DNA from: Flaviaesturariibacter aridisoli
GTDB lineage: Bacteria; Bacteroidota; Bacteroidia; Chitinophagales; Chitinophagaceae
DNA: 55,305 bases
Assembly (NCBI RefSeq): GCF_004343705.1
Contig: NZ_SKFH01000027.1
Coordinates: 1-55,305, forward strand
Reading direction: 5' to 3'
Shown here piece by piece: positions 1 through 55,305 of this stretch. Position numbers and translations under genes: made by a program. The notes beneath the pieces were generated by a model. The model saw only the letters and a program-made list of their open reading frames with translations. It was not told the origin of the DNA and made no database searches. How positions within the stretch are numbered: the first letter of the stretch is position 1; each line of letters begins with the position of its first letter.

Positions 1-224
1 GCCGGCGCCGGCGCGCCGCCCTTGCTGTGCCAGGTGTTCAGCGCGATGTGGTGGTGGTAGCCGCCCACCGACAGGAAGGCCACCGTGCCCAGGTCGGCCA
101 GCAGGTCGAAGCCCATCACGTCGCGGTAAAAGGCGACGGAACGGCCGAGGTCGGTCACCCGCAGGTGAATATGGCCGATGCGGAGACCGGCGGGGGCATG
201 ATAGGCGGATGGATTTCCTTCCAT
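1..224 (-). CDS. VOC-family (glyoxalase/dioxygenase fold) protein, 3' part outside window
   Basis: The first 74 codons of a gene running off the left edge of the window. Near the N-terminus it reads RIGHIHLRVTDLGRSVAFYR followed by a segment with YHHHIALNTW. A metal-binding His in the first beta strand, the DL.RSVAFY helix and a second His pair are the hallmark of a vicinal-oxygen-chelate module such as CatE-like ring-cleavage dioxygenases or glyoxalase-type proteins. Substrate cannot be told from this half. The start is the ATG at 224-222. A GC-rich hairpin (241-263, arms CCGGTGCC/GGCACCGG) lies in its leader. Family assignment is firm; the specific function is unknown. Confidence 0.8.
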   Translation of the reverse strand, partial: MEGNPSAYHAPAGLRIGHIHLRVTDLGRSVAFYRDVMGFDLLADLGTVAFLSVGGYHHHIALNTWHSKGGAPAP

Positions 225-412
225 GGCGTCAGGGTTTGAACCGGTGCCGGCCGCGGGCACCGGCAACCGTAAAGGTACCCCCAAAGTACCGGCGCCGGAC
301 TCCTCCTTTTCGCTTCTTAACACCCGCGGCAACCCATCTTATGGAAAATGTTCGTAATTTCATTTTTCCCCGCTAAGTCACCACCCTGGAACCTACGAAC
401 ATCATAGCGAAA

Positions 413-2431
413 GTGCCCGCCTTCCTCAACGGTGGCGGCGAAATGGGCCTGCTCACCCGCCGTCATGCCTGGGGCGAAACGGTGCTCGGCGATCCCGCCA
501 CCTGGCCGCAAAGCCTCCGTACCACGCTGAGCATCCTGCTCCGCTCCCGTTTCCCCATGTTCCTGTTCTGGGGTCCCGAACACATCTGTTTTTACAACGA
601 CGCCTACCGCCCCAGCCTCGGCAACGACGGCAAGCACCCCGGTGCCCTCGGCAAGCGCGGCGCCGACGTATGGCCCGAGATCTGGCCCGACATCCAGCCG
701 CAGATCGACGCCATCCTCGCCGGCGGCGAAGCCTCCTGGCACCAGGACCAGCTGCTGCCCATCTACCGCAACGGCCGGCTCGAAGAAGTTTACTGGACCT
801 ACAGCTACAGCCCCGTGATCGACGAGCGCGGCAAGCCCGCCGGCGTGTTCGTGACCTGTACCGAAACCACCCAGACGGTGCAGCTGATCCAGGACCTGCA
901 ACGCGCCCATGAAAAGGCCAGCCTTGCCATTGAGGCCGGCAACCTCGGCGTGGTGGAGGTAGACCTTCAGACCGAAGACGTGGTCGTTTCCGCGCGGATC
1001 GAAGAGCTTTTCGGGCTACCCGGGGCCAACAAGCTGAACGATTTTCTCCGCCGCATGCACCCCGACGACCAGGTGAGGCGTGAAGAAGCCTACCGCCGCG
1101 CCATCGCCGACGGGAAGCTCGAATACGACTCGCGGATGTACCGCGGCGACGGCTCGGTGATATGGATCCGCATCATGGGCCGCGTGTTTTTTGACGGCGC
1201 CGGAACGCCGCTCAAGATGATCAGCATGGTGCAGGACATTACCGACCAGAAGCTGTTTGCCGAAGAACTGGCCCGGCGCGTAGGCGAGCAGACCTCCGAA
1301 CTGGCCGAAGCCCACAACCAGCTCCTTGCTTCGCACGCCTCGCTGCAAACCATCATCAACGTATTTACCTCCGCGCTGCAGGTGCTCGAGCCCGTAATAG
1401 AAGGAGGCGATGTGGTGGACTTCACCTACAAGCTCACCAACGAGGCCTACGCGGCCTACACCGGCAAGTCGCCCGCAGAACTGGTGGGCAAGCGCGTCTC
1501 CGAATTCTTTCCCGGCTACTTCGACACCGACTCCTTCCGCAACATCCGTGCGGTGGCGCTTTCGGGCGAAGCCCGCACCTGGGAAAACCACTACCGCGCC
1601 GACGGGCTCGACATCTACAACGAGATGGGTGCCGTGCCCATCAACGGCGACATCGTGGTGCACCTCACGGACTATACCGCTTTGAAACAATTGCAGCACG
1701 AGCTCGTGCGCAACATCACCGAGCTGAAGCGCTCCAACCAGAACCTCGAGGAATTCGCCCACGCCGCCTCGCACGACCTGAAAGAGCCGATCCGCAAGAT
1801 CCACTTCTTCACCGCGCAGCTGAAAGAGCAATTATATACGCAGCTGAGCCCCGCGCAGCAAGGCTCTTTCGAGCGCATCGAGAACGCCTCCCGCCGCATG
1901 GGCCACCTGGTAGACGACCTCCTCACCTATTCGCATGTGAGCGAGCGGCCCCAGGAAATGGCGCCCGTAGACCTCGCCGAGGTTGCCGCGCGCGTGCTCG
2001 AAGACCTGGAGCTCGACATCCGTGAAAAGAGCGCCGACATCCGCGTGGCGGCGCTCCCCCGCGTGACGGGCTACCGGCGGCAGCTGCAGCAGCTCTTGCA
2101 AAACCTGATCTCCAACGCCCTCAAATACAGCAAGCCGGGCGTGCCGCCCGTAGTGACCCTTTCGGCCGGCGAAGCCACCGAGAACGGGCAGCGCTACCAC
2201 GTGCTCCGCGTAGCCGACAACGGCATCGGCTTCGACAATACGTACAGCGAAAAGATCTTCCAGATGTTCGCCCGCCTCCACGGCAAGAACGAATACAGCG
2301 GCACCGGCGTGGGCCTGTCGATCGTAAAGAAAGTAGTGGAGCACCACTACGGCTTTATCCGCGCCGAGGGAACACCCGGCGAAGGAGCCTTGTTTGAAGT
2401 GTTCCTGCCGATACAACCGCCGGTGGCATAG
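413..2431 (+). CDS. Multi-PAS sensor histidine kinase
   Basis: A 672-residue soluble sensor kinase. The N-terminus (FLNGGGEMG, then DPATWPQSLRTTLSILLRSRFPMF) is the PAS-like input domain typical of cytosolic Bacteroidota hybrid-type kinases. A PAS_3-like domain follows at about 175-290 (FLRRMHPDDQ, then WIRIMGRVFFD). A third PAS domain lies at about 310-430. The HisKA phospho-acceptor is His454 in ASHDLKEP. A complete HATPase_c has an N box (LISNALKYS), G1 (DNGIGF), F box (IFQMFARL) and G2 (GTGVGLSIV). No transmembrane segment or receiver domain is visible, so it senses a cytoplasmic or diffusible cue, and its partner regulator is not encoded next to it. The chosen GTG start keeps the conserved FLNGGGEMG; an ATG at 443 would cut into it. 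Confidence 0.9.
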   Translation: MPAFLNGGGEMGLLTRRHAWGETVLGDPATWPQSLRTTLSILLRSRFPMFLFWGPEHICFYNDAYRPSLGNDGKHPGALGKRGADVWPEIWPDIQPQIDAILAGGEASWHQDQLLPIYRNGRLEEVYWTYSYSPVIDERGKPAGVFVTCTETTQTVQLIQDLQRAHEKASLAIEAGNLGVVEVDLQTEDVVVSARIEELFGLPGANKLNDFLRRMHPDDQVRREEAYRRAIADGKLEYDSRMYRGDGSVIWIRIMGRVFFDGAGTPLKMISMVQDITDQKLFAEELARRVGEQTSELAEAHNQLLASHASLQTIINVFTSALQVLEPVIEGGDVVDFTYKLTNEAYAAYTGKSPAELVGKRVSEFFPGYFDTDSFRNIRAVALSGEARTWENHYRADGLDIYNEMGAVPINGDIVVHLTDYTALKQLQHELVRNITELKRSNQNLEEFAHAASHDLKEPIRKIHFFTAQLKEQLYTQLSPAQQGSFERIENASRRMGHLVDDLLTYSHVSERPQEMAPVDLAEVAARVLEDLELDIREKSADIRVAALPRVTGYRRQLQQLLQNLISNALKYSKPGVPPVVTLSAGEATENGQRYHVLRVADNGIGFDNTYSEKIFQMFARLHGKNEYSGTGVGLSIVKKVVEHHYGFIRAEGTPGEGALFEVFLPIQPPVA

Positions 2432-2500
2432 CGGGTTGCCAGCCGTTGAACCGCAGGGCTGGCAGAGCGGAAGTCGCGCAGCGTCCTGGCGCACGCAGCG

Positions 2501-2525
2501 TCATTGCGAGCGCAGCAGCCTGCCC
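2501..2525. repeat. Intergenic repeat, copy 1 (CATTGCGAGCGCAGCAGCC type)
   Basis: This 25-bp sequence recurs at 7156-7180 with one mismatch. Related CATTGCGAG/CTCGCAATG pieces occur around 20608 and 20778. It lies between two genes and looks like a dispersed intergenic (REP-like) repeat. The rest of the 2432-2619 spacer shows no gene. Confidence 0.5.
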
Positions 2526-2619
2526 GGGCGGGTAAGCCTTCACAAGGGCCAGCAGGGTGATGGCCGCCGGGCTTCATGGAAGGGCTTGCCCATCGGCAGC
2601 CCATCGCTTTCCTACGGCG

Positions 2620-2627
2620 TACCTTCG
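2620..2627 (+). promoter_or_regulatory. Putative -7 box (TACCTTCG) before the PAS kinase-like gene
   Basis: TACCTTCG differs by one base from the Bacteroidota consensus TAnnTTTG and ends 5 nt before the ATG at 2633. This supports that start and suggests a leaderless transcript. Confidence 0.45.
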
Positions 2628-2632
2628 TTCTT

Positions 2633-3685
2633 ATGTTCCCCCTGAAAACCGGTGATTTCGACATCAGCAGCTTCTTTGAACTAACGCCCGACCTGGTGTG
2701 CATCGCCGGCAAGGATGGCTATTTCAAGAAGATCAACGGCGCCGTGCGGAGCAAACTCGAATATTCGGAAGAAGAACTCCTGCAAAGCCCGATCGCCTCT
2801 TTCATTCATCCCGACGACCAGGGCCTGACACACGAAAAAAGACAGAAGCTCCTCGAGGGCGAAGCTCTCATCAATTTCCAGAACCGCTACCGCAGCAAAA
2901 GCGGCAAGGTGATCTGGCTGCACTGGACCTCCGTTTATTTCCCGGAGCAGGAAGTGGTGTTCGCGATCGCAAAAGATGTGACGGAAAAAAAGCTGATCGA
3001 GCAGGAGATGGAAGCGCGCTACCGCGAGTTCAAAAGCCTCGCCCGCCATTTCAAGCAGCGCATGGAAAAGGACCGGAAGTACGTAGCGCTGGAGCTGCAC
3101 GAGGAACTGGCCCAGCTGGCCTCGATGATCAAGATGAACATGGACTGGCTGGAGAGCCACACCGACGCGCTGCCCGAAGGCGCCCGGGGACGGATGGAAC
3201 AGGTGTCGAAGCTTTCCGGGCGCATGGTGCATACGATCCGGGAGATCGCCTTCTCCTTCAGCCCGGGGATGCTGGAAGACCTCGGGTTGAAAGAAACCCT
3301 GGCCGTGCTGTGCCGGGAGTTCCAGGTGCGGAAAGGCATTCCCTGCACCTTCGACTGCACGCTCGACCCGGGCCTGCTGACCAATGAAGAAGCGATGGAC
3401 TTTTTCCGGATCTGCCAGGATCTTTTCAACAACATGGACGCCGGCCCGCGCGTTGCCGAAGTGGTCATCTGCCTCGAAAGGGAGCAGCAGCAGGCCTGCC
3501 TGCGGGTGCTGATGATCCGGCTGCAGGGCGACAGCACGCAGCCGCACCCCGAGCCCGACCTGGGCGGCATCCGCAACCGGGTGGCCTCGATGAACGGCCA
3601 GCTTTCGGTGGCCCGCGAGGGGCATAGCCATTGGCAGATGACCGTGCGGGTGCCCCTGCCCCTGCCGGTGGCGGACGACCGGTAG
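2633..3685 (+). CDS. PAS domain protein with HisKA_3-like dimer helix and degenerate ATPase domain
   Basis: A 350-residue protein starting MFPLKTGDFDISSF. A PAS domain covers about 10-130 (FELTPDLVCIAGKDGYF, FIHPDDQG, VTEKK). A helical region with ALELHEELAQLASMIKMN at about 150-180 is the NarL-type HisKA_3 histidine motif. The C-terminus (about 235-345) has the layout of HATPase_c, with an N-box-like RICQDLFNN and a final GGIRNRVASMNGQLSV. However, the G1 Asp-Gly-Gly loop is missing and reads MIRLQGDSTQP. ATP binding is therefore doubtful, and the protein may be a scaffold or sensor rather than an active kinase. An in-frame ATG at 2576 is less likely because a -7 box sits directly before 2633. 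It follows the other sensor kinase in the same direction, 200 bp downstream. Confidence 0.8.
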   Translation: MFPLKTGDFDISSFFELTPDLVCIAGKDGYFKKINGAVRSKLEYSEEELLQSPIASFIHPDDQGLTHEKRQKLLEGEALINFQNRYRSKSGKVIWLHWTSVYFPEQEVVFAIAKDVTEKKLIEQEMEARYREFKSLARHFKQRMEKDRKYVALELHEELAQLASMIKMNMDWLESHTDALPEGARGRMEQVSKLSGRMVHTIREIAFSFSPGMLEDLGLKETLAVLCREFQVRKGIPCTFDCTLDPGLLTNEEAMDFFRICQDLFNNMDAGPRVAEVVICLEREQQQACLRVLMIRLQGDSTQPHPEPDLGGIRNRVASMNGQLSVAREGHSHWQMTVRVPLPLPVADDR

Positions 3686-3773
3686 GGCCCGCCCCTCGCT
3701 TCCGGATACCCCTAACCGCATTACCTCCCCGCGAAAACAACCGCGGCCCCGAGGCTTTTCCGGTTAGATGCCG

Positions 3774-3780
3774 TATTTTG
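3774..3780 (+). promoter_or_regulatory. Putative -7 box before the tricorn protease gene
   Basis: TATTTTG, close to TAnnTTTG, ends 5 nt before the ATG at 3786. A short or absent leader is implied. Confidence 0.4.
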
Positions 3781-3785
3781 GATGA

Positions 3786-6700
3786 ATGCGTTACCACCCT
3801 CGCTCCGTCCTCAGCACGCTCCTGCTGCTGACCTCCGTTTTTGCCTCCGCGCAAAACACCACCGACACCCGCCTGCTCTGGCAGCCCGCCATCAGCAAGA
3901 ACGCCATTGCCTTTATCTATGCCGAAGACCTGTGGGTGGCGAACCGCGACGGCTCCTACCCCCGTAGAATTACGGTGAGCGAAGGCGCGGAATCCAACCC
4001 CGTATTCTCCCCCGATGGAACGATGATCGCCTTCACCGGCCAGTACGACGGCAACACCGACGTGTTTGTGGTGCCCGCCGCCGGCGGCGTGCCGCGCCGA
4101 CTGACCTGGCACCCCGGCGCCGACCTCGTGCGCGACTTCTCCGCCGACGGCAAGAAGATCCTCTTCGCCTCGCAGCGTACGAGCTTCACCAACCGCTACT
4201 ACCAGCTCTTTACCGTAGATATACAATCCGGCGCCGAGCAGCAGCTGCCCGTCCCCAACGCGTTCTGGGCTTCTTACAGCCCCGACGGAAGCAGCATCGC
4301 CTACACCACCATCCCCGACCGCTTCGAGCAATGGAAAGGCTACCGCGGCGGCACGGCGTCGCGCATCTGGATCTACGACACCCGCTCGCACAGCGTAACG
4401 GAGATCCCCAAGCCCGCCACCGGGAGCAACGACTCCAAACCCGTGTGGAAGGGCAGCACGGTGTACTTCCGCAGCGACCGCAACGGCGAGTTCAACCTCT
4501 ATAGCTACAACACCGCCACGAAAGCCGTCAGCCAGCTGACGAAGTTTACCGACTTCCCCGTGTCGGGGCTCGACGGCTCGGCCGACGGGATCATCTTTTC
4601 ACAAGCGGGCTATCTCCACGTATACGACGCCCCATCCGGCGCGGTGAACCGCCTGAAGATCGGCATCGCCGCCGACCTGCTCGACCAGCGCGAGCGCTAC
4701 GTGAAGGGCGAGCAATACATCCGCGGCGGCGATATCTCGCCCACCGGCACCCGCGTGGTGCTCGACTACCGCGGCGAGATCCTGACCCTGCCCGCGCAGA
4801 AGGGCGACCTCCTCAACCTGACCAACAGCCCCGGCGTGCACGAAAAAGACCCGGCCTGGTCGCCCAACGGCAAGCTCATTGCCTGGTTCAGCGACGCCTC
4901 GGGCGAATACGCCCTGCACGTGATGGCGCAGGACGGCAGCGGCACGGCGCAGGTGCTCCGCCTCAACGGCTCGGGCTTCTACGCCCACCCGCACTGGTCG
5001 CCCGACAGCCGGAAGATCGCGTTCGTGGACAACGGCCGCCGCCTCTACGTGGCCGACCTCGCCGCGGGTACGATCCAGAAGATCGCCGAAGACGAGCAAT
5101 ACACCCCGGGTGCGTTCCGCGACCTGTTTGGCAGCTGGTCGGCCGACGGGCAGCACCTCGCCTACACCACCATCACCACGACCAACTTCGAGCGGGCCTG
5201 GATCCATTCCTTCGCCGCCGGCAAGTCGAGCGCGGTGACCGACGCGCTTTCCAATGTAAGCGAGCCCACCTTCGACCCCTCGGGCAAATACCTGTACCTG
5301 CTGGCCAGCACCGACGCGGGGCCGGTGGTGAACTGGTTCGACCAGTCGAACAACGACATGGAGTCCACCAACGCGCTCTACCTCATCACCCTGCAAAAGA
5401 GCGTGCCCTCGCCGCTGGCCCGGGAGAACGAGACCGAGCCCGTCGACAGCAGCGCGAAGGCGCCCTACAAGGCCGACTCGAGCCGCAAGCGCGTGACCAT
5501 CGACTGGGACGGCATCCAGAACCGCATCGTGGCCCTGCCGCTGCCGAAGGGCCGCTACAGCAATCTATCCGTGCTGAAGGAAGGCGAGCTCTTTTACCTG
5601 TCGGCCGCGCCGCACAACGCCACGCCCACGATGCTGAATCTATACAGCCTGAAGAAGCGCAAGGAAGAACCCATCCTGCCGGCCGACAACTACCGCATTG
5701 CCGCGAAGGGCGAGAAGACCCTCTTCGTCACGAAGGGCAAGTGGGGCGTGGCACCCACGGGCCAGAAGCCGACACCCGAGTCGATGATCAACACCGCCGG
5801 CCTGCAGGTGAAGATCAACCCCAGGGAAGAATGGAAGAACATCTTCAACGAAGCCTGGCGCGTAAACCGCGATTTCTTCTACGACTCCAACATGCACGGC
5901 GTGAACTGGCCGGCCATGAAAACGAAATACGCCGCGCTGCTCCCCGACGTGGCCAGCACCAACGACCTCTACCGCGTGATGCAATGGATGTTCAGCGAGC
6001 TCTCCGTGGGGCACCACCGCTTCGATGCCTCGGGCGACCGCCGCGCCAACCCCGAGACCGTTCCGGGCGGACTGCTGGGCGCCGACTACGAGGTGGCCGG
6101 CAACCGCTACCGCATCAAAAAGATCTACGGCGGCCTCAACTGGACGCCCGAGCTGCGCTCGCCGCTGACCGAGCCCGGCGCCAACGTTAGCGTGGGCGAC
6201 TTCATCCTCAAGGTGAACGGCGCCGACGTGACCGCCGACCGCAACTTCTACAGCTACTTTGAAAATACCGCCGACAAGATCGTGACGCTCACCGTGGCCG
6301 CTTCGGCCGAGGGCGCCAACACGCGCACCGTGAAGGTGGTGCCGGTGGCCAGCGAAACGGCGCTGCGCAACCGCGACTGGGTGGAAGGCAACATGCGCAA
6401 GGTGCACGAAGCCACCAACGGGCAGGTGGCCTACGTATACGTGCCCAACACCGCGGCCCTGGGCCACGAGTATTTCAAGCGCTACTTCTACCCGCAGGCC
6501 GACAAGGCCGCCATCATCATCGACGAGCGCTTCAACGGCGGCGGGCAGCTGGCCGACTACTACATCGACCTCCTGAAGCGGCCCCTCAACTCGTACTGGC
6601 GCTACCGCTACGGCAAAGACCAGAAGGCTCCCAACGCGTCGATCCAGGGACCGAAGGTGATGCTGATCGACGAGACCGCCGGCTCGGGCGGCGACTACCT

Positions 6701-7031
6701 GCCCTACCTGTTCCGGCAGGCGAAGCTGGGCACCCTCGTGGGCAAGACCACCTGGGGCGGCCTCGTGGGCGTGCTGGGCTACCCCGAGTTCATCGACGGC
6801 GGCGTGGTAACGGCCCCCAACGTGGCCTTCTTCGACGCGAACGGCTTCGGCATCGAGAACGTGGGCACCCCGCCCGACGTGGAGGTGGAGCAATGGCCCG
6901 CCGACGTCATCGCCGGCCACGACCCGCAGCTCGAAAAGGCCATCCAGATCGCCCTGGAGGGCCTGAAGGCCAACCCGCCGCAAAAGGCGCCGGCGCCGAA
7001 GGCACCGGTGAAGGCGAGGGCGGCCTTTTAG
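3786..7031 (+). CDS. Tricorn-type S41 family peptidase, exported
   Basis: A 1081-residue protein with a signal peptide (hydrophobic core LSTLLLLTSVFASAQ, cleavage after about residue 23). The first ~650 residues form WD40/PD40-like propellers with repeated FSPDGTMIAFTG, YSPDGSSIAYT and WSPNGKLIAW blades, as in tricorn protease. A tricorn C1-like region (about 675-760) is followed by a PDZ-like segment (about 765-870, VSVGDFILKVNGADVT). The S41 core holds IIIDERFNGGG and ETAGSGGDYLPY, with the nucleophile Ser at 967 and a downstream KTTWGGLVG. It probably degrades peptides in the periplasm. The stop codon lies inside a perfect 12-bp-arm hairpin (7026-7052). Family assignment is strong; the substrate is unknown. 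Confidence 0.93.
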   Translation: MRYHPRSVLSTLLLLTSVFASAQNTTDTRLLWQPAISKNAIAFIYAEDLWVANRDGSYPRRITVSEGAESNPVFSPDGTMIAFTGQYDGNTDVFVVPAAGGVPRRLTWHPGADLVRDFSADGKKILFASQRTSFTNRYYQLFTVDIQSGAEQQLPVPNAFWASYSPDGSSIAYTTIPDRFEQWKGYRGGTASRIWIYDTRSHSVTEIPKPATGSNDSKPVWKGSTVYFRSDRNGEFNLYSYNTATKAVSQLTKFTDFPVSGLDGSADGIIFSQAGYLHVYDAPSGAVNRLKIGIAADLLDQRERYVKGEQYIRGGDISPTGTRVVLDYRGEILTLPAQKGDLLNLTNSPGVHEKDPAWSPNGKLIAWFSDASGEYALHVMAQDGSGTAQVLRLNGSGFYAHPHWSPDSRKIAFVDNGRRLYVADLAAGTIQKIAEDEQYTPGAFRDLFGSWSADGQHLAYTTITTTNFERAWIHSFAAGKSSAVTDALSNVSEPTFDPSGKYLYLLASTDAGPVVNWFDQSNNDMESTNALYLITLQKSVPSPLARENETEPVDSSAKAPYKADSSRKRVTIDWDGIQNRIVALPLPKGRYSNLSVLKEGELFYLSAAPHNATPTMLNLYSLKKRKEEPILPADNYRIAAKGEKTLFVTKGKWGVAPTGQKPTPESMINTAGLQVKINPREEWKNIFNEAWRVNRDFFYDSNMHGVNWPAMKTKYAALLPDVASTNDLYRVMQWMFSELSVGHHRFDASGDRRANPETVPGGLLGADYEVAGNRYRIKKIYGGLNWTPELRSPLTEPGANVSVGDFILKVNGADVTADRNFYSYFENTADKIVTLTVAASAEGANTRTVKVVPVASETALRNRDWVEGNMRKVHEATNGQVAYVYVPNTAALGHEYFKRYFYPQADKAAIIIDERFNGGGQLADYYIDLLKRPLNSYWRYRYGKDQKAPNASIQGPKVMLIDETAGSGGDYLPYLFRQAKLGTLVGKTTWGGLVGVLGYPEFIDGGVVTAPNVAFFDANGFGIENVGTPPDVEVEQWPADVIAGHDPQLEKAIQIALEGLKANPPQKAPAPKAPVKARAAF

Positions 7032-7060
7032 TGGCGCGGGGCGCCACTAAAACGGTCGAA
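7026..7060 (+). repeat. Hairpin repeat A (TTTTAGTGGCGC / GCGCCACTAAAA + CGGTCGAA tail)
   Basis: Perfect 12-bp arms around GGG, including the stop codon of the preceding gene, followed by ACGGTCGAA. A sister copy lies in the opposite orientation at 8231-8264 on the other side of ppk2. The arms differ between copies but pairing is kept. Confidence 0.65.
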
Positions 7061-7078
7061 GCGGGTTTGATGTAAACG

Positions 7079-7108
7079 AAAAAGCCAGGACCCCGGTCCT
7101 GGCTTTTT
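7079..7108 (+). terminator. Rho-independent terminator, tricorn gene (possibly bidirectional)
   Basis: The stem AAAAAGCCAGGA/TCCTGGCTTTTT with a CCCCGG loop sits 50 nt past the stop codon. The A-run and T-run on both sides allow it to work in either direction. The ppk2 gene converges from the right. Confidence 0.85.
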
Positions 7109-7154
7109 GTTGCCGGCAGGGCCGACGGGCGTAAGCGATCCCGCCTGGGGCGGG

Positions 7155-7193
7155 GTCATTGCGAACGCAGCAGCCTGCCCCGCCCGCAATGAC
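7155..7193. repeat. Intergenic repeat copy 2 with flanking inverted arms
   Basis: Contains the 25-bp repeat also found at 2501-2525 (7156-7180). It is bounded by arms GTCATTGCG and CGCAATGAC, so it can fold as a long hairpin. The following 7200-7265 stretch is a pyrimidine-rich AACCCTCCT-like series without coding sense. Confidence 0.5.
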
Positions 7194-7265
7194 GGGCATT
7201 CGCCCGGCCCATCCCGCTACCAACCTTTCTAAACCTCCTAAACCCTCCTGAACCCTCTTGAACCC

Positions 7266-8018
7266 TCAGGGGTAAAGCCTTGCCTCGAGGTGCTCGGGGG
7301 AGGCGGGGTAGACGAGCTTGTTGTGCTGCTCGAGGAGGCCGTGGTCTTTGCCGCGGTATTCCACGTGGCGGAGCAGGTGGGCGATGAGGGCGATGTGCAT
7401 ATTATTCTTGTCTTCGGCGTTGGCCACGAACCAGGGGGATTTCTGGAAGTTGGTCTTGCGCAGCATCTTGTTGCGGGCGCTGGAATAGTCGCCCCACAGC
7501 TGCTGGGCCTTTTCGTCGATCGGGCTGATTTTCCACTGCTTCAGCGGGTCGCGGCGGCGGTCGGCGAGGCGGGTGGCCTGCTCCTTTTTGCTGATGTCGA
7601 GGTAATACTTGAGGAGGATGATGCCGGCATCGGTGAGGAGCTTTTCAAACCCCTCCACGTCGCGGAAGAAGGCCTGGTATTCCTCGTCGGTGCAAAAGCC
7701 CATCACCTTTTCCACGCCGGCGCGGTTGTACCAGCTGCGGTTGAAGAGCACGAACTCGCCGGAGGTGGGCAGGTACCCGGTAAAGCGCTGGAAGTACCAC
7801 TGTCCCTGCTCGCGGTCGGAGGGCTTGCTGAGGGCCACCACGCGCGTTTCGCGGGGGCTGAGGTGCTTGATGATCCGCTTGACGGTGCCGTCCTTGCCGG
7901 CGGCATCGCGGCCCTCGAGCACCACGAGGAGCTTCAGCCCGGAGGCGATGACCTCCTTCTGCAACTTGACGAGCTCCACGTAGAGCGCTTCCATCTGCTT
8001 TTTCTGTTCCTTTTTCAT
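7266..8018 (-). CDS. ppk2: Polyphosphate kinase 2 family protein
   Basis: A 250-residue cytosolic enzyme beginning MKKEQKKQMEALYVELVKLQ. It transfers phosphate between polyphosphate and nucleotides. Walker A is GRDAAGKDGT at 36-45. The Walker B/active-site region is FNRSWYNRAGVEKVMGF, and the lid module contains DRRRDPLKQWKISPID. Length and motifs fit single-domain PPK2 of the short type; ADP versus AMP preference cannot be read. The frame stays open upstream, but that part is compositional shadow, and the conserved N-terminal helix begins at this ATG. It is divided from neighbours by a terminator on the left and a hairpin-rich 300-bp spacer on the right, so it is probably monocistronic. Confidence 0.93.
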   Translation of the reverse strand: MKKEQKKQMEALYVELVKLQKEVIASGLKLLVVLEGRDAAGKDGTVKRIIKHLSPRETRVVALSKPSDREQGQWYFQRFTGYLPTSGEFVLFNRSWYNRAGVEKVMGFCTDEEYQAFFRDVEGFEKLLTDAGIILLKYYLDISKKEQATRLADRRRDPLKQWKISPIDEKAQQLWGDYSSARNKMLRKTNFQKSPWFVANAEDKNNMHIALIAHLLRHVEYRGKDHGLLEQHNKLVYPASPEHLEARLYP

Positions 8019-8230
8019 AACGCAGGGGGGAAGGTTTTGCCGGTGCCGGACGCTTCCGGCAGGAAGGCATTCAAAAACAGGGCCGGTGGGGCGGCGGTGG
8101 CGGCCCGCAAGCGGGCGCCGGAGCGCGACGGCACGACGGCGCAACGGCGCAACGAGGGAGCTGGGACGACGGGCGCATGTCCGTCGGTCCTCTCTCCTGT
8201 CAGGCTGGAGCAGCCGAAAGGCGCGACGAT

Positions 8231-8264
8231 TTCGACCGTTTTTGTTGCGCTCCGCGCAACAAAA
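8231..8264 (-). repeat. Hairpin repeat B (sister of 7026-7060, opposite orientation)
   Basis: Read on the minus strand: TTTTGTTGCGC, GGA, GCGCAACAAAA, then ACGGTCGAA. Compared with copy A the stem bases change in pairs while the tail CGGTCGAA is kept. The remaining 8019-8230 spacer shows no gene. Confidence 0.6.
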
Positions 8265-8266
8265 TG

Positions 8267-8308
8267 GCCGGAGGTCCCGCATGCTTCCAAACGGGATCTC
8301 CGGCTTTT
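8267..8308 (-). terminator. Terminator-like stem downstream of the 8327-8596 gene
   Basis: Arms GCCGGAGGTCCCG and CGGGATCTCCGGC enclose a 12-nt loop. On the minus strand the stem is followed by ATTTTGTTG; on the plus strand by TTTT. It closes the minus-strand transcript ending at 8327. Confidence 0.55.
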
Positions 8309-8326
8309 GATCAGATGGCGATTGCG

Positions 8327-8596
8327 TTACAAAGCTGCCTTCAGCTTGTTGCTTTTGCCCGGCTTCAGCTGTACGTCTTCCAGGGTCTTCTGTGTATAAT
8401 CGCGGTGGGCGATGGTGATCTTTTTCGTGCCGGGCTCGACGTCTTTGAGGATGCACTTGCCGTGGGCGTCGGTGATGCCCTTGACGCCGGTGCCTTCGAT
8501 GCGCACCTCCGCGGCGGCGAGGGGTTGCGCGTCGGGGCCAGACACGTGGAGGGTGAGTGAGGTGCCGGAAGTGGCGGCGTCGACGATGATGCGCAT
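8327..8596 (-). CDS. Carboxypeptidase-regulatory-like (Ig-fold) domain, likely C-terminal half of the adjoining gene
   Basis: 89 residues starting MRIIVDAATSGTSLTLHVSG. A compact beta-sandwich with PLAAAEVRIEGTGVKGITDA and DVEPGTKKITIAHRDY matches CarboxypepD_reg-like domains. Such a domain usually ends a larger Bacteroidota protein. Its ATG lies exactly at a six-A run, in the -1 frame of the helical coding region 8597-9216. The codon character switches frame at that point. It is either translated as its own small protein, reached by slippage on the A-run, or separated by a one-base deletion or consensus error. Confidence 0.6.
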   Translation of the reverse strand: MRIIVDAATSGTSLTLHVSGPDAQPLAAAEVRIEGTGVKGITDAHGKCILKDVEPGTKKITIAHRDYTQKTLEDVQLKPGKSNKLKAAL

Positions 8597-9216
8597 TTTT
8601 TATACTGGTTCACGAAGTCCGGGTCGGTCTTGCTGTATTGTTTCACCAGCTTGTCGAGGGTGAGCTTTAGAATGGCGTTTGCCTGGGCGTCGAGCTCCTC
8701 CACGCGGTCGGAGGCGTCGCTGCGGTGCACGATCACCTTGCGGGGTGCGGGGGCGCCTTTTTCGTAAGCAGTGATGGCGGCATCGGCGTCGTCGAGCATC
8801 GCTTCGGTTACCGCGTAATCGGCCAGGTGGGCGAGCTCGGCGCGTACGCCCCGCAGCAGGCGGCGACCCGTAAAGAGGAAGTCCTGGTCTTTGAGGCGCT
8901 GCAGGTCGCGCTCCGAATACTTCATTTCACCGGCGAGCTCGGGCCGGCCGTTGTCGTTGGCAAAGGAGAAGGCGGCGCCGGCCAGGGTGGCCACGTCGGC
9001 AGCCACGGCTGCCTTTTGCAGCTTTTTGGCCTCGGTGACGCCGCCCGACTGGGCTTTTTCCTCCTCGGCGGCCAGCTTGAGCTCGGCGACGGTTCGCTGG
9101 AAGCGCTCCGAGCCCGACTGGAAGGCCGGGATGCGGGCAATGAGCGCGCGGTTGGCGTCGAAAAGCAGGATCATGCCGTCAAACATGTTGAGGCGGGCGA
9201 TGTTGTTCTTTTTCAT
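8365..9216 (-). CDS. Helical protein of unknown function, frameshifted into 8327-8596
   Basis: The convincing part is residues 1-207 (9216 to about 8597): MKKNNIARLNMFDGMILLFD, then an alpha-helical body with ELKLAAEEEKAQ, FSFANDNGRPELAG, LLRGVRAELAH and LDKLVKQYSKTDPDF. Beyond NQYKK the frame continues only as Ser/Pro/Ala/Thr-rich shadow (residues 208-283). The plausible continuation is the Ig-like domain in the -1 frame. I infer one original gene of about 296 residues, helical domain plus Ig-like domain. Function is not recognised. No signal peptide is seen. The 30 nt upstream reads into the spacer with the TGACG array. Confidence 0.6.
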   Translation of the reverse strand: MKKNNIARLNMFDGMILLFDANRALIARIPAFQSGSERFQRTVAELKLAAEEEKAQSGGVTEAKKLQKAAVAADVATLAGAAFSFANDNGRPELAGEMKYSERDLQRLKDQDFLFTGRRLLRGVRAELAHLADYAVTEAMLDDADAAITAYEKGAPAPRKVIVHRSDASDRVEELDAQANAILKLTLDKLVKQYSKTDPDFVNQYKKCASSSTPPLPAPHSPSTCLAPTRNPSPPRRCASKAPASRASPTPTASASSKTSSPARKRSPSPTAIIHRRPWKTYS

Positions 9217-9329
9217 GGTGATCGTTTTACGTGTTTATGAATGAAGAAAACTTCCCTCTTTTTCAGGCGTCCCTGCCGGCTTGGACCAACACCCGGGCCG
9301 GTAGGCTCGCCGCCACCGGCACTGCCCGT

Positions 9330-9640
9330 TGACGCCCCTTCGCTGCCGCTTGACGGACCTTCTCCCCTCGCCTGACGTACCCGTCCGGGCCGGTTGACAC
9401 AGGGCTCACTGCTGCTTGACGGACCTGCCCTTGCCGCGTGACGCAACCCACAGCGTCGATTGACGGACCTTCCCCCCCGCCTGACGGGCGGCCCGCGGTG
9501 CCTGACGCAGTTGCCCCGGCGCTTGACGGACCCCGGTGCACCCGTTGACGGACCTTCCCCGGCCCTTGACGCCTCTTCCCAAACGCCTGACGCACTTGCC
9601 CAGGGGCCTGACGCTCCATCCGACGGTCCTGACGCACGGT
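9330..9640 (+). repeat. Tandem array of 15 units (21-22 bp) beginning TGACG
   Basis: TGACG (once TGACA) starts units at 9330, 9351, 9373, 9395, 9417, 9439, 9461, 9482, 9503, 9524, 9546, 9567, 9588, 9609 and 9630. Spacing is always 21 or 22 bp. The best-kept unit is TGACGGACCTTCCCC with a C/T-T or CC before it; the second half is variable and GC-rich. The mix of 21 and 22 bp breaks any reading frame, so it is not a repeat protein. The spacing is about two turns of B-DNA, so the conserved cores face one side of the helix. It sits at the left edge of the AT-rich island. Confidence 0.85.
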
Positions 9641-10000
9641 AAACCGCTCGTTCCGGCTTTGTACTGACTAATTAAACCCTTGAGAATGAACTTCGAAGGC
9701 GCGCGGGCCGGGTTACCCTGCGGCTCCGCGCGCCCTGTTGTACGGAAACCGAAGCTAGCTTCCCCCTTTGTGGGTTCCATGAGGATTTACCCCGTTTTTT
9801 GGGGGAAAATCATCAGGAATTTTTGGTGAGATCCTCAGGAATTTCTGGTGAAAACACCGGGAGGGTGCGTAGAAATACGCATAAACACCATAACGAATTA
9901 GCTAGCATAATTCAACTAGTATTAAAACATACGGGTATACAATGTGTGTTTTTTATTGTATTTTTCGAAATCACACGATTCACGATTGAACCACCAACTA
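9641..10000. other. Gene-free spacer; composition changes from GC-rich to AT-rich
   Basis: No gene is supported. GC content drops sharply after about 9780. Two near-identical 17-bp direct repeats (9813-9829 and 9835-9851, TCAGGAATTTYTGGTGA) lie 22 bp apart. The last part (about 9930-9966) is T-rich with TATTTTTCG and probably holds the promoter of the radical SAM gene. Confidence 0.55.
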
Positions 10001-10855
10001 ATGACGCAAATCGGGCTGTTTTCCGAGAATTCAGATGAACGACCTTTAAAACTCGGACACTCTTCGATCCATTACAAGGAAGTAGTATCTATCCTAAACC
10101 GCACAACTGGCTTTATGGATAGCTATGACTATACTTTAAATCCATATTCTGGATGTGCCTTTGGATGCTCCTATTGTTATGCCGCATTTTTCGCCCGTGA
10201 TAACGAACAAAAAGAAAATTGGGGGTATTGGGTAAACGTTAAGGAAAATGCGCTCGCTCTTATCAGAAAAATACGTTCAAAGCCTATTACCGGCAAGACG
10301 ATCTATATGAGCAGTGTGACAGACCCCTATCAACCAATAGAGAAAAAGCTCGAGTTGACGCGTGGAATACTCAAAGAACTATTGGAATTTCATCAGCCAA
10401 GAATTGTCATCCAAACTCGAAGTCCTCTTGTAACTCGAGACATTGATTTACTGAGTCGCCTTGACAATATTCAGGTCAATATGACAGTTACAACGGATAG
10501 TGAAACGGTTCGAAAGACATTTGAACCTCATTGTCCGAGTAATAAAATGCGCTTGCAAGCGATTCGCGAGGTTCATGATGCGGGGATAGCATCCTGCATT
10601 ACAATGACTCCTTTATTGCCAGTCGAAGACCCCCACTCGTTTGCTCAGACCCTTCTTGCCACTGGAATCAAGAAGTTCATTGTCCAGCCCTTTCATGCTG
10701 ACCGTGGAAAATTCACTGCTGGCACGCGAGAAGAAGCAAAGAAGTTGATCCAAGAGATGGGATGGGGCCAGGATCGATATAAACAAGTTGAAGCCATTTT
10801 TAAAGAATACATCCCCGATATCGGAATTGGCAAAGAGGGATTCAAACCAATCTGA
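10001..10855 (+). CDS. Radical SAM protein, SPL/Elp3-like fold (island gene 1)
   Basis: 284 residues starting MTQIGLFSENSDERPLKLGH. The [4Fe-4S]-binding motif is CAFGCSYCY (Cys52, Cys56, Cys59). It is followed by YMSSVTDPYQPIEKKLELTR, VIQTRSPLVTRDIDLL and VNMTVTTDSETVRKTFEP, the pattern of the spore-photoproduct-lyase-like radical SAM group. That group is known for DNA repair or base chemistry, but most members are uncharacterised. Its stop (10853-10855) is 1 nt from the next ATG (10857), so the two genes are translationally coupled. Base composition is clearly AT-richer than the flanking chromosome. An in-frame ATG at 9944 is rejected because the first 19 codons look like T-rich leader. Confidence 0.88.
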   Translation: MTQIGLFSENSDERPLKLGHSSIHYKEVVSILNRTTGFMDSYDYTLNPYSGCAFGCSYCYAAFFARDNEQKENWGYWVNVKENALALIRKIRSKPITGKTIYMSSVTDPYQPIEKKLELTRGILKELLEFHQPRIVIQTRSPLVTRDIDLLSRLDNIQVNMTVTTDSETVRKTFEPHCPSNKMRLQAIREVHDAGIASCITMTPLLPVEDPHSFAQTLLATGIKKFIVQPFHADRGKFTAGTREEAKKLIQEMGWGQDRYKQVEAIFKEYIPDIGIGKEGFKPI

Positions 10856-10856
10856 C

Positions 10857-13334
10857 ATGCAGAAACAAACCTTTACCAACTGGCTGCTTCAGCAGCAACC
10901 CACTCTCGAAAAAGTAATTCACAATGCCGCATTGGCATTTTACCAGAAACATAAGAATACCGATAATTTTCGTTACGACCTTCAAAAGGCACAACAGGAG
11001 GCCTATCACCTGACTGAAGGGAAAGACCTGTGCTATGATCGTTATACAACGCCGCTTACGTACTCACTTTGGTACCAGGCAAGGAGAATAAACGTTTTCC
11101 TTACTCAGTTTGCAGACAAGGTTATGGAAGCCTGTGATGCACAGACGCCTATCGAAATATTTGACCTTGGAGCTGGAACCGGCTGCGTGCAAATTTGCTT
11201 CGGTCTTGGATTTATCGCGTTTATGCGGAATACCAATAAAAGACCGATGCTTCGAATAATAAACGTAGACTCAAGTCCATTTATGCTTGACTATCTGCGC
11301 TCTTACTTGTGGCCGGAAATGATCAGACATTACCCGGAACTGCAAAACTTTCCAGTTGAGTATCATGTTTACTCGTGGAGTAACAGACAGGAAGTAGGGG
11401 TTTCGAACCCTTGGATCTGCGCCAGCTATCTGTTCGACTCAACTGACAACAAAGAGTACTTGGAAAGCAATTTTAACGAGCTCATAGCCACTTTTGAGCC
11501 ATCCAAAGTCTTACTCCTCACCTCAGCGCAAGAGAATAAGCGGCGATTGATGCTTAGCTTATCTGGAAACCTTCAAAAAAATAATTATAAGCTTAATAAC
11601 ACGAAAACAAACGGCGACCTGTTCCAAGGTACACTTTCATCACTGACGGCTTTCCGGGACCAACTGAGAACCGAATACGGGCTAAGGGCCTCAACCTACC
11701 CTGTAAGTTGGCGAGACCACTCCTTCGAAGCTATTGCATTGGAAAAAGTGCAATCAGGAATAATGTTCAACTTGAGGGACGTACCTGACACGTTTGACAT
11801 ATTTAATCCACCTCTGCGGATCCGTAGAAACGTTGAACTAAATGAGCTACAGGAAAAGGCAGCTCGCTTTGAAACAAATCCTTCGGTAATCGTTGGCCCG
11901 GCAGGCTGTGGCAAAAGCGTAGTCATCACAGAAAAAATCATTAACGTTTTCGAACACTTTCAGTGGCAGAAACCTCTTTCGATTCTTGTAACCACGTTCA
12001 ATAAGTCACTTATCAAGCAACTGAGAGCTTGGCTCATTGACATGTTAGGCGCAAAAGGCAAGTCTTATACAATTCATGAGTATCGCGACCCATCTGATGG
12101 AACTGGAATCATCAAGATAAAAGGTGATAAAGAATGCGAAATCAAGCTCGTACATTTTGAAATGTTGCCTAAGCTTGTCGGCCGCATTGTTATGCGCCCG
12201 TTCGACGAATCACTGCATTTAAACAAATTGTCCCAAATCATCGCTGAAGTTCGGGATGAACTTGACTTAAATCCTAAAGCCTACACCAAAGTAATGGAAC
12301 CCGCTTTCCTTATGGAGGAGTACCATCGTGTTATTTTCGGTCTTCAATGCAAATTGAGTCTTGGAGAAGAACACTACCAGAACCTGGAGAGGGTCGGCCG
12401 CGGCAATAACCCGAAGCTTGATAGCGGGATGGCCCGAAAAGCAGTTTGGACGGCTTTACACAAATATGCACTTTGGATGCATCGAACTGAAAGGGCAGGA
12501 CATTCGTTTATTGCGCGCAGGCAACTTTTCTACAACAAGTTGAAACAGGGCCAAGCTCCCGAAATGTTCGATTACATTTTCGTGGATGAATTTCAAGATT
12601 GCACGCCTGCAGATTTCGAGATAATGTCGATGCTAGTAAGAGAGGCGAACAACCTGCATATTGCCGGCGATTTAGCACAAGCAGTTCATATCGGGAAGGC
12701 TGGAAGTATCCCAAGAGGAGACGATGAAATGAACCGCCGAACTTTTCACCGATTGAAAGGATCTTATCGCTTGCCTTTCCGTGTATGTGAGGCGCTCCAG
12801 CCTCTTTCGTCCTATGTTTCTGGAAACCGGGAGGAACGCAATGGAACCGAAGCAATCACTCCTTACAAAGGCGCCCCTCCCGGCGCAAGACCGATCATTG
12901 TATTTGCAAATGACACAGAAGCTCTTTCTAAAAAGATCATCTCAATCAGAGAGCGATATCGGTGCTTTGACGTTGATCTAATAACCATTCTTGAAAGGGA
13001 TAACAACATTTGCAATAAGATCCGCCCCAATGGGATACTTGTAGAGACTTCTACCATTTTGAAATTGAAAGGGCTCGAGAAGAATCTGGTTGTTTGGTCG
13101 CTTCAGGCTCCCGTCGAATTCGAAAAAGAGATTTTCGAATTCGCTTATACGATCACTACCCGAACAAATTGTCTTCTTATTATTGCAGGAACTCCGGAAA
13201 TTATCCCGGCTTATAGGCCGGTGCTCAACTATCTAAATGAGGAACGTCTAATTTATTGGGATATTGAAAGTGAACGCTCTTTTCTAGAAGAAAAAAAGCG
13301 GGCCATAGTGATTGAGCAGGAAGAAGTGCCATGA
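10857..13334 (+). CDS. Fusion of SAM-methyltransferase-like domain and UvrD-type SF1 helicase (island gene 2)
   Basis: 825 residues. The N-terminal ~300 residues carry a Rossmann methyltransferase motif I, DLGAGTGC (103-110). An acidic motif II follows (INVDSSPFMLDYL), then a motif-IV-like ASYLFDST. From about 330 an SF1A helicase begins: Q-motif-like NELQEKAARF, Walker A GPAGCGKS (about 347-354), DEFQD at 577-581, motif III AGDLAQ (604-608 GDLAQ), KGSYRLPFRV, motif V LKLKGLEKN and motif VI TITTRTNCLLI (Arg769). All helicase motifs appear intact. Methyl acceptor and nucleic acid are unknown. Coupling to the radical SAM gene and neighbouring nuclease genes suggest a role in DNA modification, repair or phage defence; this is inference. 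The first residues are MQKQTFTNWLLQQ. Confidence 0.88.
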   Translation: MQKQTFTNWLLQQQPTLEKVIHNAALAFYQKHKNTDNFRYDLQKAQQEAYHLTEGKDLCYDRYTTPLTYSLWYQARRINVFLTQFADKVMEACDAQTPIEIFDLGAGTGCVQICFGLGFIAFMRNTNKRPMLRIINVDSSPFMLDYLRSYLWPEMIRHYPELQNFPVEYHVYSWSNRQEVGVSNPWICASYLFDSTDNKEYLESNFNELIATFEPSKVLLLTSAQENKRRLMLSLSGNLQKNNYKLNNTKTNGDLFQGTLSSLTAFRDQLRTEYGLRASTYPVSWRDHSFEAIALEKVQSGIMFNLRDVPDTFDIFNPPLRIRRNVELNELQEKAARFETNPSVIVGPAGCGKSVVITEKIINVFEHFQWQKPLSILVTTFNKSLIKQLRAWLIDMLGAKGKSYTIHEYRDPSDGTGIIKIKGDKECEIKLVHFEMLPKLVGRIVMRPFDESLHLNKLSQIIAEVRDELDLNPKAYTKVMEPAFLMEEYHRVIFGLQCKLSLGEEHYQNLERVGRGNNPKLDSGMARKAVWTALHKYALWMHRTERAGHSFIARRQLFYNKLKQGQAPEMFDYIFVDEFQDCTPADFEIMSMLVREANNLHIAGDLAQAVHIGKAGSIPRGDDEMNRRTFHRLKGSYRLPFRVCEALQPLSSYVSGNREERNGTEAITPYKGAPPGARPIIVFANDTEALSKKIISIRERYRCFDVDLITILERDNNICNKIRPNGILVETSTILKLKGLEKNLVVWSLQAPVEFEKEIFEFAYTITTRTNCLLIIAGTPEIIPAYRPVLNYLNEERLIYWDIESERSFLEEKKRAIVIEQEEVP

Positions 13335-13384
13335 TCCAAACCATCATTGTTGCGGAAGTTATTTCTGGTCGACAGCTTTCGTAA
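13331..13384 (+). other. 17-codon open frame overlapping the helicase stop (ATGA)
   Basis: ATG at 13331 overlaps the helicase stop TGA by the classic ATGA arrangement. It reads MIQTIIVAEVISGRQLS and then stops. It may be a chance frame or the stump of a lost third gene of the operon. The rest up to 13513 is uninformative. Confidence 0.25.
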
Positions 13385-13513
13385 AAGCGAGTAGGCTGCT
13401 GATTTGTTAGAAACCGAAAGCTATGAATAGGTTCCGCAAGTAGGTTTGTCTCACTGACATCATTGAATTGTTCACTAGTAGATTATACCTGCTATCCCAC
13501 ATGCTACGACAAC

Positions 13514-14437
13514 TTATAATTCATCAAAAAAGTCCTGGTCGATATCTTTTAGCTCATAGCGCTTCTTCACCTGTACGCCAATATTGAATTGAATGGCGAA
13601 GTCAGCCAGCTTAGGACCGTCAATCAGGATGATCTTGTTCTGCGGGTTCATCGTAGCGGTGCGGAGCGCATCGTCGGTAAAACGCGAGGTGGTGATGAAC
13701 ACGCCTTTGTTGGTACCGCGCAGGCTGAGCGAACCGATAAAGTCGCGGATCTCTTTTGACTGCACTTTGTTATCATTCCATTTCTTGGCTTGTACGTATA
13801 TCCGATCGATGCCGAGTTTGTCCTGGTAGATGATACCGTCGATGCCGAAGTCGCCGGATTGACCCACGACTTCGATCGCGTTTTCCTCCATCATGCCATA
13901 ACCCATACCCTGCAGCAGGAGCAGAACGAATTTCTCAAACTGCGCGGGCGTTTTCTGCTTCAACGTTTCCAACAGGTCGGCCGCGATGGATGCGTGCACG
14001 CGGGCAAGACTTTCGCCGATCAGTTCCTCCGGGGTTTCGCTTACCGCCGGCTTTTCCTCGGTTTCGGGTGTGGGCCTCGGCCTTCCCAAAGGAACCGGTC
14101 CATTCTTTATAAGCGTCGAACTTCTCGAGGTAGGCCAGGTTGATGTAGTCGATGTCTTGCTTCAGGATCGCCAAACCCGCCTCCGTGATCTGGTACACCC
14201 CGCGCTTAACGGCTTGAAGCAACCCGGCCTTTTTCAGGTAGGTTACCGCCCACGTGACCCGGTTTTTGAACAGCGGCTGCTGCCCGCTCGGCACCATAAT
14301 GGCCAGATGTGGGTCGGAAAGCTGGAAGTGCTTTCCGAGTTGGGCGATGAGCTCCTGCGCCGGGTGGGGGCTCCGTCGCGGAGGGCGGCGAGCGCAGGGT
14401 ACATGATTTTCTGGAAGTCGGGGATTTGTTCTTTCAT
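13514..14437 (-). pseudogene. mrr: Mrr-type restriction endonuclease, two frameshifts
   Basis: Three frames join into one Mrr protein of about 308 residues. Frame 1 (14437 to about 14370) reads MKEQIPDFQKIMYPALAALR and starts the Mrr N-terminal winged helix. Frame 2 (about 14365 to 14088) continues LFKNRVTWAVTYLKKAGLLQ and LEKFDAYKEWTG. Frame 3 (about 14085 to 13514) holds the catalytic domain, with EFEKF-like PAQFEKFVLLLLQGMGY, GQSGDFGIDGIIYQ and YVQAKKW (Asp and Gln-Ala-Lys of the PD-(D/E)XK Mrr_cat fold). The first shift fits one C lost in a C-run (plus-strand G-run 14366-14370). The second fits one extra base near 14085-14087. Mrr cleaves DNA carrying foreign methylation. Either a decayed gene or two consensus errors. 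Confidence 0.75.
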
Positions 14438-14483
14438 GGAGTTGGCTTAGCGATGGAACAAGTCGGTTTCGATTGCCTGAACT

Positions 14484-15752
14484 TTACTTTTCGACAAGCT
14501 CAGTAGTTGAAATCAATTCAGGCAAATCAGCGAGGATCTCACGGAAATATCCCTCCATTTTCACAGCAAGTGTCCCGTCATTAATGGCGCCCCAGATAGC
14601 CATGTTATTTTCAAACCAAATATTCAAGTATTCATCACCCCTTTTTGAATCCGAAAAAAACATCAAATAATACCAACCGTCAACATGGGTATGCTTTCCG
14701 AACTTGAGTCCAAAATGATTGGAGATGACTTCTTTTTGACTCTGATTAAAAATGTCCTTTCCTGCAAACACCCCAATGCTGAAATCGGTTTTCCACTTTT
14801 CGAAACCGAGGCAGAGCATCAGCGGAGAGCCAGGTATGAAAAACTCCAGTTCCGTTCCATGCTCACGCGTTCCGAAATCCTCGTCAATAGAGTCCGCGGA
14901 ATAAGTTAACCCAAGCCTGTCCGCCACCTCTTTCATTTGGGTAACGAACTTAGCCAGGAGCCGATGCTCCACAGCCTTCACAACAGGCATTTCCCGTATG
15001 GAAAAGAAACTGGCCAGATGCTCATTCGAAGCCAGTACGATGTCTGCAATTTGATTTGCCATAAAATTATCGGTTGTTTGATCTGTGATCTTTTTAACGG
15101 TAGAGATATATTGATTCACTGTTTCACGCAGCCTGCTATTTCCGGATATCTTCCCCCGGCATTGCTCTAACCATTCGAGGACATCAGCTTCGTAGGATAA
15201 CCTTCGGTGCCGTGAATCCAGCTTGAAGTCGACCAATTGCTCCTTCGTGATTTGGTTGTGGGTAGCTATCTGGGATGGAGGGCGACCGTCTTTTGTAAGG
15301 TAGATCAGATACGAATCACGGTAGTAGTTCTTGTAGCGGATCAATTGGTGCTTCTGGTCGCCGGCATTTATCTTGTTTTCAATGAGGAATACCGGCTGAC
15401 CCGGGATCTTTATTACTATATCGATGTAGCCGCCGTTCAGATATTCGTTGTCGATTGGCCCAATGAATTCCTCTGTATACACTTTCGTCCCCGAAAGACT
15501 GCACTGGCTTAACTCCGGAATGTCGAGCAACTCCAAAAACTGCCGCAGGAAAAGTTCTTTTTGCTGGTGCGCCCCGGAAGGATCCAGCAATTCCGCGATA
15601 AAACGTGAATGCAACCTCGGCTCGTTGTACTCGAGGGACAGAATGGAGAATATGTTGAAACGTTCCCCCGATGCATCCAACGCTTTGTTTCGTTGCTCCT
15701 GCAATTCGAATGTTTGATGAAGCAGACTGCTGACAATAAGGTCTTGGCCCAT
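14484..15752 (-). CDS. PD-(D/E)XK nuclease superfamily protein (PDDEXK_4-like)
   Basis: 422 residues starting MGQDLIVSSLLHQTFELQEQ. The region FNIFSILSLEYNEPRLHSRF and LLDPSGAHQQKELFL is the conserved N-terminal block of this family. The nuclease core is GGYIDIVIKI and VFLIENKINAGDQ, with Asp111, Glu125 and Lys127 as the D-ExK triad, followed by QLIRY. The C-terminal half (about 230-422) is a less conserved domain. The family is abundant in phage-defence islands; its target is not known. It lies 46 nt upstream of the Mrr gene in the same direction and may be co-transcribed with it. Confidence 0.85.
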   Translation of the reverse strand: MGQDLIVSSLLHQTFELQEQRNKALDASGERFNIFSILSLEYNEPRLHSRFIAELLDPSGAHQQKELFLRQFLELLDIPELSQCSLSGTKVYTEEFIGPIDNEYLNGGYIDIVIKIPGQPVFLIENKINAGDQKHQLIRYKNYYRDSYLIYLTKDGRPPSQIATHNQITKEQLVDFKLDSRHRRLSYEADVLEWLEQCRGKISGNSRLRETVNQYISTVKKITDQTTDNFMANQIADIVLASNEHLASFFSIREMPVVKAVEHRLLAKFVTQMKEVADRLGLTYSADSIDEDFGTREHGTELEFFIPGSPLMLCLGFEKWKTDFSIGVFAGKDIFNQSQKEVISNHFGLKFGKHTHVDGWYYLMFFSDSKRGDEYLNIWFENNMAIWGAINDGTLAVKMEGYFREILADLPELISTTELVEK

Positions 15753-16114
15753 AAGCTAGTTTTTGATTTATTCATATTTGCATCCTACGCTCAAGCATTA
15801 AGATGTCATTTGTTCAAATCCTCTAGTATCACCGAAAGCTCTCCGGGCACACTCAAGGATTTCTATAATCTCCGCCGCCAGCACATCCTGATCTGGCGTT
15901 TGACCAGATCGCCAAATGAAGCTTCGTTGAACAATGTGGCTTTCAAATTTTGTACCGCCAGGCCTATCCTGAACCCTTTATTCGAACCTCAAAACGTTAA
16001 GAGGCTTGAAATACCTCCCGTTATTGCGTTCGTTTATTCAACAAAATCCTGTACGCAAAAAAGTGCAGTAAAAATATAGCCCCAGTAAGGGGATATATGA
16101 AGTTAACAAACCAA
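15753..16114. other. Gene-free spacer inside the island
   Basis: Open frames here have no recognisable motif, no good start context and composition like non-coding DNA. No hairpin terminator stands out. It probably holds the promoter of the nuclease gene ending at 15752 and the 3' region of the gene at 16115. Confidence 0.5.
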
Positions 16115-17191
16115 TTATACTGTTGTTTTCGTGTTTGCCAATTCATGCTGTTCCACAGTCTTCAGTAGGCGGGTAGCATGATCATATAAGGCGATGACTT
16201 CCTCTAACTCGACTCTCTCCTCTTTTTCGGTGTCAAAGAACGTAACCTGCTTCTTCTTACCATTGAAGTGAAGGCGGCAGATTGGCCGACGGTTGTTGTC
16301 GTCTAGCAGGATGGCGCAATAGGACTGGGCATCCCGCATGCAAACCCGAGTTGCTTTTACTTTGGCAGAAACAATCGCCCGCACGATGTGGAAGCCTTCC
16401 ATTTCTTCAGCAGTTGTTACCACTTTGGACTCTTCGACAGGCGCTATATCTTCTTTCTCCTGTTGGTTTACAATTTCCTCCTCGGCTGAAAGGGCGGTTT
16501 TCAGACGATCATTGATCGTGTCGTTGATATACTGGCTGAAAGACTTTTTCACAAGCCCCTTAAATTGATCAAGCACTTTAGACGTAACCATTGAAGGGTA
16601 GACACTTTTTGCGAACAAGCGGGTGAAGTCGTCTGAGGGTTCGCCCAGTTCCTTATGGATAAGGTTACGCAGCTCAGACAAATACTTCAGCTCACTGGCC
16701 GTATTGATGATGCTTTCAATATTAAAATTGGACTTGGAAAACTCTTTAAGCTTTTCGATCTGAACATCCTTCATATCGTCTATACGGAATTCAAAGTAGG
16801 GCTTCTCGTCCATCTTATTTGTTTCCACCAGGTCCGTATAGAAGCGGTAATTGATTCCATTGGTCAGGATACCAAACTTGGCTTTGGTCGTATGGAAGTA
16901 GCGAAAGAGCTGGCTGTTATGGGGGTTGAGGTCGGCAGACCAGTGCTTGCATTCAATGAGCATGATCGGGTGGCCATCTTTGATGATGGCGTAATCCACC
17001 TTTTCTCCCTTCTTGATTCCGATGTCGGCAATGAATTCTGGAACTACTTCAAGTGGGTTGAATACATCATATCCCATAGCCTGAATGAAAGGCATTATAA
17101 AAGCGTTCTTAGTTGCTTCTTCCGTATTAATTTGGTCTTTGAGTTTAGCGACGCGGTCTGAAATGACCTTGACGTGGTCTTTGAAATCCAT
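16115..17191 (-). CDS. HsdR N-terminal-type nuclease domain protein
   Basis: 358 residues starting MDFKDHVKVISDRVAKLKDQ. The N-terminal half is an HSDR_N-type endonuclease: EATKNAFIMPFIQAMGYDVF, then VPEFIADIG, KVDYAIIKDG and MLIECKHW, with Asp66, Glu80 and Lys82 as catalytic triad. A helical middle follows. The last ~90 residues (about 270-358) contain RPICRLHFNGKKKQVTFF, a small beta domain common at the end of such stand-alone proteins. No helicase or methylase subunit is adjacent, so this is not a complete type I system. The start is supported by a perfect -7 box 21 nt upstream; an ATG 33 nt earlier falls between box and gene. Confidence 0.88.
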   Translation of the reverse strand: MDFKDHVKVISDRVAKLKDQINTEEATKNAFIMPFIQAMGYDVFNPLEVVPEFIADIGIKKGEKVDYAIIKDGHPIMLIECKHWSADLNPHNSQLFRYFHTTKAKFGILTNGINYRFYTDLVETNKMDEKPYFEFRIDDMKDVQIEKLKEFSKSNFNIESIINTASELKYLSELRNLIHKELGEPSDDFTRLFAKSVYPSMVTSKVLDQFKGLVKKSFSQYINDTINDRLKTALSAEEEIVNQQEKEDIAPVEESKVVTTAEEMEGFHIVRAIVSAKVKATRVCMRDAQSYCAILLDDNNRRPICRLHFNGKKKQVTFFDTEKEERVELEEVIALYDHATRLLKTVEQHELANTKTTV

Positions 17192-17212
17192 AATAAGCAG
17201 TTTAGGTTTTAC

Positions 17213-17220
17213 CAAATCTA
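17213..17220 (-). promoter_or_regulatory. -7 box TAGATTTG of the HsdR-N gene
   Basis: On the minus strand it reads TAGATTTG, a perfect TAnnTTTG, 21 nt before the ATG at 17191. Confidence 0.6.
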
Positions 17221-17337
17221 GCAAAAAAGGCTGATCTACTAGGCTACTACTAACTGCGACTTGTATAGAGACTCGACAGGCGGACCAACATATTACCCTA
17301 TCTCCTTAAAAAAGCACAATGGGCTGGTTTTGGCGAT

Positions 17338-17476
17338 CTAGGAAACGGAAATCCCTGGGAGCCAGCGAAAAATGCCCGTGAAGAACCAGTTGTTCCAGAA
17401 CCAGGTGCGATCGCGGCCGGAGCGGTTGGAGAAGCTGTTGAACCTATCCCAGGGCAGGGGTGTTGTCCTTTCCGTT
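17338..17476 (-). pseudogene. Remnant of an M1 peptidase gene
   Basis: On the minus strand it reads PWDRFNSFSN, RSGRD and WFWNNWFFT before a stop at 17340-17338. This closely matches residues in the intact M1-type peptidase nearby (PWDMFNSFSN and GRDLGWFWNNWFFTS). At the DNA level 17379-17460 matches 18699-18780 with only scattered differences, including 27 identical bases at the start. Everything 5' and 3' of this piece is gone. It lies just outside the AT-rich nuclease genes, at the right border of the island. The flanks (17225-17337 and 17477-17648) hold no other gene. Confidence 0.7.
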
Positions 17477-17648
17477 CCTCCCCCCTTTACCAAACAATTC
17501 GCATTTGATCCCGGCCCGAAAGGCTATCTTCACCGTGTTATTTGAGCCTCGCATTAGTGATCGATTGCCATCTTGCTTCAACTGCACCTTAGCTAGTCTT
17601 CAACTTCTTGCCTTTCTCAAGCTTTTTTACCGTTTAATTATCAAGAAC

Positions 17649-17945
17649 ATGAACATTTATGTTTCCAACCTGAGCTTCAATGTGCAGGATGAAGATCTCA
17701 AAGCCTTTTTTACGCCTTATGGTGACGTGTCCTCCGCCAAGATTATCAACGACCGCGAATCCGGCCGCTCCCGTGGCTTCGGCTTCGTAGAAATGCCGGA
17801 CAACGAGGCTGCCCGCAAAGCGATCGCCGAGCTGAACGACGGCGTCGTTGACGGCCGCACCATCCGCGTGACGGAAGCCAAGCCGAAAGAAGACCGCCCC
17901 GCCCGCAGCTTCAGCGGCGGTGGTTACAACAACAGCCGTTATTAA
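17649..17945 (+). CDS. RNA-recognition-motif (RRM) RNA-binding protein
   Basis: 98 residues. RNP2 is IYVSNL (3-8) and RNP1 is RGFGFVEM (42-49), both complete, so single-stranded RNA binding is expected. After the RRM comes a short basic and Gly/Ser/Asn tail (KPKEDRPARSFSGGGYNNSRY). Such small RRM proteins are common in Bacteroidota and cyanobacteria and are often cold- or stress-induced. The start is the ATG that places RNP2 at residue 3. The leader is long and pyrimidine-rich, and a strong terminator follows 18 nt after the stop, so it is probably expressed alone. Confidence 0.95.
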   Translation: MNIYVSNLSFNVQDEDLKAFFTPYGDVSSAKIINDRESGRSRGFGFVEMPDNEAARKAIAELNDGVVDGRTIRVTEAKPKEDRPARSFSGGGYNNSRY

Positions 17946-17962
17946 TTCAACGCCTTCCCATT

Positions 17963-17995
17963 AAAAAAGCCTGGTCCCCGGACCAGGCTTTTTTA
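17963..17995 (+). terminator. Rho-independent terminator of the RRM gene
   Basis: The stem AAAAAAGCCTGGTCC/GGACCAGGCTTTTTT is nearly perfect, with a T-run at the 3' side. Confidence 0.9.
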
Positions 17996-18085
17996 ATGCC
18001 GCCTGCTCTAGCTGCGCCCGATGCATTATGCAGGGAGCTCCGCACCCTTCGCGAAGCAGCCGGGTAAATCCGGTTGGGCCATATA

Positions 18086-18114
18086 AGAGGCCGGACCTTT
18101 CGGGTCCGGCCTCT
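18086..18114 (-). terminator. Terminator downstream of the M1 peptidase gene
   Basis: Arms AGAGGCCGGACC and GGTCCGGCCTCT enclose a short loop. It lies 30 nt beyond the peptidase stop. The T-tract on the minus strand is weak (TTATAT). Confidence 0.6.
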
Positions 18115-18143
18115 ATGGGTTGGAAATATAAGCTACAGGCCCA

Positions 18144-20291
18144 CTAAAAGCCCGCCGGCCCCTTCTTAAACACAAAACTCCCGCCCCCCTGCTTCATCGT
18201 CAGCTCTCCTTTCCCCGGGTCGAACTCAAACTTCAACCCCTGGGCAGCCGACACAAACGTATTCCCACCTTCATAAGCCAGCTCCAGCGGGTCCTGGCCT
18301 TCGCCCTGGGCTTTCAGCGTCGTGCCCGTGCGGGTGATGGTCAGCTTGACGGGGATCTGGGCGGAGGAATAGGTACCGACCAATTGATCGAGCTGGGCGG
18401 CGGACAGGGCTTTCTTGCCGGCGTCGCCCCAGCTGTTGTTAGCAGGGTCGGCGTCTACGTACAGGCCGTTGTCGATCTTCACACCTGTGATCTTTTTCGT
18501 GCCGGGTAGCTGCACCGTGGCCAGCTGGCCGTTCTTCGACCACACGTTGGCCGTGCAATGCACCGTGGCGTTGCTGCCGTCGGCATAGGTCACCAGCACG
18601 TCGAAGGGGATGAAGAAGCCGCCGATGTTCTTTACGGTCAGCGTGCTGCCGGTCTTGCCGGGGGTCAGCTTGTCCACGGCGACGTCCATGTAGCTGGAGG
18701 TGAAGAACCAGTTGTTCCAGAACCAGCCCAGGTCGCGGCCGGAAAGGTTGGAGAAGGAGTTGAACATATCCCAGGGCAGGGGGTGCTTGCCGTTCCAGCG
18801 CTGCATGAAGCCCTGGAGGCTTTTGCGGAAGCTGTCGTCGCCGAGGAGGTCTTTGAGGGCCAGGTAGGCCAGGGCGGGCTTGCCGTATTCGTTGATGCCG
18901 AGGGCGGGGCTGCCCAGGAGGTTCACCGGCGTAATGATGGGCACCTGGGTTTCGTCGGTGGGGGCCGTCGCCCAATTGTTCACGCGGAACAACTTGAAGA
19001 ATTCCCCCGCCTGGCCGGCACCCAGGTTGTTGATGTTGGCTAGGTATTCAAAGGCGGTGGTCCAGCCTTCGTCCATAAAGCCGTAGCGGTGCTCGTTGAT
19101 GCCCATGTAAAAGGGGAAGTAGCTGTGGCCCACCTCGTGCTCGGCCACGAAGCGCTGGAACACGGAGTCGTCCTGCGGCGAGTCGTTGGCCATCATCGGG
19201 TATTCCATGTCGGCCACGCCCTGGATGATGGTACTCTTCGGGAAGGGATAGGCCACGCCCGGCCACACGTTGCTGAAGTAGTCGAGCGCGTGGCGGATGT
19301 AGCGCACCTGGTTGTGAAAGTTCTTCGCCGTGTCGATATAGGCGGACTGGCAGGAGGCGCGGCGGCCGGTGGCCTTGTCCACCACGATCGAGGCGGCGTC
19401 CCACACGTAGTGGTCGGAGATGCAGAAGGCGGCGTCGGGCACGTGGGTAGCGGCGAAGCGCCAGGTGTTCGTAGCCCCCTGGGTGGTGATGCCGCCGGTG
19501 CGGATATCGGCCTGGGTTACTATGTTGATGACGTTGTCGGAGGTGAGGCTGCGGTTGTATTTCTCCAGGTAGGCGGGTTGCAGCACCTGCGCGGCGTTCT
19601 GCAGCATCCCGGTGCCCCACACCATATAGTTGGCGGGCACGGTCACGGCCACCTGGTAGTCGTTGAAGTCGTTGTAGAACTCCTGCGCCTCCACGAAGTC
19701 CATGCGGTCCCATCCGTGGGTGTCGTCGTACACGGCGATGCGCGGGTAGAAGTAGGCAAGGAAGAAGGAGGTGGAATCGAGGCGTCCCTCGCGGCCGCTC
19801 TGCTGGCTTACGTCGTAGTGCCAGTTGAAGGTGACGGTGACGCTGTCGCCGGGGGCGAGCTTCTTCGTCAGCGGCACGTCCATGAAGGTGCGCACGGTGT
19901 TGGCGCGCACCTTTTTCTCCACGCCGTTCTCGGTATAGCGGTCGATGAAGATGCCGTCGGTGAGGTAGTCGCGGCCGGTGCCGCCCTGGCGCGAGGCGCC
20001 GGGTTGGTGGATGTTCTGAATGAGCTTGATGGTCAGGCGGTTTAGCGTGCCGGGGCTGTTGTTGGTATACACGATCGTTTCGCTGCCGGTGATGGTCTTT
20101 GCGGGCGGGGTCACGCGTACGTCGATGCTGTAGCGGCCTTTGTTCTGCCAGTACTTCGGTCCGGGGGCGCCGTCGGCGCTGCGGGTGCCGGCGGCGTAGG
20201 CGGCCTGGATGTTCTTGGGCATAAAGAGCGGCCCCTGTGCGGCGGCGGCGGTGCTGAGGAGCGCTGCGAGGGCGGCGAGAAAGACTTTCAT
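18144..20291 (-). CDS. M1 family zinc metallopeptidase, exported
   Basis: 715 residues with a signal peptide (MKVFLAALAALLSTAAAAQ). An N-terminal beta domain (about 40-270) precedes the catalytic domain. The zinc site is HEVGH (His385, Glu386, His389), with the third ligand Glu408 in GFMDEGW exactly 19 residues after the second His. The C-terminal part includes LPWDMFNSFSN, GRDLGWFWNNWFF and a final beta domain with DPGKGELTMKQGG. It is likely a periplasmic or surface aminopeptidase. An upstream in-frame ATG at 20324 is rejected because it would bury the signal peptide. A piece of a related gene survives at 17338-17476. Confidence 0.92.
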   Translation of the reverse strand: MKVFLAALAALLSTAAAAQGPLFMPKNIQAAYAAGTRSADGAPGPKYWQNKGRYSIDVRVTPPAKTITGSETIVYTNNSPGTLNRLTIKLIQNIHQPGASRQGGTGRDYLTDGIFIDRYTENGVEKKVRANTVRTFMDVPLTKKLAPGDSVTVTFNWHYDVSQQSGREGRLDSTSFFLAYFYPRIAVYDDTHGWDRMDFVEAQEFYNDFNDYQVAVTVPANYMVWGTGMLQNAAQVLQPAYLEKYNRSLTSDNVINIVTQADIRTGGITTQGATNTWRFAATHVPDAAFCISDHYVWDAASIVVDKATGRRASCQSAYIDTAKNFHNQVRYIRHALDYFSNVWPGVAYPFPKSTIIQGVADMEYPMMANDSPQDDSVFQRFVAEHEVGHSYFPFYMGINEHRYGFMDEGWTTAFEYLANINNLGAGQAGEFFKLFRVNNWATAPTDETQVPIITPVNLLGSPALGINEYGKPALAYLALKDLLGDDSFRKSLQGFMQRWNGKHPLPWDMFNSFSNLSGRDLGWFWNNWFFTSSYMDVAVDKLTPGKTGSTLTVKNIGGFFIPFDVLVTYADGSNATVHCTANVWSKNGQLATVQLPGTKKITGVKIDNGLYVDADPANNSWGDAGKKALSAAQLDQLVGTYSSAQIPVKLTITRTGTTLKAQGEGQDPLELAYEGGNTFVSAAQGLKFEFDPGKGELTMKQGGGSFVFKKGPAGF

Positions 20292-21228
20292 AATGAAGCG
20301 GTGGTTGCGAATTGATACGCGCAAACGAGTCCCTAAGTTACCGGTTGCGGAAGCGTAACCGAAAAAATGTGGCGCAGCGGTCAGGTTTTGTGGGCGGGCG
20401 GTGGAGGGGATAGGGTGCTGGTAGCTTGTTCGTTTTTAACGCAGAGGGCGGGGAGCGATTCACGGAGGGCACGAAGAGGCAGGTTCTGTACCAACAGACT
20501 ATAGGAAGCGTATCACAGGGTGGCCGGTCGTTCTTATTCGAGCGTGCGAGAGACGCCCTGCGGGCTGAGGAGTACAGCTTTGGCGGAGGCGACGGGCGTA
20601 GCCCGTCATTGCGAGTGAAACGTCCCGAGGCCTCGGGACAAACTCCATAACCTAAAGGCTTTTCCCGCCTTGCGAAGACTTCAATATGCGCGGGCATAGT
20701 TTGCGTAACGGAGGGGTAACCCGCCTGGCTGACTCAAGTGGGACGGGCTTCGCGGAGTTTACCCTGCAGAAGGCGGGGCTCGCAATGACCTTCGGTCGCG
20801 CCAGCGGCGTAGAGGTCGCGGTGAGGTCCCGGCGGCAAGCGCCGGGATGACGGCATTGGGTGTCGGACACAGGGCCCCATACAGATGCAGAGTGATGAAA
20901 GACATTTGGGAATGGGACCCCGAGGGGCATTTGTGGCAAACGAGCCAGGCGTAGGGAGCTGCAGGGAAAGGTTGGCGGGGCCCCATCCGCCTGCGGCCAC
21001 TCACGTGGGAAAGGATCCTATGGGGTTTACGGGATGACGGTGCGCGCACCGTCATCCCGTTCGCGTGCGAACGGGACCTCGTCCCGCAAACGCAAGCTGC
21101 CTGTGATCGGGACCTCGCCTGCGAATGGCCCCGGGGCAACCCCATTGCGCCGGCGCTCGACGAATACCATCCCCAATGACCCGGCCATCGGGAGTGTCGT
21201 CGAAGTAATAAAAAAGGCCAGGCAGCTC
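20292..21228. other. About 0.9 kb without a convincing gene; repeat- and palindrome-rich
   Basis: No frame shows a family motif or sensible start. It contains CATTGCGAG/CTCGCAATG pieces of the dispersed intergenic repeat (around 20608 and 20778), a GGCGGCAAGCGCC hairpin near 20830 and a chain of overlapping palindromes at 21029-21090. It looks like accumulated intergenic repeat sequence. Confidence 0.6.
21029..21060. repeat. 32-bp perfect palindrome
   Basis: ACGGGATGACGGTGCG is followed directly by its exact reverse complement. Its right end is shared with a second palindrome (21056-21075, arms CCCGTTCGC/GCGAACGGG), so the two hairpins compete. A third small stem, GGGAC-CTC-GTCCC, follows. 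Confidence 0.8.
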
Positions 21229-21618
21229 TTAGTAATTCCCGTCCGTCTCCAGGTCCACGCGGTACACGTCGCTCTTATTGCGCTCGATGTTTTCGATGTG
21301 CAGGGCACCGGGCTCGGGGATGTCTTCAAACAGGTCGAAGAGGAGGCAGCGGCGGTCGAGGCCCTCGAACACGAGGGTGAAGGTGTCGCCCGGCACGAGG
21401 TAGCGCCACATCGGGTACTCAGCGATGTGGTAGGCCTGCAGCAGGCGCTTGCGCGCGCCGTCGTCCTGCACGAGAAAGGTGGTGGGCCAGATGCGCGCCA
21501 GCGTGAACTCGTGCACCGTTACGTGCACGATGGTGCTGCGCTCCTCGAACACCTGCGTATCCACCTGGAACGAGATTTCGGGCTTGAAAACGGGTTTGAC
21601 GAGCGTATCGGCGGCCAT
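21229..21618 (-). CDS. Conserved hypothetical protein, about 129 residues
   Basis: Starts MAADTLVKPVFKPEISFQVD. It has alternating beta-strand character (STIVHVTVHEFTLARIWPTT, LVPGDTFTLVFEGL) and an acidic C-terminus ending in LETDGNY. No signal peptide, membrane segment or known motif is recognised. Codon usage and composition match neighbouring genes, and the frame is clean, so it is probably real. It sits between the palindrome-rich spacer and a secreted protein gene on the same strand, with a 63-nt gap to the latter. Function unknown. Confidence 0.65.
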   Translation of the reverse strand: MAADTLVKPVFKPEISFQVDTQVFEERSTIVHVTVHEFTLARIWPTTFLVQDDGARKRLLQAYHIAEYPMWRYLVPGDTFTLVFEGLDRRCLLFDLFEDIPEPGALHIENIERNKSDVYRVDLETDGNY

Positions 21619-21681
21619 GAGGCAAAGGTCGGTTTTATTCGCCGCGGCTAATGCCCGCTGTGTCCGGTTGCAGTGCCGTGC

Positions 21682-22629
21682 TTATTTCTGATTGAACAAC
21701 CAGTTGAGGTAGGCGGTCATTTCCCGCTTGTCTTCCTGCAGAACGGCCAGGCCTTCGATCTTTTCGGCTTTTTCACGGATGATCTTTCCGTTGTCGTTGT
21801 AGGTGATCTGCGCCGGCTCATCGAGACTGACGACGAGCACTGTGAGCCCGTCCATGGCGGCGGACTCTTCCTTGTGCAGGTCGCTCCCTTTCCACTGGAT
21901 CCCGCGGTACGTTACGGAAAGGATTTCGGGGCGCGTTTTTGCGCCTGCCTTTGCTTTTTTGGTTAGGCTGTACTCGTACCCCGAGGCGCTCACTTCCAGC
22001 TTCGTGATCGTGCCCAGGGTCACGCCGTTTGCCGAAAAAGGTTTGCCCACCAGCTTTTTCAGGAGCCCGTTCATTGCCGCCAGGCATTCGGCCTCGGTGT
22101 TGATCTTTTCGTAGATGCGGTGGTCCCAGCGGCTTTGCTCCGTTTCGAGGTTGAGTGAAAAATCAATGACGACCCGGCCATCGGTCAGGAATTCAGCCCA
22201 GACTACGCTATTTTTCTTCGTGGTCAGTTTCAGCGCGGGGCGGGCCCCCGTCCCGTTACTGGTCAGGGCACCTACATAGCTGTTGTCGATCTCGGCGGTA
22301 AAGTCCGGGCCCATTTTCCGGAAGGTGGCCAGCAAGTTGTTGTACAGCGCTTCCTGGGCGCCCAGGCTCCTGTAGGTAGCCTTCAGCTGGAACCAGCCGT
22401 TCGTGTCCTCCACGCGCAGCGCGAACCCTTCGAGCGGGAGGAGCGACGTATAATAATAGGTGACATACTGGGACCCCTTTGTTTCACTTTTGTACTCACC
22501 GGTGACCGCCTCCGCACCCGGCGCGTACAGGATGGCCCGGAGCTGCTGCTCAAACACAGGGCCCGTGCCCTGGGCGAATGCAGTAGAAAAGCAGTAGCAG
22601 GAAAGCAGCAGGAGGAGCAGTCGTTTCAT
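21682..22629 (-). CDS. Exported protein of unknown function
   Basis: 315 residues with a clear signal peptide (MKRLLLLLLSCYCFSTAFAQ). The mature part is mixed alpha/beta (YVTYYYTSLLPLEGFALRVE, ALKLTTKKNSVVWAEFLTD, ITKLEVSASGYEYSL) with no motif I can name. It ends LNWLFNQK. The start is backed by a perfect -7 box 19 nt upstream. It may form a minus-strand unit with the downstream 129-residue protein gene. No catalytic residues can be proposed. Confidence 0.75.
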   Translation of the reverse strand: MKRLLLLLLSCYCFSTAFAQGTGPVFEQQLRAILYAPGAEAVTGEYKSETKGSQYVTYYYTSLLPLEGFALRVEDTNGWFQLKATYRSLGAQEALYNNLLATFRKMGPDFTAEIDNSYVGALTSNGTGARPALKLTTKKNSVVWAEFLTDGRVVIDFSLNLETEQSRWDHRIYEKINTEAECLAAMNGLLKKLVGKPFSANGVTLGTITKLEVSASGYEYSLTKKAKAGAKTRPEILSVTYRGIQWKGSDLHKEESAAMDGLTVLVVSLDEPAQITYNDNGKIIREKAEKIEGLAVLQEDKREMTAYLNWLFNQK

Positions 22630-22648
22630 CGGGGAACGGTTTAGGGGC

Positions 22649-22656
22649 CAAAGCTA
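22649..22656 (-). promoter_or_regulatory. -7 box TAGCTTTG of the exported-protein gene
   Basis: Perfect TAnnTTTG on the minus strand, 19 nt before the ATG at 22629. Confidence 0.6.
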
Positions 22657-22684
22657 GTTTTTTGCTACGACTGTTGCTTGCGGC

Positions 22685-23341
22685 TTAATCCACCGCGATG
22701 AACGGCCCGAAGCGCCCCCACGGATCGCGGCCCTTTACCCAGTACTCCGACACGTTGCCGTCGAGGTACAGGGCCGTGCGGCAACCCTGCCGCAGGAACC
22801 AGTCGGCAAACTGGTGAAAGGTCACGGCGTCTTCGCTTACTGCCAGCAGCACGCGCCCGTCGGGCAGGATGCCGACGCCATTGCGCACGAGGTGCAGGCC
22901 CACGGGCAGGTTCGGGTTGCGCTTGCCCTCCACTACCAGCATCGGCGCCGACTGCGTGGCATAGGTAACGCCCTTTGTCTCGTAACTCCCCACCGGCTCC
23001 ACGAAGGCGCTGCCGTTGCGGATGCCGAACACGCCCTGCGGCTGGATGCCGAAGTTCACCTTCGGGTTGTTGATCCGCCGCAGCGGCTTCAGCTGTTTGC
23101 CCCCCTCCACGTACAGGCCCACCGGCGAAAGGTTAGAAGCATACATCCCGCCGTTCATCGCAAAGCGGATCTTCGGGTGCGCCGCCACGAGGTCCTGGAA
23201 GGAACCCAGCGGCTTGCCGTCAGGGCCATTCCAGTAGGTGCGGACCTGCGCCGGCGCGCAGCGGTAGGAGGCCACCTTTTGGGCGGAAGCGACAAGCGTG
23301 GCGGCAAGCAGCAACCCGGAAAGCAGGGAGCGGAGCATCAT
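22685..23341 (-). CDS. Phosphodiester glycosidase family (NAGPA-like) exported protein
   Basis: 218 residues with a signal peptide (MMLRSLLSGLLLAATLVASA). The core contains IRFAMNGGMYASNLSPVGLY, GVFGIRN, ATQSAPMLV and ALYLDGNVSEYW, the pattern of the NAGPA/DUF2233-like fold. This fold covers phosphodiester alpha-GlcNAcase and related bacterial surface proteins. The enzyme probably acts on glycosylated or phosphodiester-linked envelope material; the exact substrate is open. The upstream ATG at 23428 is rejected since it would put 29 residues before the signal peptide. Just upstream lies the truncated 3' end of a glycosyltransferase gene, which is part of a large direct repeat. Confidence 0.82.
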   Translation of the reverse strand: MMLRSLLSGLLLAATLVASAQKVASYRCAPAQVRTYWNGPDGKPLGSFQDLVAAHPKIRFAMNGGMYASNLSPVGLYVEGGKQLKPLRRINNPKVNFGIQPQGVFGIRNGSAFVEPVGSYETKGVTYATQSAPMLVVEGKRNPNLPVGLHLVRNGVGILPDGRVLLAVSEDAVTFHQFADWFLRQGCRTALYLDGNVSEYWVKGRDPWGRFGPFIAVD

Positions 23342-23466
23342 AGTGGTTAAACGTTGGGGCAGGCACGTTTCGTATTTCGAGGACAGGAGGATGGTATTCA
23401 GACGGTGAATATAAACTTGCCTCCCCATGGTACTCCATTTCCGGCAGGAGTGGCGTATCTCCTGCT

Positions 23467-24052
23467 ATCTACTGGCGCGATTCCTTTTACCCACTGAACG
23501 AGCTGCGGAAGCAGGTGGGTTGAGGGTGGCCGTTGGTAGCGGTTTTTTTGAACGCAAAGACAAAGAGAGGGGAATTTTGAACGCCGAGGTTGTGGGAGAC
23601 GCAAAGAGGCTGTTTCTTGTGCTATAGCTTGATATATGTTTGCCCCGTACTAAAGATCAACATCGTATTTCAAGCGCCCCGCGGTGCGGGACATGCGCGA
23701 AGGCAGCCTGAAAGGTTGTGAACAGACTTCTGCTCGTTGCCTTACGCAATACAATTTGAGTAAAAGATCGGTGCCTGTAGTTCCGCCTCCGCGCATGTCC
23801 TGCGTAGCAGGAGGCTCCGCTTACGAAAAGCAGCGGCGTTGATGCCTTTTAGGAGAAACACCACCATAGTTAACGAACGCGGCGCGCTCCGTGCCCCGAA
23901 GCTTTAGCGAAGGAGCACCCTCTGCGTCCCGATGGCTTTCTTCCTTTCCCTGCGTTGAAAACGACATAAGACACAAGCCGGCGCCGGATGATTCAACAGA
24001 GCCAGCGTGTATGAGACGGCTTCGGGTGGCGCGCCCTTCGGTGCGCGTCCCC
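23467..24052. repeat. 585-bp direct repeat, left copy
   Basis: Nearly identical to 25786-26369 (a few substitutions and 1-2 base indels). Its first ~55 bp encode WRDSFYPLNELRKQVG and a stop, the tail of a glycosyltransferase of the type intact at 24697-25842. The rest is non-coding, includes an AACGCAAAGACAAAGAG segment, and has inverted arms GGACATGCGCG/CGCGCATGTCC about 95 nt apart. The two copies flank the Crp and glycosyltransferase genes. Confidence 0.9.
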
Positions 24053-24069
24053 CAGAGGCCAGGGCTTCG

Positions 24070-24077
24070 TACCTTCC
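24070..24077 (+). promoter_or_regulatory. Putative -7 box (TACCTTCC) of the Crp-family gene
   Basis: TACCTTCC ends 4 nt before the ATG at 24082. It is similar to the box before 2633 and weaker than TAnnTTTG. Confidence 0.35.
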
Positions 24078-24081
24078 CCCC

Positions 24082-24651
24082 ATGAAGGAACCGTTCTTCG
24101 CTACGCTGGCGGCCATCACGCCGCTGGGCGCCGGCACCCTCGCCGACATCGACCGCTGCCTCACCGCCACGCATGCCCCCAAGGGCACGGTGCTGGTGCG
24201 CGCCGGCGCGCCCTCCGATAAGATGTACTTCCTGCTCCGGGGCGCCGCCCGCGCGTATTACTTCCACCAGGACAAAGAGTACACCGACTGGTTTGTGTTT
24301 GAAAACATGTTCTTCTGCTCCATCCTCGCCTTTTTCGGCGGGCAGGAAAGCGCCCAGTGCATCGAAACCCTCGAAGACAGCGACCTGCTGATCCTCACCC
24401 GCGCGCAGATCGACGCGCTGAGCGCCGCCCACGAAGACATGCAGCGGCTCAACAACCTGCTGCTGACCCACGCGCTCGTCACGCTGCAGCAATCCATCAT
24501 CGATCAGCGTTTCAAGACCGCGCCCGAGCGCTATGCCAACCTGATGGCCACTTACCCCCTCGCGCTGCAGCGCGTACCGCTGAAGCACATCGCCACCTTC
24601 CTGGGCGTCGCTCCCGAAACCCTCAGCCGCATCCGCGCAGCCGTTATTTGA
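24082..24651 (+). CDS. Crp/Fnr family transcriptional regulator
   Basis: 189 residues starting MKEPFFATLAAITPLGAGTL. A cyclic-nucleotide-binding-type beta barrel covers about 10-120 (APKGTVLVRAGAPSDKMYFL, VFENMFF, LEDSDLLILTRAQIDAL). It is followed by the dimer helix and a C-terminal helix-turn-helix (PLKHIATFLGVAPETLSRIR). This short architecture, without cysteine clusters, is the common Bacteroidota group and seldom binds cAMP. It is the first gene after the left 585-bp repeat. The next gene starts 45 nt downstream, and a palindrome suited to a dimeric regulator overlaps its own stop codon. Confidence 0.9.
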   Translation: MKEPFFATLAAITPLGAGTLADIDRCLTATHAPKGTVLVRAGAPSDKMYFLLRGAARAYYFHQDKEYTDWFVFENMFFCSILAFFGGQESAQCIETLEDSDLLILTRAQIDALSAAHEDMQRLNNLLLTHALVTLQQSIIDQRFKTAPERYANLMATYPLALQRVPLKHIATFLGVAPETLSRIRAAVI

Positions 24652-24662
24652 CCTGAGGTCAA
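24648..24662. promoter_or_regulatory. Perfect 15-bp palindrome TTGACCTGAGGTCAA
   Basis: Arms TTGACCT/AGGTCAA overlap the Crp-family stop codon and lie 35 nt upstream of the glycosyltransferase start. The outer TTGA/TCAA resembles FNR/FixK sites, though the spacing is one base longer. It may be an operator for the adjacent regulator. Confidence 0.45.
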
Positions 24663-24684
24663 CTCCCGCTCCGGTTGGCGGCGC

Positions 24685-24692
24685 TAGCTTTG
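24685..24692 (+). promoter_or_regulatory. -7 box TAGCTTTG of the glycosyltransferase gene
   Basis: Perfect TAnnTTTG ending 4 nt before ATG 24697, which predicts a leaderless mRNA. Confidence 0.65.
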
Positions 24693-24696
24693 CCGC

Positions 24697-25842
24697 ATGA
24701 TCCTCAGCATCTACGCCTCCGTCATCGTTCTCGCCTGGCTCGCCGTCTGCGCGCTGCTGCTGGTGAATACCCGAAAGATCACCTACCTCCGCACGGTTCC
24801 AACGAACGACCCTGCAGCGGCGCCCGCGGTGGCCGTCATCATTGCGGTAAAAGACGAAGAGGCCGAGCTCGAGACGGCGCTGCAAAGCGTCTGCGCGCTC
24901 CGCTATCCTCACTTCCGCATCATCGTGGTCAACGACCGCTCCACCGATGGCACGGGCGCCATCCTGGGCCGCCTGGCCCGGCGCGATCCGCGCCTGACGA
25001 TCATCAACGTAGACGAGCTGCCCGCGGGCTGGCTCGGCAAGAACCACGCGCTGTACAAGGGCTACTGCGCGTCCACCGAGGAGTGGCTGCTCTTCACCGA
25101 CGGCGACGTGCAGTTCGCCCCCGACACGCTGCGCAAGGCCATGACCTTCGTGCAGGAGCGCGGCCTGCAGCACCTTACCGTGCTGCCCGAGGTCACGTCG
25201 CGCTCGGGTCTTTTCCGTGCCGTGATGAACACCTTCGCCCTCATGCTCGACATCAAGCTGCAACCCTGGACCGTGTCGGACCCGAAGTCGAAGTCGTCCA
25301 TCGGTGTCGGCGCCTTCAACCTCGTGGAACGAACGGCCTACGAGCGGGCGGGCACGCACCTGCTCATCTCCCTGCGCCCCGACGACGACCTGAAGCTGGG
25401 CGCCCGGATCAAGGGCTCCGGTGGCCGCCAAGATGTGGCCTATGGCGAGGGTGTGCTGTGGCTGGAGTGGTACCATAGCCTCGGCCAGTTCGTAAACGGG
25501 CTGATGAAGAATATGTACTCGGTGTACGACTACCAGCTCGCCCCGGCGCTCGGCGCCGCCGTGGCTACCTTCCTCATCCTGGTGCTGCCGGTGCCGCTGC
25601 TGCTGCTTTCAGGTGCCCCGTATATCTACGGTGGGCTCCTCATCTTCGCGGCGCAGGTGGCCCTGATGCTGGGCAAGAAAGGCATCCGCGCACCCTGGTG
25701 GCACGCGTTGCTGATGCCCTTCGCCGGGCTGGTGATGGTGTATGTGATCCTGAAGTCCACCTGGCGTACGGTCCGCCAGGGCGGCATCTACTGGCGCGAT
25801 TCGTTCTACCCGCTGAGTGAGCTAAGGAAGCAGGTGGGGTGA
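24697..25842 (+). CDS. Membrane-anchored GT2-family glycosyltransferase
   Basis: 381 residues. An N-terminal membrane helix (ILSIYASVIVLAWLAVCALL) is followed by a GT-A domain (about 44-260). It has VAVIIAVKDEEAELETALQS, VVNDRSTDGT, the acceptor-side motif ELPAGWLGKNHAL and the metal-binding DGD at 135-137. A later RPDDDLKLG segment is the catalytic acidic region. Three C-terminal membrane helices follow (about 280-360). ELPAGWLGKNHAL-type enzymes include carotenoid- and hopanoid-associated glycosyltransferases, so a lipid acceptor is likely; no carotenoid or hopanoid gene is nearby to settle it. The last 18 codons lie in the 585-bp repeat and are duplicated at 23467-23521. Confidence 0.9.
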   Translation: MILSIYASVIVLAWLAVCALLLVNTRKITYLRTVPTNDPAAAPAVAVIIAVKDEEAELETALQSVCALRYPHFRIIVVNDRSTDGTGAILGRLARRDPRLTIINVDELPAGWLGKNHALYKGYCASTEEWLLFTDGDVQFAPDTLRKAMTFVQERGLQHLTVLPEVTSRSGLFRAVMNTFALMLDIKLQPWTVSDPKSKSSIGVGAFNLVERTAYERAGTHLLISLRPDDDLKLGARIKGSGGRQDVAYGEGVLWLEWYHSLGQFVNGLMKNMYSVYDYQLAPALGAAVATFLILVLPVPLLLLSGAPYIYGGLLIFAAQVALMLGKKGIRAPWWHALLMPFAGLVMVYVILKSTWRTVRQGGIYWRDSFYPLSELRKQVG

Positions 25843-26369
25843 GGGTGGCCGTTGGTAGCGGTTATTTTGAACGCAAAGACAAAGAGAGGGGAATTTAAAC
25901 GCCGAGGTTGTGAGAGACGCAAAGAGGCTGTTTCTTGTGCTATAGCTTGATATATGTTTGCCCCGTACTAAAGATCAACATCGTAGTTCAAGCGTCCCGC
26001 GGTGCGGGACATGCGCGAAGGCAGCCTGAAAGGTTGTGAACAGACTTCTGCCAGTTGCCTTACGCAATACAATTTGAGTAAAAGATCGGTGCCTGTAGTT
26101 CCGCCTCCGCGCATGTCCTGCGCAGCAGGAGGCTCCGATTACGAAAAGCAGCGGCGTTGATGCCTTTAGGAGAAACACCACCGTAGTTAACGAACGCGGC
26201 GCGCTCCTTGCGCCGAAGCTTTAGCGAAGGAGCACCCTCTGCGTCCCGATGGCTTTCTTCCTTTCCCTGCGTTGAAAACGACCTAAGACACAAGCCGGCG
26301 CCGGATGATTCAACAGAGCCAGCATGTATGAGATGGCTTCGGGTGGCGCGCCCTTCGGTGCGCGTCCCC
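25786..26369. repeat. 585-bp direct repeat, right copy
   Basis: Includes the 3' end of the glycosyltransferase gene and the non-coding DNA after it. See 23467-24052 for the partner. The remaining spacer up to 26406 holds no gene. Confidence 0.9.
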
Positions 26370-26406
26370 GCGCAATGACGAAGAGAAGGGGAAGCACTGA
26401 TGCCGG

Positions 26407-27354
26407 TCAAGGATTGAGTGCGCGCAATTGCCGGCGGATGAAAACGCCCCAGGGCTTCAGGTCATTTTCCTGCCAGCCACCGTTGGCAGGGGCGCCCTTC
26501 CACAACACCGAGCAGCTTTCGTACTTGTCCGACACCGACCAGATCACCCAGCTGATGCCGCGGGCTTCGGCCCAGCGCTGGAAGCGGCCCCACTCCTCGA
26601 GGTCGAGGCGCCCATCGCCGGTGGGCTCCATGGAGCCGCATTCGGAAATGAACAGCGGGATGCCCTTCGCCAGCGCCCCGTCGCAACGGTCGCGGAGGTA
26701 CTGCTTGTGGGCGGCGGCGTAGAAATGCATCGTGTACATGATGTTGCTGACGCCGCGGATCGGGTCCTGCGCTACGAGGTTGAGGTCGGTGTTCCAGTGC
26801 GGGCAGCCCACGAGTATAAGGTTGTCGGGATCTTCGGCACGGATGGCACGGATGATCCCGGTAGCATAGGCTTTCACTTCGGCCCAGGACTCCTGGTCGG
26901 GTTCGTTGAAGATCTCCCAGATCACGTTGGGATAGCGCCCCCACTTGCGCGCCATCGTCCGGAAGAAAGCGGTGGCCTCCGCATCGTTGCGGTTGTGGCT
27001 GTGCCAGTCCACGATCACGTAGATCCCCGCCTCCACGGCGCCGCGGATGACGGCCTCCACCCGTGCGATAGAGCGGGCCGCACTGTCGTTATACGCGCCT
27101 TCGGGCTCGATGCCCATGGCGGCACGGACCACGCTCACCTTCCAGTCGCGCGCCAGCCACCGGACGGCCGCCTCGTTGTAGTAGCGCGGGTGCCAGTTGT
27201 CCCAGCCGAAAGACGTGCCCCGGAGCAGCACCGGCGCGCCCTTCGCATCTACCAGCCTGGTTCCCTTCACGGAGAGCTGCCCCCAGCGCTTCACGGGCTG
27301 CGCCTGCGCCAGCACGGTGGCCAGTAGAAATACCATACAAATAATGGAGCGCAT
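26407..27354 (-). CDS. GH5-family endo-beta-glucanase (cellulase-like), exported
   Basis: 315 residues with a signal peptide (MRSIICMVFLLATVLAQAQ). The sequence QLSVKGTRLVDAKGAPVLLR and GTSFGWDNW opens the GH5 subfamily-2-type barrel. VDWHSHN is the conserved His strand. The acid/base is Glu151 in EIFNEP and the nucleophile is Glu238 in FISECG. A late WVIWSVSDK supplies the aromatic subsite. It should cut internal beta-1,4-glucan bonds. Only 9 nt separate it from the stop of the GH3 gene before it, so the two form an operon: the endoglucanase makes oligosaccharides and the beta-glucosidase finishes them. No SusC/SusD genes are in the window. Confidence 0.92.
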   Translation of the reverse strand: MRSIICMVFLLATVLAQAQPVKRWGQLSVKGTRLVDAKGAPVLLRGTSFGWDNWHPRYYNEAAVRWLARDWKVSVVRAAMGIEPEGAYNDSAARSIARVEAVIRGAVEAGIYVIVDWHSHNRNDAEATAFFRTMARKWGRYPNVIWEIFNEPDQESWAEVKAYATGIIRAIRAEDPDNLILVGCPHWNTDLNLVAQDPIRGVSNIMYTMHFYAAAHKQYLRDRCDGALAKGIPLFISECGSMEPTGDGRLDLEEWGRFQRWAEARGISWVIWSVSDKYESCSVLWKGAPANGGWQENDLKPWGVFIRRQLRALNP

Positions 27355-27363
27355 GCAAATTGT

Positions 27364-29643
<2,280 letters not shown>

Positions 29644-29857
29644 GGTTGGCAGGAAATGTTCCCTAAGGTAATGCGGGGCCAGAGAAAAGGTTCGCCTCAG
29701 CCCTCGTTCTCCAGGCTCCGCCGCACGCCCAGCGCGAAGCCGCGCACGCCGGCGGTGCAACCCGCCTGGCGGATATGCCAGAGGGGTACCGGGCCGGCAG
29801 GGCCAGCGCAAGGTTTGTTCGAGGGTCATCGGGTTGTTCCAGGACAGCCGACACGTG

Positions 29858-30397
29858 TCAGGCCACTGGCCCACGGCGCAGCAGCTGCCCCAGGAGCCGT
29901 GCCCAGCGCCCGGCCCGCTGTGTGCCCGCGGTGCCGGCAGCGCCCGGGTGAAAGACGAGGTCAACGGGCGGCTGCGGCGAACGGAAGTGCAGGCGCAGGA
30001 TGTGTTCCGAGCGCAGCGCGCAGGCCTCGATATCGTGCAGCGGCAGCACCTGCGCCTTGAAGCTACCGTTGTCGTTCCGCTCGCAGGCAAAGAGGCGGCC
30101 CTTGCGCGCGTCGAGGCCGAGCATGCCGTCGCGAAGGCGTTCCTGGCAGGAAAAACGCAGGCCGTGGCGGGCGGCCTGGTGGCTGAAGCGGTCGAGCAGT
30201 TCCTGCTGGCGCCGCTTGCGGCGGCCGGTGAACAGTCGTTGACACAGTAATAGGGCAAAAAGCGGGAGCGTGAGGTATAACAGCGAATACCAGCGGGGAT
30301 CCTGTACAAGGCCGGCTTCCAGCACGGCCCCGTTGGCCAGTGCGAGCAGGAGCAGCACAGACGCATCCACCGGGTTCTTCGAAAAGTTTCCGGACAT
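29858..30397 (-). CDS. Membrane-anchored hypothetical protein
   Basis: About 179 residues from ATG 30397 (MSGNFSKNPVDASVLLLLAL). Two hydrophobic helices lie at about 10-50 (SVLLLLALANGAVLEAGLV and WYSLLYLTLPLFALLLCQRL). A basic linker (RRKRRQQ) precedes a soluble domain with GLDARKGRLFACERN, VLPLHDIEACALRSEHI and LRLHFRSPQ. This looks like a small cytoplasmic PH-like or beta domain behind a membrane anchor, but no family is recognised. The C-terminal end is uncertain, because the last ~30 residues are low in information. The 29644-29857 spacer before the GH3 gene shows nothing else. Confidence 0.5.
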   Translation of the reverse strand: MSGNFSKNPVDASVLLLLALANGAVLEAGLVQDPRWYSLLYLTLPLFALLLCQRLFTGRRKRRQQELLDRFSHQAARHGLRFSCQERLRDGMLGLDARKGRLFACERNDNGSFKAQVLPLHDIEACALRSEHILRLHFRSPQPPVDLVFHPGAAGTAGTQRAGRWARLLGQLLRRGPVA

Positions 30398-30428
30398 GAC
30401 GTTCAATTTTCAGTGAAAAAAGGAAAGG

Positions 30429-30602
30429 CTAGGCGGCGGTGCCGCAGCGGCTGGCGTCAAAGTCCTTGAGCGAGGAAAAATAGAAGAGGTCGACGCAGAA
30501 AGGGAGGAACTCCGGGAAAGACCAGGTATAGCAATCCCGCAGGTCAAGCACCAGCGTCCAGTCGGGCCTGCGTTTTTGTATGGGGGTTACCTGGTTGCGC
30601 AC
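30429..30602 (-). CDS. Small protein, about 57 residues, GTG start
   Basis: Reads VRNQVTPIQKRRPDWTLVLD, then LRDCYTWSFPEFLPFCVDLF and a short polar tail to DASRCGTAA. The mix of charged and aromatic residues looks like a real folded peptide rather than a shadow frame. A perfect -7 box lies 5 nt upstream of the GTG, the arrangement seen at several genes here. No family recognised. The plus-strand spacer to 30818 also contains a CCGTATATATACGG palindrome near 30708. Confidence 0.4.
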   Translation of the reverse strand: MRNQVTPIQKRRPDWTLVLDLRDCYTWSFPEFLPFCVDLFYFSSLKDFDASRCGTAA

Positions 30603-30607
30603 AACAT

Positions 30608-30615
30608 CAAATATA
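30608..30615 (-). promoter_or_regulatory. -7 box TATATTTG of the small-protein gene
   Basis: Perfect TAnnTTTG on the minus strand, ending 5 nt from the GTG at 30602. Confidence 0.5.
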
Positions 30616-30818
30616 CGACGGCGCCCGGCGGGAATGGCTTTCGAAGAAAGTTAAAGCCGTTTTGGAAAGGGAAAAGCGGCCCTCCGTATAACTACGCTGC
30701 GGGCTCCGTATATATACGGAATTTTTGAAATTAAGCTGATTTAATATGGATTTCCCGGCCGGTCGTTTTAGATTTATTGGCCAACCAACGCTTTCCCCCC
30801 GGCAACCAAAACACGCAT

Positions 30819-32513
30819 ATGAGCCAAACTCTGGAGATCCATCACCTCAACGTGGAACAGGGCGAGTCGACCCTGCTCGTCATCGACACCGACGGCGCCA
30901 AGACCACGATCCTCATCGACGGCGGCCTGCAGGCACAGGGCACCGCCATTAAAACCTACGTTACCGACCTGCTCGGCGTCGGCACTGAGCTCGACTACGT
31001 GCTGATCTCCCACTTCGATGAAGACCACTGGGAGGGTATCCGGTGGTTGATCCAAGAGGGTAGCATCATTGGCGCCGACACCCGGTTTTACTCGCCGCCG
31101 GTATCGTTCGACAAGTTCCTCCGGCCGGTGCTGGTGGACAAAAAGCTATTCCGCATCGACAAATTCAAGCTGCTGGAGCTGTACCTCAAAGGCAGCGGAA
31201 GCCGCGCCGGCAGCAAGGAAGCCGGTGACATCGAGGCATTCGAAACAGACCGGCTAGAGGTGTCTGCCCGCCTGCTCCCACTGATGTACAAGCCGATCGA
31301 CCACAACCCGCCGGTGTTCCTGCGCGACTACCGCAGCAAGCTGAAGGAGTACAACGAACGCTTCGGCACCCTGCTGGGCGGCGCGCTGACGATCACGACC
31401 CAGGACCTGGACGAGGCCTTGCAGGCCGGGACCATTTTTGAAAATAAGGCGAAGTGGGTGGCGCCCGTCATCCGGGTCGGGGCCGTGGAGCTGGAGCTGC
31501 TCCGCTACGGCGTGTACGACAGCAACCACAACAACGACAGCCTGGCCTGGCTGCTGCGCTTTCACAACTTCCGCTACTACACCGGCGGCGACCTTAAAAC
31601 GGAACTGGAAGACGAGTTGTTTTACACCCCCGACTGCACCGACATTCCGCCGGGCGCACGTCCCGCCGAAAAGATCCACGTGTTCAAAGCCGGCCACCAC
31701 GGCGCCAATGGATCTACCTCCGACAAGTTTCTGAAAATGCTGCGCCCGGATGCCGGCATCGTCTCCTGCGGCAACCCGGTCATAGGAAAAAACACGCACA
31801 AGCATCCGCGCCCGGCGCTGATGCGTCGCCTGCTCGAAAACAATGTGAGCACCTTCGTCACCAACCTGATCACCAGCACCAACATCCAGCTGCCCGACGC
31901 TTTCGAAAAATACAGCTGGTTCAATGTGACCACCGGAAACGTGAAGCTCTTTAATGCGGAAGAAGCACTCGTTTCCACCAAGCCGGTCGTGTTCACTTAT
32001 ACCGTGCAAAAGGCCGCCTGGTCCCTCATCGGCAACGAAAGCCTGCAACTGGCCTACACCTTTGAAAACGAAGTCTGGCACAGCCTTTCCCAAAGTCCCT
32101 ACGAAGTGGACTTCCTGGTCAACAGGGAGGCCACCGCTATGCTGAACAAGTCGCTCATACACGTGGCCAACCCGATCGAGAGTTTCCTGTCCATCGCCAG
32201 CGAGCTGATCAAGAAGCCGAAAAACTACTTCATTGGCGAAAGCGACAAATTCGACAAGATGAAGAAGAATTCGATCCGCGTGGTCGTTACCGAAATGGGC
32301 GCGCAAAAGCCGTCCCCGGACTACCATATCTGCTGCGGCCCGCACTATGCCTTTTTCCCGCGCATCGCCTACCAGCCAGCGCGCCAAACGCTGCTTACGG
32401 ACTTCAAATTCACGAAAACAGACCAGCCGTCCGAACGAAAGCGCAAGCGGGAAACTGCCGACACGGGCAACAATGCCCGACAGCCGAAACGCCTGCGCAA
32501 ACGCACCTTCTGA
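30819..32513 (+). CDS. ComEC-like metallo-beta-lactamase-fold hydrolase, soluble
   Basis: 564 residues. The N-terminus (LEIHHLNVEQGESTLLVIDT, ILIDGG) and the metal motif SHFDEDHWEG (His65, Asp67, Asp69, His70) match the ComEC/Rec2-type MBL domain. A second set, YYTGGDL and KAGHHGANGST (His293, His294), completes it. Unlike ComEC there are no membrane helices or competence domain. A 200-residue C-terminal extension of unknown fold ends in a strongly basic tail (KRKRETADTG, PKRLRKRTF), which suggests nucleic-acid binding. Hydrolysis of a nucleic acid or phosphodiester is likely. The next gene follows after 27 nt in the same direction, so the two should work together. The start at 30819 begins MSQTLEIHHLNV. 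Confidence 0.88.
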   Translation: MSQTLEIHHLNVEQGESTLLVIDTDGAKTTILIDGGLQAQGTAIKTYVTDLLGVGTELDYVLISHFDEDHWEGIRWLIQEGSIIGADTRFYSPPVSFDKFLRPVLVDKKLFRIDKFKLLELYLKGSGSRAGSKEAGDIEAFETDRLEVSARLLPLMYKPIDHNPPVFLRDYRSKLKEYNERFGTLLGGALTITTQDLDEALQAGTIFENKAKWVAPVIRVGAVELELLRYGVYDSNHNNDSLAWLLRFHNFRYYTGGDLKTELEDELFYTPDCTDIPPGARPAEKIHVFKAGHHGANGSTSDKFLKMLRPDAGIVSCGNPVIGKNTHKHPRPALMRRLLENNVSTFVTNLITSTNIQLPDAFEKYSWFNVTTGNVKLFNAEEALVSTKPVVFTYTVQKAAWSLIGNESLQLAYTFENEVWHSLSQSPYEVDFLVNREATAMLNKSLIHVANPIESFLSIASELIKKPKNYFIGESDKFDKMKKNSIRVVVTEMGAQKPSPDYHICCGPHYAFFPRIAYQPARQTLLTDFKFTKTDQPSERKRKRETADTGNNARQPKRLRKRTF

Positions 32514-32540
32514 CCCCTCACCGCAACCCAAACGATCCCC

Positions 32541-35500
32541 ATGCAAAAAGAATTATACACGCGCCTGTTCACCGGGCTCCGCGACCGCATCGGCCGCGAC
32601 GCGGGCTTCCCCCTCAACAGCGCCAGCCTGCGGCAGCTGGCCGTCGATCTGCAACTGTACGATGCGCTCGCCCCCGACCTGGAAGGCTATTTTTCGGAAC
32701 AACGCTTCGACAGCCTCGACCTGAAAGGCCCTGCCCTGCTCTCTGATACCGAAGACGGCCTCTTTCTTCAAACCGTGATCGACCGCGAACTTACCGTACC
32801 CGCGTTTGCAGCCCCCGTGCACCTCGTGCAGCTGACGCTCAGCTACGACAGCAACGGCCTGTTCTCGGGCTACTTCAGCACCGCCGCTGACCGCGGCCCC
32901 GCCTTTTACGTGGACCTGTACCGCGGCAGCGAGCAGTTCAGCAGCTGCGACCAGTTTTCGCTGGCCGACGTCAACGACCTGCACGAAGCCGTGGGCGCGG
33001 GAGCACTCCGGTCCGGCTTCAGCAGCTTTCTCAACACCGCATCGCTGTTCACCGACATCCGCGTTCATTCTTTTGAAGTAGCCAGCGCCGGCAGCAGCGT
33101 TACGGTCACCTACGACGCCACGCCGCAGCAACTGCAGCACCTGGAAGTATTGCCCGGCATCCTGACGCTGGAAGACTTTTATTTTACCAATACGATCGTG
33201 CGCACCGGTACGGCCACGCAGCAAAGCGACCTGGCCTACCGCTTTGGCTGCCATGCACGCGTGCAGGTGTGTGCCAGGTATTACGGGTTTTCCTGCGCCC
33301 AGCAGGGTGGCGACTCCTATCGCTTTGAGGCCGCGCGCGAAGGCGGCGTGCCGCTGCCCACCGTGCCCCAGCTTCTCGGCCACTTCGGGCTCGAGCTGCC
33401 GGCCCTCGACCTCTTTCCCGAGATCACGCTCCAATCCATTGCGGTGACCGCCGACATCGCGCAAAAAAAGCTGGAGGAAGTGGAGATCGGCGCCGAGCTG
33501 CTGTTTCGCCCGCTGGAGGCCCGCTTCCGGAGCCGGCTTTCCTTTCCCGACTGCCGCTACCGCCTGAGCCTCCTCGAATCGCTGCCGGTGGCGGAAACGA
33601 TGCGTCGCATCGGCGACCGGATCGGCCTGCCGCTCCCCACGCTGGGAAGCGAATTTGAACAACTGCAGGTGCAGCAACTCGATGTGGCCCTGTCGCGGAG
33701 CACGCAATCATTCGAGCTCCAGCTGACCGACCTGTTTTCCTACGAGATCTGCGGATCGACGCTGCGCTTCGAGCGCTTCGCCTTCAGCATCAGCCACAGC
33801 ACGGGCGAAAAGCCGCGCGTGTCCATCGGCGGCGCCGTTTCCTTCCTCGACCTGCTATTCAGCTTCCGCGGCAGCTATGATACGCACTACACATTCGAAG
33901 CCGTGCTGGAAACGGAGCTCACCCTGAAAGACTACCAGCAGCGGTTCGAGCAACAGTTCGCCGTGCAGCTTCCGTTCTCGCTGCCCAACATCGGCTTGTC
34001 GGCACTGAGCTTTGCCTGCAGCACCGACAAGAGCTTCCACTTCGTCGCCGAGATGGGCACCTTCTCGCTCCGCGACCTGGGCATCGAACTGGAGCTGCTG
34101 CAGGACCTGCAGGTGGTGGCGCCGTCGCTCGAGATCGCCTACGACCAGCAATCGAAATTCTTCTGCGAGATCCGCGGCGGGCTCACGCTCAAGGGTCTTT
34201 CCTTCGACCTCCTGTTCACCCGGAAGTGGGACAGCGCCGCCGGCAAAGCCGGCTACTATTTCTACGGCGAGCTGCGCAACGACTATGCGCTCGGCGACCT
34301 GGAATATTTTTCCGAATCCTTCCGCACGCTCATCCCCGATTCGGTGCGCGACCTGACGCTGAAGACACTGAGCGTTACCTACGACTCGCTGGAAGACCAC
34401 TTCCTGTTTACCGCGGAAATACAGGACCTGCTGCACTACGATTTCGAGCTCGGCGTGCTGCGTAAGATCGACGTGAACGACTGCCGCCTCCAGTTTCACA
34501 TCCGCGACAAGAAGATTCATTTCAACCTGCAGGGCGACCTCGCCATCAATGATACGCACCTCGTTTTCGAGACGGACTATTCCACCGAAAAAGGATTGAC
34601 GCTTGCCGCCTACAACAAGGAGGTGATGAACCTGAACCTCAAAGGATTTACGGATCATTACCTGGGCGAAACGGGAGTATGGTCGCTGGTGCCCGAATAC
34701 TTCCGCAACATTACGTTCGATAAAACCCGCCTGCAATTCCGCAGCAGTCCCCTCCAGGTGTCAATCGACATCAGCACGAAGCAACTGGGCGGGCTTTATG
34801 GCTTCATCGGCAAATCACGCAGCGGCGCCGGCGTGCTGTTCGGCATTGTGCCGCCCGCCAAAATTCCCTTCTCCGAGATCAACGCCGACCTGGGCTTCCT
34901 CGAGGGCCTCGACTTCACCGGCTCCTTCCTCGTGCTTTCTTCCGCCGATGCCTCTTCCTACGAGCCCGAACAGATCCCCGAGCAACTGAAGACCGTAGCC
35001 TTCGTTGATGGCATCACCCTCAGCGCCGCGCTCAGCCTCAACGAAGAAGGCATCCGCAGCACGGAGCTCCGCGCGGCCGTGGCCTACTTCCGCAAGCATA
35101 TCCTTGACGTGCAGCAGCTGACCATCCGCGGCATGCTGGGCCTCGATTTGGAAAAGATCGCGCTGGAAGCTTTCGTGGGCAAGATCGCCATCGGAGGTAC
35201 GCTGCTGGAGCTTCGAAAGGCGGGCGTCCGTATTTCTGCGGGACTCGACTTCACCCTTTTCGGAACGCTTGCCATCGACCTGCAGGAATACATCGGCATC
35301 GCGATGTCGTTCAGCCTCTACCTGAAGGTGGCGGCCAACGGCGTCATGGGCTACGGCATCTGGGAAGGCGACCTCGGCACGCGCAACCTCAAGGAGCTGA
35401 GCCGCAACCTCGAGCACCTCAGCACCTCGGCCACGCAACTGCTCAATGACTACGAAGGCGCGCGGCAGGTGCTGGCCAGCAACACGCTCTTCAACCCCGG

Positions 35501-37487
35501 TGTGTTTCATGCCATCGGGGCCCTGCCCGAGCTGCAGGTGACGCGCCTCGGGCTGATTTTCGGCATCGACTACGAAGGCATCCCCAGCTTCGGCTTCCTG
35601 GGCGAATTCACGCTCAACGGAACGGGTGACGCCGACAAGGGCATCGTGGCCTTCGTGTTCGACAGCGCGAACCCCTCGAAGTGCCTGCTCGACCTGAAGT
35701 TTCCACGCGAAACCCAAAAGGCGCTGCAGGACCTCTTCCGCCAGTGCAACTTCCTGGGCATCCCCGCGGCCACCCTCGACGGCGTGCTCAACTTCCTGCA
35801 ATTCGGCGGCTTCGCCGATGAAAAAGGAGCCTGGGTGCCGCTGCGTCTCAAGTTCGCGATCGCCGACGTACGCATCGGCGACGTGTTTTACAACAAAGGC
35901 ATCATGGTGCAGGGGCGCATCGGTCTCTTCGGCGGCGAGCTGGAAGCCGCCTTCAACCTGCGCCTCGACAGCAGCGGCTTCAAGGGTTTCGGCAAGCTGA
36001 AGAAAATCGACATCCGCATCGACGACAAGCCGGTGCTGCTCCTTGCAGAATCGGCGGAGTCTGTGCTCGTAAAAGATCGCGTACTCAATGAAGACATCAA
36101 CAAGCTGCTCTTCGACGGCCCCTATCTTAACGTCGAAGCCCCGATCGGGTCGCTCGACGCGGCTTGCATCAACAGCAGCGCCCGCGTAGAATTCCTCGGT
36201 GTGCAATACGATACGCTGTGCAGCATTTCCAGGGACGGTGTGTACTTCAAATGCAACGAGCGTCTGCCCGTGGGACAGTTGCAACTGGATGTGGCGCTGC
36301 GCTCCTTCCGCGACATGGAAGCAACCGGTAGCGTCAACCTCGACTTCGAAATCCCGGAATTGTACGTGTCGGCACAGGCGCAGGGCCACGGCGGCATTTA
36401 CCTCAAAGGCACCGACCTGCGCGCCCGCTTCTCCCTGCTTGTTTCCTTCAAAGACCCCGTCAACAACCACCCGGTCAGCCTGCCCGCTTTCGACGTGGAG
36501 CTGACCGTGCCGCCGCAGCTTGTAGACGTGCTGAGCCATCTCGCCGAGCGCACCGTGGAAACCGTGCGCGAAGTGGCCAAGGAAGTGTTCAGCGAGATCA
36601 AGGCCGAACTGGAGCAGCTGGTGAAAGAAATCACGGCGCTGGCAGAAGAGATCGCGGCCGTTGCCCGCAGCATTGAGGAGCAAACGCATATCATCGCCAC
36701 GCTCAAACAAAATATCGAGGAGATCATCGATGTACTGAAAGCCATCTATGGTGCCATCGCCCAGCACCGCGAGGATATCGCCCGCCTCGAACGCGAGCTG
36801 CTGGACCTTGCGGCGGAGATCGCCCAGCTGGCCGACGCCCTCGCCCGCCTCGACCTGCGCCGCACCAACGACCTGATCAACCAGATCCCCAACATCCTGA
36901 TGGTCATCGTGCTGGAAATAGCCGGCACTACCAGCGCCATCACCGGTGACGTGCTGCTGGCCGTCAACCGCAAGCTCGAGGACGGCTGGAATTATTGGGA
37001 ACAGGTGCGCATTGACACCTACCAGGAACGGATGCGCCTGGACGCGGAATACCGCGACAACTGGTGGAAGCCCTGGGCCTGGGGCCATCCCGCCCGGATG
37101 GGTGCCCTGCTGATCCACGAAGGCGTTTGCGAGTCGAACAAATTCCACGAGCGCAACCTGATCAACCTGCTGGCGCCGTTTGTGGAGCTGGCGGCCGCCA
37201 TCGAGCGCGACACGCGGCAGGTGCAAAACCTCCTGGGCCTTCGGCGCAGCGAGCACGACAACAAGAGCAGCGTGCTGGCGCAAACGCAGACCCTCCTGGC
37301 CGAGCGTATGCAAAAAGCCAACGAGGAGACCGACGAGCAGCACCGTAAGGAGGGCGACCTGCGCACGAGCGAAGGCTTCCTGCAAGAGCTTGCTGTGCAA
37401 AAGACCGGTAAAGAATCCCTGCTGACGCAACGGCGCGAGGACCTGGAACGGATCAAAAGCCGCAAGCGGGCGGAGCTCGCGCTGTAG
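32541..37487 (+). CDS. Giant protein (1648 residues) of unknown function, beta-rich with C-terminal coiled coils
   Basis: Starts MQKELYTRLFTGLRDRIGRD with no signal peptide. Residues about 60-1300 are a long series of amphipathic beta strands in loosely repeated blocks, for example LTLSYDSNGLFSGYFS, LKTLSVTYDSLEDHFLFTAE, LKGLSFDLLFTRKW and LRLKFAIADVRIGDVFYNKG. Two-faced strands like this suggest a long beta solenoid, groove or lipid-tunnel-like body. From about 1325 to 1430 comes a heptad coiled coil (EIKAELEQLVKEITALAEEI). Next is a Trp-rich segment (NWWKPWAWGHPARMG, about 1505), and a second coiled coil runs to the end (about 1590-1648). I cannot name the family with confidence. It is coupled to the MBL hydrolase gene by 27 nt, so it may be its scaffold or target-recognition partner. 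Confidence 0.85.
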   Translation: MQKELYTRLFTGLRDRIGRDAGFPLNSASLRQLAVDLQLYDALAPDLEGYFSEQRFDSLDLKGPALLSDTEDGLFLQTVIDRELTVPAFAAPVHLVQLTLSYDSNGLFSGYFSTAADRGPAFYVDLYRGSEQFSSCDQFSLADVNDLHEAVGAGALRSGFSSFLNTASLFTDIRVHSFEVASAGSSVTVTYDATPQQLQHLEVLPGILTLEDFYFTNTIVRTGTATQQSDLAYRFGCHARVQVCARYYGFSCAQQGGDSYRFEAAREGGVPLPTVPQLLGHFGLELPALDLFPEITLQSIAVTADIAQKKLEEVEIGAELLFRPLEARFRSRLSFPDCRYRLSLLESLPVAETMRRIGDRIGLPLPTLGSEFEQLQVQQLDVALSRSTQSFELQLTDLFSYEICGSTLRFERFAFSISHSTGEKPRVSIGGAVSFLDLLFSFRGSYDTHYTFEAVLETELTLKDYQQRFEQQFAVQLPFSLPNIGLSALSFACSTDKSFHFVAEMGTFSLRDLGIELELLQDLQVVAPSLEIAYDQQSKFFCEIRGGLTLKGLSFDLLFTRKWDSAAGKAGYYFYGELRNDYALGDLEYFSESFRTLIPDSVRDLTLKTLSVTYDSLEDHFLFTAEIQDLLHYDFELGVLRKIDVNDCRLQFHIRDKKIHFNLQGDLAINDTHLVFETDYSTEKGLTLAAYNKEVMNLNLKGFTDHYLGETGVWSLVPEYFRNITFDKTRLQFRSSPLQVSIDISTKQLGGLYGFIGKSRSGAGVLFGIVPPAKIPFSEINADLGFLEGLDFTGSFLVLSSADASSYEPEQIPEQLKTVAFVDGITLSAALSLNEEGIRSTELRAAVAYFRKHILDVQQLTIRGMLGLDLEKIALEAFVGKIAIGGTLLELRKAGVRISAGLDFTLFGTLAIDLQEYIGIAMSFSLYLKVAANGVMGYGIWEGDLGTRNLKELSRNLEHLSTSATQLLNDYEGARQVLASNTLFNPGVFHAIGALPELQVTRLGLIFGIDYEGIPSFGFLGEFTLNGTGDADKGIVAFVFDSANPSKCLLDLKFPRETQKALQDLFRQCNFLGIPAATLDGVLNFLQFGGFADEKGAWVPLRLKFAIADVRIGDVFYNKGIMVQGRIGLFGGELEAAFNLRLDSSGFKGFGKLKKIDIRIDDKPVLLLAESAESVLVKDRVLNEDINKLLFDGPYLNVEAPIGSLDAACINSSARVEFLGVQYDTLCSISRDGVYFKCNERLPVGQLQLDVALRSFRDMEATGSVNLDFEIPELYVSAQAQGHGGIYLKGTDLRARFSLLVSFKDPVNNHPVSLPAFDVELTVPPQLVDVLSHLAERTVETVREVAKEVFSEIKAELEQLVKEITALAEEIAAVARSIEEQTHIIATLKQNIEEIIDVLKAIYGAIAQHREDIARLERELLDLAAEIAQLADALARLDLRRTNDLINQIPNILMVIVLEIAGTTSAITGDVLLAVNRKLEDGWNYWEQVRIDTYQERMRLDAEYRDNWWKPWAWGHPARMGALLIHEGVCESNKFHERNLINLLAPFVELAAAIERDTRQVQNLLGLRRSEHDNKSSVLAQTQTLLAERMQKANEETDEQHRKEGDLRTSEGFLQELAVQKTGKESLLTQRREDLERIKSRKRAELAL

Positions 37488-37562
37488 CGGAAAAGGAGGC
37501 GCGCGGCTGCAAGAAAAGGTTAAAGCGGCACACAATCAACGGATTGCGTAGCCGCTGGCGGC

Positions 37563-37570
37563 TATCTTCG
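37563..37570 (+). promoter_or_regulatory. Putative -7 box (TATCTTCG)
   Basis: One mismatch to TAnnTTTG, ending 4 nt before ATG 37575. Confidence 0.45.
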
Positions 37571-37574
37571 CGCC

Positions 37575-37922
37575 ATGCGCCGCCGTTTCCACTATTTCCT
37601 ACTCGTCGTGCTGCTGACGGCCCTCGCGGCCGCCGGTGGCGGCGCGTACCGTAGTACTACGGTGGAGACGGTGGTGGACGGCGGCACGGTGCTCCGCGCG
37701 AAATCGCGGCCGGCGCACCCGGCCCAACTGACCGATGCCGCGCCCCTCGTGGCGCCGGCACAGCATGCCGCGCGCGGCTTCTTTCCGCCCGGCGACCTGC
37801 CCCGCTTCGAGGCAGCCCCGCCCCTCGCCTATTCGGCGCCCGCAACGCTGGTTGCCGCGCAACGCTCCGCCGCGGGCAAGCGCTACCTCGACCACAATTA
37901 TCCCTACCACGCCTTCTGGTAA
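37575..37922 (+). CDS. Small exported protein of unknown function
   Basis: 115 residues: a basic start (MRRRFHYF), hydrophobic core (LLVVLLTALAAAGGG) and a Pro/Ala-rich mature part ending DHNYPYHAFW. The hydrophobic segment could be a signal peptide or a membrane anchor. Nothing else is recognisable. It stands ahead of a tiny membrane protein and an antiporter gene on the same strand. Confidence 0.6.
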   Translation: MRRRFHYFLLVVLLTALAAAGGGAYRSTTVETVVDGGTVLRAKSRPAHPAQLTDAAPLVAPAQHAARGFFPPGDLPRFEAAPPLAYSAPATLVAAQRSAAGKRYLDHNYPYHAFW

Positions 37923-37986
37923 TCGGCCTTTTCTTGTAGCCGGCGCTGCCGCCGGACCCATTATTGCATCACTTAAAAACAAGAAA

Positions 37987-38106
37987 ATGGCTACCCTACT
38001 CACGGCCGTCATCGTGCTGGGCTTCCTGGCATTGGTCATCGGCCTCCTCATGTTCGTGAACAACCGCGACCGCAAGCGCGACGCGCAAAATAATCCGCTT
38101 CCTTAA
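37987..38106 (+). CDS. Single-pass membrane miniprotein (39 residues) before the antiporter
   Basis: MATLLTAVIVLGFLALVIGL is the start of one membrane helix. It is followed by MFVNNRDRKRDAQNNPLP, a basic tail expected in the cytoplasm. It ends 36 nt before the antiporter start, in the same direction. Small single-helix subunits accompany several transporters (KdpF is one known case), so a role in stabilising or regulating the antiporter is plausible but unproven. Its own coding sense is supported by the helix-plus-basic-tail pattern. Confidence 0.65.
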   Translation: MATLLTAVIVLGFLALVIGLLMFVNNRDRKRDAQNNPLP

Positions 38107-38142
38107 GTTAACTTCAGATCAGCGCAGGCTAAACCGAATGCT

Positions 38143-39630
38143 ATGGTATTGGAAACAAGCAACATATTATTGATTGGTTCGCTGCTCCTGCTCATCAGCG
38201 TCATTGCCGGCAAAACAATCCGGCGCCTCGGGGTGCCTACGCTGATCTTCTTTCTTATCGTCGGGATCCTGGCCGGCTCCGAAGGCGTGGGCGGCATCCA
38301 CTTCGACAACGCCAAGTTTGCCCAGTTCATCGGCATCGTGGCACTCAACTTCATCCTGTTTTCGGGCGGACTCGATACGCGCTGGCAGCACATCCGCCCC
38401 GTATTATCCAAAGGCATTGCGCTCTCTACTGCCGGTGTGTTCATCACCGCGCTGTCGGTAGGTGTGTTCGTACATTATGTATTCGGCTTCACGCTGGCCG
38501 AGGGGCTCCTGCTCGGGTCGGTCATTTCGGCCACCGATGCCGCGGCGGTCTTTTCGATCCTGCGCGGTAAGGGCATCGGCCTCAAAGGACCGCTGCAGCC
38601 GATGCTGGAGCTCGAAAGCGGCTCCAACGACCCGATGGCCTACTTCCTTACCATCACCTTCACCGGCATCGTGGCGCAGGGCGACGCCGACGCGTGGACC
38701 CTCGTCCTGTCGTTTTTCAAAGAATTTATCATCGGCGGTGCGCTGGGCCTCCTCATGGGCCGCGCCAGCGTGTGGCTGATCAACAACATCCGCCTCGGCA
38801 CCGAAGGCCTCTACCCGGTGCTGACGCTCGGCCTGGCGCTGTTTACGTACTCCTGCACCCACGCCCTCGGCGGCAACGGCTTCCTGGCCATTTACCTCTG
38901 CGCCATTATCATGGGCAACAGCCCGATGGTGCGACGCCGCAGCCTCACCCGCTTCTACGACGGGCAGGCCTGGCTGATGCAGATCATTCTCTTTCTTACC
39001 CTGGGCCTGCAGGTGTTTCCCTCGCGCATCCTGCCCCTGGTGGGCACCGGCCTGGCGATCTCGGCCTTCCTTATGTTCGTGGCGCGCCCGCTGGGCGTGT
39101 TCCTGGCGCTGCTTCCGTTCCGGATCAACCGGCGCAACAAGCTGTTTCTTTCCTGGGTAGGACTTCGCGGCGGCGTACCGATCGTGTTTGCCACCTACCC
39201 ACTTCTTGCCGGGCTCGACAAAGCGGAGATGATCTTCAACCTCGTGTTCTTTATCTCGGTCACCTCGGTATTGCTGCAGGGTACCACGCTTTCCCCCGTG
39301 GCCCGGCTGCTGGGCGTGTCGGTGCCCGCCAACCGAAGGCGCCTCGATGCGGCTTTTGAAACCGAAGACCAGGTGCATGGCGAGCAGCGCGTGCTGCACA
39401 TTCCGCCCGGCGCCCGCAGTGCCGGCCGGCGCATCGTGGAGCTGCGACTCCCGCAGCGCGTCACGATCCTCAGCATCGAGCGCGAAGGCCGCTTCGTCTT
39501 GCCCAACGGGTCTACCCGCCTCGCCGTGGGCGACCGCGTACAGGTGCTGGCGCCCGACCACAATGCGCTGACCGAACTGCGCCGGCTGGGCTGGGAGGAT
39601 GGGGAAGAAGAAACCGCTTCATACGCGTAG
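38143..39630 (+). CDS. nhaP2: CPA1-type K+(Na+)/H+ antiporter with TrkA-C domain
   Basis: 495 residues. About 12 membrane helices span residues 1-395, with the cation/proton antiporter signatures FLIVGILAGSEGVGG, FSGGLDTRW, ATDAAAVFSIL, ELESGSNDPMAYFL (paired acidic site) and LRGGVPIVFATYPL. A cytoplasmic RCK_C/TrkA-C domain follows (about 405-485: HIPPGARSAGRRIVELRLPQ, VGDRVQVLAPD). This layout equals NhaP2/CvrA of proteobacteria, a K+/H+ exchanger controlling cytoplasmic pH and potassium. Ion preference cannot be read from sequence alone. Preceded by a 39-residue membrane miniprotein. Confidence 0.9.
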   Translation: MVLETSNILLIGSLLLLISVIAGKTIRRLGVPTLIFFLIVGILAGSEGVGGIHFDNAKFAQFIGIVALNFILFSGGLDTRWQHIRPVLSKGIALSTAGVFITALSVGVFVHYVFGFTLAEGLLLGSVISATDAAAVFSILRGKGIGLKGPLQPMLELESGSNDPMAYFLTITFTGIVAQGDADAWTLVLSFFKEFIIGGALGLLMGRASVWLINNIRLGTEGLYPVLTLGLALFTYSCTHALGGNGFLAIYLCAIIMGNSPMVRRRSLTRFYDGQAWLMQIILFLTLGLQVFPSRILPLVGTGLAISAFLMFVARPLGVFLALLPFRINRRNKLFLSWVGLRGGVPIVFATYPLLAGLDKAEMIFNLVFFISVTSVLLQGTTLSPVARLLGVSVPANRRRLDAAFETEDQVHGEQRVLHIPPGARSAGRRIVELRLPQRVTILSIEREGRFVLPNGSTRLAVGDRVQVLAPDHNALTELRRLGWEDGEEETASYA

Positions 39631-39762
39631 AGTACGGGTCCATCGGCCGAAGGCGCAGTTCCGTCGAAAAGCCCATCGGCAATGGGAAAAGTGGGTACCT
39701 TGCTTTAACGTTGGTTAACATTGGTTAACCTTTTTCAACTGCTACCTTTCTGCGTTCTGCTT

Positions 39763-41028
39763 ATGGAAAAGATGCTTGCAAACAAACCGACCTGGGCGGA
39801 GCGGCTTGCCGACCGCCGTACCCTCTATGTGGCCCTGGCCTTTTGGTTCGGGCTGTCGGCCCTGCTGGCCTTCCAGCACGTACAGGAAAATACGATCAAC
39901 AACTACCTCATTTTCCGCAACGTTTTCTGGCACACGCTGCAGGGGCAGAATCTGTATTCCGACTATGCCTCGCAGCATGGCGACCAGAACCACTACGGAC
40001 CTTTTTTCAGCCTCGTGATCGCGCCCTTTGCAGTGCTGCCCGACTGGGCGGGCGTGCTGCTGTGGGTCACGGCCAATGCCGCCTTCCTGCTGTTTGCGGT
40101 GTGGCGGATGCCGCTGCGGCCGGCGGCCAAAACGGCACTGCTGCTGCTCTGCGCCAACGAGCTGATGATCAACAGCGGGCAACTCCAGGCCAACGCCCTC
40201 ACCTGCGCCTGCATCCTGCTCGGATTTTCCTACACCCAGCGGGGCAGGGAGCACTGGGCCCTGTTCTTCATCCTCTTCGGGGCGTTTATCAAGATCTATG
40301 CGATCGTGGGCGGACTGTTCCTGCTCTTCAGCCGCCACAAGGCGCGCTTCATCGGCTGGGGACTGCTTTGGAGCGCGGTATTTTTCGTGGCGCCGATGCT
40401 GATTACCGAACCCGGCTTTATCCTGCAATCGTATGGCGACTGGTATGCATCGCTCCAGGCAAAGTCGGTACAAAACACCGACCCGACGCTGGGCCTTCTC
40501 AGCCTCGACCAGAACATTTCCGTCATGGGCATGATCAGCCGCATCTTCAACCCGGCGATGAACACGACGCCGGTTTGGCTGACGGGCATCGTGTTGTTTC
40601 TCAGCCAGCTGCGCCGCTGGCGCGACTTCGGCGATATCCGTCTGCGCTTCTACCTGCTGGCGTCGGTGCTGCTGTTCACGGTGTTGTTCAGCAACGGCTC
40701 CGAGGCCTGCACCTACATCATTGCCGTAATGGGAATGTGCCTCTGGTACCTGGTGCAGGAAAAAACGCGGCGGCTCCACATTTTCTTCTTCACGCTGTTG
40801 GTGCTCACCACCTTCCTGTATTCCGACCTGCTGGGCGGCTACTGGCTGCGGCAGACGCTGGTGAAACCCTACTCGCTCAAAGCCCTTTGTCCGCTCATAC
40901 TTTGGCTCAGGATACTGGTGCAGGTGCATCGCCGGCAATACAGCCGCCTGGCGCCCTGGGCGGTGCGCGTTCCGGAAGAAGATCAACTGATCCGGAACTC
41001 GCCGTATCCATTGCGGCGGATCGCGTAA
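39763..41028 (+). CDS. GT87-like polytopic membrane glycosyltransferase (DUF2029-type)
   Basis: 421 residues beginning MEKMLANKPTWAERLADRRT, with about ten membrane helices. The first loop after helix 1 (NVFWHTLQGQNLYSDYASQH, YGPFFSLVIAPF) contains the conserved acidic and aromatic residues of polyprenyl-phosphate mannosyltransferase-like GT87 proteins. NSGQLQANALTCACIL is the second family block. It probably transfers a sugar from a polyprenyl donor to a periplasmic acceptor. A 5' extension to 39721 is possible, but a TACCTTTC box at 39743 favours ATG 39763. Tandem TTGGTTAAC copies lie at 39712-39729. Confidence 0.82.
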   Translation: MEKMLANKPTWAERLADRRTLYVALAFWFGLSALLAFQHVQENTINNYLIFRNVFWHTLQGQNLYSDYASQHGDQNHYGPFFSLVIAPFAVLPDWAGVLLWVTANAAFLLFAVWRMPLRPAAKTALLLLCANELMINSGQLQANALTCACILLGFSYTQRGREHWALFFILFGAFIKIYAIVGGLFLLFSRHKARFIGWGLLWSAVFFVAPMLITEPGFILQSYGDWYASLQAKSVQNTDPTLGLLSLDQNISVMGMISRIFNPAMNTTPVWLTGIVLFLSQLRRWRDFGDIRLRFYLLASVLLFTVLFSNGSEACTYIIAVMGMCLWYLVQEKTRRLHIFFFTLLVLTTFLYSDLLGGYWLRQTLVKPYSLKALCPLILWLRILVQVHRRQYSRLAPWAVRVPEEDQLIRNSPYPLRRIA

Positions 41029-41074
41029 TCAGAAGCTTTCGTAATATTTCTCCGTGTTTCGTTTGTAGCCCAGA

Positions 41075-41482
41075 TCAGCGGCGTGCCATATAGGCGCGGC
41101 AGAGTGCCACGAGCTGGTCGGCGAGGTGCTCCATATCCTCGTAAATCAGCGGTTTGGTAACGAGGTCCACGTCCCACTGTAACGCAAAGTTTTTATCGAC
41201 GTCGCTGTTCGACGTAGTGAACAGAAGCACGGGCAGAGCGGAAAAGCGCGGGTGCTTGCGCAGCGCTACGAGCGTTTCGCGGCCATCAAGCACCGGCATG
41301 TTGAGGTCGAGCACGATGTGGCAAGGCAGTTCCGTCTCCGGTAGCCGCTCCAGCGTGTTGAGCAGGGCACGGCCGTCGGCAAAGCGCGTCACCTGCACCT
41401 CGGGGCGCTCGGCAAAGGCCTCCAGGAAAATGTGGAGATCATCCAGGTCGTCTTCGGCGTAAAAGAGGCGGTACTCGTTCAT
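41075..41482 (-). CDS. Single-domain response regulator (receiver only)
   Basis: 135 residues. The acidic pocket is EDD at 10-12, the phospho-acceptor Asp59 is in HIVLDLNMPVLDG, the switch Thr is in LLFTTS and the conserved Lys in VTKPL. No output domain, so it signals by binding a partner, as Rcp1/CheY-like regulators do. Its partner could be one of the PAS kinases elsewhere; the nearest gene, a PAS-only protein, has no kinase domain. It converges on the GT87 gene and lies 29 nt after the XRE regulator gene on the same strand, so the two are probably co-transcribed. Confidence 0.9.
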   Translation of the reverse strand: MNEYRLFYAEDDLDDLHIFLEAFAERPEVQVTRFADGRALLNTLERLPETELPCHIVLDLNMPVLDGRETLVALRKHPRFSALPVLLFTTSNSDVDKNFALQWDVDLVTKPLIYEDMEHLADQLVALCRAYMARR

Positions 41483-41511
41483 TCAGATGGCTTGAGGAGG
41501 GGTGGTCGGAT

Positions 41512-42261
41512 TCAGGTAAGGCGGCGGCTCAGCGCGCTGAGCTGCTCTTCGAGGTCGGCAATGCGGCGGTTCATGTCTTCCAGCGGTGGGTCCAGGCGGG
41601 CGCTGAGCACCCATTCGGCCTGCCACAGCTCGCGCACCTCGCTGGCGGCCAGCGTTACCGGCCCGCCGGGCGAAGGGCCCAGCAGCCAGCGTCCCGCACC
41701 GTCGCTGCGCAGGCGGCGGAGCAGCAGCCCGTGCACGGGCGATACCAGTAAATAAACAGCGCCTTCATGCGGCGGCTCGCCGGCAGGGGCCCGGCGGCAA
41801 AGTACCCGGTCGCCCGGCTCGAAGCGCGGCGCCAGTGCCGGGTCGGTGACCTCGAACACACGGTATTCATCGCTGCGCAGGCCCGGAAGCCCGTAAGCCG
41901 GCAAGCGCTCCAGGTAACCCGGCTCCCCACCCTGCTGCAGGTAGCGGGCGGCTTCCTCGCGGGCCACGAAGGGCGCCCGCGTAAGGGTGTGCGCAACCGC
42001 GTCACCGCCCGGGGGCGTGCCGGCGGGCGCGGCGGCAGGCGGTGCAAAAGCCTGCGCAAGGTCGCGGGTAAGCAATTCGTCGATGCTGACGCCGAACAGG
42101 TGCGACAGCCGCACCAGCACCTCGGGGTCGGTTGGACCGGATAATCCCGATTCGTAATTGGCGATGGTGGTCCGGCCCAGCCGCACTTCCTGCCCCAGCT
42201 GCTCCTGGGTTCGGGCGGAGCGCTTGCGCAGGTGTTTCAGATTTTGGGCGAAGTAGGTCAC
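41512..42261 (-). CDS. XRE-family repressor with S24-like C-terminal domain
   Basis: 249 residues. An N-terminal helix-turn-helix (5-65: NLKHLRKRSARTQEQLGQEV, LGRTTIANYESG, LVRLSHLFGVSIDELL). A Pro/Ala/Gly linker joins it to an S24/LexA-like domain (about 130-225: RVFEVTDPALAPRFEPGDRV, EGAVYLLV, LLRRLR), and a short coiled coil ends it (MNRRIADLEEQLSALSRR). Such regulators resemble phage repressors, but this version is common in Bacteroidota chromosomes, and the Ser/Lys self-cleavage pair is not evident. It is divergent from the PAS gene, with candidate operators in its own promoter region. Confidence 0.85.
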   Translation of the reverse strand: MTYFAQNLKHLRKRSARTQEQLGQEVRLGRTTIANYESGLSGPTDPEVLVRLSHLFGVSIDELLTRDLAQAFAPPAAAPAGTPPGGDAVAHTLTRAPFVAREEAARYLQQGGEPGYLERLPAYGLPGLRSDEYRVFEVTDPALAPRFEPGDRVLCRRAPAGEPPHEGAVYLLVSPVHGLLLRRLRSDGAGRWLLGPSPGGPVTLAASEVRELWQAEWVLSARLDPPLEDMNRRIADLEEQLSALSRRLT

Positions 42262-42272
42262 GACACAAAACG

Positions 42273-42334
42273 TTTGTACAAAGATGTCAATTTTTCAGTC
42301 ATTTGCCCGCAACAATGTCAAGTTTTTGAACAAA
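42273..42334 (-). promoter_or_regulatory. Candidate operators of the XRE regulator
   Basis: TTTGTACAAA (42273-42282, perfect palindrome) and TTTGAACAAA (42325-42334, one mismatch) lie 52 bp apart, about five turns, directly upstream of the regulator. Two TGTCAAnTTTTT-like direct repeats (42285 and 42316) sit between them. Likely autoregulation. The remaining 42346-42599 spacer shows no gene. Confidence 0.45.
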
Positions 42335-42599
42335 TGTCGGTTCTGCTCAGCCGTTAGTCTTTAGCTCATCTATTCCCAGTGCGGGCTGCATTTGCTAATT
42401 AGCAAAACCGTTGCTTTCTGCGCGCTCTGCCGGAAAGTCCCATTCGCGCCTCATTCTGAACCATTTAAACAAGCGCATACCCGGTACCGGTACAACCGGC
42501 AAGTGGCGCTTGTTAATTGTGGAGGCTCGTCCCGCCGCCCGGAAACAAAAGGCCCGCTCTTTGCCTTTACAGGGGGAAGACGTATGAAAATGTGCGCCT

Positions 42600-43397
42600 A
42601 TGAAAAACAACAACAACGCCTCTTTCGCAGCTCCCGGTTTCGCCTATGCGCTTTTGGATCTTTGCACGCTCCTGATTGAAGGGGCGAACGAGCCGCTGCT
42701 GGCTATGGGAACCGACTACCGGCTTCAACTAGTGAACCCTGCCGCCGCGCGCTGGCTGGGGCGTCCGCGCAAGGAATTGCTGCAGGAATCGCTGCTCCGC
42801 TACCTGCCGGCCGGCGACAGCACGTCGCTGCTGGCCTTCCTCGACCGTGGACTTGCGGGTGAAACCGACGGCTTTTCGCAGGCCTTCGAACTGGGCGGCC
42901 GCAGCCTGCTGTGGACGACCCAGGCCCTTCGTGATCCGAAGGGTGGCATCCAGGGTTTGTTATGCCGCATCGAAGACCGCACCGAGGTGGATCACATCCG
43001 TCGCCAGGTGCAGGACCTGCAGCGCTCGCTCCAGGAAAAAGACTTTATCCTCGGCAGCCGCGCCCAGCTGGCAGGCACGCTCCTGGAGGCAACACAAGGT
43101 CACACCTTCGTGCTCGACCGGGCCCTGCGCTTCTGTGCCGCCAACCGCTCCTACCTGGAATACACCGGCCGGCAGATCGGAGACCTGATGGGCCGCAGCC
43201 TGGTGGAGTGCTTCCCCGAGGCCGCCGCCACGCCCTTGCCCGAAAAGATCCGGGAAGCATTCGGCGGACGCACGCTGCTGCTGGAGCGGGTGCCGTGTGT
43301 GCTGAGCGACGGGACCTGCAATATCCAGCTGACGCCGCTGGCCTACGAAGGCTTTGTTTATGGTGTGCTGGTAGTGGCCGAAATGGCCGCTGACTGA
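42600..43397 (+). CDS. Tandem PAS-domain protein without effector domain
   Basis: 265 residues. The first PAS is at about 20-130 (LLAMGTDYRLQLVNPAAARW, LGRPRKELLQESLLRYLPAG). A coiled linker follows (IRRQVQDLQRSLQEKDFILG), then a second PAS at about 155-262 (LDRALRFCAANRSYLEYTG, MGRSLVECFPEA). It ends after the second PAS with no kinase, cyclase or DNA-binding part. It may be a sensor subunit for a separate kinase or regulator, perhaps the receiver protein at 41075. The frame is clean to its stop, so this is not a visible truncation. Confidence 0.8.
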   Translation: MKNNNNASFAAPGFAYALLDLCTLLIEGANEPLLAMGTDYRLQLVNPAAARWLGRPRKELLQESLLRYLPAGDSTSLLAFLDRGLAGETDGFSQAFELGGRSLLWTTQALRDPKGGIQGLLCRIEDRTEVDHIRRQVQDLQRSLQEKDFILGSRAQLAGTLLEATQGHTFVLDRALRFCAANRSYLEYTGRQIGDLMGRSLVECFPEAAATPLPEKIREAFGGRTLLLERVPCVLSDGTCNIQLTPLAYEGFVYGVLVVAEMAAD

Positions 43398-43413
43398 TTC
43401 TTTAATACCAGGT

Positions 43414-43995
43414 CTAGCCCTGCTTGCGCACATATTTGGTGAGAATCACGATCTGCTGGCCTTCCACGCGGCCCTCGATCTGGCCGGTGTTGTCGGGCAC
43501 GAGGCGAATGTTGCGTACCACCGTGCCGAGGCGCGCGGTGAGCGTGGATCCTTTTACGTCGAGAGATTTGGTGAGCACCACCGAGTCGCCGTTTTGGAGC
43601 ACGGCGCCATAGGCATCGCGGTGCAGGTCCACGGAGGCGTCGCCTTCGTGGTCGCCGGTGGAGCGGGCCCAGGCGAGGCGCTCGTCGTCGAGGTAGAGGA
43701 GGTCGAGGTTTTCGGCGGCCCAGCTTTCCTGGCGCAGGCGGTTGAGCATCCGCCAGGCAACCACCTGGATGGCCGGCACTTCGCTCCACATCGTTTCGCC
43801 CAGCTTGCGCCAGTGGGCCGGGTCGAGCTCGGCGCGCTTTTCGAGCTGCGCCCGGCAGGTGCCGCAGGCCAGCAGCGTGCCGTCCGCATCGCGGTATTCC
43901 GCGCCGGGCACTTCGTATACCTGCAGATCATCCGTGCCGCCGCACAGCTCGCAGCGGCCGCCGCTTCTTTCGTTCAAAACATCCTCGAGTTTCAT
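43414..43995 (-). CDS. phnA: PhnA/YjdM-like zinc-ribbon protein
   Basis: 193 residues. An N-terminal zinc ribbon (RCELCGG with CGTC about 25 residues later) is followed by a PhnA C-terminal domain (about 125-193). That domain contains DAYGAVLQNGDSVVLTKSLD, VKGSTLTARLGTVVRNIRL and EGRVEGQQIVILTKYVRK. Despite its old name the family is not a phosphonate hydrolase in general, and its function is unsettled. The middle (about 60-120) is a longer insert than in short YjdM proteins. Its ATG overlaps the MFS stop (ATGA), so the two are translated together. Confidence 0.88.
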   Translation of the reverse strand: MKLEDVLNERSGGRCELCGGTDDLQVYEVPGAEYRDADGTLLACGTCRAQLEKRAELDPAHWRKLGETMWSEVPAIQVVAWRMLNRLRQESWAAENLDLLYLDDERLAWARSTGDHEGDASVDLHRDAYGAVLQNGDSVVLTKSLDVKGSTLTARLGTVVRNIRLVPDNTGQIEGRVEGQQIVILTKYVRKQG

Positions 43996-45182
43996 ATGCG
44001 CTTCTTTGCGTGGCGAAGATAGGACCTGTAGCCCACGAGTGCCACCAGCAGCGCCAGCGCCGACCAAAGGAGCAGCTGCACGCTGACCCCCGTCCAGCCA
44101 CCGAGGCTCCAGCACTGCACGCCGGCCCAGGTGCCGAAGGCGCCGCCGATGAACATGCAGGTCATGTATACCGTATTTATACGGCTGTGGGCCGCTTCGT
44201 CAAGGCTATACACCTGCGCGAGGTTGTTGACCTGCGTCGCCTGCACGCCCACGTCGAGCAATACTGTTGCCCCGATAAAAGCCGCGGGCGATTGCGGAAA
44301 GAAGAAAATCCAGAGCACCGAGGCAATGAGTATCAGTACAGTGAACAACTGGATCCGCGATGGCGGCATCCGGTCGGCGAGGCGGCCGAAGGGCGTGGAA
44401 GCGGCGGCACCGCCGATGGCCAGGAAACCAAAAAGACCGATGGTCTTGGCCCCGTAACGAAATGGCGGTCCGCTCAGGTGAAACGTGAGGGTGGTCCAGA
44501 AAGAGCAAAAGGTGCCGAATACGAGCGCGCCCAGCAGCACGATGCGGCGCAGGCGGGCGAAGCGCCCCAGTTGCGCCACCGTGGAGCGGATAAGCCCAAC
44601 GTAGGAGCCGCTGTAGGTGGCTGCCACGCGCGGTAACCCGAAGGCCACGAGCAGGGACGTGAGCACAAGCAACCCCGCCGACAGTCCATACACCCAGCGC
44701 CAGCCGAGCCAGCCGGCAACGGCACCACTGAAGATGCGGGCGCCGAGGATGCCCACCAGCGCGCCGGTAAACACGATGCCGACGATCTTGCCTTTGTCGC
44801 GGCGCGCCAGGGCGGCGGCCATGGGCATCAGCACCTGCGTGGCCGTGGCGAATACGCCGGTAGCGAAGGAAAGCGCGAAGAGACCCGCCGGGTGCCGCAC
44901 CTGTGTCAGCAGCAGGAGCACCACGATGAGCGCTCCCTGCAAAAGCAGGATAAGCCGCTTCCGGTCGGTCTTGTCGCCGAGGGGCGTCAGCAGCAGCAGG
45001 CCGAGGCCGTAGCCGGCCTGGGTGAGCACAGGCAGGTAGCCGGTGGCGCCCTCGCTCAGCCCCAGGTCGCGGGCAATGTCGTTGAGGATAGGCTGGTTGT
45101 AATAAATGTTGGCCACACAGACGCCGGCGCCAGCCGAAAGAATACCGATCTGCGCTCCTGAAATACCCCGTGCATCGTTCAT
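43992..45182 (-). CDS. MFS efflux transporter
   Basis: 396 residues starting MNDARGISGAQIGILSAGAG, with 12 predicted helices in two halves. The first cytoplasmic loop carries a PLGDKTDRKRL motif, and a matching loop (PFGRLADRMPP) lies at the start of the second half. The segment VANIYYNQPILNDIARDLGL is typical of the YnfM/AraJ-like drug-efflux branch. It probably exports a small molecule. The start at 45182 is fixed by a perfect -7 box 5 nt upstream; a further 60-nt extension would overlie that box. It is translationally coupled to the PhnA-like gene. Confidence 0.9.
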   Translation of the reverse strand: MNDARGISGAQIGILSAGAGVCVANIYYNQPILNDIARDLGLSEGATGYLPVLTQAGYGLGLLLLTPLGDKTDRKRLILLLQGALIVVLLLLTQVRHPAGLFALSFATGVFATATQVLMPMAAALARRDKGKIVGIVFTGALVGILGARIFSGAVAGWLGWRWVYGLSAGLLVLTSLLVAFGLPRVAATYSGSYVGLIRSTVAQLGRFARLRRIVLLGALVFGTFCSFWTTLTFHLSGPPFRYGAKTIGLFGFLAIGGAAASTPFGRLADRMPPSRIQLFTVLILIASVLWIFFFPQSPAAFIGATVLLDVGVQATQVNNLAQVYSLDEAAHSRINTVYMTCMFIGGAFGTWAGVQCWSLGGWTGVSVQLLLWSALALLVALVGYRSYLRHAKKRI

Positions 45183-45187
45183 CGCCG

Positions 45188-45195
45188 CAAAGGTA
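45188..45195 (-). promoter_or_regulatory. -7 box TACCTTTG of the MFS gene
   Basis: Perfect TAnnTTTG ending 5 nt from ATG 45182; it implies a leaderless transcript. Confidence 0.65.
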
Positions 45196-45241
45196 GCCGC
45201 GGGAACAAGGGCGGGAGCGGAGCGCCGATCGGTAAACGGCA

Positions 45242-45715
45242 TCAGCGGGCCGCCGCGGCCGCTTCGAGAGCGGCGATGTCCATCTTCACCATCTTCATCA
45301 TGGCGCCCATCACCCGGCCCTTGGCGGCGGCATCACCCGCCTTCAGCAGCTGCGGCAGCTGCACCGGCACGATCTGCCAGGAAAGCCCGAAGCGGTCTTT
45401 GAGCCAGCCGCAGCGCGACGCCTTGCCGCCATCCGCCAACAGCGCCTCCCAGTACCGGTCGATCTCCTCCTGCGTTTCGCAATGGACCACGAAAGAAACG
45501 GCCTCGGTGAACTGGTAATGCGGCCCCCCATTGAGGGCGATATATTTCAGGCCGAACAGCTCGAAGGCCATCGTCATCACCGAGCCTTCCGGGCCGGGGC
45601 CATGCGGGCCGTAACGCTCCGTTTGGGTCACCGTGCCGCCAAACAGGCCGGTATAGAAGCCAACGGCTTCTTCGGCCTTATCATTGAACCAGAGAAAGGG
45701 GGTGATCTTTTGCAT
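45242..45715 (-). CDS. VOC-family protein, PhnB/3-demethylubiquinone-methyltransferase-like
   Basis: 157 residues starting MQKITPFLWFNDKAEEAVGF. The module includes YTGLFGGTVTQTERYGP, MTMAFELFGLKYIALNGGP and FSWQ-like RFGLSWQIVP, then a helical tail (AAKGRVMGAMMKMVKMDIAAL). This matches the PhnB-like VOC group (YybH/PhnB), whose biochemical role is largely unknown despite its database name. It has its own promoter box upstream and ends 59 nt before the MFS start on the same strand. Confidence 0.9.
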   Translation of the reverse strand: MQKITPFLWFNDKAEEAVGFYTGLFGGTVTQTERYGPHGPGPEGSVMTMAFELFGLKYIALNGGPHYQFTEAVSFVVHCETQEEIDRYWEALLADGGKASRCGWLKDRFGLSWQIVPVQLPQLLKAGDAAAKGRVMGAMMKMVKMDIAALEAAAAAR

Positions 45716-45731
45716 AACAGCGGTTTTGCTG

Positions 45732-45739
45732 CAAACCTA
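45732..45739 (-). promoter_or_regulatory. -7 box TAGGTTTG of the VOC gene
   Basis: Perfect TAnnTTTG, 16 nt before ATG 45715. Confidence 0.6.
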
Positions 45740-45839
45740 ACCCCTGGGGCGCAGAGCCCGGGGGCGTTCTGCGACATTCCGCGGGTATTTTGCGCCCGCG
45801 GGGCCGCGCGCCCTCCTAGGCGGAATGCGGCCGGGCACG

Positions 45840-45847
45840 TATCTTTG
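45840..45847 (+). promoter_or_regulatory. -7 box TATCTTTG of the TPR membrane protein gene
   Basis: Perfect TAnnTTTG, 18 nt before ATG 45866. Confidence 0.6.
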
Positions 45848-45865
45848 CCCCCCTTTTCAGAAATT

Positions 45866-46519
45866 ATGAAATTCTACAATACGCTTATCCGCTACCGCCT
45901 GCCGCTGGGCATCGGGCTCATTGTCCTGGGCATCGTCCTCAACGTGACGGTCAGCGGCTTCTGGCCCGTGTTTCCCCTCTACTTCGTAGGCGCCATTCTC
46001 CTCTTCGGCCACTTTTTCTTTGGTCCGCTGCGTCTCATCCAGGAGCATATGGAAAGCGGCAACATGGAAGAAGCCCAGAAGGTGATCGACTCGGTGAAAT
46101 TTCCCAACCTGCTCTACAAGCCGATCCGCTCGGTGTATTTCACGCTGAAGGGCAACATCGCCATGATGAACCAGGACTACGACAATGCCGAGAAGCACAT
46201 GAAGAAAGGCCTCGACCTGGGCATGCCGATGAAGGAAGCCGAAGGCGCCTCGCTGCTGCAGATGGGTATGCTGGCGATGCAGAAGAACGACCTCCGCACC
46301 GGCGAGCGCTACATCCGCGAGGCGCTGCGCAAGGGCCTGCACGACAAGGAAAGCCAGGCCGCCGCCTACCTGCAGATGTGCAGCATCATGATGAACAAGC
46401 GCGAGTTCCGCGCCGCCAAGGAATTCTTCCGCAAAACAAAAGCCTGCAAACCCACCACGCCCCAGATCGTGGACCAGATCAAGCAGATCGAAAAATACAT
46501 CGCCCGAATGCCTGGATGA
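45866..46519 (+). CDS. Membrane-anchored TPR protein
   Basis: 217 residues. Two N-terminal membrane helices (LPLGIGLIVLGIVLNVTVSG, VFPLYFVGAILLFGHFFFG) are followed by a helical-repeat domain with TPR-like pairs: ESGNMEEAQKVIDSVKFP, NQDYDNAEKHMKKGLDLG, KNDLRTGERYIREALRKG and KREFRAAKEFFRKTKACK. It probably serves as an assembly or adaptor protein at the inner membrane. No partner is evident nearby. A terminator follows, so the gene is likely monocistronic. Confidence 0.85.
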   Translation: MKFYNTLIRYRLPLGIGLIVLGIVLNVTVSGFWPVFPLYFVGAILLFGHFFFGPLRLIQEHMESGNMEEAQKVIDSVKFPNLLYKPIRSVYFTLKGNIAMMNQDYDNAEKHMKKGLDLGMPMKEAEGASLLQMGMLAMQKNDLRTGERYIREALRKGLHDKESQAAAYLQMCSIMMNKREFRAAKEFFRKTKACKPTTPQIVDQIKQIEKYIARMPG

Positions 46520-46552
46520 GGACGTGAGGCGTGAGCTCGCGATGCAACGCAA

Positions 46553-46583
46553 GAAGAAAGGATGCCGAGGGCATCCTTTCTTC
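46553..46583 (+). terminator. Rho-independent terminator
   Basis: Perfect stem GAAGAAAGGATGCC/GGCATCCTTTCTTC with a short loop, 33 nt past the TPR gene. It may also serve the converging DUF952 gene. Confidence 0.8.
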
Positions 46584-46621
46584 GTTATAGGCGTCAGCGC
46601 TCACGGCTGACGGCTCACGCC

Positions 46622-46930
46622 TCACGAATCAAGCTGCTCCACCGACACAACGGCTTCCACATTCAGCGGGCCGTAGATATGCGGAAACTCCTCGCCCACG
46701 GAAGGAGCCAGCTCCCACTTCAGCTCATGGGTCAGCTTCGACGTATCGATCGTCAGCTTTACCAGCCCGGACTGCCCGGCGAAGTAGCGTTGCAAAACGC
46801 CCTGCACCTGCCGCTCGTCGGCGCTGGCGTGGATGAAGCCTTCCACAGGAAGAGAGGCCGCTTCGTAAAAGCCCTGCTGCTGCGCCTGTTCCCATTCGGC
46901 GCGCGTCGTTACATGATAGATCGTAGCCAT
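46622..46930 (-). CDS. DUF952 family protein
   Basis: 102 residues starting MATIYHVTTRAEWEQAQQQG. The family's signature is visible: EGFIHAS, YFAGQSGLVKLTIDTSKL, LKWELA and FPHIYGPLN. Function is not established; the fold resembles ADP-ribosyltransferase-like small proteins. A near-consensus -7 box (CATCTTTG) lies a few bases upstream. It converges on the TPR gene and diverges from the BlaI/BlaR operon. Confidence 0.88.
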   Translation of the reverse strand: MATIYHVTTRAEWEQAQQQGFYEAASLPVEGFIHASADERQVQGVLQRYFAGQSGLVKLTIDTSKLTHELKWELAPSVGEEFPHIYGPLNVEAVVSVEQLDS

Positions 46931-46969
46931 GCCGCAAAGATGAGGCGCCGCCAGCTTTGCTGAAATAAA

Positions 46970-47003
46970 ACTAAATGTTTAGTTGTTCGACTAAAATATT
47001 AGT
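46970..47003 (+). promoter_or_regulatory. Twin BlaI-type operators
   Basis: ACTAAATGTTTAGT (46970-46983) and ACTAAAATATTAGT (46990-47003) are two 14-bp inverted repeats 20 bp apart centre to centre, in the promoter region of a BlaI-family gene. This is the usual place for BlaI/MecI dimer sites. The leader that follows (47010-47105) contains repeated AATAGACTAATA and AATAAACTAATAAAC. Confidence 0.7.
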
Positions 47004-47105
47004 TGTAGGTTAGCGTTCATAGAAAGAGGAAGAGCTCAGAGAGGTTAGGAGGTTGGTAGCGAACCTGCTTTCCCAATAGACTAATAGACCAATAAACTAA
47101 TAAAC

Positions 47106-47468
47106 ATGAAAACGCTTACCAAGGCCGAAGAGCAGGTGATGCAGGCGCTCTGGAAGCTGGGCGAGGGTTTTACCCGCGACCTGCTGGAGGTATTGCCCGA
47201 GCCGAAGCCGCACCAGAACACAGTAGCTACGCTGCTGAAGATCCTTGTGGACAAAGGCTTTGCTGCCATCCGCGTGGTGGGCCGGCAGCACCAATACTAT
47301 CCACTCGTGAGCAAGTCATCGTATTCCAAGTCGTCGCTGAAGAATATGGTGAAGAATTATTTCAGCGGCTCGTATACCGAAGCCGTGTCTTTCATGGTGC
47401 AGGAGAACGGGCTTAGCCTCGACGACCTGGAAGCCTTGGTGAAGCAAATCAAAAAATCAAAGAAATGA
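47106..47468 (+). CDS. blaI: BlaI/MecI/CopY-family repressor
   Basis: 120 residues. A winged helix-turn-helix runs through LTKAEEQVMQALWKLGEGFT, KPHQNTVATLLKILVDKGF and RVVGRQHQYYPLV. The C-terminal dimer helices are KSSLKNMVKNYFSGSYTEAV and SLDDLEALVKQIKKSKK. It represses its own operon until the partner membrane peptidase inactivates it. Its stop overlaps the BlaR-type start by ATGA. Twin palindromes upstream are its likely sites. Regulated targets other than this operon are not in the window; no beta-lactamase gene is seen. Confidence 0.93.
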   Translation: MKTLTKAEEQVMQALWKLGEGFTRDLLEVLPEPKPHQNTVATLLKILVDKGFAAIRVVGRQHQYYPLVSKSSYSKSSLKNMVKNYFSGSYTEAVSFMVQENGLSLDDLEALVKQIKKSKK

Positions 47469-49561
47469 GCAGCCTGTTTCCTTACCTGCTGAAAACCGTG
47501 CTGTGTGCAGCGCTCCTGTATGGCTACTATTGGCTCGCCCTGCGCAACCGCGTCTTCCACCAGTGGAACCGCTTTTACCTGCTGCTGATCGTGCCCCTGT
47601 CGCTGCTGCTGCCGCTGGCGCGGATCGAAGTGACACGGCCCGCCGCCACGGCTGCCGAACTGCCGGTGCGGCTGCTGCAGGTGGTGAGCGACGGCAATGC
47701 GTACGTAGAAACGGTTGTACCGCAAACGCGCGGCTTCGATCCGATGACTGCCGTGTACTGTATTTATACGGTAGTGGCACTGGTGCTTTTGTTTCGCTTT
47801 GGCCGTAGCCTGCTGGCCCTGCTGCGCCTGGCGCGCCGCTACCCGGCGCAACGCGTCGGCGAGGTGGATTTTATCCTGGTGCCGGTGCCGGGCACGCCGT
47901 TCTCCTTCTTCCGCCGCGTGTTCTGGAACCCCGCGCTCGACCCATCCACCGAAGGCGGACAGCAGATCCTGCAGCACGAACTCGTACACGTACGCGAGCG
48001 GCACTCCTTCGATAAGCTGCTGTTGCAGGCGGCCCTCGTTCTTTGCTGGTTCAACCCGATATTCTGGCTCCTGCGCAACGAGCTGCACCTCGTGCACGAG
48101 TTCATTGCCGACGAGCGCTCGGTACGCGACCGCGACGCCGGCACGCTGGCCGCGTTGATCCTGCAAGCGGCCTATCCCGAACAATACGCCGGGCTTACGA
48201 ATCCCTTTTTTCACCGCGCCATCAAACGTAGACTCTATATGCTAAACCAGTTGCAAAAGACCCGCGTTCGCTACTTCGGACGCGTGGCGGCCCTGCCCCT
48301 GCTCGGGCTCATCGCTTTCACCTTCGCCGTTCGCGCCCAGAAGAGCGAGCCGGTAGTCGTCACACAAACCAACTCCGAAAAATTTACTGTCGTGATCGAT
48401 GCCGGGCATGGGCGTATGGCCGATGGCGGCTGGAACGGCGCCAGAAGCAATGGCGTGACCGAAGACCAGCTGGTGCTGGACCTGGCGCAGCGCATCAAAG
48501 CCCTGAATGCCGACCCCAACCTCAACATCGTTTTCACACGTGCCGATGAAAACATTGTGGACCTGAAAGAGCGTCCCGAGATCGCCCGCCGTGCCGGCGC
48601 CCGCCTCTTTTTATCGCTGCATGTGGACCAATACGTAGTAAGCAATGGCCCGCTCACGGGCGCTCCTGAAGGCTTCAGCGTTTATGTGTCTGCAGACACC
48701 GGCGTGCGCGCCGGAAGCCGGCTGTTTGGTTCGGCGTTGCAACAATCGCTGACCAAGGTATATCCAACCGACGGACAGCTGCGGAATCTCGGCGCATGGG
48801 TATTGAAGAACAGTCCCTGCCCGGCAGCACTCATCGAACTGGGCTACATCGACAAAGATGCCGACCGCGCCTTCTTAACGAAAGATTCCAACCGCGACCG
48901 CATTGCGCAGGCCATCCTGAATTCGATCGCTGCTTACCGACAGCAGGTCCCGAATGCTTCAGCGGATGTACTGCCCGCAAAAGCGACGTCGGATGTATCG
49001 CCTGCCGCTCCCGCGGCCGACCTGCGCCCTGTGCAAGCTCCGGCAGATGTGCGCGCATCGGGCCCGGCAGCCGCACCCGCCGACGTTATCGAGTCCGTCG
49101 ACGTCAACCCCGACCGCAGCGTAACGCTCGTATATGGCAGCGGACGGAAAGACAGCATGAGCGCATCGGATGCCGTAGCGCTGGGCTACCTCAATAATAT
49201 CGATGGAATTGTAACGCCGGTCCGGTCTTCTCAAAACCCGCGCAGCGCGGTGCCACTTAAGCCTGTAGTCATCGGGTTGAAGTCGGGCGATACGCTAAGC
49301 GTGGAAATCGCACGCGCGCTGCCTGTGCAGGCGATCATCAGCCCCGACGGACTCTCCATCGAAAGTTGTACGCTTACGGCCAATATGTCCAACGGGGAAA
49401 TCTGGGAGGCCCCTATGAAAGACCGGCAGACGACTACCCAGATGAAGAGGCTTTTGCAACAAGCCTGGAGCGGCATGATGATCACCGTCGACAACCGCAC
49501 CTACCGCGCCCAGGACGGCAGCGTGAAAAAAGCGCCATCGCTTGTTTATTTCGTAAAATAA
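47465..49561 (+). CDS. BlaR1-type M56 membrane peptidase fused to an N-acetylmuramoyl-L-alanine amidase
   Basis: 698 residues. Residues 1-290 are the M56 sensor-protease: membrane helices, the zinc motif HELVH (His171, Glu172, His175), then NPIFWLLRNELHLVHEFIAD, and a last helix near 275-295 (AALPLLGLIAFTFAV). Residues about 305-495 are an Amidase_3 domain with all expected ligands: His315 in DAGHG, a Glu in TEDQLVL, the His of LSLHVD and the Glu of LIELGY. A Pro/Ala/Asp linker and a ~180-residue unknown domain complete it. The amidase should lie outside the inner membrane, where it can touch peptidoglycan, while the M56 site acts on BlaI. The usual penicillin-binding sensor domain is replaced by a peptidoglycan-cutting domain. 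Confidence 0.9.
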   Translation: MSSLFPYLLKTVLCAALLYGYYWLALRNRVFHQWNRFYLLLIVPLSLLLPLARIEVTRPAATAAELPVRLLQVVSDGNAYVETVVPQTRGFDPMTAVYCIYTVVALVLLFRFGRSLLALLRLARRYPAQRVGEVDFILVPVPGTPFSFFRRVFWNPALDPSTEGGQQILQHELVHVRERHSFDKLLLQAALVLCWFNPIFWLLRNELHLVHEFIADERSVRDRDAGTLAALILQAAYPEQYAGLTNPFFHRAIKRRLYMLNQLQKTRVRYFGRVAALPLLGLIAFTFAVRAQKSEPVVVTQTNSEKFTVVIDAGHGRMADGGWNGARSNGVTEDQLVLDLAQRIKALNADPNLNIVFTRADENIVDLKERPEIARRAGARLFLSLHVDQYVVSNGPLTGAPEGFSVYVSADTGVRAGSRLFGSALQQSLTKVYPTDGQLRNLGAWVLKNSPCPAALIELGYIDKDADRAFLTKDSNRDRIAQAILNSIAAYRQQVPNASADVLPAKATSDVSPAAPAADLRPVQAPADVRASGPAAAPADVIESVDVNPDRSVTLVYGSGRKDSMSASDAVALGYLNNIDGIVTPVRSSQNPRSAVPLKPVVIGLKSGDTLSVEIARALPVQAIISPDGLSIESCTLTANMSNGEIWEAPMKDRQTTTQMKRLLQQAWSGMMITVDNRTYRAQDGSVKKAPSLVYFVK

Positions 49562-49563
49562 GA

Positions 49564-50028
49564 TTACCCGAGTGTTCCCAGCAGCTGGGTGATCTTTTCC
49601 CTCCGGTAGGCGAAAAGATCATCCAGCTGTTTTTTTATGAAAGAAGACCCCAAACGTCCCAGGAAGCCAAAGGGCAGGCGGTAGTGCACGATATCGGTCA
49701 TCTCCACTCCACCGGGGATCTCTTTGAAATGGTGTTCATGGTGCCAAAGCGCATAAGGTCCCTGGCGCTGCTCGTCTACAAAGAAATGGGGGCGCTGCAC
49801 CTGCGTGATCTCCGTCATCCAGAACAGCGGGATGCCGAACAGCGGTCGCACTTTGTAGGTGATGATCTGGCCCGGGTACGCCTCCTCCCGATACAATTCA
49901 TTGGTAAATTTCAGGTTGAGCTTTTCGGGCGTGATCAGCGCCAGATTTTTGGGGTGCGAAAAGAAATCCCAGGCCTGCTCCAGGCCAATGGGCATCCGCT
50001 GTACCTGTTTCAGCACATATACACTCAT
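49564..50028 (-). CDS. SRPBCC (START-like ligand-binding) protein
   Basis: 154 residues starting MSVYVLKQVQRMPIGLEQAW. DFFSHPKNLALITPEKLNL, GQIITYKVRPLFGIPLFWMT and EITQVQRPHFFVDEQ mark a coenzyme-Q-binding/ polyketide-cyclase-like SRPBCC protein of the YfbG/ligand-binding type common in Bacteroidota. It ends IVHYRLPFGFLGRL. It binds a hydrophobic ligand; the ligand is unknown. It lies 75 nt downstream of the FAD oxidoreductase gene on the same strand and is probably co-transcribed with it. Confidence 0.88.
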   Translation of the reverse strand: MSVYVLKQVQRMPIGLEQAWDFFSHPKNLALITPEKLNLKFTNELYREEAYPGQIITYKVRPLFGIPLFWMTEITQVQRPHFFVDEQRQGPYALWHHEHHFKEIPGGVEMTDIVHYRLPFGFLGRLGSSFIKKQLDDLFAYRREKITQLLGTLG

Positions 50029-50103
50029 ACGCTCAAAACAAAAACGCCGCCCAAAAGTTCGCAACACCCATCCCGTTCTCTCGTTTTCTCGTTCTCTCGT
50101 TCT

Positions 50104-51627
50104 TTACAGGTCTTCCAGGTCGATCTTTTCCAGGCCTGCCCGCGCCGGCCCTGTGAGCACGTCGCCGGTAATGGAGTAGCGCGCACCATGGCAGGGGCAG
50201 TCCCAGCTTTGCTCGGCGCGGTTCCAATCCACCACGCACTTCGCATGCGTGCACACCGGGTTGAGCGCGTAGAGCTTGCCGGCCTCATTCCGGTAGATGG
50301 CCACGTTCGTGCCTTCGTATTTCACCACGCGTCCCTCGCCGGGCGCGATCCCGGCCAGCTCGGGCAGTTTCCCGGCTTTGAGGCGCTTGCCCACAAACTG
50401 CGCCACCACGTCGGCATTTTCCTTCACGAAGTCCATAAAGCCTGCCACCGGCTTGACGCGTCCCGGCGCGAGCAGCGATGCATAGCCGCTCTCGCCTTTC
50501 ACGATGAGGTCGCTGAGCAGCTGCGCGGCGATATGGCTGTAGGTCATCCCGTTGCCGCTGTAGCCGGTGGCCACCAGTACGTTGTCGGGGTTGCCGGGCA
50601 GGTGGCCGATATAGGGCAGGCCGTCGGCCGGCTCGAAGTATTGCGAAGACCAGTGAAAGGCGATCTCCTCCACCGCGTAATGATTGCGCAGGTAGGCTTC
50701 CAGCTGCGCGAAGCACTGTTCGGTATTGGTCACGTGGGCCGTCTTGTGGTCTTCACCACCGGCGATGAGGTAGCGCTTGCCGTCCACCTCCTGCGTGCGG
50801 AAATAGTGGTAGGGATCGTAGAGGTCGTAGGCCAGGCCGTCGGGGTAGTTGTGGTCGCTGAGCGTGGCGGCGACCGCATAACTACGGTAGGGCGCGTTGC
50901 GGAAGTGGAGCAGGTTGATGCCCGGCGGGATGTGCGTGGCCCACACGAGCCAGCGGGCGCTGATCTCGCCGCGCGAGGTCTTCACCCGGAGCAGCTCACC
51001 TTCCTTTTCGAAGGTCTCCACGCGGCAGCCCTGCAGCACGAGGCCGCCGGCGGCCCCGAAGGCCTTGTCGAGACCCAGCACGTAGCGGGTGGGATGAAAC
51101 TGCGCCTGGCGGCGGTACACGATCGCCTTGCGGAAGGGCATCGGCACGGGGATGCTTTCGGTATACGCTACTTCGGCGCCGGCGTTGACCGACGCCTCGA
51201 ACATTTTGTACAACTGCTTTTCCTGCTCCTCGGTTTGGGCATATACGTAACCATCCTTTTCGGCGTGGCTGCAGTCGATGCCGAACTCGGCAATGTGCCG
51301 CTTCACGAGGTCGAGGGCGGAGCGGGCGGCGCTGTGGAGGAGGCGGGAAGCATCTTCACCGAAATCGGATTCCAGCCGGTCGTACGTGCTATCAAAAAAG
51401 GTATTGAGGTGGGCGGTGGTGCCGCCGGTGGTGCCGAAGCACAGCGTGTGGGCTTCCGCTACGATACAGCGCTTGCCCTGCTGCTGCAGCAGGAGCGCCG
51501 TGGCAAGGCCGGTGATGCCGCCGCCCACGACCAGCACGTCCACCGCCTCGCGGGGCATGCTGCCGGAGTCGGCATGGTCGGGAACATTATTCTGCCAAAG
51601 ACTGGTGGTAGCGCCGTCACGTTGCAT
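50104..51627 (-). CDS. FAD-dependent oxidoreductase with C-terminal Rieske [2Fe-2S] domain
   Basis: 507 residues. A dinucleotide fold (VDVLVVGGGITGLATALLL, about 29-47) and a DAO-type catalytic domain contain FGTTGGTTAHLNTFFD and VWATHIPPGINLL. LPYIGHLPG and VATGYSGNGMTYSHIAAQLL close the FAD site. From about 415 comes a Rieske domain with CTH and CPCH ligands (VCTHAKC, WDCPCHGARY). These FAD-Rieske proteins are thought to oxidise amines or similar small molecules, but few are characterised. No obvious membrane segment. The SRPBCC gene follows. Confidence 0.92.
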   Translation of the reverse strand: MQRDGATTSLWQNNVPDHADSGSMPREAVDVLVVGGGITGLATALLLQQQGKRCIVAEAHTLCFGTTGGTTAHLNTFFDSTYDRLESDFGEDASRLLHSAARSALDLVKRHIAEFGIDCSHAEKDGYVYAQTEEQEKQLYKMFEASVNAGAEVAYTESIPVPMPFRKAIVYRRQAQFHPTRYVLGLDKAFGAAGGLVLQGCRVETFEKEGELLRVKTSRGEISARWLVWATHIPPGINLLHFRNAPYRSYAVAATLSDHNYPDGLAYDLYDPYHYFRTQEVDGKRYLIAGGEDHKTAHVTNTEQCFAQLEAYLRNHYAVEEIAFHWSSQYFEPADGLPYIGHLPGNPDNVLVATGYSGNGMTYSHIAAQLLSDLIVKGESGYASLLAPGRVKPVAGFMDFVKENADVVAQFVGKRLKAGKLPELAGIAPGEGRVVKYEGTNVAIYRNEAGKLYALNPVCTHAKCVVDWNRAEQSWDCPCHGARYSITGDVLTGPARAGLEKIDLEDL

Positions 51628-51764
51628 AGAGAGCCGTTTGCCGCTACACGCAAAAAATCTATGCCGGGGGAATTCGGTGAACGGTTAATTGTTAACCGGT
51701 TGGTAAAGGAATAGGCCAATCGTTGAGCTTGACTAACCAATTACCCGGTCCACTCATTAACCGG

Positions 51765-52067
51765 TTACCAACTTTCGTCCTCGGGGATCTCGCCCGGCGG
51801 TCGTTTGTAGCGGGCGCGGGAGGCGGCTTTTTCCTTTTCCCGATCCAGCAGCAGGCGGGCGAGGATCGTGCCGGCGTCGGCGTCGGCGGCAGCCAGGGCC
51901 GCCCGCACTTTCTTCTCGGATACATCTACCCGGTAGAGCAGGCGCAGCACCGACCCGAAGTCGTGCAGCACCGCCTCGTTGAGCAGGCGCGCGAGGTGAA
52001 GGAAGCGCGCGTCGTCTTCCGTCATCAGCGCATCGATCTGGCTTACTTCTTTTTCGAGCGGCGTCAT
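51765..52067 (-). CDS. Conserved hypothetical protein, 100 residues
   Basis: MTPLEKEVSQIDALMTEDDA starts an all-helical protein with HLARLLNEAVLHDFGSVL and LYRVDVSEKKVRAALAAADA, ending in a basic, Pro-containing tail. No catalytic motif seen. Similar small helical proteins occur widely in Bacteroidota, but the function is unknown. A TACCTTGG box lies a few bases upstream. Two TTAACCGGTT palindromes (51692-51701, 51757-51766) lie around its 3' end. Confidence 0.7.
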   Translation of the reverse strand: MTPLEKEVSQIDALMTEDDARFLHLARLLNEAVLHDFGSVLRLLYRVDVSEKKVRAALAAADADAGTILARLLLDREKEKAASRARYKRPPGEIPEDESW

Positions 52068-52082
52068 GACCCCAAGGTAAAG

Positions 52083-52207
52083 AGAGAAAGAACGCAGATT
52101 TTTTATGATTTATACGATTAGCGCAGATATACTTGCGTGCGTCAGCAAATCATAACCAATCTTAAAAAATCTGCGTATCCCGCTTGCGGGATCTGCGTTC
52201 TTTCTCT
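52083..52207. repeat. 125-bp inverted-repeat element (AACGCAGATTTTTTATGATT type)
   Basis: Outer arms AGAGAAAGAACGCAGAT (52083-52099) and ATCTGCGTTCTTTCTCT (52191-52207) are exact complements. An inner TTTTTTATGATTT/AAATCATAA...AAAAAA pairing follows. The right arm overlaps the stop codon of the TIGR02757 gene. It looks like a MITE- or REP-type intergenic element. Confidence 0.7.
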
Positions 52208-52970
52208 AGAACCGCTCCCCGATGCCCAAACTGAACAACGCGAAGTCGTACTTCACGGGGTCGGCGGGGTCGAAAGCTTTGAGGCGACCGGTAAGCTCCA
52301 GCGCGGCGGTCCAATCCGTTGCCGGGCGCTCCAGCAGCCCGAAGCGCCGGGCCACCCGGGCCACGTGCAGGTCAACCGGGATGACGAGGTCGGCGGGACG
52401 GATCTTCTTCCAGAGCCCGAAGTCCACACCCTGGCCGTCGGCGCGCACGAGCCAGCGCAGGTACATCAGGATCCGCTTGCAGGTAGAGCCCTTGAACGGC
52501 GCCGCGATGTGCTTGCGCGTGCGCGGCGGCGCGTCGGGCAGCGAGAAGAAATACGTATGAAACGAATTGAGCGCGTCTTCCATCCCCGTAAAGCGGCCGG
52601 GCACGAAGGCGGTTTCGAGCGTGTTGCTTTGCCGGTAGTGCTGTTGAAAGAACTGGATGAAGTAAAGGATGTCCGTAGGATTGAACGTGCGGTGCCTGAA
52701 ATGGAGGAAGCGCTTCAGGTCCTGTTCCTCGTGCTGCGTGACGAATTGGTAGGGCGCCTCGTCCATCAGCGCCATCAGCTCGTTCGATTTGTTGATGATC
52801 GTCGTGCGGTTGCCCCAGGCAAAGAGCGCCGCGAAGAAGCCCGCGATCTCGATGTCGGCCTTTTGCGTAAAGCGGTGCGGCACCGATACCGGATCGGCCG
52901 CGATGAACGAAGGCCGGTTGTATTCGGATACCTTGCGGTCGAGGAAAGCTTTGAGCTCAGCGGGCGTCAT
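52206..52970 (-). CDS. TIGR02757 (DUF2400) family protein
   Basis: 254 residues. Recognised by FFAALFAWGNRTTIINKSNE, FRHRTFNPTDILYFIQFFQQ, CKRILMYLRWLVRADGQGVD and PADLVIPVDLHVARVARRFG. The last block resembles the helix-hairpin-helix/Endonuclease III-like fold, and the family has been proposed to act on DNA, without proof. Length is typical. Its start has a perfect -7 box 4 nt upstream, one of the leaderless-type genes in the window. It ends inside the inverted-repeat element. Confidence 0.9.
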   Translation of the reverse strand: MTPAELKAFLDRKVSEYNRPSFIAADPVSVPHRFTQKADIEIAGFFAALFAWGNRTTIINKSNELMALMDEAPYQFVTQHEEQDLKRFLHFRHRTFNPTDILYFIQFFQQHYRQSNTLETAFVPGRFTGMEDALNSFHTYFFSLPDAPPRTRKHIAAPFKGSTCKRILMYLRWLVRADGQGVDFGLWKKIRPADLVIPVDLHVARVARRFGLLERPATDWTAALELTGRLKAFDPADPVKYDFALFSLGIGERF

Positions 52971-52974
52971 GCGG

Positions 52975-52982
52975 CAAAGCTA
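52975..52982 (-). promoter_or_regulatory. -7 box TAGCTTTG of the TIGR02757 gene
   Basis: Perfect TAnnTTTG ending 4 nt from ATG 52970; a leaderless mRNA is expected. Confidence 0.65.
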
Positions 52983-53015
52983 AGGGCAGCTGCGCGCTGT
53001 ATTTTGGACTATTCC

Positions 53016-53474
53016 CTACTTCCTTCGAATCGTTTCCAACACCTCTTTGGGGTAAAGATGGATCATGCAAAAAGCCAGGAGCACCCAACCGGATGCGAAC
53101 AATTTGAAATTGGGAATTTGGGCCTGAAAATGTTCCCCATATTCTTCAACCCATGCCTTTACAGAGAACCCGGGCAGGATCGAGAGCCACAACAACAGGG
53201 CAGCAACCCCGATACCACACAAGGGGATGACTTGCCGCCCTTTCCACCAATTGGCGATTTTGGGCACAAGCCGCAACGGCAACCCCACAATCGCGCAGCA
53301 CAGGATAGTGATCCCTATAAGAACCAGGGCGTAAAGTGATTGAAAAACCATCCCGATCAGGTCAAGCTCGATATAACAGCGGGTTGCGTATTCCAAATAA
53401 AGAAAATACAGGACGATCGAGGTCGAAAGGAATTGACCGACAAATATTAGCGGGGAGTTTTTTCGATTAACCAA
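53016..53474 (-). CDS. Integral membrane protein, unknown; 5' end perhaps cut by the IS element
   Basis: About 152 residues with four hydrophobic helices (LIFVGQFLSTSIVLYFLYLE, MVFQSLYALVLIGITILCCA, IPLCGIGVAALLLWLSILPG, LFASGWVLLAFCMIHLY). The only upstream start in frame is a TTG at 53474, preceded by a stop. The first ATG (about residue 42) would lose the first helix. The IS110 element begins right after this point, so the original start may have been removed or changed by the insertion. No family recognised. Confidence 0.6.
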   Translation of the reverse strand: MVNRKNSPLIFVGQFLSTSIVLYFLYLEYATRCYIELDLIGMVFQSLYALVLIGITILCCAIVGLPLRLVPKIANWWKGRQVIPLCGIGVAALLLWLSILPGFSVKAWVEEYGEHFQAQIPNFKLFASGWVLLAFCMIHLYPKEVLETIRRK

Positions 53475-53504
53475 TTCCCGAAATTAAGAGGGTTTCACCA
53501 GAGC

Positions 53505-53676
53505 GCATGACGACCAGGGCTTTGCGCTGTGGCCGAAAGGGAAACTACGAATTATTACGCTGTTCGAAGGCCATAGCGCAACAGTCTATATGTAAAAGGG
53601 TCCGCCACCGGCAAGCAGTCAGTTGCGGTGAAGCAATGCTGCAAGAGGTATCTTAAGGAACCAAAATGCTTCATAA
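53505..53676 (+). ncRNA. Candidate IS110 guide (bridge) RNA region upstream of the transposase
   Basis: IS110-group elements encode a structured RNA between their left end and the transposase gene. Here the ~170-nt leader has one strong stem, TTGCGCTGTGGCC (53522-53534) with GGCCATAGCGCAA (53569-53581), enclosing a 34-nt loop. A second stem, CACCGGCAA/TTGCGGTG (53606-53630), follows. Two stem-loops with large loops are what a bridge RNA would look like. Exact ends, promoter and guide bases are not determined. Confidence 0.45.
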
Positions 53677-54873
53677 ATGAAAACAACCCTCAAGACCTCA
53701 GCACGTGTGGCGGACCCGGCAACTAAGATAAGCCGCGCGCAAGACTTTTCCAACCACGACCTCTCGGTCGGCATCGACGTGCACAAGAAGCGCTGGCAGG
53801 TAGCGGTGCTCTGCGACGGGGTCTGCCTCGGCAATGTTTCCCTTGAAGCCGATAGCGACCTGCTGATTCGTCACCTGAGAGGCCGCTATGGCAACGCGCA
53901 GTTCCGCTGCGTCTACGAAGCCGGCCCCTTTGGCTTCGCCCTCTGCCGCGCCCTGTGGGCCGCCGGCATGGAGTGTATCGTGGTCAATCCCGCCGACATC
54001 CCCGGCACCGATGCCGAGCGAAGAGGCAAGACCGATGCGGTGGACGCCCGCCGCCTCGCCAACCACCTCGCCGCCGGCCTCTTGCGCGGCATCCACGTAC
54101 CCTCCGAAAAGCTGCAGAAGCACAGAAGCCTCATCCGCTTTAGAAAGAAGCTCTGGGGCGACCTCACCCGCTGTAAAAACCGGTTGAAGAGTGAGCTTCG
54201 CTTCCAGGGCGTCACCATACCCCCGCCCTTTGACAACCCGCACTGGAGCCACAACTTCCTCCACTGGATCGAAGCCACTGCAAGCAAAGACGCAGACCTG
54301 CAGGACACCCTGGAGCTGATGCTGGAAGAAGTGCGCCACCTGCGGCTTCTCTTACTGAAAACCGAAAAGAAGCTGCGCGCCCTCATGCGCACCGAAGCCT
54401 ACGAACGGCAAGAGCAACTCCTGCGCTCCGTGCCCGGCATCGGTCCCATCACCGCCCAGCTCTTTACGCTCGAGGTCGGCGACGTAGCCCGGTTTAAAAA
54501 TTTCGACGCCCTCAACCGCTTCGTGGGCCTCTGCCCCGACGAGCACTCAAGTGGTGAGCGGCAGCAGCACACCGGTATTACCCAACGCCGGCACAACCAG
54601 CTCCGAAGCCACCTCGTGGAAGCTTCGTGGCAATTGATCCGACGGGACCCGGCCATGCTCGATGCCTACAAAAAGCTATGTAGCCGCATGAAGCCTGAGC
54701 AAGCCCTCATCCGCATTGCCCGCAGGCTGCTGCGAAGAATGCGGGCCGTGTTGCTATCCGGGCGGATGTATGTGAGGGGCATCGAGCAGGGCAGCAGTGA
54801 GGAGATCAACGCACCGGAGCCGCCGGAGAAGAAAAGGAAAGGACGGCAACCCAAACAAGAAACAACCAACTAA
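53677..54873 (+). CDS. IS110-family transposase (DEDD recombinase)
   Basis: 398 residues. The N-terminal RuvC-like DEDD domain has VGIDVHKKRW (Asp34), CVYEAGPFGF and GKTDAVDARRLANHLAAG. A coiled middle region leads to the C-terminal Transposase_20 domain with LRSVPGIGPITAQLF, FDALNRFVGLCPDEHSSGE and QLRSHLVEASW. All key blocks are present without frameshift, so the enzyme may be active. The C-terminal tail is basic (EKKRKGRQPKQETTN). IS110 elements lack typical terminal inverted repeats, and I could not fix their ends here. Confidence 0.95.
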   Translation: MKTTLKTSARVADPATKISRAQDFSNHDLSVGIDVHKKRWQVAVLCDGVCLGNVSLEADSDLLIRHLRGRYGNAQFRCVYEAGPFGFALCRALWAAGMECIVVNPADIPGTDAERRGKTDAVDARRLANHLAAGLLRGIHVPSEKLQKHRSLIRFRKKLWGDLTRCKNRLKSELRFQGVTIPPPFDNPHWSHNFLHWIEATASKDADLQDTLELMLEEVRHLRLLLLKTEKKLRALMRTEAYERQEQLLRSVPGIGPITAQLFTLEVGDVARFKNFDALNRFVGLCPDEHSSGERQQHTGITQRRHNQLRSHLVEASWQLIRRDPAMLDAYKKLCSRMKPEQALIRIARRLLRRMRAVLLSGRMYVRGIEQGSSEEINAPEPPEKKRKGRQPKQETTN

Positions 54874-55305
54874 GAAAACCTAGGCCTTACTAGAACAGCA
54901 ACAACAACCCTCCGACTTCTTCTGACAGGTAACTACATGGAAGCTTCCAAAACATACCGGCGGCCGACTGCTCAACATGGGCTGCACTCTTTACTGAGGT
55001 GCTCCGCAACAGTCTGCAGCGGCCGCCTTTTCTTAACTACTGATAAAGACCTGCAGCAACTCCACGTCGGTTGACTGCTCATAGGAGCCTGCTTCACTAA
55101 ACAACCTGGAAGAAAAACACCGGCAGCGAATAGAGCATACAAGGCAACCTTGCCCCTGCCGGGCAGGCTTGCGCTTCACAAACCATGATTGCTGCCACAT
55201 AAAAAAAGCGGTGAGACACCGCCTGCAATCATGGTTCGCGAAGCACCGAAAAAAATAAAGTGGTTACCTCATGCAACGAATCCCTTTACATAGGAGCCCC
55301 TGTTA
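54874..55305. other. Non-coding region downstream of the IS110 transposase
   Basis: No gene seen. The CGGCGGCCGAC and GCGGCCGCC-like pieces (54960-55025) and the CCTGCCGGGCAGG palindrome (55157-55169) may belong to the element's right end. In the related IS1111 group the guide RNA lies on this side, so this stretch is the alternative place for it. Confidence 0.4.
55173..55244. repeat. 72-bp hairpin with 20-bp arms and an inner terminator-like stem
   Basis: Arms GCTTCACAAACCATGATTGC (55173-55192) and GCAATCATGGTTCGCGAAGC (55225-55244) match at 18 of 20 positions. Inside is a second stem, GCGGTG-AGA-CACCGC, preceded by seven A residues. Confidence 0.75.

Follow-up and report, generated by a model that had tools for sequence, protein, structure and literature searches.

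A radical SAM gene and a methyltransferase-like/SF1A helicase fusion form a mobile two-gene unit, a candidate anti-phage module of Bacteroidota

What could a radical SAM enzyme have in common with a helicase that carries its own methyltransferase-like domain? The question is raised by a contig of Flaviaesturariibacter aridisoli (NZ_SKFH01000027.1), of which the whole stretch of DNA analysed, 55,305 nucleotides, is called the window below. One ORF, with an ATG start and a TGA stop, occupies 10001-10855 and encodes a 284-residue radical SAM protein; a second runs from an ATG at 10857 to 13334 and encodes a fusion protein of 825 residues. An earlier note on this DNA had put a single nucleotide between the two genes, which is indeed there (base 10856), and had remarked on their AT-richness, which is equally clear: the pair lies in a low-GC island where eight 1-kb intervals, at 10-18 kb, have 43-51% GC, against 53-68% in the remaining 47 intervals of the stretch. 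Neither a tRNA nor an Rfam element was found at the island, and no clean empty site was found; in the genome of the same genus that is closest by both proteins (G403), the flanking genes lie on different contigs. The features of the locus are as follows.

10001..10855, + strand: radical SAM gene, SPL/PA0069-type, 284 aa (Pfam, NCBIfam, Foldseek)
10154..10177, + strand: CX3CX2C cluster motif, C52-C56-C59, invariant in 20 aligned proteins
10532..10534, + strand: Cys178 in FEPxCPSN, an extra invariant Cys (20/20 aligned paired proteins)
10857..13334, + strand: fusion gene, methyltransferase-like domain plus SF1A helicase, 825 aa
10857..11816, + strand: N-domain, residues about 1-320, three N-terminal helices and then a seven-strand Rossmann methyltransferase-like fold (AlphaFold2, conservation)
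11163..11183, + strand: motif I DLGAGTG, residues 103-109 (conservation among 20 aligned proteins)
11817..13331, + strand: SF1A helicase part, residues about 321-825 (UvrD-helicase, 65.9 bits; Foldseek top UvrD/Rep/PcrA)
11895..11918, + strand: Walker A GPAGCGKS (K353 in 20/20)
12582..12605, + strand: Walker B VDEFQDCT (D577 and E578 in 20/20)
13146..13166, + strand: helicase motif VI YTITTRT (R769 in 20/20)
13514..14297, - strand: Mrr-like type IV restriction gene with a broken frame, context outside the unit
14484..15752, - strand: PDDEXK_4 nuclease, PADLOC candidate PDC-S26, context
16115..17224, - strand: HSDR_N-type protein, no PADLOC match, context

The radical SAM gene and the fusion gene are a real unit. 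A genome scan in which the best 80 of 120 fusion relatives were examined yielded 22 family loci, and 57 loci that match the helicase part only (L036-L092) were set aside. Whether homologues of the two genes are neighbours, a point that the earlier note had singled out, has a clear answer from the fusion side: among these best 80 relatives the radical SAM gene lies directly 5' of the fusion, on the same strand, in 20 of 20 evaluable loci, a count that leaves out one locus whose contig begins inside the fusion (L030) and one whose match is limited to residues about 434-654 (L035). The count includes L034, which has frameshifts in both genes and was excluded from the alignments, the gap measurements, and the neighbour and selection tests; where both genes are unbroken (19 loci), the gap between them ranges from -4 to +27 nt. 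The pair is also present, with a 4-nt overlap, on a Runella plasmid typed as conjugative. Catalytic residues of all three enzymatic parts are invariant in the 20 aligned pairs, and the distance correlation over 21 pairs (r=0.75) was reached by none of 5000 permutations. Purifying selection on both genes is strong, with dN/dS of 0.024-0.072 in the seven close comparisons, out of 12, that yielded a value (synonymous sites were saturated in the other five) and of 0.037 for each gene between the window and L015, a near-duplicate of the window locus. The idea of a coupled system holds more loosely when one starts from the radical SAM gene: of eight sampled genomes in which a close copy of it occurs, three have the fusion and five lack it, so that this protein can work with other partners or with none.

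The pair is furthermore a mobile, self-contained two-gene unit, spread across Bacteroidota in a rare and patchy manner (3 of 395 genomes of the phylum; L028 and L032 share their contigs with G171 and G219 and so are not independent of that count). No fusion relatives were found in 50,697 phage records or in two peptide-pattern scans of IMG/VR; radical SAM relatives were found at 29 IMG/VR loci (23-74% over parts of the protein).

The smaller protein is a member of the radical SAM superfamily, combining the CX3CX2C motif with the radical SAM fold (Pfam Radical_SAM, 68.1 bits; cut-off 29.5). Its Cys178 is present as well in the unpaired radical SAM copies that were read, and is perhaps the mark of a subfamily. 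When a structural model of the protein (pLDDT 72) was compared by Foldseek, the predicted fold proved to be of the SPL type: the top PDB matches were structures of spore photoproduct lyase, a DNA-acting enzyme (4fhg and 4fhc; E about 1e-5, TM about 0.49), and viperin structures appeared further down, at ranks 40 and 50. The best PDB match by sequence is RlmN, a weak one (E=0.034), and the viperin models were not matched (NF038283, 11.2 bits vs a cut-off of 180; PADLOC pVip weak, E=0.043).

The larger protein had been read, from its DLGAGTGC motif, as starting with a SAM-methyltransferase-like domain, and its AlphaFold2 model (pLDDT 82.3) agrees, the predicted secondary structure having seven strands in the class I order, with the motif I glycines and the acid after strand 2 conserved. 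Invariant elements of the N-domain among the 20 aligned proteins are DxCYDR, RRxN, DLGAG[TA]G, D138, SYxFD and W285; within motif I, D103, L104, G105, A106, G107 and G109 occur in all 20, and residue 108 is T or A. Sequence matches are weak. One solved methyltransferase was matched at E=0.0017 and Methyltransf_31 by 12 of the 20 family members (E<=0.5, the lowest being 0.0027); the N-domain of the window protein matches Methyltransf_16 alone (E=0.13). Against curated methyltransferase families the lowest E is 0.0015, reached by single members, the window's own best being 12.4 bits vs a cut-off of 21, and profile searches with the 20 members matched the N-domain to no specific methyltransferase family.

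The remainder of the fusion is an SF1A (UvrD-like) helicase (Pfam UvrD-helicase cut-off 23), in which we recognize what we take to be motifs Q, I, Ia, II, III, IV, V and VI: Q332, GPAGCGKS (347-354), TTFNK, VDEFQDCT (576-583), GDLAQ, GSYRLP, TILKLKGLEK and YTITTRT. Key helicase residues do not vary among the 20 aligned proteins, one of which is the window's own. The helicase had been called complete, and all of the motifs are present, but the 2B subdomain looks reduced in comparison with UvrD, because the helicase part has about 505 residues, with about 93 between motifs IV and V. The first 50 Foldseek matches of the whole fusion model are helicases or complexes containing one, with UvrD/Rep/PcrA at the top and RNA helicases such as Upf1 lower down, and the best PADLOC matches of the helicase part are RTasHel and GajB.

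Is this a known system under another name? No specific family model in the profile libraries searched captures either protein, and no description of the pair was found in the open-access papers searched; the same sources gave no described family or housekeeping role for the fusion, in line with the earlier view that it is not a standard family. The composition of the pair matches no known system in the tests made here and appears to be new. The nearest layout is that of TcmP (TIGR04474) and DUF5131, likewise adjacent methyltransferase-like and Cys-motif radical-SAM-like genes; a DUF5131-type gene, recognised by eye, adjoins TcmP in seven of nine loci examined (10 were fetched and L195 was left out). 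The radical SAM profile aligns to DUF5131 with probability 94.6 (E 7e-8, 66 columns, including the Cys motif and the SSVTDPYQP segment), but the relation is a distant one only, the protein itself scoring 15.8 bits vs a cut-off of 28.9. It also weakly matches the PADLOC candidates PDC-M41B (2.8e-4) and PDC-M30B (0.0025), which would be DUF5131-type proteins. The gene order is opposite, with radical SAM first in our pair, and the TcmP proteins examined are too short to hold a helicase, whereas the fusion has one. A TcmP-like N-domain was considered and rejected (by hhalign, probability 6 and E 0.006 over 62 columns around motif I), and the fusion gave no NCBIfam match to TcmP at E<=1.

Other likenesses are partial. 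The best NCBIfam matches of the radical SAM protein are rSAM_PA0069, Rv2578c and radical SAM mobile pair B (133, 100 and 109 bits), with cut-offs far above these scores (360, 430 and 410). The paired proteins split from four PA0069-like paralogues with tree support of 100/100, in a tree for which the program warned of long branches, and the invariant FEPxCPSN sets them apart from all three families. Spore photoproduct lyase is alike in fold, but its sequence models score below their cut-offs (TIGR04070, 32.5 bits vs 400; Pfam SPL, 16 vs 27). GajB (Gabija) and the RT-associated helicases are defence SF1 helicases that PADLOC matches to the helicase part (40.8 and 48.7 bits); to our knowledge they have neither a methyltransferase-like domain nor a radical SAM partner. 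BREX and DISARM bring together an ATPase or helicase and a methyltransferase in defence, and we know of no component common to them and the pair. The likeness to BREX extends to location, since in L020 the pair sits within a BREX cluster, in the order BrxC-PglX-[GmrSD-like, GIY-YIG, pair, HTH]-PglZ-BrxL (the GIY-YIG and HTH genes were named by eye). The main text of a survey of BREX contains neither 'radical' nor 'UvrD' (PMC12839542).

Three nuclease genes had been reported beside the pair in the window, and all three exist, but they are not conserved partners across loci. As candidate members of the unit they were rejected, being on the opposite strand, different between loci and partly swapped in L015; the window and L015, at the same site, have kept the pair and the Mrr-like gene with different other cargo. 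An all-against-all comparison of 108 neighbours and the three window genes revealed no third gene common to most loci, nor any nuclease family.

The proposed association with defence is supported by repeated residence with known defence genes: a defence-model match lies within 4 kb of the pair in 13 of the 18 loci with flanks (PADLOC, E<=1e-10, proteins scanned singly; L014, L015, L019, L020, L021, L022, L024, L026, L027, L028, L029, L031 and L033), L018 having next to no flanks. The neighbours scanned singly numbered 40, with likely candidates picked first, and three of them lay more than 4 kb away. The matches in L014 and L028 are generic ATPases, and that in L031 is 4.0 kb away. No singly scanned neighbour gave a defence match in L016 (3 scanned), L017 (2), L023 (2), L025 (1) or L032 (2), and by eye the neighbours in L017 and L025 look like housekeeping genes. 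A JukA-like gene lies directly upstream of the pair, at less than 10 nt, in L026 and L033, and restriction-type genes are found nearby in the window, L019, L020, L021 and L027. PADLOC matched 276 families over the 108 neighbour ORFs and 15 over 130 control ORFs (L161 and L162 left out), a tally over ORFs rather than loci, with redundant models, some of which match control ORFs too. Defence genes cluster, so residence beside them is no proof of function.

What, then, does the pair do? Most likely it shields its host against phages or other incoming DNA, with no nuclease included in the unit, and on balance we favour the view that it is an undescribed anti-phage or anti-invader module acting on nucleic acid. 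Two SAM-dependent activities, methyl transfer and radical chemistry, would both be aimed at DNA or RNA; the earlier note had proposed that they might serve to repair or mark self, or to act on modified phage DNA. Perhaps the SF1A helicase translocates on the nucleic acid of the invader, with the single-stranded DNA of replication intermediates as its probable track, carrying the methyltransferase-like domain along; the separate SPL-type enzyme would be recruited to the opened strand and would make or complete a radical-based base or sugar modification, the methyltransferase-like domain would methylate or prime the same site, and the resulting adduct would stall phage replication or transcription. 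The exact order of these steps is doubtful. We offer only tentatively the notion of a nuclease-free "chemical restriction", in which a helicase-borne methyltransferase-like domain and an SPL-type enzyme running opposite to repair would lay down a replication-blocking modification. Known defences act by marking DNA (methylation, sulfur, deazaguanine), by cleaving it or by poisoning the cell, and viperins are radical SAM enzymes that act on free nucleotides; we know of no defence system that applies radical chemistry directly to polymeric nucleic acid, and chemical restriction, if true, would be the first. Found within or next to BREX, Druantia-like, Juk-like and restriction loci, the pair offers a defined two-gene cassette for testing radical chemistry on DNA or RNA as immunity, and it may help to reveal the function of related radical SAM families, PA0069 among them.

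The likeness to spore photoproduct lyase could also be taken at face value, with the pair as a mobile DNA-repair module in which the SPL-like enzyme reverses a lesion, the helicase exposes it, and the methyltransferase-like domain plays a SAM-binding or regulatory part. The very low dN/dS would fit a repair enzyme as well, and SplB (COG1533) appears as a predicted SOS-regulon member in Bacteroidetes in passages of one study (PMC8565304). We nevertheless regard repair as unlikely, given a pair that is rare, patchy, plasmid-borne and often beside defence genes. The Bacteroidetes LexA motif was not found upstream: GGA-N5-TCC occurs in 0 of 21 loci, and CTAA-N5-TTAG in one of 21, with one mismatch (3.3 expected). 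The control genes are mostly without the motif too, an exact copy standing in one of 20, and the scan was set aside as a guide to SOS control.

Alternatively, a modification placed by the pair on the DNA of its host or plasmid might protect that DNA from restriction enzymes, neighbouring or foreign, as the SAM-dependent parts of the pair, the conjugative plasmid and the restriction-type genes nearby would allow. Such self-marking fits less well with the lack of a nuclease family common to most loci, or with the exchange of cargo around the pair and Mrr-like gene between the window and L015; in addition, the N-domain has no NPPY-type amino-methyltransferase motif, with SYLFD at what we take to be the corresponding position. 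We consider self-marking rather improbable. Modification of tRNA or rRNA, as an abortive response or for resistance, is distinctly improbable: the matches to RNA enzymes are weak, both that of the radical SAM protein to RlmN and that of one N-domain of 20 to Rsm22 (E=0.058; an Rsm22 search passed the cut-off in only three of 61 genomes, which did not suffice for comparing profiles with the N-domain), and the helicase is nearest to the DNA helicases UvrD, Rep and PcrA, ahead of Upf1-type RNA helicases. Finally, a viperin-like scheme, in which a dead N-domain senses SAM or a nucleotide, the helicase acts as trigger and a small antiviral nucleotide is the product of the radical SAM enzyme, draws on the lower-ranked viperin structures and the weak pVip match. 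It is highly improbable, since the N-domain has kept motif I and the acid that follows strand 2 without variation and spore photoproduct lyase stands above viperin in the fold ranking.

The radical SAM gene and the fusion gene, which joins a methyltransferase-like domain to a helicase, lie at the left end of a low-GC island in the window, on the + strand. An earlier note had the coordinates and description of this pair right, including the 1-base gap between the open reading frames, and had rightly called it AT-richer than its surroundings: GC content is 43-51% at about 9.9-18.0 kb, versus 53-68% in the remaining 1-kb windows. The three nuclease-type genes that the note placed beside the pair are also present, all on the - strand, and the island's genes are as follows:

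10001-10855, + strand, radical SAM gene, 284 aa
10857-13334, + strand, fusion gene, 825 aa, 1 base after the radical SAM gene
13514-14297, - strand, Mrr-like gene, in the rest of the island
in the rest of the island, - strand, PDDEXK_4 gene, the PADLOC candidate PDC-S26
in the rest of the island, - strand, HSDR_N gene
17652-17945, + strand, small protein with an RNA-recognition motif (RRM), at the island's right edge

The Mrr-like gene of the window is broken across two reading frames, reflecting either a pseudogene or a sequencing error; its counterpart in locus L015 is uninterrupted over 260 aa and shares 96% identity with it across the catalytic part. L015 comes from a MAG titled Gammaproteobacteria that is probably mis-binned, because its contig matches the chromosomal flanks of the window on both sides at 85-87%. 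At this same site, L015 retains the pair and the Mrr-like gene, while its other cargo differs and includes a SoFic gene; the same chromosomal gene then follows as in the window. Both edges of the window's island carry repeats. An 83-bp direct repeat (88% identical) occupies 17378-17460 and 18700-18782, and its first copy is a stray fragment of the neighbouring chromosomal gene (18144-20324, which by eye we take to resemble an M1-type peptidase) lying inside the island's right edge, as if it were a relic of the exchange that brought the cargo in. At the left edge, about 300 bp (9304-9617) consist of degenerate repeats that start with TGACG at spacings of 21, 42, 43 and 131, and L015 has a similar low-complexity ORF in that place.

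A pattern scan with an alignment of four fusions, covering 84,980 species with one genome apiece, gave 79 distinct loci from the best 80 of 120 relatives; 22 of these (L014-L035) belong to the fusion family and the other 57 share the helicase part only. Gene order can be evaluated in 20 of the 22, L030 and L035 not being judgeable, and every one of the 20 has the radical SAM gene immediately 5' of the fusion, on the same strand; where neither gene is broken (19 loci), the intergenic gap is -4 to +27 nt (again among the best 80 of 120 relatives). The co-occurrence proposed earlier thus holds in these loci, and also on pRUNSL02, a plasmid of Runella slithyformis typed conjugative, where the genes overlap by 4 nt. 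In L034 (9129-12372, Niabella ginsengisoli) both genes seem frameshifted, either by decay of the whole unit or by assembly error. Pairwise distances of the two proteins correlate across 21 pairs (r=0.75, reached by 0 of 5000 permutations), a value that still includes host relatedness. Both genes are under purifying selection: dN/dS is 0.037 for each when the window is compared with L015, and lies between 0.024 and 0.072 in those close comparisons that yielded values (7 of 12), all rough figures because synonymous sites are near saturation (dS >1).

To judge from its relatives, the window belongs to the Bacteroidota. The fusion is rare: of 395 genomes sampled from this phylum, 3 carry it, one of them being the source of the window, and it occurs in 1 of 72,556 plasmids; none was found in 50,697 phage records or in two pattern scans of IMG/VR. 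A profile of the N-domain finds the same 3 of 395 genomes, with every match falling inside the fusion's reading frame. The carriers are members of Chitinophagaceae, Flavobacteriaceae, Spirosomataceae, Cyclobacteriaceae, Hymenobacteraceae, Lewinellaceae, Haliscomenobacteraceae and Balneolaceae, together with a Rhodothermota MAG. At a best E <= 1e-40, 8 of the 395 genomes have a close copy of the radical SAM gene, 3 with the fusion and 5 without, so the fusion relies more on the radical SAM gene than that gene does on the fusion. All five fusion-less genomes belong to one genus; four of their copies are 56-57% identical and the fifth (in genome G270) is broken. In a tree, four unpaired copies and two phage copies separate from the 21 paired ones; support for this split is moderate (85/91), and long branches were flagged. 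One unpaired copy (L137, 3722-8183) lies immediately after genes that we read by eye as Cas1 and Cas2 and a 23-repeat CRISPR array. On an IMG/VR viral contig, a 42% identical relative (L093, 5938-6867) directly follows a gene that resembles, by eye, a SNF2-type helicase.

The radical SAM protein of the window scores 68 bits against the Pfam radical SAM model and falls far under the cut-offs of the PA0069, mobile-pair-B, Rv2578c and SPL models. The top Foldseek matches of its AlphaFold2 model (pLDDT 72) are spore photoproduct lyase structures (E about 1e-5, TM 0.49). Among 20 aligned proteins from paired loci, C52, C56 and C59, an extra Cys178 and the segment SxVTDPYQP are invariant. In the fusion, residues about 321-825 form a UvrD-type helicase with all motifs present, whose nearest structures are UvrD, Rep and PcrA. 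The methyltransferase-like character claimed for the N-domain stood in part. Its model (pLDDT 82) comprises three helices plus a Rossmann domain whose strands follow the class I methyltransferase order, and all 20 aligned proteins share an invariant DLGAG[TA]G and an invariant acid after strand 2 and carry SYxFD at strand 4; no curated methyltransferase family was matched confidently by the 20 members or their profile. At a threshold of E<=0.5, 12 of the 20 N-domains match Methyltransf_31, the best at 0.0027; that of the window matches Methyltransf_16 alone (E 0.13), and phmmer gives a match to a solved methyltransferase (E=0.0017). Against the PDB, the profile ranks methyltransferases (E 0.36-0.6) below unrelated deacetylases (E 0.11-0.14). 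Sequence support for a methyltransferase is thus real, if weak.

An association of the pair with defence genes was supported: in 13 of 18 loci with flanks, a singly scanned protein within 4 kb matches a PADLOC model (E<=1e-10). Forty proteins were scanned singly, likely candidates first, three of them more than 4 kb away; one to three proteins scanned at each of L016, L017, L023, L025 and L032 gave no match. At the same threshold, the 108 ORFs lying up to 4 kb from the pair at the 18 loci gave matches to 276 families, versus 15 for 130 ORFs from 18 regions taken arbitrarily from other Bacteroidota genomes. PADLOC models are redundant (one ATPase matches 98 at E<=1e-5), so the per-locus count is fairer than this family tally, the former describing pair loci alone and the control being a tally alone. 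At the most informative loci, the pair sits between PglX and PglZ in a BREX cluster (L020), between a JukA-like gene and DruF/DruE-like genes (L026), directly after a JukA-like gene (L033), one gene after a defence-type reverse transcriptase (L022), after type I restriction genes (L021) and 4.0 kb from a CBASS-type cyclase (L031). Partners vary, and no third gene family is common to most loci with flanks. L014 (6205-16492) and L028 (2665-9085) both hold the pair, an NsnB/AriA-like ATPase, a 940-970-aa protein, which in L014 gives a mad2/type I methyltransferase match, and another of 309-316 aa, in differing order; perhaps these form one larger system.

The unit contains no nuclease; it combines a translocating motor with two parts expected to use SAM differently. 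Fold and family suggest that its substrate is nucleic acid. On the economical reading, the helicase would engage invading or replicating nucleic acid and expose single strands, on which the methyltransferase-like domain and the SPL-type radical enzyme would act to yield a product that harms the invader. We assign lower probability to a role in repair, to the marking of self, to modification of RNA and to synthesis of a viperin-like small molecule.

The note's view that the fusion is not a standard family agrees with the open-access literature, nearly the sole scope here, in which no description of the pair was found; a subscription paper, preprint or supplementary table may hold one. Passages of PMC10853773, PMC7641849, PMC8565304, PMC12988326, PMC10250203, PMC12839542 and PMC12926258 do not describe it. 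PMC10250203 notes a radical SAM gene flanking a defence hotspot in Pseudomonas. The nearest known layout is TcmP with DUF5131, to which the pair adds the helicase. The pair's radical SAM protein is only distantly related to DUF5131 (probability 94.6 over 66 columns); identity of the N-domain with TcmP was ruled out (hhalign probability 6, E 0.006). A DUF5131-type Cys-motif protein adjoins TcmP in 7 of 9 loci examined (10 fetched). In the Bacteroidota loci L186-L192, TcmP lies directly beside DUF5131-type genes, giving methyltransferase-like and radical-SAM-like pairs that merit separate study.
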